Virus record (IMG/VR): IMGVR_UViG_3300023296_000703
Coordinates: 1-20,187 of that record
Source of the DNA: a virus
Reading direction: 5' to 3' (one strand)
Length of the DNA stretch: 20,187 nucleotides
Shown here: in pieces, positions 1 to 20,187 of the stretch
How positions within the stretch are numbered: the first letter of the stretch is position 1
Layout of the letters: each line of letters starts with the position of its first letter
Program-made: the position numbers and the translations under genes
The notes under the pieces: model-generated
The model's database searches: none
What the model saw: the letters and a program-made list of their open reading frames with translations, nothing else
Told to the model about the DNA's origin: nothing

Positions 1-46
1 GTTCGCTCCCTGTATCCTCTAGTTTTGTGATGCTAAATAGAATCAT
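1..46 (-). CDS. 5' end of an unidentified gene, cut by the window edge
   Basis: An ATG at 46 opens a frame that runs without a stop to the window edge, reading MILFSITKLEDTGSE. Its start overlaps the stop of the upstream small membrane-protein gene in an ATGA arrangement, the same coupling seen at several other gene pairs here, and the bases before it are A-rich as at the other starts. Only 15 codons are visible, so no function can be given. By position it would belong to the accessory cassette or to the next structural block. Confidence 0.4.
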   Translation of the reverse strand, partial: MILFSITKLEDTGSE

Positions 47-234
47 TTTTTTTGTTTCTTATATTCAGTAACAACTAAGCCAAAAAATACTGCAAATCCA
101 ATCATCACTAAAAGAGGCCAAAGAAGCATCATAATTCCCGATATATGAGGGTTTTTAGTGTCCATTTGGTCTTTTACACCCATGTAAAGGGATGTTAAAA
201 TGATTCCAGTAAGATAAATAATGAATAATATCAT
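43..234 (-). CDS. small two-helix membrane protein
   Basis: The 63-residue product has two hydrophobic stretches, roughly residues 1-18 and 33-54, separated by a polar loop (KDQMDTKNPH), and ends in a basic tail (EYKKQKK). This predicts a helical hairpin in the inner membrane with a cytoplasmic basic C-terminus. It lies directly after the glycosyltransferase at 252-797 and before the partial gene at 1-46. Two-helix proteins of this size can be holins, but this one sits far from the lysis-like group at the other end, so a membrane partner of the modification cassette is equally possible. I do not recognise the family. Confidence 0.6.
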   Translation of the reverse strand: MILFIIYLTGIILTSLYMGVKDQMDTKNPHISGIMMLLWPLLVMIGFAVFFGLVVTEYKKQKK

Positions 235-251
235 GTTGCAATTTAGTTAAT

Positions 252-797
252 TTATTTCAAATGCGTCCAGTCATCAGCTGGATTAATGTTATTCCACGGC
301 CGATAAGCGTGATAGACGTAAAGGCCGTTAATAATTCCTATTTTCATGCCTAATTTACGAACTTTCAAATTAAAATAGGTATCTGCTGTAATATTATTTT
401 GATTGAACCCACCAACTTTATCATAAGTTGACTTTTTAAATGCCATGAAGATACCCGCCACACCAAACAGATTCAAATCGCTTATGCCCTCTTTGCCTTG
501 GTACTCTTCGGCTATTTTGTAATGATTCAAAATGTCGTGATCGTGTGAAATTGCGTTATTATGGAGTTGATGCAACCCTCTAAGCCTGTTTGTATAGCAA
601 CCGATTAGGCCAAATTTGTCTCCGTCCTTTTCTAATGCATTATGAATTACAACGCCCCAATCTGGCTGGAGAAACATCATGTCTCCGTCAAGAATGACAA
701 TCCAATCGTCAGGATTCTTGACTAAATCGCAATGCTTATTTATAGCACCGCCAATGTCCTTTGTAATGCTGAATGGTGTAAAATAGTGAATGTTCAT
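252..797 (-). CDS. GT2-like glycosyltransferase (GT-A fold), compact
   Basis: The 181-residue protein resembles the catalytic core of family 2 glycosyltransferases, which use a nucleotide-sugar donor and a metal ion. The LDGDMMFL segment at residues 36-43 supplies the DxD-type metal and donor site. GVAGIFMAFKKSTYDKVGGF at about 112-131 matches the acceptor-side loop of GT2 enzymes, and a downstream segment near ITADTYFNLKVRKLG fits the usual final helix. It lacks the long N-terminal Rossmann half of full-length GT2 proteins, so it is short for the family; the core looks intact. The start has an A-rich leader (AAATCAAAATCAAAATG). It follows a PAPS-reductase-like gene and is one of two glycosyltransferases in this cassette. 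Its target (host glycan, virion or DNA) cannot be read from sequence. Confidence 0.8.
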   Translation of the reverse strand: MNIHYFTPFSITKDIGGAINKHCDLVKNPDDWIVILDGDMMFLQPDWGVVIHNALEKDGDKFGLIGCYTNRLRGLHQLHNNAISHDHDILNHYKIAEEYQGKEGISDLNLFGVAGIFMAFKKSTYDKVGGFNQNNITADTYFNLKVRKLGMKIGIINGLYVYHAYRPWNNINPADDWTHLK

Positions 798-892
798 TTT
801 GATTTTGATTTTAGCGGATGGAAAACGTCTGGTTTTGTTATCACATTTATAAACTTTATAGCTCTTTCCACTGTTTTAATAATTTTTCCCAA
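794..892 (-). CDS. possible 32-codon TTG-start ORF between two accessory genes
   Basis: A frame opening at TTG (892) encodes a 32-residue basic peptide beginning (M)GKIIKTVERAIKF and ending HPLKSKSK. Its stop overlaps the ATG of the downstream glycosyltransferase as ATGA. The frame is also in register with the upstream PAPS-reductase-like gene, directly after that gene's TAA, so it could instead be a readthrough extension or a decayed gene end. It fills most of an otherwise unexplained 100-base gap. No ATG start is available, so confidence is low. Confidence 0.3.
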   Translation of the reverse strand: MGKIIKTVERAIKFINVITKPDVFHPLKSKSK

Positions 893-898
893 CGCTTT

Positions 899-1759
899 TT
901 AATTCGATTTACAAAAACAGTCGTGTTCAATGTCCATATCAAAATCAAATGAATTTTGTTGTTTTCTTAATTCGTGCTTATCAATTGCTTTTGTGAATGG
1001 ATTTTTTGCCAATTCTACTAAATCAACTATTGTTAAACTTCTCATTGCATCAAATTTGCTTTGTTTTTCATTGCTGTATTTCTGTTCCATTTTATCCCAC
1101 CACTCAACAATATTCGGTTGCTCATCAATTAGCGTTAATCTTTTGCGTTTTGATTTTAAAAAGCATAAATCACAATTACCTTCATAATCTTTTAATTCTA
1201 AATCAAAACTTTGTCTATCCCAGAAATTTCTAACTATTAATTCATCAATTCCCATTTCTGCTAATGGATAAACTTTTTTAGGATCGAAACCTAATCGGTT
1301 TTTTTCATCTGATCTAATTCCAATAGCAGTTAAATACTGGCCTTCAAAAATTGATTTAGCAAATTTATGAATAGGCACTTCTTTTAATTCTCTTGTGCAG
1401 TGCCTGTAATATTTAGAAGGTAATCCAAACTTTTTTATTACTTCCTCAAAGGGTTCTCCATTCCTTTTAGCGGTTTCAAAAGAAACGACTTTATAATCTG
1501 TTCCTTTTCCTTTTTTATGATTTACATCTGCTTCAATCCAAACAACATCAAGATTAAAAGCCTTATCACATTCGTTTACGAATTTCAAAGTTTCTTCTTT
1601 TTCTTTTCCTGTATTGGCAAAAACAACCAATTTTTTAAAGTTCTTATATTTTGGCAATTCAAATATTAGTTTCGCCATAAAAGCAGATGTTCTCCCACCT
1701 GAAAAACTTATCAAGATGTTGCTTCCGCTCAAAAAATTATTAAAACTACCTTTATCCAT
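899..1759 (-). CDS. PAPS-reductase-family PP-loop protein
   Basis: The 286-residue protein belongs to the adenine-nucleotide alpha-hydrolase (PP-loop) superfamily, which adenylates or binds AMP-type nucleotides in sulfur transfer, sulfonucleotide reduction and tRNA or DNA thiolation. The PP-loop is ISFSGGRTSAFMA (SGGRTS at residues 20-25), followed by VVFANTGKEKEET. Further conserved-looking blocks are YRHCTREL (118-125), AIGIRSDE (145-152) and GNCDLC (194-199). C121, C196 and C199 could help form a metal or Fe-S site, and the protein ends with CFC (281-283). Phage proteins annotated as PAPS reductase rarely have proven sulfate-assimilation roles; DndC-like DNA thiolation is an alternative, but no other Dnd-type gene is present. 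Neighbours are two glycosyltransferases, which suggests a modification role. Confidence 0.8.
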   Translation of the reverse strand: MDKGSFNNFLSGSNILISFSGGRTSAFMAKLIFELPKYKNFKKLVVFANTGKEKEETLKFVNECDKAFNLDVVWIEADVNHKKGKGTDYKVVSFETAKRNGEPFEEVIKKFGLPSKYYRHCTRELKEVPIHKFAKSIFEGQYLTAIGIRSDEKNRLGFDPKKVYPLAEMGIDELIVRNFWDRQSFDLELKDYEGNCDLCFLKSKRKRLTLIDEQPNIVEWWDKMEQKYSNEKQSKFDAMRSLTIVDLVELAKNPFTKAIDKHELRKQQNSFDFDMDIEHDCFCKSN

Positions 1760-1844
1760 AATTCAAACTTTATATCTATTAAACCGCACCAAACGCACAA
1801 CGCGTAATATAAGCCATAGAAAAAACGGCTCATAGCACCATCCG

Positions 1845-2480
1845 TTATTTCCCTTTATGCGCACCCAACGCAAACAACGCCCGAAACGTGTACATGAAAG
1901 GCAATAGATACGGCTCGAATCGGTTAACGTGTTGGGCTAATGCATAGCTTATTTGATCTCGTTTGCCCTGTAATAATATGTGTGCCATCATCCAATTCTT
2001 GCAAAATGATCGAACATCCTTGGTATTCTTTCGAGCCAAAAAAGCAGCTGCAATCATTCCAGTATTCGTGTCAACTCCTATCTCTAGTAATTGATAGCGA
2101 ATGGTGTCTAGCCTATCAAGGTCATCCTTTCCAAGATGCCCACACCGCTTTATTTCCTCATATACACAAGTCCTTTCAGGGTGCTTTGTCGTAATAAAAT
2201 CCTTGTCATCATCGTCCAATAGGCTTAGAATAGAATAGAATGCACCCGCTAACATCTGTAAATTACCATCCATGTAAATAGTCTGATCATATTTATTAAG
2301 TATATCAGATATAAACGGATTGATTTTTAGATGCCTTTGATTAAGTTTAGTGTGTACCGTTATCCATCCCTTAACGTTTAGTTTCGGGTCATCAGTAAAC
2401 AGATAACAATCGCATGCAGCGTCAATTGGCTGAACATTATCGTAATCGTTCGTTACAATTGTGTATATGGCTGTTTTCAT
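1845..2480 (-). CDS. DUF616/TOD1-MUCI70-like glycosyltransferase
   Basis: The 211-residue product resembles the DUF616 (TOD1/MUCI70) glycosyltransferase-like family. Visible hallmarks are the N-terminal strand MKTAIYTIVTNDYDN, the CDCYLFTDD strand (about 23-31), TIYMDGN (67-73) as the likely donor or metal site, the HPERTCVYEE block (100-109), and RDQISYA (174-180), a segment typical near the end of the catalytic core. Family members act on glycans, some in plant pectin or mucilage, and bacterial members lie in glycan clusters. The start overlaps the stop of the preceding 60-codon gene by ATGA, so the two are probably translationally coupled. Its acceptor is not evident. Confidence 0.75.
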   Translation of the reverse strand: MKTAIYTIVTNDYDNVQPIDAACDCYLFTDDPKLNVKGWITVHTKLNQRHLKINPFISDILNKYDQTIYMDGNLQMLAGAFYSILSLLDDDDKDFITTKHPERTCVYEEIKRCGHLGKDDLDRLDTIRYQLLEIGVDTNTGMIAAAFLARKNTKDVRSFCKNWMMAHILLQGKRDQISYALAQHVNRFEPYLLPFMYTFRALFALGAHKGK

Positions 2481-2659
2481 GGCTTTGATTTAATAAGTCT
2501 TTTAATATAAGTTGATATTTTATCAACTAAGGCCATTAACAAGTGCTGGACTATATTGGGTTGCATCATTTTCCAAAGCCTTATATCATCATCTAATTGA
2601 CGCTGATATGCATTAATCATTTCTTCATAGTTAGAGTCAGTATTAGTTTTCTTTTTCAT
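2477..2659 (-). CDS. small unknown protein coupled to the DUF616 glycosyltransferase
   Basis: Sixty residues, rich in helix formers: a charged N-terminal third (MKKKTNTDSNYEEMINAYQR) followed by a more hydrophobic amphipathic stretch (MMQPNIVQHLLMALVDKIS) and a basic tail (YIKRLIKSKP). There is no signal peptide and no clear membrane span. The stop overlaps the start of the glycosyltransferase gene, and both genes share nearly the same leader (AAATCAAAGCCATG / AAATCAAAGCTATG). A small accessory or membrane-peripheral partner is possible. I do not recognise the family. Confidence 0.6.
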   Translation of the reverse strand: MKKKTNTDSNYEEMINAYQRQLDDDIRLWKMMQPNIVQHLLMALVDKISTYIKRLIKSKP

Positions 2660-2737
2660 AGCTTTGATTTAAGGGTTTCGATTTGAATCAATAGTTTGGC
2701 TACTGGCTTTTTCAGACATTTGCGTTTTAGGTGCGTG

Positions 2738-2989
2738 TTAGGCACAATTAACGGATATTCTTAGCCTAAATCTATCGTAAATAAAGTCATCTTCAATAGT
2801 TCCGCTTTGTAAAGTAATTTGATTGTTTAAAAGTTTGTAATTGTTTTTTATTCGCTCAATAACTTTATTTAATTGCCGTTCAAATATCTTTTCGTTATTC
2901 AGTTTACTATTGTTCACTTTAAAATAAAAGTGCCTAACAACGTGTATATCACATTGCTTTTTATCGTTTAACTCTTTAGTATTTTCCAT
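2738..2989 (-). CDS. unknown 83-residue protein
   Basis: The product is hydrophilic and Asn/Lys-rich, with a mixed pattern: a strand-like stretch (CDIHVVRHFYFKVN), a helix (NEKIFERQLNKVIERIKNNYKLL) and a final strand-like segment (DRFRLRISVNCA). No catalytic motif is visible. The gene has an A-rich leader containing TAAACAACTAAA, identical to that of the 3546-3914 gene, supporting the chosen start. It stands alone between the methyltransferase and the small gene at 2477-2659. Confidence 0.55.
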   Translation of the reverse strand: MENTKELNDKKQCDIHVVRHFYFKVNNSKLNNEKIFERQLNKVIERIKNNYKLLNNQITLQSGTIEDDFIYDRFRLRISVNCA

Positions 2990-3027
2990 TTTATTTAGTT
3001 GTTTAATTATTCAATATTTCAGGTTGT

Positions 3028-3549
3028 TTAGTTTTTTGTGTTTTCATAATCTTGGTAGGTTAGCTCTTCATTCAAAAATGATTCTATTTTATGCTTTGAC
3101 TTTGTAATCTTTCCCAACCCATAATCAACGGATGTAATCGTTTCGATTTGTAGCGTCTCGCTATAAGCGTCCACCAATGACATCCAAGCTTTGTAAACAT
3201 CTCCCGTCCATTCGGCTTGCCGCCTTGGAATGAGGGTCATCGCTTCATTTTTCGGGCAAATATCATGGACTAATATAATCCCTTTTGCGCTCAAATGCTT
3301 CCACGAATTTAGAATGTCTCGTTCTACTTGATCCGCATGATGAAGGCCGTCAATGAATATTAAGTCAAATTTGTCTTTACAATTCACAAAAAATTCATCT
3401 GATCCAATACCATTTGTAACTGGATCGCAAAACTGCTTTGATTCGATTTGAACCGATTTAAAGAAGTTGCCTGTTCCGATACCTATTTCTAGGTAGGACT
3501 TAAATTTACCCGCCTCGATTAGCTCAGTAATATATTGTTCGTGTCTCAT
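3028..3549 (-). CDS. class I SAM-dependent methyltransferase (Methyltransf_24-like)
   Basis: The 173-residue protein has the Rossmann-type SAM-binding core: SYLEIGIGTGNFF (motif I, glycines at residues 23, 25 and 27), then FDLIFIDGLHHADQVERDI (about 61-79) and KGIILVHDI (89-97). The DGLHHADQ sequence is characteristic of Methyltransf_24 and cephalosporin-hydroxylase-like enzymes, which often methylate sugars or small molecules and recur in glycan clusters. It lacks the NPPY or DPPY motif of DNA amino-methyltransferases, so DNA is an unlikely substrate. Its start overlaps the upstream gene's stop (ATGA at 3549-3546). Together with the two glycosyltransferases it suggests O-methylation of a glycan; that target is inference. 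Confidence 0.8.
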   Translation of the reverse strand: MRHEQYITELIEAGKFKSYLEIGIGTGNFFKSVQIESKQFCDPVTNGIGSDEFFVNCKDKFDLIFIDGLHHADQVERDILNSWKHLSAKGIILVHDICPKNEAMTLIPRRQAEWTGDVYKAWMSLVDAYSETLQIETITSVDYGLGKITKSKHKIESFLNEELTYQDYENTKN

Positions 3550-3914
3550 AATTCTTTGTCTGTTAATGCGAAATAAATGTTTTGTAGTTGGTGGATGTAT
3601 TCTAGATGTTTTATAAATCCGTCTTTTCCGTTTTCTCTTTGCCTGAATGCATATACATCAGATATATGATGTTTCTCAATGATACACACCTCTAAAATAA
3701 ACATATCGAACCAAGTAGAACTCTCCCGAAACCCTAACTTAACAAGCCATTCAGGAGTAATCGGCACGGGTTCGCAATCTGCTAGTTTGGGAAAATTAAA
3801 TCCGTCAATCGTTCCGAATGTAATATCTCCATCCAAATAAATCGATTCAACCTTTTTCTCAATTCCTTCATGTAGAAGGATATTGCCTAGTCTTAATTCT
3901 TGTGTTTGTATCAT
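3546..3914 (-). CDS. conserved phage hypothetical (LRLGN ... HQLQNIYFALT type)
   Basis: I start this gene at ATG 3914 (MIQTQELRLGNILLHEG) rather than at 3941, because the bases before it form the A-rich leader TAAACAACTAAACACC. The 122-residue product has the pattern of a protein common in Bacteroidota phages and mobile elements: an N-terminal LRLGN block, a central PVPITPEWLVKLGF block and the C-terminal signature YIHQLQNIYFALTDKEL. The role of this family is not known to me. It is translationally coupled (ATGA) to the SAM methyltransferase and follows a small basic DNA-binding candidate. Confidence 0.75.
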   Translation of the reverse strand: MIQTQELRLGNILLHEGIEKKVESIYLDGDITFGTIDGFNFPKLADCEPVPITPEWLVKLGFRESSTWFDMFILEVCIIEKHHISDVYAFRQRENGKDGFIKHLEYIHQLQNIYFALTDKEL

Positions 3915-3951
3915 GGTGTTTAGTTGTTTAGTCTGATGCAATTTAACAATA

Positions 3952-4116
3952 TTAAACTGATTTAATTAACCATTCGGATAATTTATTTTTTACGAGTCGT
4001 TTTATTTCGTCTAGTTTCGATACTGGACACCGAAATGACGTCGTTTGAGTCGGTTCGTTGTATTTTAATTTGGCTCCCGAACCTTTGCGGGAGCCTCCTT
4101 TGGTTACTTGTTTCAT
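3952..4116 (-). CDS. small basic protein, ribbon-helix-helix-like DNA-binding candidate
   Basis: The chosen start is ATG 4116 (MKQVTKGGSRKGSGAK), giving 54 residues. An upstream in-frame ATG at 4164 is disfavoured because a good promoter -7 element lies inside that extension at 4141-4148. The N-terminus is glycine- and lysine-rich (GGSRKGSGAK); the body TTSFRCPVSKLDEIKRLVKNKL fits a strand followed by a helix, as in small ribbon-helix-helix-like proteins. This GG-RKG-GAK type is frequent in Bacteroidota phages. It is the first gene after the capsid terminator and has its own promoter, so it could regulate the accessory cassette. Confidence 0.6.
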   Translation of the reverse strand: MKQVTKGGSRKGSGAKLKYNEPTQTTSFRCPVSKLDEIKRLVKNKLSEWLIKSV

Positions 4117-4140
4117 TGTGCCTTCGTTTAAATTGTTATG

Positions 4141-4172
4141 TAAATATAACACGCTACATTTCAATATGCAAA
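4141..4172 (-). promoter_or_regulatory. Bacteroidota-type promoter for the accessory cassette
   Basis: On the minus strand TTTG (4172-4169) is followed after exactly 20 bases by TATATTTA (4148-4141), close to the Bacteroidota consensus TTTG / TAnnTTTG. The predicted transcription start would fall about 20 bases before the ATG at 4116, and the element lies downstream of the capsid terminator. It is the best promoter match found in the window. Confidence 0.6.
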
Positions 4173-4202
4173 CTATTTCAAAGATTTATTTTTAGGCATA
4201 AA

Positions 4203-4230
4203 AAAACGGGCATTTCTCAACGCCCGTTTT
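4203..4230 (-). terminator. rho-independent terminator after the capsid gene
   Basis: A perfect 9-bp stem AAAACGGGC / GCCCGTTTT encloses a 10-base loop. Read on the minus strand it is followed by a run of T (complement of the A run at 4201-4207), the layout of an intrinsic terminator. It sits about 40 bases after the capsid stop and closes the packaging and head operon. The symmetric A/T flanks could also allow termination from the other side. Confidence 0.85.
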
Positions 4231-4267
4231 CCAAACCTAAACTAAACCACCATGAAAAAACTATACC

Positions 4268-5509
4268 TTATGTGCTTGGTGTAATCGCTGTGGTAACATC
4301 TGTAATTGTATCGGCAAAGAATGCATCGCTTCTAAGAACCGCCTGCAATATTCTTTCCTCAACTCTTGCCGTTACTAAGTTACTCTGGAAGTTCGTTCCA
4401 TCCTCCTCAGAGAATCGAAGTGTAATCCCTTCTCTTTGCATTGGCATCACGTGTGTTGAATCGCCCACAACCATTTCACCCGCTGCAACGGCAGTCGAAG
4501 CGATAACGGGAATACCAAAGACGTACAATATTGACGCTTGAGCGTCAAATATAACGTTTTGCTGATACCTGCCATCATTGTCTTTTAACGTTAGCATGTC
4601 CCAATATGTCAACGGATTGACGATACAAAAATTAGCCGTATACTCACGAGCCGAAAGTGTCGCCGCTGCTGCTGCAATCGCATCATAAACGGTCGGAGTT
4701 ACCTTCTTGAAGCTGGCTGGTATGTTCGTTGCCGTCAATGCGCCAACCGTAAAGCCTAATATCTGACCGTCTGCACCCGTTCCCGCTAATAGTTGGCCGT
4801 CCTCCTTAATCATAAGGTCTTTTAACATTACCATGTTTAGGAATGTAGAAAGTCCTCTCACATTCGTTAGGGTTTGTCTACCTGTCAACTGAAAGGCTGC
4901 GATTGTTTCCTCCGTTGCATAAACTAAAGATGCTTTGTATTCAACTTGTGCCTTAGCCGCTCCCTCAGGGTTTTGCGTACCAACCGCTCCCTCTTTTGGT
5001 GTCTCTCTCAAGTATGGAAATACTGATTGATCAGTTGTACCCATCCCAATGATATTACGAATGTGAGTTCTACGCCTCGCAATCGGTACTATCATTTCGT
5101 TGTTATTGATAGCAAAGTTAGCCGCCGCACTAGCTCCGCCTAACGAGTTGACTGCTGTAAATACTCCCGGTGTCTTTTCAATGTCCATGGTAATAGACTT
5201 CAATTTACCATCAGCCATTGCCTTAAATTCATCTATTTGCTTGGCATGCTTTTCGATAAAGATACCATTGAAACTAAGCTCTTTGGTGTTCTTATTTTCA
5301 AGTTCGGTCAGTTGCTTCTTAAAAGCTCCCTCCATTTTATCAAAATCGGCTTTAGAAATTTTGTCTCCCAAAACCTTTTCAATCATGTCCTGCGCCTCTT
5401 TGTTTGCTTTGGCAATGTCTGCAACGCTTGCCGTTGCTTCTGCTTTCGCAATCTCAGTGATCTTTCCTTTGATGACCTCTAAGAACTCATTTTTTTCTTT
5501 AATATCCAC
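4268..5509 (-). CDS. HK97-fold major capsid protein
   Basis: The 413-residue protein has the layout of HK97-type capsid precursors. Residues 1 to about 105 form a charged, helical, coiled-coil-like delta region (KEKNEFLEVIKGKITEIAKAEA onward) that would serve as internal scaffold and be removed by the prohead protease. The rest is the shell domain, with MIVPIARRRTHIRNII at about residues 138-153, then FPYLRE, a LATGTGADGQILGF-like middle segment and C-terminal EEDGTNFQSNLVTARVEERI, features of this fold. Length matches a delta-bearing family member. It follows the protease directly, and no separate scaffold gene is present. A strong terminator lies just after it. Confidence 0.93.
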   Translation of the reverse strand: MDIKEKNEFLEVIKGKITEIAKAEATASVADIAKANKEAQDMIEKVLGDKISKADFDKMEGAFKKQLTELENKNTKELSFNGIFIEKHAKQIDEFKAMADGKLKSITMDIEKTPGVFTAVNSLGGASAAANFAINNNEMIVPIARRRTHIRNIIGMGTTDQSVFPYLRETPKEGAVGTQNPEGAAKAQVEYKASLVYATEETIAAFQLTGRQTLTNVRGLSTFLNMVMLKDLMIKEDGQLLAGTGADGQILGFTVGALTATNIPASFKKVTPTVYDAIAAAAATLSAREYTANFCIVNPLTYWDMLTLKDNDGRYQQNVIFDAQASILYVFGIPVIASTAVAAGEMVVGDSTHVMPMQREGITLRFSEEDGTNFQSNLVTARVEERILQAVLRSDAFFADTITDVTTAITPST

Positions 5510-5526
5510 TTTTTTGTTATTTAAAA

Positions 5527-6207
5527 TTAAAAACCCATTTTAACTAAATCGGATAAGCTGATCTCCACTTTGTTTATCGGCTCGGGTGCTAACTCTAGCG
5601 GCCTAAGTGATTTAATTAACTGGCTGAATTTCATTATTTCCAACTCTATATCTTGCAAAAATTCATCCGTTGCTTTGCCCTTTCGAACATAGGCGGCTAA
5701 ATCTTTAATATATTCATCCAAATTTTCAGGCGTTGTTAAGCCTTTTTTTACCATCTCAACTAACCTAGCTTTTTCTTGCGCTCCCCATATCACCGTACTA
5801 ACTTCCATCAGTCGCATTTCGCTAAATGTATATCCTCCTCTTTCATTTTTAGTTGGATTCACGGCCTGCCCCCAATAGGAATGTTCTTTTATTGCTTGCT
5901 CCTCGTATGCATCTAGTATGTCGGTTGCCAATTGGTTTTTAAGCATTTTAGACCGTGCATAACCAAACTCATTATCTTCCCAAAGGTCTAAAACTTTGCC
6001 AATCGGTGCTAATATCTTTCGTTCGTGGTTGTAAAGATGGGCTATTCGGTCTGATCCTTTCGGCCCCTGCTCCATTATAGTCTTTTTGAAAGAGGACGGG
6101 AGAGTTAAATCTTTATCCGAATCATAGTCATTAAATTTAACGAAGGCAAAAACAACCTCACGCTTCGCAACGTCCAAATCTTTAAGAACTGATTGTATTA
6201 CTTTCAT
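5527..6207 (-). CDS. prohead maturation protease (HK97 / U35 type)
   Basis: I choose ATG 6207 (MKVIQSVLKDLD) over an in-frame TTG at 6222. The 226-residue product matches HK97-type serine proteases that cut the capsid delta region during head maturation. The likely catalytic histidine is in LYNHERK (H61) and the serine in KEHSYWG (S110); MEVSTVIWGA (about 134-143) is the conserved strand near the third catalytic position. It lies between the Mu-F-like gene and the capsid gene, the usual order. The C-terminal 70 residues are helical and variable, as often seen. Confidence 0.88.
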   Translation of the reverse strand: MKVIQSVLKDLDVAKREVVFAFVKFNDYDSDKDLTLPSSFKKTIMEQGPKGSDRIAHLYNHERKILAPIGKVLDLWEDNEFGYARSKMLKNQLATDILDAYEEQAIKEHSYWGQAVNPTKNERGGYTFSEMRLMEVSTVIWGAQEKARLVEMVKKGLTTPENLDEYIKDLAAYVRKGKATDEFLQDIELEIMKFSQLIKSLRPLELAPEPINKVEISLSDLVKMGF

Positions 6208-6211
6208 GCCG

Positions 6212-6241
6212 CTAATATACAATTTTTTTTACAATACCAAA
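6212..6241 (-). promoter_or_regulatory. weak promoter candidate before the protease gene
   Basis: TTTG (6241-6238) and TATATTAG (6219-6212) lie 18 bases apart on the minus strand, resembling the Bacteroidota promoter with one mismatch and slightly short spacing. A start from it would fall at or very near the protease ATG, implying a leaderless message, so this is tentative. It could give extra protease and capsid transcript. Confidence 0.25.
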
Positions 6242-6245
6242 CCGT

Positions 6246-7034
6246 TTATATAATAGTTTCATCAACCCTCACATAAACAACGGTGCATCTACAATTTATG
6301 ATATTGCCAGAACTCCCGCTTTTGTCCCCAGGAAAGTCCATTTCATCAATCCCACCCTTAATTCTAGGCACTTGAAAGGTCTCATTCATCGCAATTGGAT
6401 CGCTATCAGCCATAGCCCTGTGAGTCGTTCGCTCCCGTCCATCAAGTTCGGGCTGCCACTTTTTTAAAAGATCATCTTGCAACCCTTCTGCTCTAACGCT
6501 TTGAACGCTCGCCCAATTGGACGTTCCGATTATTTCGGTTCTTGCTATTCGAGTCGCTCTATACCTTGCAAACTTACCTTTGTATTCCTCAATATCGAGC
6601 GTTATTAGCTTGCTAGTTTGTTGAATGGATAACCCTTCTCTTGCTGCTGATGCAAGTATAGGCTGCAACCTTTCGAGTACATAAGATTTAGTAAAGTTAT
6701 TGACCTCAGTAATGAAAAAGCCTGAATACAATTCTAAATAATTGCTTACAATCGTTTCCCATGCACCGTCCGAAACTGCCTTGACCACCCGATTAAAGTT
6801 TCTGATCCTGAATGCTTCTCCTGTGTCTATTATCATTGCGGTGTATGCATCCGAAATAGGCTTTTCGGTAAAATAAATACTAATCGAATCGGCTGCTATA
6901 ATCGGGTTTGATTCTACACCTTCAATAAATGAATTTAGCTGTTTAAGTATGACGTTTCTAAAAACCTTAGCATATTTTCGCTCATAAAGGTCTATTTTAT
7001 TTCGCCTCGCTTTAGCTTGCTTTTCAAAGTTCAT
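6246..7034 (-). CDS. Mu-F / SPP1 gp7-like head morphogenesis protein
   Basis: The 262-residue protein fits the minor head protein family of Mu gpF and SPP1 gp7, which bind the portal and are carried in the procapsid. The helical N-terminal half is followed by the characteristic C-terminal block: RIARTEIIGTSNWAS (about residues 162-176), then DGRERTTHRAMADSDPIAMNE, then the NCRCTVVYV ending near the C-terminus. The HR, DSDP and NCRC elements are typical of the domain. Its start overlaps the portal stop by 11 bases, and it is followed by the protease, as expected for a head cluster. Confidence 0.85.
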   Translation of the reverse strand: MNFEKQAKARRNKIDLYERKYAKVFRNVILKQLNSFIEGVESNPIIAADSISIYFTEKPISDAYTAMIIDTGEAFRIRNFNRVVKAVSDGAWETIVSNYLELYSGFFITEVNNFTKSYVLERLQPILASAAREGLSIQQTSKLITLDIEEYKGKFARYRATRIARTEIIGTSNWASVQSVRAEGLQDDLLKKWQPELDGRERTTHRAMADSDPIAMNETFQVPRIKGGIDEMDFPGDKSGSSGNIINCRCTVVYVRVDETII

Positions 7035-8337
7035 TTCTTAGCCGTCTTTCAATGGTGGCCATATCATTCACAAAGTTAGCATCTTCAAACGGTTGTATGC
7101 TAGTTGGGAACATATAAACGCCCTCCATTTCTTCATCAACGTCCATGCCGCTTTCACGCTGCTTGTCTGCTACTGTTTTCCACCATTGAATATTTAGCTT
7201 TTCGGCTAACATCTTTTCATCTCCTTGCAGTTCCTCGATTCCTGACGTATCATAATCAACCATTCCAGTCTTTTCAAAACCTTCTATACCATAATGATTC
7301 AAAGAATCATGGAACGATTCCACCCAAGTTAAAATAGCGTCAGTATACGCGGCTTTCCTCGCTTCCCTCATAGCCGTTCCAAAGGATTGACTTGTACTGT
7401 CCTGCCTAAAAATCATGTAAGGAACATGAAAAACGATGCAAATATCTTCTAACACTTTCTTATCCGATTCGTACAAATTCAGGTCTATCGGACTCAAACC
7501 AATTGGGATAAATGAAACGTCTCCAGATGTCACCAAAAATTTACCCTTATTATTCGGGCCATATGCTTTTTGTCGCATCTTATTTTCAACCAATGCTACT
7601 TGTTCGGGATTCCACGGCTCATTGCCTGAATCATCTTGTCTTGTCTTATCGGTAATAATGCCCATAACGCCACCATTTTGAATGCTTGCTAAATCTGCAT
7701 TCTCAATATCAGCAGATTTTTTTAAAATCGTTACAAGGGATCGCATTGGGCTTAGTCCTTTGTATCCCACACCCGTTTGGACTAAATCAAACGCTTCATT
7801 TCGTAAGTATATCATTTCATCGGGTGAAATGACTTGTCCCGTGTCATTGATTAAAAAACCACTTGCACCCTCAAACGTCCTCTCATAAATAGGGTCTATA
7901 TGGTTAGATGGAATAATGTGCATTTCATCCCATCTACCACTTGATAGTTTAGGACAATAAATATATGCCTCTCCTGTTGACCCATAATATCCGTATAACT
8001 GATACTTAAATTGGTAGGCTGTTTGGTATGAGTTTGGTCGCCTGTTTAGCTTGTCAAGCAATAGATTTTCAAGTATTTTCTCTTTTTGACCGTCCCGTCC
8101 GATTTTAAACATGGCAGTTGGAACCTTTGCTGCCTTAGAGGATATAAATGATATGACTGCATAGGCATATTTGATTTTCTCAAAGTCCTCAATGTAGCGG
8201 GTTTTATTTTCAGTACCAATAAATGGAGCTGAGCGGCCTACCACTTGATTAAAATTTACACCGCCTAAACCTAAAACATTCCCATTCGAACCAAATAGGT
8301 TATTTACAACGCCCTTAAAAACATCTATTAATGCCAT
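7024..8337 (-). CDS. portal protein (HK97 / phage portal family)
   Basis: The 437-residue product matches portal proteins, which form the dodecameric DNA entry ring at one capsid vertex and dock the terminase. Recognisable parts are the early IKYAYAVISFISSKAAKVP helix, the NRRPNSYQTAYQFKYQLYGY helix with the following GEAYIY strand, the PDEMIYLRN segment, GLSPMRSLVTIL, and the region FHVPYMIFRQDSTSQSFGTAM, a portal hallmark. A helical C-terminus follows. Length is typical. It lies between the large terminase and the Mu-F-like gene. Confidence 0.93.
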   Translation of the reverse strand: MALIDVFKGVVNNLFGSNGNVLGLGGVNFNQVVGRSAPFIGTENKTRYIEDFEKIKYAYAVISFISSKAAKVPTAMFKIGRDGQKEKILENLLLDKLNRRPNSYQTAYQFKYQLYGYYGSTGEAYIYCPKLSSGRWDEMHIIPSNHIDPIYERTFEGASGFLINDTGQVISPDEMIYLRNEAFDLVQTGVGYKGLSPMRSLVTILKKSADIENADLASIQNGGVMGIITDKTRQDDSGNEPWNPEQVALVENKMRQKAYGPNNKGKFLVTSGDVSFIPIGLSPIDLNLYESDKKVLEDICIVFHVPYMIFRQDSTSQSFGTAMREARKAAYTDAILTWVESFHDSLNHYGIEGFEKTGMVDYDTSGIEELQGDEKMLAEKLNIQWWKTVADKQRESGMDVDEEMEGVYMFPTSIQPFEDANFVNDMATIERRLRNEL

Positions 8338-8366
8338 ACATATTTTTTTACAATATTACTAATTTC

Positions 8367-9602
8367 TTACGCAATTGCAAAGGTACGCCTCTTAATTACT
8401 AATTCGGTCGCACCATGAACCATTGCATCAACCCTGTCAGGACTGTCTTTATTCGAATCTGGATTAAACGTTACCATTTGGCTTTCGAGTTTTGGGAACA
8501 TACCAACGTGCCATATTTTCCCTTGTTCGTAAAGGCTATAAATCGGTTCGGCTCGTAACGCTTTGCCTTTTGTGGCTGTTACTAGGATGATTCGATTGGT
8601 CTTGTCTACCTGCCTTATGACTGCCATTACCATGTCTCCACCTTGGTTCTTTTCAGCTACATAAGCATCGCAATTCCATTTTATATAGGCTTGGTTCGCA
8701 ACGGTTGCCCATTCGAGCGGGCTATATTTCCCTGAAATATCCTCCAAAACATAGATATGACCGTTTGCCGATTTGCCTAAGACTACAATTCCCGTCTCAT
8801 CACTATCCATCGTTTTAGTGACAGCTGGATCAATCGAAACAATGACCCGCACCAATTCAGGCGCAACCCGAACCCTTTGACGGTCAAGGATGGAACGATT
8901 CCAAAGCAATCCCTCAGCATCATCGAGCCAATGGCCTAAATATCTATGATTGTATCGTAATGGATTGGTTAGTCTGACCGATTCAGCTTTTGCCAGAAAT
9001 TTATCAGAAAGGTTTTCAATATTGTCTAAATAGTTATGATGAATGTAGGTAACATTTCCAATTACGCCCGTAAATTCGTTTGGAAGGTTATGAGGTTCAA
9101 ACCAACGTTTGTAATACCATGCACTTTTAAACGAGGGATTAAGGATTAAAATAACTACGTTTTTTGCGTTTTTGCTTCGTACCGTTTCATCAATGGTATC
9201 AAAATTATTTTCGTTTGGCTCTTCCTCAAATTCGTCATATATCCACATAGTCAGGTCTGGAATACCTTTGAGCTTTGCGGTTTGGTTGCCGCTTTGGGTT
9301 TTTATTCCTGAAAAGATTATTTGGTTATTCGTGTGAACGTTTATGATTTCGCTTTCCAATACCCTAAAATCTGATTCAGCCTTAAAGCTTTCAATCACTC
9401 CTTTGTATTCGGGAATGATTGACTTTTTTGCAGAGTTCATGGAATAACGGGTAGCTAATATCTTATGCCCTTTTTCATAGGTTGCTCTAATAGCTATATC
9501 CTTAGCCACAAACGTTTTACCACCTCCTCTACCACCTGTAAATATATAGTAGTTGGTTAATCCCTCATAAACCGTTTCAAACTTTTCATCTATCCTTATC
9601 AT
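8367..9602 (-). CDS. terL: terminase large subunit (ATPase and nuclease)
   Basis: The 411-residue protein is the packaging motor that translocates DNA through the portal and cuts concatemers. The N-terminal ATPase has Walker A GGRGGGKT (residues 23-30) and Walker B-like LTMWIYDE with acidic D123-E124; a coupling-type segment ILILNPSFKS follows at about 151-160. The RNase H-like nuclease has VSIDPAVTKTMDSDETG (D258 as first acid), YVLEDI (D288) and the C-terminal SPDRVDAMVHG (D392). It resembles the PBSX-family large terminase. Its start overlaps the small terminase gene by 17 bases. Confidence 0.95.
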   Translation of the reverse strand: MIRIDEKFETVYEGLTNYYIFTGGRGGGKTFVAKDIAIRATYEKGHKILATRYSMNSAKKSIIPEYKGVIESFKAESDFRVLESEIINVHTNNQIIFSGIKTQSGNQTAKLKGIPDLTMWIYDEFEEEPNENNFDTIDETVRSKNAKNVVILILNPSFKSAWYYKRWFEPHNLPNEFTGVIGNVTYIHHNYLDNIENLSDKFLAKAESVRLTNPLRYNHRYLGHWLDDAEGLLWNRSILDRQRVRVAPELVRVIVSIDPAVTKTMDSDETGIVVLGKSANGHIYVLEDISGKYSPLEWATVANQAYIKWNCDAYVAEKNQGGDMVMAVIRQVDKTNRIILVTATKGKALRAEPIYSLYEQGKIWHVGMFPKLESQMVTFNPDSNKDSPDRVDAMVHGATELVIKRRTFAIA

Positions 9603-9966
9603 TCTTACCCTTTACCCATTGAATTAATGGAATGTTCACGGGCTGGCCTCCTGTGGTGTGATCCGTATAAGTCATTGCTAAACGTTTCCTTTCGTCATCA
9701 GTACAAATCAGCTTCATTAATGCCAATTGTAAAGCGGGCGCGGTTGATTTATACCACTTTGACCGCATGGAAGACTTTATTTCAATCTTATTAATATCTA
9801 ACAAGTCTTTTAGTTCGTTACTTTCGTCACCATTAATAGGGAAATACTCATAATAGGTTTTCTTTGCAATCGGCAAAAATGCCACTACGTCTTCAATAAA
9901 AAATAACTTTCTCTTGAGTATTTCGGCCTTAGCCAGTTCGAATATTTTAGTTTTGTCGTATGCCAT
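9586..9966 (-). CDS. terS: terminase small subunit
   Basis: The 126-residue protein lies immediately before terL and overlaps it. The helical N-terminal half (TKIFELAKAEILKRK, IEDVVAFLPIAKKTYYEYFP) has the spacing of a helix-turn-helix DNA-recognition unit; a central helix-rich part (LKDLLDINKIEIKSSMRSKWY) suits oligomerisation, and ALQLALMKLICTDDERKRLA is a segment often seen in Bacteroidota phage small terminases. It would recognise the packaging site and load TerL. The gene overlaps the upstream methyltransferase fusion by 20 bases. Confidence 0.85.
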   Translation of the reverse strand: MAYDKTKIFELAKAEILKRKLFFIEDVVAFLPIAKKTYYEYFPINGDESNELKDLLDINKIEIKSSMRSKWYKSTAPALQLALMKLICTDDERKRLAMTYTDHTTGGQPVNIPLIQWVKGKNDKDR

Positions 9967-11104
9967 TGAGTTTGATTATTAAAGTAGGATCTAACGCCTT
10001 CATTCTATTTACAATTACATCACAATACTTTGGGTCGAGTTCCATGCCATAACACTTTCTTTTTAATTGGTGTGATGCTACCATTGTTGAGCCTGAACCA
10101 AGAAATAAATCCACTATAAACTCTCCTTTAAATTTATTTAACAAAATATTAAGCATGCCAATAGGTTTCATTGTTGGATGCGGCTTTATTCCGTTGACCT
10201 TATCTACCATTCTGTTTGCCCAACTCACATATTCGTATCTAAGTATCTCTCTTTTCACTTTCCTTTTACTAAAAATAGTTTCAAATGCAGAACCTATTAT
10301 TTTATCATACCTTTCTTCCACTCTTTTATCCCATATAATCCAACTACCTTCATTTTTTTTGGGAATATAATCTGAGTAATAATCAGCACCAAATAATACT
10401 ATATCATCGCAGTAGTTAAATAATGAAAATATAATAGATGGGTCAAATTGCTTGTCGTCATTTTCTATATTATCGTGTTTTCTACCGGGTTTTATTGTAT
10501 TGCTTCCCATTTTGGAAAAATCAGCATCTAAAAACATCCCATAAGGCGGATCAGTAAAAACCATATCAGCTTTCTCTTCATTCATTAACTTTGCAACGGT
10601 ATCGCTGCAAGTTGAATCACCGCACAACAAACGATGTTCTCCAATCTCGTAAAGGTCGCCTAATACCGTTATCGGTATATTTGGAGGTGTTGTATCAAAA
10701 TTATCCTCTTCTGCTTCTAGTTTTTTAACTCCAAAATCTGGAATATCCAAACCCCATTCCTCCAATTCCTCGCTATTCCATTCATCCTTTAGTTGTTCCC
10801 AATTCCATTCACCAAATGAGGCATTGTCTTTTATAAGAAATTCGGCCTTTTGCTCTTGAGTCCAATCGTCTGCAAGCAATACGGGTAATTTAGCGATTTT
10901 AAGCTCTTTTGCTGCCTTTAGCCTCATATTACCACCCAATACAATTAGTTTTCCGTCAACGTCAGTAAAACAGACCAGCGGCCTCTTTCTAAGCATATCA
11001 GGGAAGGACTCTAATGACCTTTTTAGCTTATCAAACTTTTCATCTTTTATAATCCTCGGATTGTTAGGATTCGGCTTTATTCGGTTTATGTCAACTTCTT
11101 CCAT
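9947..11104 (-). CDS. ParB-like nuclease domain fused to beta-type DNA methyltransferase
   Basis: I start at ATG 11104 (MEEVDINRIKPNPNNPR); a TTG 15 bases upstream would add five residues. The 385-residue protein has an N-terminal ParB/Srx-like domain (about 3-90) with KPNPNNPR and VLGGNMRLKAAKEL. A linker follows, then an amino-methyltransferase with LLCGDST (159-165), TDPPYG (184-189), HPTMKP (309-314) and VDLFLGSGSTMVA (331-343). DPPY precedes FLGSGST, the circular order of the beta class, giving N4-cytosine or N6-adenine methylation. Such fusions are common near terminases. It overlaps terS by 20 bases. Likely roles are protection from host restriction or marking DNA before packaging; no cognate nuclease is seen. 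Confidence 0.92.
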   Translation of the reverse strand: MEEVDINRIKPNPNNPRIIKDEKFDKLKRSLESFPDMLRKRPLVCFTDVDGKLIVLGGNMRLKAAKELKIAKLPVLLADDWTQEQKAEFLIKDNASFGEWNWEQLKDEWNSEELEEWGLDIPDFGVKKLEAEEDNFDTTPPNIPITVLGDLYEIGEHRLLCGDSTCSDTVAKLMNEEKADMVFTDPPYGMFLDADFSKMGSNTIKPGRKHDNIENDDKQFDPSIIFSLFNYCDDIVLFGADYYSDYIPKKNEGSWIIWDKRVEERYDKIIGSAFETIFSKRKVKREILRYEYVSWANRMVDKVNGIKPHPTMKPIGMLNILLNKFKGEFIVDLFLGSGSTMVASHQLKRKCYGMELDPKYCDVIVNRMKALDPTLIIKLNGIRQN

Positions 11105-11146
11105 AATAGTATTTATCAATTTTCAAATCCACCACCGATTTAGGTC

Positions 11147-11347
11147 TCATTTCTTCCATTCCTTAACAATCTTAGGTGAACCGTCTTCAATCACAAATAT
11201 AGTAACAATATACGATTTCCATTTAAGAAAGTCCAATACTGCCCTTGCTTTTGTTTCTGCACCCTCCAATGTATTGGCTATCCTAAGGAACTGGCATAGG
11301 CTTCGACTCAAAGGGTCTGCGTTTGATATGGTGAAGGAGTGAGTCAT
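11147..11347 (-). CDS. small unknown protein upstream of the ParB-methyltransferase
   Basis: The start chosen is ATG 11347 (MTHSFTISNADPLSRSL), giving 66 residues. A longer frame from 11395 is disfavoured because a TACTTTTG -7 element lies inside it. The product looks alpha/beta: a helical middle (PLSRSLCQFLRIANTLEGAETKARAVLDFLKWKSY) then a strand pair (IVTIFVIEDGSPKIVKEWKK). The pattern resembles small phage orphans but I cannot name it. It is followed closely by the ParB-methyltransferase gene. Confidence 0.6.
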   Translation of the reverse strand: MTHSFTISNADPLSRSLCQFLRIANTLEGAETKARAVLDFLKWKSYIVTIFVIEDGSPKIVKEWKK

Positions 11348-11364
11348 TGTTTTACTATTTAATA

Positions 11365-11372
11365 CAAAAGTA
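11365..11372 (-). promoter_or_regulatory. -7-like element before the 66-residue gene
   Basis: TACTTTTG on the minus strand matches the Bacteroidota -7 consensus TAnnTTTG and sits 17 bases before the ATG at 11347. No clear TTTG is found at the expected -33 position. The 6-bp inverted repeat at 11387-11409 overlaps where the -33 box would be, so an operator is possible. This may be the promoter of the methyltransferase-terminase-head operon. Confidence 0.35.
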
Positions 11373-11386
11373 CATAAAACGAGATA

Positions 11387-11409
11387 AAACGGCATTAAAA
11401 CGACCGTTT
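11387..11409. repeat. short inverted repeat AAACGG / CCGTTT
   Basis: Perfect 6-bp arms, AAACGG at 11387-11392 and CCGTTT at 11404-11409, with an 11-base spacer. It lies between the zinc-ribbon gene stop (11438) and the -7-like element of the next gene. It could be an operator or a weak hairpin; there is no following T run to make it a good terminator. Confidence 0.35.
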
Positions 11410-11437
11410 AGCTGCGTGTTAGAGTGCATTAATTTGC

Positions 11438-11677
11438 CTAACTATCTGTGTGCCATTTGTGGCAGGGTTCGCAAAGTTGGTCTCTGTATTCTTTTGTGGT
11501 CTTGTCGCAATCTCGGCAAACAAACGGCACAATAACATTATCTAAAGGTAATGTTTGCCCTTGCTTTAGTGATTGTAAACGAAATTCAAATTCATTTAGG
11601 AACTCTTCATCTGTTGGCATTCCTCCAATGCCTTCCATTCCTTTTACTATGTCAATTACTTTTTCTGATATATTCAT
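11438..11677 (-). CDS. small zinc-ribbon protein
   Basis: I start at ATG 11677 (MNISEKVIDIVKGMEG), preceded by an A-rich leader, because longer starts would intrude into the upstream coding region. The 79-residue protein has a helical N-terminal half and a C-terminal CRDCDKTTKEYRDQLCEPCHKWH, a C-x2-C-x11-C-x2-C pattern followed by histidines, which predicts one zinc-ribbon. Such modules bind nucleic acid or protein and occur in small phage regulators. There is no catalytic signature. It follows the 66-residue acidic gene. Confidence 0.6.
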   Translation of the reverse strand: MNISEKVIDIVKGMEGIGGMPTDEEFLNEFEFRLQSLKQGQTLPLDNVIVPFVCRDCDKTTKEYRDQLCEPCHKWHTDS

Positions 11678-11723
11678 AATTCTTTTTTGTTTAGTCGGGC
11701 AAAAAATACCCTTAGATTTGCCA

Positions 11724-11924
11724 TTAATCCTCATCCCCAATCGCATCAAAAAAGGCGGTTTCGATTTCTTTCATATCCCAATCTAGTATTTCAATCTGTC
11801 TAATCTCAAATCTTGGCTCATCCATCGGCTGATCTCTATCCGTTGACCGTTCAGGGATATTATATTCAGCTGTTAGTTGCAAGTAGATATTACCGATTTT
11901 GATTATTTTGGTTGCTGTTTTCAT
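11724..11924 (-). CDS. small acidic protein downstream of the iteron region
   Basis: The 66-residue product begins with a strand-rich part (TATKIIKIGNIYLQLTAEYNIP), then a polar loop rich in acidic and proline residues (ERSTDRDQPMDEPRFE), and ends in an acidic helix (DMKEIETAFFDAIGDED). I do not recognise it. It is the first gene after the iteron-rich region and lies behind a good promoter match (11962-11992), so it may be an early or regulated product. Small acidic phage proteins often bind host proteins, but nothing here proves it. Confidence 0.6.
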   Translation of the reverse strand: MKTATKIIKIGNIYLQLTAEYNIPERSTDRDQPMDEPRFEIRQIEILDWDMKEIETAFFDAIGDED

Positions 11925-11961
11925 TTTCGTGTCGTTTAGTTCCCTATTTATTTAAGTTAAG

Positions 11962-11992
11962 CAAATATAATATACTTAAAAGTACCAATCAA
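11962..11992 (-). promoter_or_regulatory. Bacteroidota-type promoter at the edge of the iteron region
   Basis: On the minus strand TATATTTG (11969-11962) matches the -7 consensus TAnnTTTG exactly; TTGA (11992-11989) lies 19 bases upstream in the -33 position as a partial match. The predicted start is about 30 bases before the ATG at 11924. A 12-bp element (TTAAAAGTACCA at 11976-11987) lies between the two boxes, so a protein binding there could control it. Confidence 0.5.
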
Positions 11993-12089
11993 GTGAATGG
12001 ACATATTTATTTTTAACGATTGGAATTTTATGGTTTTCAATCGTTAAAAGCGTTAAAAGCGATGATTATCAATTGGTTACGGGTCATAT

Positions 12090-12118
12090 TTTTAACGGTT
12101 TTAACGATTTTAACGATT
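12090..12118 (+). repeat. tandem 9-bp iterons (TTTTAACGR x3)
   Basis: Three copies of TTTTAACGG/A follow each other at an exact 9-base period and end in a further TT. This is the densest part of the iteron field; a second closely spaced pair at 12254-12275 has an 11-base period. The near-helical spacing would place bound proteins on almost the same DNA face. Confidence 0.7.
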
Positions 12119-12123
12119 TTCCC

Positions 12124-12172
12124 TATATGTTGTTTGTATTTAGAGCGTTTTTTCATTTTTGAACAACATATA
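12124..12172. repeat. 11-bp inverted repeat inside the iteron region
   Basis: TATATGTTGTT (12124-12134) and AACAACATATA (12162-12172) are perfect complements separated by 27 bases. The spacer is AT-rich. It could extrude as a hairpin or bind a dimeric protein. It is not followed by a T run, so a terminator is unlikely. Confidence 0.55.
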
Positions 12173-12326
12173 TAGAATGTTAAAAAAAGGGCTTAATCGT
12201 TAAAATGGTTAAAAGTACCATTTTTAAGAACTGAATATCAAGGTTTTAAGAGGTTTTAACGATTTTTTAACGATTGACTTTCTTGAAATAATGATTAAAA
12301 TCGTTAAAACCTTTAAAAATACTATT

Positions 12327-13763
12327 TTAAAACGGTAATTCTTCTTTCTTTTCATCCGTTCCGTTTAGCTCTGTTTTCAATACAATTCTTTTATTTCCAT
12401 ACCCTGAAATTATTTCTTTCCCAACTGATTCAAGGTATTTTGAAAACTTTATTTTAGACTGTTGAAACGCTCCCGTTACATCGCAATATTGGGCATAATC
12501 GGCATATAAAAAGCTGTAATCAATGTTTTCAGTCGATTCTAATACCCTTTCATCATACCATGCCGAAACGCTGTTTAGCTCGTTTTTGTACTTTTGTACT
12601 TCTTGCTTAACGATTTCAGGAGCGTGTAATCCGCTTTCTTTAAATCGAATAAAACCCTCTACACACCAATTCAAAATACCTGACAATTCACCCTTAAAAT
12701 CATTCATTACGTCTTCGGTCTTTCGGATGGTGTCCTTAGAAAATTTATATTCGAAAGGTATCAAATGAACCCTCCTCCAAATGCCATGATCATCACCTTT
12801 TATAATTGGCTTATGATTTCCGAACATCCAAAGCTTGTGAGTTGGCTCAAAATCGAACGGATCTCCATAAATTCGACGTGCCGAAATGGTATCGCCTCCA
12901 GTCAAATCTTTAATCAAGGCTTCGTTTAATTTCTTTCCTTCTGGTATTTCGGATGATAAAACAAGCCTACTGCCTTTCAGGTTTGCAATATTATAATCCG
13001 TTCCCGTTTGGTTTTTTGTCAATAAAGAATCAACGGGAAAGGACTGATAATAATCTTGAAACACTAATTTTATCGTATTGAAAAACGTGCTTTTGCCGTT
13101 TGCTCCCTGACCATAACAAAAGAAAAAACCTTGAAAATCCTTTAGTCCAGACATAGAATAGCCAACGGCTGTTTGAATGTATTTTATTAGCTCGCCATTA
13201 CCTTGAAAAATAGTGTTCAAAAACTCATCCCATTTAGGGCATTTTGCTTTAGTGTCGTAATCTGTCGTGGGTGTTTTTGAAATCATGTATGACGGAGAAT
13301 GAGGCGTAAAACTTATATCGGATAAGTCAATTACACCATTACCACAAATAAACAAAAACGGATTTTTGTCAAATATGCCCTCATGTGCTGGCAGTTCTGA
13401 GGTAGCCAATTCCATCACATTATCAATATAGGACTTAAAACCAAGGGATTTCAATGCGTTTTGCGTTTCATCTAACATCGGTTTTATCATCTTTTTATCC
13501 TCCTTTGTGGCGTTTTCAAACATTTCATCCACTCGTAAATATTCATCCTCCACTATTTGCGATAATTCAGCAGAAATATATTTTCTTACCTGTTTCATTT
13601 GATCGCTTTTCCAGTAGCCATTTTGGTAATAATGCCAAACTTTATTCGTGTGATTGTAAATAAAATCATGCGAAAAAAGTTCTTTACATAGCTTCGACAA
13701 ACCTCTTTGACCATCTTTTATATAGTCTTGTGGGTTAATTTGCTTCTTTTTGCTTTTTATCAT
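12327..13763 (-). CDS. D5-type SF3 replicative helicase
   Basis: The 478-residue protein carries a D5_N-type N-terminal part and a superfamily 3 helicase domain. Walker A is YGQGANGKSTF (GQGANGKS at 218-225); the Walker B-like LVLSSEIPEG has E272; the sensor block LWMFGNHKP has N316; the arginine finger lies in GIWRRVHLIPFE (R330/R331). SF3 helicases unwind phage DNA at replication origins. At this length there is no room for a full primase domain at the N-terminus, so a primase must come from elsewhere or from the host. It ends KKEELPF, like an SSB C-terminal tip. Its start overlaps the preceding gene by 29 bases, and the iteron region follows it. Confidence 0.9.
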   Translation of the reverse strand: MIKSKKKQINPQDYIKDGQRGLSKLCKELFSHDFIYNHTNKVWHYYQNGYWKSDQMKQVRKYISAELSQIVEDEYLRVDEMFENATKEDKKMIKPMLDETQNALKSLGFKSYIDNVMELATSELPAHEGIFDKNPFLFICGNGVIDLSDISFTPHSPSYMISKTPTTDYDTKAKCPKWDEFLNTIFQGNGELIKYIQTAVGYSMSGLKDFQGFFFCYGQGANGKSTFFNTIKLVFQDYYQSFPVDSLLTKNQTGTDYNIANLKGSRLVLSSEIPEGKKLNEALIKDLTGGDTISARRIYGDPFDFEPTHKLWMFGNHKPIIKGDDHGIWRRVHLIPFEYKFSKDTIRKTEDVMNDFKGELSGILNWCVEGFIRFKESGLHAPEIVKQEVQKYKNELNSVSAWYDERVLESTENIDYSFLYADYAQYCDVTGAFQQSKIKFSKYLESVGKEIISGYGNKRIVLKTELNGTDEKKEELPF

Positions 13764-14046
13764 AGTAGGCTTTCATGATTTCAGGTTCAATAATATTTTT
13801 CTCAGACAATATCCATTTTTGCCATTGTTCAACCGCTATAATTTTGGCCTTGGTATTGATTGCCTCCATTCTTAAAACGGTTGCATAGGTTCTAATCGAA
13901 TCAATAGACCTGACAAGCTTATTAATTTGGCTTTCCTTTTGCTTTTTTTGGTGGTAATCTAAGGTTTTTAATCTTTCATCCTCCAACTCTGAAATTACAT
14001 TAAGAATGTCGCTTTCCGCAATGATGTATTCATTAGGAACTCTCAT
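13735..14046 (-). CDS. helical (coiled-coil-like) protein of the replication operon
   Basis: The 103-residue product is almost wholly helical: ESDILNVISELEDERLKTLD then QKKQKESQINKLVRSIDSIR, with further heptad-like leucines and isoleucines and a charged C-terminus (EIMKAYYDKKQKEAN). No enzymatic motif is visible. It starts at an ATGA overlap with the 56-residue HTH-like gene and overlaps the helicase start by 29 bases, so it is co-translated with replication proteins and may act as helicase loader or partner. That role is inference from position only. Confidence 0.65.
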   Translation of the reverse strand: MRVPNEYIIAESDILNVISELEDERLKTLDYHQKKQKESQINKLVRSIDSIRTYATVLRMEAINTKAKIIAVEQWQKWILSEKNIIEPEIMKAYYDKKQKEAN

Positions 14047-14213
14047 TCTTTTATCAATTCACTTTTGTAAAGCGATTCAATTAATGACCACTCCGATTTC
14101 TTCCAATTGTCTTTCTTAATTCGCTTGTCAAGTAACGGCCTTGAAATTTCTAGCTGGTCGCAAACCCAAGATTTTGAGTGCTTTCCAATGAGGTAGTATA
14201 TTTTATTTTCCAT
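14043..14213 (-). CDS. 56-residue HTH-like protein (paralog of 14846-15013)
   Basis: A 56-codon frame from ATG 14213 reads MENKIYYLIGKHSKSWVCDQ and continues LEISRPLLDKRIKKDNWKKS. The pattern (helix, KSWVCDQLEISRPLLDKRI as probable helix-turn-helix, then NWKKSEWSLIESL helix) suggests a small Cro/Xis-like DNA-binding protein. It is a clear relative of the 55-residue product at 14846-15013, sharing YY-IG--SK-W, L-I and NWK-SE with near-identical spacing. Its stop overlaps the start of the next gene (ATGA). The upstream DNA holds AATGTAA elements and palindromes, consistent with self-regulation. Confidence 0.75.
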   Translation of the reverse strand: MENKIYYLIGKHSKSWVCDQLEISRPLLDKRIKKDNWKKSEWSLIESLYKSELIKE

Positions 14214-14221
14214 ACTGCAAG

Positions 14222-14266
14222 TTACAAAATGTAAAATAAATACACTAATGTAAATAAATTATTTAC
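14222..14266. promoter_or_regulatory. operator-like palindromes upstream of the 56-residue HTH-like gene
   Basis: TTACA-AAA-TGTAA (14222-14234) and GTAAATAA-A-TTATTTAC (14250-14266) are perfect palindromes apart from their odd centre base or bases. AATGTAA occurs at 14228-14234 and 14247-14253, 19 bases apart. This lies between the terminator at 14274-14299 and the ATG at 14213. I could not place a clean -33/-7 pair here. An operator for a small dimeric HTH protein is the likely reading. Confidence 0.5.
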
Positions 14267-14273
14267 AAACAAA

Positions 14274-14299
14274 AAAACCCTGCCATAAGACAAGGTTTT
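14274..14299 (-). terminator. rho-independent terminator after the VRR-NUC gene
   Basis: A stem AAAACCCTG / CAAGGTTTT with one C-A mismatch encloses an 8-base loop. On the minus strand it is followed by seven T residues (complement of A14271-14277). It sits 25 bases after the stop of the VRR-NUC gene and before the next transcription unit. Confidence 0.75.
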
Positions 14300-14324
14300 A
14301 TATTAATTGAGGATGGGAGTTGGA

Positions 14325-14846
14325 TTAATTTGCGTTCATCCCATCCATTACCTCTAAAAAATCATCCAATGTCTTTACTACATAGCATTCAGCATAGCCC
14401 GCTTGAATAAAGTCCTTTTGATCCTGCGATAATTTGTCTTTACCTATCTTGACCTCAAAGTAAATCGTGTGCAACGGCATCGGCCTCATTACTTTTATAT
14501 CGAGTTCGCCTCTTTGCTTTGATCCGTCCTGTGCATATGCCAGTATGCCAATAACTTCACCGGCCCGATTACCTCCAATTATTCGATTCGGTACGGTCTT
14601 GCCTGTGGTATTAACCTTTAGGGCTTTCCAAGTTGGATAAGTTCGATTGATATATTTCAAAATAAACGCTTCGAGCCATTTCGAAAGATATTCACGGTGT
14701 GCCGTATTTTTGTAGACACCGTCAACGGATAGCTTTGACCGTTCAGGAACTTTCTGGCTGCACCGATACCAAATATTAGCCCATTCGTACGCCTCGATGG
14801 AAGCGATTCGAGAAAGTTTCTTTTGATTGAATTGCGCTTGAGTCAT
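14325..14846 (-). CDS. VRR-NUC-type nuclease
   Basis: The 173-residue protein ends in a small PD-(D/E)xK nuclease of VRR-NUC type: RGELDIKVM (D116), then the strand IYFEVKIGKDKLSQDQKDFI with E131, K133 and Q143, then AGYAECYVVKTLDDFLEV. The D-x14-E-x-K spacing is what this fold requires. The N-terminal 100 residues are mostly helical and less typical. Phage VRR-NUC proteins are thought to cut branched or structured DNA during replication and packaging. It lies between the two paralogous HTH-like genes, with a one-base start/stop overlap upstream (TAATG), a GGAGG motif nearby, and a terminator after it. Confidence 0.82.
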   Translation of the reverse strand: MTQAQFNQKKLSRIASIEAYEWANIWYRCSQKVPERSKLSVDGVYKNTAHREYLSKWLEAFILKYINRTYPTWKALKVNTTGKTVPNRIIGGNRAGEVIGILAYAQDGSKQRGELDIKVMRPMPLHTIYFEVKIGKDKLSQDQKDFIQAGYAECYVVKTLDDFLEVMDGMNAN

Positions 14847-15013
14847 TACCCTACCTCCAGAAACAACTTATCAATCATCATCTCCTCCGATTCCTTCCAG
14901 TTCATAGCCTGTAATTTTATTTCGAATGTCATGTGATTGATTTGCAGCCTACCAAATAGCCACTTTTTAGACTTTCGGCCGATGATGTAATAGACTTTCT
15001 GTTTTATATTCAT
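14846..15013 (-). CDS. 55-residue HTH-like protein (paralog of 14043-14213)
   Basis: A 55-codon frame from ATG 15013 reads MNIKQKVYYIIGRKSKKWLF and continues to MNWKESEEMMIDKLFLEVG. It shares YY-IG--SK-W, L-I and NWK-SE with the 56-residue product further on, with near-identical spacing, and is likewise predicted to be a small helix-turn-helix DNA-binding protein. A GGAGG motif before the next gene and a TAATG overlap couple it to the VRR-NUC gene. AATGTAA elements lie upstream. A promoter match ends only a few bases before its ATG, so the message may be leaderless or the start may be at an internal ATG. Confidence 0.7.
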   Translation of the reverse strand: MNIKQKVYYIIGRKSKKWLFGRLQINHMTFEIKLQAMNWKESEEMMIDKLFLEVG

Positions 15014-15016
15014 ATA

Positions 15017-15046
15017 CAAATGTAAGATAATTAAATGTAAAGCAAA
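15017..15046 (-). promoter_or_regulatory. promoter and operator-like elements upstream of the 55-residue gene
   Basis: On the minus strand TTTG (15046-15043) and TACATTTG (15024-15017) match the Bacteroidota promoter boxes with an 18-base gap, slightly short. On the plus strand AATGTAA occurs at 15019-15025 and 15034-15040, the same element as upstream of the paralogous gene. One copy overlaps the -7 box, so a protein bound there could block transcription. Confidence 0.45.
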
Positions 15047-15060
15047 CAGTTTAATTAAAT

Positions 15061-15092
15061 AAAACCTCCAACCCGTTAAGGCTGGAGTTTTT
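15061..15092 (-). terminator. rho-independent terminator closing the early operon
   Basis: CTCCAACC / GGCTGGAG forms an 8-bp stem with one A-C mismatch and a 6-base loop, flanked by A and T runs. On the minus strand the run TTTTATTT follows the stem. It lies directly after the stop of the 82-residue SSB-tip gene and separates the early block from the replication block. Confidence 0.75.
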
Positions 15093-15096
15093 GGGT

Positions 15097-15345
15097 TTAA
15101 AATGGTAAATCGTAATCATTCGTGACGGCTGCTGGAGCGGGTGGCCTCGGTGCTGCATCCTCCTTCAATTTAGTGGTGAAATTGAGCCTACTCGAACCGT
15201 CAGGGTTCTTGTTAACCCAAGCATCTACCCAATATTCCAATCCGTCTGAATGGGTGTAAGTGCCTTTATAATTCGGGTGCTTGTCAGTCTCTTTTTTCTT
15301 GTTCAGAAATAGGACTCCCTTTAATTCATTGTTGTAATCTGGCAT
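15097..15345 (-). CDS. small protein with SSB-like acidic C-terminal tip
   Basis: The 82-residue product starts MPDYNNELKGVLFLNKKKET and continues NYKGTYTHSDGLEYWVDAWV, a strand-rich layout that recurs in small Bacteroidota phage proteins of DNA-metabolism neighbourhoods. After a Pro/Ala-rich linker (APRPPAPAAV) it ends NDYDLPF, which closely resembles the acidic D-D-I-P-F tip by which bacterial SSB recruits replication and repair proteins. I infer a compact ssDNA-binding or SSB-mimic role, but the body is too short for a standard SSB OB-fold. It is the last gene before a terminator. Confidence 0.55.
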   Translation of the reverse strand: MPDYNNELKGVLFLNKKKETDKHPNYKGTYTHSDGLEYWVDAWVNKNPDGSSRLNFTTKLKEDAAPRPPAPAAVTNDYDLPF

Positions 15346-15353
15346 AGTTATTA

Positions 15354-15548
15354 TTATTTAATGTTTGTGGTGTCTATTTCAACAAAAGCAAAAGTTGCAA
15401 TTACTTTGCAAAGCCCTTTTCTGGCTAGTTCTGCATCTTGAATAACCTTCGTTTTTTCTAAACTAGGTAATTCAGTTCCGTCTGGCATTGTTAACAGATG
15501 AACGCCGTTTATCGTTGTTCTTAGTTTTAGCTTTTTTACTGGTGTCAT
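15354..15548 (-). CDS. unknown 64-residue protein
   Basis: The product has an N-terminal basic strand region (MTPVKKLKLRTTINGVHLLTMP), a polar middle (DGTELPSLEKTKVIQDAELAR) and a C-terminal strand-like stretch (KVIATFAFVEIDTTNIK). Its start overlaps the stop of the upstream 28-residue membrane peptide gene by ATGA, and it precedes the SSB-tip gene by about ten bases. A small all-beta accessory protein is likely; the family is not recognised. Confidence 0.6.
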   Translation of the reverse strand: MTPVKKLKLRTTINGVHLLTMPDGTELPSLEKTKVIQDAELARKGLCKVIATFAFVEIDTTNIK

Positions 15549-15631
15549 CGCTTTGAAGTTTTACGAGTTAAATAAATTAGGAATAGAATAAAGAGAACTA
15601 ATAAGCTCCCTAATATTTGAAGTTCATTCAT
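15545..15631 (-). CDS. 28-residue single-helix membrane peptide
   Basis: ATG 15631 opens a 28-codon frame reading MNELQILGSLLVLFILFLIY and LTRKTSKR. It has one hydrophobic helix with a basic C-terminal tail, the layout of a tiny inner-membrane peptide. It overlaps both neighbours by ATGA (its start with the 35-residue gene, its stop with the 64-residue gene), which supports real translation. Function unknown; tiny membrane peptides of this kind can modulate host proteins or membranes. Confidence 0.6.
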   Translation of the reverse strand: MNELQILGSLLVLFILFLIYLTRKTSKR

Positions 15632-15735
15632 GCCGTTGATAGTTTAGTGTTTAATATCTTCAGTTGTTCCCGAATGTACATGCCCCATTCATTGAATGAT
15701 AGGCGGGTGTCTGGTTGCGTTGTTTTCATTTTCAT
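15628..15735 (-). CDS. 35-residue unknown peptide
   Basis: From ATG 15735 the frame reads MKMKTTQPDTRLSFNEWGMY and ends IREQLKILNTKLSTA. It is helical and amphipathic near its end. A second ATG two codons on is an equally good start. Its stop overlaps the start of the 28-residue gene (ATGA), and it lies directly after the HTH-like gene at 15741-16046. No family is recognised; support comes from coupling and position. Confidence 0.5.
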   Translation of the reverse strand: MKMKTTQPDTRLSFNEWGMYIREQLKILNTKLSTA

Positions 15736-15740
15736 GTCAG

Positions 15741-16046
15741 TTAGTAGTTTTGTTTCGCTCCTTCATTAATAATTTCTTCCATTATCAGCATTGATTTTGC
15801 CCATTTTGGGAAAGGTTTTGATGGGCATAGCTGATTGTAAACACTTGCTGGTTTAAATCCCATTTTCTTAGCGAAGTCTTCTGTTGAAAGGGAAAGGCTT
15901 TCCAAAAGAGAATTGAATTTTTGCTTTTGAGTTTTCCCTTCATTAGATTTTTGATTAATACTTATTTCAGAAATACTTAACGCTAATTCGCTTACGCTTG
16001 CCGTTAATAATTCTAGTTTTTTTGTAAGGCTTTGTACATTTTCCAT
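15741..16046 (-). CDS. HTH-like protein with N-terminal coiled coil
   Basis: The 101-residue protein begins with a leucine/serine heptad stretch (MENVQSLTKKLELLTASVSE and following) that could dimerise, then a lysine/glutamine-rich linker (NQKSNEGKTQKQK). The second half, FNSLLESLSLSTEDFAKKMG and KPASVYNQL, has the spacing of a phage Cro/CI-like helix-turn-helix, with STEDFAKKMGFKPASVYNQL spanning the turn. A DNA-binding early regulator is likely. It follows the 88-residue unknown gene and is followed by two tiny genes. The start has an A-rich leader (AATAAACAACAAAATG). Confidence 0.65.
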   Translation of the reverse strand: MENVQSLTKKLELLTASVSELALSISEISINQKSNEGKTQKQKFNSLLESLSLSTEDFAKKMGFKPASVYNQLCPSKPFPKWAKSMLIMEEIINEGAKQNY

Positions 16047-16057
16047 TTTGTTGTTTA

Positions 16058-16324
16058 TTAGTTTTGTTTATCAAAATAATTAGGTTTCCTGTTCTCCATT
16101 ATGTAAGGCTTATTTTCATCCTTCCAGCATCCATTACGAATGCCATTCTTAATGAGTTTTTTCTTTACATTATAGGATTGTTTGTTTGTTGGAATCGCTT
16201 CCAATCCAGACCACCCATTCGATGCCTTTCGTTCGATTCCAAACTCCTTAAACCAAAACACTCTCTCTCGTTCGTTCGATGTATTCCGTGTAATTGATAG
16301 TATTGTTTTTTCTTCGTTAGTCAT
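16058..16324 (-). CDS. unknown 88-residue polar protein
   Basis: The product is polar and aromatic-rich: ERERVFWFKEFGIERKASNG then WSGLEAIPTNKQSYNVKKKL and GIRNGCWKDENKPYIMENRK. There is no membrane helix and no motif I can name. The basic, Trp-rich centre could bind nucleic acid, but this is weak. Its start overlaps the upstream 102-residue gene by 8 bases, so it is part of the early operon. Confidence 0.55.
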   Translation of the reverse strand: MTNEEKTILSITRNTSNERERVFWFKEFGIERKASNGWSGLEAIPTNKQSYNVKKKLIKNGIRNGCWKDENKPYIMENRKPNYFDKQN

Positions 16325-16625
16325 AATTACTTCTTTTAGTGATTGTTTTAAAGCCTGTTTGAGCGATTAGCATCGGATTGAAATTTAGGTTTTTTTCCTT
16401 CATGTCATTGGCAGGGATTAAATTACCATGCTTTTCAATAACCCTCCAAAGTCGTTCCTTTATAATATCCATGTTCTCGATATTACCAAACGCAATGGTA
16501 ATTTGAGCCAGTTGCCCTAGCTTCTCTTGCGCTTCAATGATGTGATATGCTTTAGCCTCGTTTCTATTGCTTAACCATGAAATTCTTTGTGAAGCTGCAT
16601 CTATTTTCTTTAGTTTGTTCGTCAT
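16317..16625 (-). CDS. unknown 102-residue helical protein
   Basis: The product looks helical: KLKKIDAASQRISWLSNRNE, AKAYHIIEAQEKLGQLAQIT and IIKERLWRVIEKHGNLIPAN, followed by a polar C-terminal part (EKNLNFNPMLIAQTGFKTIT). No catalytic motif is visible. It overlaps the coiled-coil gene upstream by ATGA and the next gene by 8 bases, so it is translated as part of the early DNA-metabolism operon. Family not recognised. Confidence 0.6.
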   Translation of the reverse strand: MTNKLKKIDAASQRISWLSNRNEAKAYHIIEAQEKLGQLAQITIAFGNIENMDIIKERLWRVIEKHGNLIPANDMKEKNLNFNPMLIAQTGFKTITKRSNYD

Positions 16626-17578
16626 TTTTGTATATGGTTAATTACTTTGTCAATCAACATACCTGTATCAGCATACATTTTTTGATTAGCTTTTGATTTA
16701 AACGAATACTTATCTTTTAATCCTTTCAAATCATTTACTAAGTCCAAAACTTTAGCCGAATCGCCTTTTGATAACTCTAACTGATTTAATGCCTCTTTAT
16801 CTGCATTGTCTTTAGCCTCTTTTGCGATTCTGTCTTTTTCTTGATTTTCCAACCTTTCACGCTCTTTTCTTTCAGCTTCTAATTTAGCGTTTTGTTCTTC
16901 ACGTTGTTTTTTATCTGCTGCTATCCTAATAGCTTCCAACCTTTCACGCTCTTTTTGATCTATTTCGTTTTGTTTTTTCAAAGCCTCATATTCAATTCTT
17001 ATTGTTTCCCTTTTAGCTGATTCCTCTTTCTCTTTTTGAATCCTCGCTTCTGTTTCCTTGCGTTCGTTTTCTTGTGCCTCATTCATCTGCAATCTAGCAC
17101 CATTCAAAAGCCTAACAAAGTCATCCTCAGACATTGCAGAAAGGTCTAAATTAGAAGGAACAAAATCAATGTAAGGATTTAAAATTTCCGTCCTTCCTAT
17201 CTTAATTGTCTCAACTCTTTTAGCTTCCAAACGCTCTTGATGCTTCTCAATTTCTTCCAAGCCATCCTCCATTCTTGAATTGACCGCCACCTCCATTCTC
17301 TTAATTGCGTCAACAAATTGGCCTCCTTTCAAGAAAAAATCTTTGGTTGTTTTGTGCCAAACTTCAATTCCTTTTGTTCGATTATCTCTAATCAATAACC
17401 TTAAATTTTTAGCGATTTTGCTAGTCTCAAGGCTTTCAATATCCATTTTGATCACATCGTTATATTGTGATTCTAAAATGTTTCTTTCCTCCTTAATTTT
17501 AGGAAGGTTGCCAACCAATTCGGTTGCTTTGGCTGGCTCAATGCCATACTCTTTAGGTTCTACTTGTGTGTTCGTCAT
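16622..17578 (-). CDS. long coiled-coil protein beside the YqaJ nuclease
   Basis: The 318-residue protein is charged and helical. Residues 1-130 are a mixed helical domain (ATELVGNLPKIKEERNILESQ; NRTKGIEVWHKTTKDFFLKG), residues 130-160 form a short globular piece (NPYIDFVPSNLDLSAMSEDDF), and residues about 160-270 are a continuous Glu/Lys/Arg-rich coiled coil (KEKEESAKRETIRIEYEALK and following). A last helical piece (LDLVNDLKGLKDKYSFKSK) ends the protein. It resembles DUF1351-type proteins that lie beside phage recombination nucleases, an assignment I hold loosely. It overlaps the nuclease gene by ATGA, implying stoichiometric production. A structural partner for the nuclease or for ssDNA annealing is possible. 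Confidence 0.65.
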   Translation of the reverse strand: MTNTQVEPKEYGIEPAKATELVGNLPKIKEERNILESQYNDVIKMDIESLETSKIAKNLRLLIRDNRTKGIEVWHKTTKDFFLKGGQFVDAIKRMEVAVNSRMEDGLEEIEKHQERLEAKRVETIKIGRTEILNPYIDFVPSNLDLSAMSEDDFVRLLNGARLQMNEAQENERKETEARIQKEKEESAKRETIRIEYEALKKQNEIDQKERERLEAIRIAADKKQREEQNAKLEAERKERERLENQEKDRIAKEAKDNADKEALNQLELSKGDSAKVLDLVNDLKGLKDKYSFKSKANQKMYADTGMLIDKVINHIQK

Positions 17579-18168
17579 TTTTGTATATTAGTAAGTTTAG
17601 TGATTTCTTCGTCAACAATCAATTCAAATTTAGTGTATCTATCTTCGAATTTATCTATCCAATGATGGTCTGCATGAAATGCAATAACTGACATTTTAAG
17701 CGAATCTACGAATCTAGGATCGTATGAAATTAAATGAGTGGTTTTCAAGCCTGTTAGAATCATATTAAATTGGCACTGGTCGTAGTGTTTTAATTTGAAT
17801 GACTCCTTATCAACTACATTCAAGTGATGTACATCAGAACTAAAAGGACACTTCACCTCAATTAGAATGTCATTCGCCCGCCCGTCAATGGTACATGAAA
17901 GATAACCCTTTTGAAACACTTTTTGCCTATCCTCAACCGTTGCGAAATAGGCCGATTCGTAATGCTCGGTTGCTTCCAATTCATGTTCATTACCCCATTC
18001 AGTAGCGTAATTTCCAGTAAAAGTAGATTCACTTTCGCACGCTTCGAGACGTTCCCTTGCGATTTGTCTAGCAAAAGTCGTGGCTCCTACTAATAAGTCC
18101 GTTCCCTTTCCCGTCATCAGCACCGAGCAGGTGCTGCCTGTAATAAATTTCGGGTTATGCGATGCCAT
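17575..18168 (-). CDS. YqaJ / lambda-exonuclease-like recombination nuclease
   Basis: The 197-residue protein matches the YqaJ viral-recombinase family, 5'-3' exonucleases related to lambda Exo that make the 3' overhangs used in single-strand annealing. Conserved parts are WGNEHELEATEHYE (about 58-71, first acidic residues), CTIDGRANDILIEVKCP (92-108, with D95, E104 and K106 as the D-x8-E-x-K nuclease core) and HYDQCQFNMILTG (128-140), where the two Q residues match the QxQ element of the family. It overlaps the preceding 156-residue gene by 14 bases. No RecT/Red-beta-like annealase is visible beside it, though a neighbour may have that role. Confidence 0.87.
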   Translation of the reverse strand: MASHNPKFITGSTCSVLMTGKGTDLLVGATTFARQIARERLEACESESTFTGNYATEWGNEHELEATEHYESAYFATVEDRQKVFQKGYLSCTIDGRANDILIEVKCPFSSDVHHLNVVDKESFKLKHYDQCQFNMILTGLKTTHLISYDPRFVDSLKMSVIAFHADHHWIDKFEDRYTKFELIVDEEITKLTNIQK

Positions 18169-18625
18169 TTTGCAAGTCCTCCCAAACTTCTTTTGATACG
18201 TTGTATTTACTTTCTATTTGCGCTAAGGTGTACCCATTCGCTACTGCTTCCATTACTTTTGTGTAGGCTGCGTGCTGTTTGGTTAGGTCTGGTTTGATTG
18301 CGGGTGCTTTGACTCTTACTGCTTCCATCAGTTCGCCAAATGCCTTGACCTCACACGTAAATGCTTCTATTTTAGATCCAATCCAATCCTCCACATAGCT
18401 ACTTTTTGCTATCTTGGAAATTGATTTTGAATTAGTCGCATTGCAAATTAACGGCTTTTCATCTTCAATAAAATGAATGACCAAACATTCTTCTTTCCGA
18501 TTGCTTTCACCCGTCACTACTTCCATCCCTACCGATTTTACAGTAAGTAATTTACGCTCGTTCGGTTGAAAGGCATACGATCCCAAGTAATTCGGGTTAT
18601 GAAATTTTTTCCAATGAGTTTTCAT
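18155..18625 (-). CDS. conserved phage protein of the recombination block
   Basis: The 156-residue product fits a protein that recurs in Bacteroidota phage recombination blocks: HNPNYLGSYAFQPNERKLLT, then EECLVIHFIEDEKPLICNAT, SKSISKIAKSSYVEDWIGSK and KAFGELMEAVRV. The first 105 residues look strand-rich, as in an OB-like fold; the C-terminal part is helical with a possible helix-turn-helix-like ending (YTLAQIESKYNVSKEVWEDL). Its position directly before the YqaJ nuclease suggests an ssDNA-binding or annealing helper, which is inference. It overlaps its upstream neighbour by ATGA. Confidence 0.7.
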   Translation of the reverse strand: MKTHWKKFHNPNYLGSYAFQPNERKLLTVKSVGMEVVTGESNRKEECLVIHFIEDEKPLICNATNSKSISKIAKSSYVEDWIGSKIEAFTCEVKAFGELMEAVRVKAPAIKPDLTKQHAAYTKVMEAVANGYTLAQIESKYNVSKEVWEDLQNGIA

Positions 18626-18924
18626 CTGTGTACCTCCGTTAATTGTTTGATGAGATACTCAATGTCTTTTATAGTCGTTTTTCCCTTAAGGTTTATGTAG
18701 CCATACACAACGAAATGACGGGTTTTACTTAATTTATCCCATAGCTGGTTGTATTGATTGTACTCAAACCAAGTAACATGAGGACTCCAACTGTACCAAA
18801 ATTCTCTGCCTTCTTCCGCTTCGATTGCTGCGATTTCTGCGAGCAATATTCCCACCACTCTAATCCTACCCGATATTGTTTCGGGTAGAATAACTTGGCT
18901 CATTAGTTCTGTTAGTTTTTTCAT
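18622..18924 (-). CDS. unknown 100-residue early protein
   Basis: The product starts with a helical stretch (MKKLTELMSQVILPETISGR), followed by a second helix (VVGILLAEIAAIEAEEGREF) and an aromatic-rich region (WYSWSPHVTWFEYNQYNQLW), ending in a strand and helix (FVVYGYINLKGKTTIKDIEY). No motif is recognised. The start has the A-rich leader AACAACAAACAAAATG, identical over 16 bases to that of the next upstream gene. It is coupled by ATGA to the 156-residue gene. Confidence 0.6.
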   Translation of the reverse strand: MKKLTELMSQVILPETISGRIRVVGILLAEIAAIEAEEGREFWYSWSPHVTWFEYNQYNQLWDKLSKTRHFVVYGYINLKGKTTIKDIEYLIKQLTEVHR

Positions 18925-18935
18925 TTTGTTTGTTG

Positions 18936-19166
18936 TTATAAAGATTTGATTATTGCTCTTTGTAATTCAGATCCTCCAAAAATACCGTTTATATTTACTT
19001 CGTTTACTAATTTCACGCCTCTTAATGTAAAAGCATGAATATTGTAAAGGTCTTCAAAAGTAGTTATACATATATGACGGTTTTTGTTAGCTACTATTTT
19101 AACGCCATTGATTAGGCTAACTTCGTACTTAAAGCCTATTTTCATTTTTGTTGCTAGAGTTATCAT
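18936..19166 (-). CDS. unknown 76-residue early protein, first gene of the block
   Basis: The product is mostly strand-like: KMKIGFKYEVSLINGVKIVA and RHICITTFEDLYNIHAFTLR, ending in a short helix (GGSELQRAIIKSL). It has no catalytic motif and no membrane span. It is the first gene after the candidate -7 element at 19191-19198, which would give a leader of about 20 bases, and it shares its AACAACAAACAAAATG start context with the following gene. Function unknown. Confidence 0.55.
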   Translation of the reverse strand: MITLATKMKIGFKYEVSLINGVKIVANKNRHICITTFEDLYNIHAFTLRGVKLVNEVNINGIFGGSELQRAIIKSL

Positions 19167-19190
19167 TTTGTTTGTTGTTTAATTATGTAC

Positions 19191-19198
19191 CAAATATA
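19191..19198 (-). promoter_or_regulatory. -7-like element at the head of the early block
   Basis: TATATTTG on the minus strand matches the Bacteroidota -7 consensus TAnnTTTG exactly. Transcription from it would begin about 20 bases before the ATG at 19166. No clear TTTG lies at the -33 position, so it may need an activator or be weak. It sits in the only real gap between the lysis-like and early blocks. Confidence 0.4.
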
Positions 19199-19252
19199 CT
19201 ACAATCATAAACATCAGAGCACTATTATTACACAAGCGGTATAATAAAATGA

Positions 19253-19738
19253 TTAACGGCCTATAACTCGATAAGCCAGCCCGATTTCATGCCCTTGGAT
19301 GGCTGGACGGTATGTATATCCGATTTGCCATTTGCCACGAAGGTACGAAACCGACACGCCCGGTATGGCTGCGACCGATACACCTACATAAATCCCATTC
19401 GGCTGAATGTATCTTGTTCGCTCAGTTGTGATTACGGTGTTTTGCATTAATGCACCAACCTCGAAGGATTTAACGGGTGCAAACGATTTAATAAGATACG
19501 GCAATCTGAACGTTTCGCTTATTCGTACCGTGTCAGTATAGGTATAATAAACCGTATCCGTCACCGTCCTAATTTTAGGGATAGGTAATGGAACGGATGC
19601 CCGATCAATAACCACATCGGTATAAACCGTATCGGTTCGAACCGTTTCCACATACTGAACCTCACTTGACGAAACGCAATAGCCAATAGTGAATGATAGG
19701 ACTATTGCTGCGATAAGAATTATATGTTTCGGATGCAT
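19253..19738 (-). CDS. membrane-anchored, spanin-like lysis candidate
   Basis: The 161-residue protein begins with a signal-anchor (MHPKHIILIAAIVLSFTIGY, then C21-V22-S23-S24-S25). A lipobox-like reading is possible because the hydrophobic segment ends at a Cys followed by serines. After it comes a Thr/Val/Tyr-rich extended part with repeated TDTVYTDV / VTDTVYYTYTDTV patterns, and a C-terminal, strand-rich half (GALMQNTVITTERTRYIQPNG; SVAAIPGVSVSYLRGKWQIG; TYRPAIQGHEIGLAYRVIGR). Its layout resembles DUF6808-type proteins seen by lysis genes of Bacteroidota phages. It follows a small membrane protein and the endolysin end, so an envelope-spanning, spanin-like role is plausible. Confidence 0.6.
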   Translation of the reverse strand: MHPKHIILIAAIVLSFTIGYCVSSSEVQYVETVRTDTVYTDVVIDRASVPLPIPKIRTVTDTVYYTYTDTVRISETFRLPYLIKSFAPVKSFEVGALMQNTVITTERTRYIQPNGIYVGVSVAAIPGVSVSYLRGKWQIGYTYRPAIQGHEIGLAYRVIGR

Positions 19739-19763
19739 TTAATTTTGCGGCATAAAATAAAGG

Positions 19764-20006
19764 TTAATCGGTCTTATTTGCCCTGTATTTATTCCAAGCA
19801 ATAAAGAAACGTCTCGATTCCTTCTTAGTAATTGGTAAAGTTAGGTTAATTGACTCGTTCCGTTCCCTACTTATTTTGTCTTTCAGCTGATAGATTCGAT
19901 TGTTATTCGTTTGAATCGTTTTGGTTAGTTTCCAAGCTGCTTTGAATAGAAATAGATTAAATAATAAGCTTGGAACGAGTAATGCGAAAGTAATTAATTC
20001 ATTCAT
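19764..20006 (-). CDS. small membrane protein of the lysis-like group (holin or spanin-type candidate)
   Basis: The 80-residue product has one N-terminal hydrophobic helix (ELITFALLVPSLLFNLFLFK) and then a basic, helical, polar tail (KTIQTNNNRIYQLKDKISRE; TKKESRRFFIAWNKYRANKT). It lies between the endolysin end and the spanin-like gene. A one-span protein with a charged helix fits either a small holin or an inner-membrane spanin subunit; a holin would be the more common partner of an endolysin. There is no signal peptidase site. Family not recognised. Confidence 0.55.
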   Translation of the reverse strand: MNELITFALLVPSLLFNLFLFKAAWKLTKTIQTNNNRIYQLKDKISRERNESINLTLPITKKESRRFFIAWNKYRANKTD

Positions 20007-20026
20007 AATTTATTTGTTTAGTATAA

Positions 20027-20187
20027 TTAAATTCTAACGAATATCGAAACTGATTTGTTGCGTGTTCGGCGCATAACCTGCCCGCCGTTTGAGTCGTTTC
20101 CGTTGCTTGTATTGCCCTCAATCGCTTCGAACCTATCAGCATCAACCCATCTCACAAATACGCCCGTATGGTCGTGCCTATTGTCAT
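20027..20187 (-). CDS. C-terminal part of a CHAP-like endolysin, cut by the window edge
   Basis: A frame open from the window edge ends at TAA (20029-20027). Its 52 residues read DNRHDHTGVFVRWVDADRFE and EAIEGNTSNGNDSNGGQVMR, ending RRTRNKSVSIFVRI. The pattern His-Thr-Gly-Val-x-Val ... Ile-Glu-Gly-Asn-Thr ... Arg-Arg-x-Arg is that of CHAP-type cell-wall amidases, with the catalytic His in HTGV and the Asn in EGNT. The catalytic Cys lies outside the window. Peptidoglycan cleavage at lysis is the likely role; the adjacent membrane and spanin-like genes support it. Other NlpC/CHAP-like peptidases cannot be excluded from this fragment. Confidence 0.7.
   Translation of the reverse strand, partial: DNRHDHTGVFVRWVDADRFEAIEGNTSNGNDSNGGQVMRRTRNKSVSIFVRI

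Follow-up and report, generated by a model that had tools for sequence, protein, structure and literature searches.

The window, by which we mean the whole stretch of DNA that was analysed, is a 20,187-base IMG/VR virus record in which every evident gene is oriented leftward. Its early block, encoding an SSB-like protein and a helicase, is followed by a repeat array, a gene for a ParB_N domain fused to a DNA methyltransferase (9947–11119), and then the large terminase and structural genes; several of these gene names were assigned by eye from the sequences. The large terminase, portal and capsid genes, recognized by eye and with matches found for the terminase, set the element apart from PICI satellites, which possess no structural module of their own. 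The terminase matches include Riemerella and Cellulophaga phages and, together with a promoter-like sequence at the array edge, suggest a Bacteroidota host. The features of the locus are as follows.

11962–11992, minus strand: promoter-like sequence TTG-N20-TATATTTG at the array edge, pointing toward the leftward-running packaging and structural genes; we take it to be of Bacteroidota type from general knowledge of the consensus
12011–12021, plus strand: iteron cluster 1, outermost on the left, a single exact TTTTAACGATT
12039–12058, minus strand: iteron cluster 2, a pair of copies with 9-bp spacing, one of them exact and the other with a single mismatch
12090–12118, plus strand: iteron cluster 3, innermost on the left, a run of three copies with a 9-bp period
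12119–12177, no strand: AT-rich center, candidate melting site or hairpin, with a 16-nt inverted repeat (12119–12134 / 12162–12177)
12195–12214, minus strand: iteron cluster 4, innermost on the right, a pair of copies with 9-bp spacing
12254–12275, plus strand: iteron cluster 5, a pair of exact copies with 11-bp spacing
12290–12318, minus strand: iteron cluster 6, outermost on the right, an exact copy between two degenerate ones, 9-bp period
12327–13763, minus strand: SF3/D5-type helicase gene, proposed initiator, 478 residues, D5_N and DUF5906 domains
12366–12572, minus strand: helicase C-terminal winged-helix domain (residues 398–466, AlphaFold2 model), proposed iteron reader
12381–12413, minus strand: wing hairpin (residues 451–461, loop GYGNK), equivalent to the iteron-tracking position in relatives

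The array occupies a 402-bp gap that separates the stop codon of the helicase gene at 12327 from the ORF that follows it leftward (11724–11924), and it ends at 12318, 8 bases from that stop and hence immediately 3′ of the helicase gene. At 25.6% GC, relative to 36.8% for the window, the gap is AT-rich, as the earlier note had described it. Eight exact copies of TTTTAACGATT begin at 12011+, 12039−, 12099+, 12108+, 12195−, 12254+, 12265+ and 12299−; three more carry one mismatch (12048−, 12090+, 12204−) and two carry two mismatches (12290−, 12308−). Exact and one-mismatch copies span 12011–12318, the exact ones 12011–12309. The count of about nine strong copies with four in the complementary orientation, given in the earlier note, is thereby revised to eight exact and three near-exact copies, five of the eleven complementary, while the 9-base period at 12090–12118 and the 11-base spacing at 12254–12275 were both recovered as claimed. 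A search of all 20,187 bases, in a record that may be a fragment, found no exact copy outside the array. The contention that such density is unlikely by chance was borne out by 2000 dinucleotide-preserving shuffles of the 402-bp stretch: its 8-mer repeat content is 69 (shuffle mean 7.9, maximum 27), and the eight exact copies compare with a shuffle mean of 0.01 and a maximum of 1.

The six clusters alternate in orientation and form a mirror image about a point near 12150, such that iterons flank the AT-rich region on both sides. Folded as single-stranded DNA, 12110–12200 is more stable than all 200 of 200 shuffles (z = −3.06); an Rfam search returned no match. A CCCTATA...TATAGGG-like palindrome with a G-run after it often lies between the two iteron sets, in the 3′ flanks of L089, L092, L096 and L100 and in the window center, and is a possible second conserved origin element. 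GC skew, proposed earlier as a check, is negative on both sides of the array with no switch and thus lends the origin no support, in a possibly fragmentary record whose genes all point one way.

The 402-bp stretch is identical in L001 and L003, a pair of metagenomic contigs that closely match the window. Between the window and L001 (9.5 kb), 24 of 25 differences fall inside the helicase gene (12627–13362), are mostly silent and are tightly clustered, with seven in the 36 bp at 12627–12662; this looks like patchy recombination. A further contig (IMGVR_UViG_3300022859_000015; our L022, L002 and L031) has an early module 99.8% identical to that of the window and a large terminase only 71% identical, which by sequence makes it a mosaic phage; it stops within the helicase, beside the expected array site. 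Elsewhere in the window, a stretch of about 33 bases recurs at 85% identity around the start codons of two genes (11909–11941 and 15712–15745).

The helicase possesses a Walker A motif (GQGANGKST) and matches D5_N (PF08706, E = 7e-26) and DUF5906, placing it among the SF3/D5-type enzymes. Its profile retrieves the SaPI5 primase-helicase (7ola, E = 5e-34), ASFV C962R and vaccinia D5, and its AlphaFold2 model (mean pLDDT 89.5) matches the D5-family helicases ASFV PrimPol and mpox E5. The C-terminal winged helix is apparent in the model, with helices at residues 416–430 and 437–446 and the wing at 451–461. The helicase and the SSB-like 82-residue protein end in similar acidic -LPF tails, EELPF (12327–12344) and DYDLPF (15097–15114), that recall the C-terminal tips of SSB proteins.

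To place the array among relatives, we scanned with a helicase alignment and obtained 80 viral and 10 genomic loci, in most of which repeats peak in the stretch just 3′ of the helicase when the entire locus is considered. Dereplication at 85% identity left 29 testable helicase lineages, for which 350-bp windows were compared. The 350 bp 3′ of the helicase outscored every other window in 19 of the 29 lineages and reached at least the 95th percentile in 20, the stretch studied here having the top repeat score of all; the 5′ flank scored 0–10. Dominant periods are most often 9 and 10 bp, and the iterons usually occur in both orientations. Their sequences are wholly different between lineages (CCGGAAATG, TGCGGCAAA, GGTAGATAG, GCGAGGGTT, TTGCGATAG, TTTGCACCA, CTGACAGTT, GGACCACAT, GTTATCGGA and others). 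Comparison of relatives, which the earlier note had called for, thus reveals the same position and architecture with other sequences in most helicase lineages. The contrary case that it had named, relatives with the same helicase and no iterons, does not describe the majority, but about one third of lineages show weak arrays or nothing: five lineages (L054, L057, L058, L060, L067) have no clear array 3′ of the helicase, and four others (L035, L114, L115, L118) fall below the cut, with short or degenerate arrays visible by eye in some. The array-after-helicase rule is therefore not universal. Comparable arrays also follow the primase genes of Listeria PSA and Lactobacillus T25.

In relatives the array stays with the helicase while the next gene varies, encoding for example a RusA-like protein, VRR-NUC or a small terminase (the RusA and small-terminase labels were assigned by eye). 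The nearest terminase relatives with upstream sequence, L024 and L026, have no comparable array; L026 carries another ATPase, RecA/DnaB-like, at that place, which is consistent with the array belonging with the SF3 helicase. At the DNA level, a search of the phages collection left the array sequence unmatched. A DNA-pattern search for TTTTAACGATT found, beyond the relatives of the window, only contigs holding two or three copies each in contexts unlike this one; the sequence of the motif is therefore not common to other phages. Among these hits, two unrelated contigs of 47–49% GC (L015, 855–920; L017, 6528–6590) hold three non-coding copies in both orientations, followed in L017 by a tRNA-like sequence.

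We then asked which protein reads the iterons. Four iteron types were first seen among 14 near-identical primase-helicases; with L045 and with L134, the one new member from a further scan of the helicase family, the set comprises 16. Of 158 variable columns, column 788 alone sorts all four types: Asn accompanies TGCGGGAAA, Lys TGCCGGAAA, Ser TGCGGCAAA and Ile TGCAGGAAA. None of 5000 label shuffles equalled this column. Relatedness does not enter into these shuffles, but over the remainder of the protein the sequences fall into other groups: L042 and L050, which have different iterons, differ at eight positions in the last 60 residues and at three elsewhere. Within the last 75 codons, fully type-consistent sites make up 5 of 34 amino-acid-changing codons and 0 of 43 silent ones (p = 0.014); for the last 24 codons only, the contrast (5 of 23 against 0 of 8) is not significant. 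Hitch-hiking of the helicase C-terminus with a physically linked array is disfavored by these sequence comparisons.

A similar link, involving the same hairpin, is present in an alphaproteobacterial family. There, wings with GR[IV] accompany CGATAG/CGACAG iterons, GR[AT] accompanies CACCAG, and SG[IV]VLY accompanies TGACAG; R[VI]R[RK]Y accompanies GAGGGT in L093 and L112 and also in the distant helicase L087. Several of these loci contain minority copies of another iteron type. In a truncated model of the L042 helicase, used for the C-terminal domain only (pLDDT ~85, the rest poor), residue 788 is at the tip of the wing, where a loop joins the two strands that follow the recognition helix. Helicases aside, the structure that this model matches best is the DNA-binding domain of RFX1 (1dp7, TM 0.70 on target, E = 0.004). 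The wing of RFX1 is known to read bases, and a wing that reads iterons would fit this match. The covariation, observed in relatives about 24–36% identical to the window helicase, whose own lineage has one iteron type, points to the helicase C-terminal winged helix as the likely iteron reader. A literature search of limited coverage found no earlier account of the wing/iteron correspondence.

Taken together, a model for the locus emerges in which the array would be the site where a tailed phage, probably one that infects Bacteroidota, starts its replication, with the SF3/D5 helicase recognizing iterons 3′ of its own gene; we assign this reading a probability of roughly 0.8. The arrays after most related helicases and the annotated origin of the Streptococcus thermophilus phage Sfi21 support the candidate phage origin proposed in the earlier note, as a putative function. 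Helicase monomers would use the C-terminal winged helix to bind CGTTAAAA-core sites, two oppositely facing hexamers would assemble on the mirrored clusters, and the hexamers could melt the AT-rich center at 12119–12177 and then move apart as replicative helicases.

An alternative is that the array plays no part in replication and is an operator field through which a phage regulator controls the promoter at 11962–11992, and with it the packaging and structural genes that run leftward from there. A good TTG-N20-TATATTTG promoter does lie at the left array edge, upstream of a 66-residue ORF, and iterons and operators may overlap. We nonetheless consider this explanation improbable: i) the arrays of relatives stay with the helicase gene while the following gene changes, ii) at least eight copies mirrored over 300 bp exceed most operators, iii) the corresponding array of Sfi21 is an annotated origin, and iv) iteron type tracks a helicase residue.

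The array could also be an origin read by another protein that loads the helicase, either the 103-residue partner (13735–14046) or the twin 56- and 57-residue proteins (14043–14213 and 14846–15019), which flank a nuclease-like gene and are 35% identical to each other. Their genes lie just upstream of that for the helicase, and many phages use a separate initiator. Searches of Pfam and PHROG returned no match for any of them, and the contigs in which the 103-residue protein turned up were all near-identical, in contrast to the widespread placement of an array after the helicase; with iteron type tracking the helicase wing in two families, a separate reader seems unlikely. On the initiator, for which the earlier note had listed the helicase, the partner and the twins, the evidence from relatives thus favors the helicase, through its C-terminal winged helix. 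That the array is instead a centromere-like partition site bound by the ParB_N-methyltransferase fusion is scarcely credible, for although centromeres are often repeat arrays and the fusion has a ParB_N domain, that domain is joined to a DNA methyltransferase, and the array adjoins the helicase gene rather than the fusion gene, other genes following it in the relatives examined.

Returning to the helicase-read origin, co-diversification of iteron sequence and wing would stop related replicons from cross-firing. We lean, with less assurance, towards a broader proposal: mirrored-iteron origins may be a general design of SF3-helicase tailed phages, in which an RFX-like wing tip largely sets specificity, giving a readable protein-to-DNA code as origins and helicases co-diversify. 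For many uncultured phages, inspection of the DNA directly 3′ of the SF3 helicase gene could then be enough to find the origin without any data beyond the sequence. How a self-loading helicase chooses its own origin over that of a rival also becomes testable, with near-identical helicases that differ in the wing-tip residue and in their iterons.

Several known systems resemble the locus. Closest in layout is the 302-bp non-coding origin of Sfi21, also the phage-inhibitory element PER, which lies directly 3′ of a putative primase/helicase gene and bears repeats in both orientations, two forward and two reverse copies of TTAGTTAC, that surround an AT-rich core. Its iterons differ in sequence from ours and are fewer, its host is Gram-positive, and its status as an origin is published (PMC6356513), whereas we infer that of the window. 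In PICI/SaPI origins, too, the array is immediately 3′ of the initiator gene, and the C-terminal domain of SaPI Rep recognizes iterons directly downstream of its own gene (PMC7581432); in contrast to those satellites, the window belongs to a tailed phage that encodes terminase, portal and capsid proteins itself. Two mirrored iteron sets after the helicase have been described as unique to PICIs and occur here in phages and prophages as well. SCCmec Cch2 is likewise a D5-type helicase with repeats 3′ of its gene, and its isolated C-terminal domain binds these downstream direct repeats (PMC7581432), the mode of binding proposed here, although Cch2 has only three iterons and belongs to a different element. 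The Sulfolobus plasmid pRN1 also has an essential non-coding region 3′ of its primase-SF3-winged-helix protein; that region holds a large stem-loop and no iterons, whereas the window has iterons flanking a smaller hairpin-capable center. Satellite phage P4 uses two separate sites, ori and crr, in contrast to the single array (12011–12309) in this 20-kb, possibly incomplete record. P4 alpha is an SF3 helicase whose C-terminal winged helix binds origin repeats (cited in PMC4234260); it carries a Toprim primase, whereas the window helicase stands alone. An origin of this kind is therefore already known from Sfi21, PICI/SaPI, P4 and Cch2, and the more interesting part lies in the wing/iteron correspondence and in the occurrence of this layout in tailed phages outside PICIs, for which Sfi21 is the precedent.

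Follow-up and report, generated by a model that had tools for sequence, protein, structure and literature searches.

A pair of diverged small proteins of probable helix-turn-helix type, heading a primase-helicase unit and a nuclease unit in a phage contig, as candidate regulators of their own operons

The window analysed here (the whole stretch of 20,187 nucleotides of viral DNA, to which all coordinates without further specification refer) contains two genes below the usual length cut-offs, P1 and P2, which an initial annotation had proposed as two small coding frames. Both frames exist, and they lie on the minus strand, as do the window's main genes. The features of the locus are the following:

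14043-14213, minus strand: P1, 56 aa, helix-turn-helix protein (family-level assignment)
14846-15013, minus strand: P2, 55 aa, diverged paralog of P1
13735-14046, minus strand: gene for a 103-aa protein, translationally overlapped with P1
12327-13763, minus strand: D5_N/DUF5906 primase-helicase gene, downstream in the P1 unit, one gene past the 103-aa gene
14325-14846, minus strand: VRR-NUC-like (PD-(D/E)XK) nuclease gene, 173 aa
14274-14299, minus strand: intrinsic-terminator-like hairpin upstream of P1, 11 pairs, -12.4 kcal/mol
15066-15087, minus strand: intrinsic-terminator-like hairpin upstream of P2, 9 pairs, -14.5 kcal/mol
14249-14267, no strand assigned: candidate operator upstream of P1, a perfect palindrome (9-1-9), TGTAAATAA-T-TTATTTACA
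14228-14254, minus strand: two TTTACATT repeats upstream of P1
15018-15041, minus strand: two TTACATTT repeats upstream of P2
11925-12326, no strand assigned: iteron-like array with 8-10 copies of (A)TCGTTAAAA, in both orientations and partly in 9-bp tandem, candidate replication origin

P1 is the first gene of a minus-strand unit that continues with the 103-aa gene and the D5/DUF5906 primase-helicase gene, its stop codon overlapping the ATG of the next gene (ATGA). P2 is likewise the first gene of a minus-strand unit, made up of P2 and the nuclease gene, with the stop codon of P2 overlapping the nuclease ATG (TAATG). The proposal that each small gene opens its own unit behind a terminator agrees with this layout, as a terminator-like hairpin is found directly upstream of both.

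The residues common to P1 and P2 reflect homology of the two proteins, as had been suggested. Their Smith-Waterman score is 107, against a mean of 24.4 and a maximum of 55 for shuffled sequences (0/20,000 shuffles reach 107; z=17), and 17 of 49 residues are identical in an ungapped alignment. Identity at codon positions 1, 2 and 3 amounts to 47, 65 and 41%, respectively; since second positions are the most alike and third positions the least, it is the protein sequence that seems to be kept. In the near-identical sister contig IMGVR_UViG_3300022859_000015, P2 is unchanged and P1 carries two changes, which on inspection are synonymous. No significant match to P1 or P2 was obtained among the Pfam, NCBIfam and PHROG models, nor with either protein among annotated phages, plasmids and PDB sequences; matches to phage SPO1 (E 2-10, 31%) were taken as chance. 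This lack of significant model matches, along with gene lengths under the usual cut-offs, explains why the family has been missed by annotation.

Protein-pattern searches of viral contigs returned near-identical contigs only and no further family members. Relatives of the D5, TerL and YqaJ genes outside the near-identical contigs were also without a P1/P2 family member, and a D5 scan of genome contigs led to one Mesorhizobium locus. Further relatives, the search for which had been recommended as a check, were recovered with a degenerate DNA pattern built from P1 and P2 (spacing K-x-W-[hydrophobic] ... L-x-I ... NWK), which picks out P1 and P2 in the window against an expectation of 0. This pattern matches 87 stretches of viral contigs, and translation of the 80 loci listed separates a clear group scoring 111-142 from noise at 58 or less. 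The group consists of open frames measuring 58-72 codons from stop to stop and includes, among the matches listed, at least four distinct new members in other phage contigs: L099; L108 (identical to L149); L156 (identical to L172); and L124. Their records are all fragments, the largest being of 53.7 kb. Ten columns are invariant in the alignment of the six members (I, S, K, W, L, I, N, W, K and E), and in this one alignment P1 shows 45-46% identity to the relatives and 32% to P2. The titles and abstracts found in a literature search on phage iterons, primases and helix-turn-helix (HTH) proteins do not describe such proteins. The P1/P2 family was previously uncatalogued, whereas the kind of phage regulator it would represent is a familiar one.

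The initial annotation had called P1 and P2 HTH-like, and this does not follow from the two proteins by themselves: a profile of P1 and P2 is not significantly similar to HTH_3 (42/300 shuffles are as good), and neither protein on its own reaches any HTH family. With the wider family the description holds. The six-member profile scores 20.0 against an independent HTH_3 alignment, with a maximum of 14.1 among 300 column shuffles (0/300 as good), and the sequences of the relatives display a textbook helix-turn-helix, for example WLADKLGITRPTLDTRL. L156 matches Pfam Phage_CI_repr (PF07022) in the protein search with 22.2 bits (E 1.8e-4; cut-off 22) and in the DNA search with 20.8 bits, just below that cut-off. 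A likeness to the Fis-family HTH_8 (PF02954) is seen in three relatives, in a LGI[ST]RxTLxxRL segment; these matches (E 4e-4 to 0.07) are limited to the HTH hairpin and lie below the cut-off. AlphaFold2 models of P1 and P2, computed from the two-sequence alignment, have a pLDDT of 73-75 and a pTM below 0.5, contain no HTH and are inconsistent between the paralogs; they were set aside as mutually inconsistent and of low confidence, as were the Foldseek searches of these models against the PDB, which were unusable (best E 1.5 and 0.16). Given the Pfam matches of the relatives and the six-member profile, the assignment holds at the level of sequence profiles, not from structure, and at that level the P1/P2 family is one of helix-turn-helix proteins predicted to bind DNA.

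The resemblance to Phage_CI_repr consists of the phage setting and of the alignment of residues 9-52 of two relatives with positions 10-52 of the 65 in the profile (E 1.8e-4 and 1.7e-3). P1 and P2 differ from that family in giving no match to it (neither attains 22 bits) and in being without a C-terminal oligomerisation or cleavage domain. The family moreover sits at the head of a replication operon, not in an immunity region, and no integrase was found.

The genomic setting of the relatives bears on the question of whether related phages have one or two copies. The family gene is single in each relative's record, all of these being fragments, and it follows a terminator-like hairpin at the loci whose upstream DNA is present (the L149 record starts at the family gene, so that its upstream region is absent; the hairpins of L108 and L124 were detected by RNA folding and missed by a stricter hairpin scan). 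What lies downstream varies: Prim-Pol and a DUF3987 helicase with a 4-base gene overlap in L099, BT4734_N, PriCT_1 and DUF5906 in L108 and L156 (domains scanned in L108), and a DnaD/replication-O-like protein one gene further downstream in L124. The position of P1 is orthologous to that of the family genes in all four. As the relatives have one copy, which comes after a hairpin and shortly before replication genes, P1 is the ordinary, orthologous copy. Judging from this gene order, the family's normal place is that of the first gene of a replication operon, in single copy, in unrelated phages too. It therefore seems most likely that P1 and P2 are small switches for replication genes. The nuclease gene does lie between the two paralogs, as the initial annotation had it, but "bracketing" is better read as a standard copy, P1, plus an additional one, P2, in front of the nuclease gene. 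This P2 copy is the unusual part of the arrangement.

The same position could be explained if the family consisted of replication-initiation accessories, that is, origin-recognition adaptors that bind origin repeats and bring in the primase-helicase. Lambda O and the iteron-binding Rep proteins offer a comparison for such a role. The iteron-like TCGTTAAAA array directly downstream of the window's primase-helicase gene, reached by 7/1000 shuffles, makes this the main rival reading, and the family gene is always just upstream of replication genes, with repeat-rich gaps before it in L099, L108 and L156. The repeats in these gaps, however, are not clearly above chance (44-98/1000 for L099, 393-924/1000 for L108 and 252-674/1000 for L156), the unit headed by P2 contains a nuclease and no primase, and the types of replication protein differ among the relatives, so that a specific adaptor would need to evolve anew with every change of type. 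An operon regulator fits better than a partner of one primase because its role survives exchange of the replication protein. On balance we regard origin-binding accessories as rather unlikely.

With P1 as the ordinary copy, P2 is the additional one; it has diverged fast and was either duplicated or acquired. Its branch in the six-member tree corresponds to 3.8 changes per column, in a tree that does not fix its place, and at a position occupied by A or C in P1 and the relatives it has F, typical HTH letters having been lost. The scaffold residues and the open frame are retained. Divergence is concentrated in the predicted recognition helix, where P1 and P2 are identical at 0/12 positions vs 17/37 elsewhere (hypergeometric p=0.0024, for a region chosen post hoc). 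This pattern fits a changed DNA target on a kept scaffold, the alternative being a loosened constraint on P2. The view of P1 and P2 as duplicated, diverged small proteins of a DNA-binding type, each opening a transcription unit in a replication context, is supported.

The protein encoded behind P2 had been called a VRR-NUC nuclease. Its PD-(D/E)XK residues, D116 and E131-x-K133, are invariant across this protein and the L108 and L156 nucleases, and it matches the phrog_93 endonuclease (3e-5). The nuclease assignment and the location of the gene between P1 and P2 hold; the similarity to Pfam VRR_NUC itself (14.7 bits, E=0.033) is below the 23.8-bit cut-off. No P1/P2 family member is found in front of the L108 and L156 nucleases, which speaks for the reading that P2 and the nuclease moved in as a cassette (terminator - promoter - P2 - nuclease), with P2 hitch-hiking or relaxing rather than providing a second regulatory input. 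The very long branch of P2 and its loss of typical HTH letters would be consistent with such a history. Against it, neither the scaffold residues nor the open frame of P2 has been lost, the gene has 0 changes in the sister contig, and it retains a consensus promoter and a terminator; we consider a passive cassette improbable.

The gaps between hairpin and start codon contain repeats upstream of both genes. Upstream of P1, a 9-nt palindrome arm is reached in 13/2000 shuffles, and a near-consensus -7 element (TACATTTT) shares bases with the ATG-proximal TTTACATT repeat. In front of P2, the proximal TTACATTT repeat is inside a promoter-like element, TTTG-N18-TACATTTG, the position of which would place the P2 start codon almost at the 5' end of the transcript. 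This element fits the Flavobacterium promoter consensus, TTTG/TANNTTTG (PMC6847099). The three occurrences of TTACATTT on the window's minus strand all fall within the P1 and P2 upstream gaps, and paired TTACATT elements precede both genes. TTACATT was discarded as a very strong signal, since 0/5000 for the chosen word becomes modest once word choice is corrected: a shared 7-mer with two copies per gap is found in 55/3000 shuffles (p about 0.02 after k-mer correction), the words having been chosen after the data were seen. The shared pattern of two copies per gap is therefore no more than suggestive. As to the two-input switch put forward in the initial annotation, the difference between the predicted recognition helices agrees with separate targets, but the upstream elements common to both genes reach only this modest significance. 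The Bacteroidetes -7 promoter element accounts for part of the repeats, and the repeats were not found in the same form before the relatives' genes, so they are not conserved across the family. The promoter type and the family content indicate that the host is probably a member of the Bacteroidota.

Our preferred reading, to which we assign a probability of roughly 0.6, is that P1 and P2 act as small HTH regulators of their own operons, P1 as the ordinary copy and P2 as an extra copy with a changed recognition helix. In the stretch from the upstream terminator to its start codon, each would bind operator-like repeats overlapping its promoter, and binding would set the level or timing of the downstream genes, namely the primase-helicase in the case of P1 and the nuclease in the case of P2. 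Both would probably be autoregulatory, with different DNA targets; the sign of the regulation is, like these properties, something we infer. What this reading takes from sequence is the homology, the HTH profile match, the terminator-first anatomy, the replication context and the recognition-helix divergence.

Small phage early regulators of the Cro/CII type also stand at the head of replication operons. P1 and P2 resemble them in size, in type of DNA-binding fold and in position upstream of replication genes, but they lack detectable sequence family membership, the gene is duplicated here, and no lysogeny module was recognised. The initial annotation had also offered an excision factor, and Xis proteins are indeed among the small, basic DNA-binding proteins of such a length. 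P1 and P2 lie in a replication operon and not beside an integrase, however, and neither a tyrosine integrase (PF00589) nor a serine resolvase (PF00239) was found in eight records (the window, the 28-kb sister contig and the relatives, possibly fragments), so that an excisionase or recombination directionality factor is very unlikely.

A further-reaching proposal, and a doubtful one at present, is that two mini-HTH paralogs with different recognition helices and related promoter elements would separately time the nuclease and primase units. They would then form a duplicated minimal switch in a phage in which neither an integrase nor a lysogeny module was recognised, within a family that would otherwise act as a single-copy regulator of varied replication operons. 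Because the family stands at the head of such operons, after a terminator, it is usable as a marker for them, and its candidate role in the timing of replication by these phages can be tested. P1 and P2 together make a natural example of how specificity diverges in a regulator of roughly 55 residues.

Other genes of the window deserve mention. A 101-aa protein in the early region (15741-16046; phrog_8898, 2e-9), weakly similar to HTH_3, is a second candidate regulator, with no detectable relation to the P1/P2 family. The sister contig is near-identical around the terminase region (8367-9966 in the window, 150-1764 in the sister contig, L025), but the small terminase genes of the two differ, as do the N-terminal parts of their large terminases, the C-terminal part being shared; this places a recombination breakpoint within the large terminase gene. 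A PAPS-reductase-like gene (899-1759; phrog_424, 1.7e-46) is located among the structural genes, and a ParB-like N-terminus is fused to a DNA methyltransferase at 9947-11119 (phrog_498, 8e-76; phrog_8071, 8e-27).
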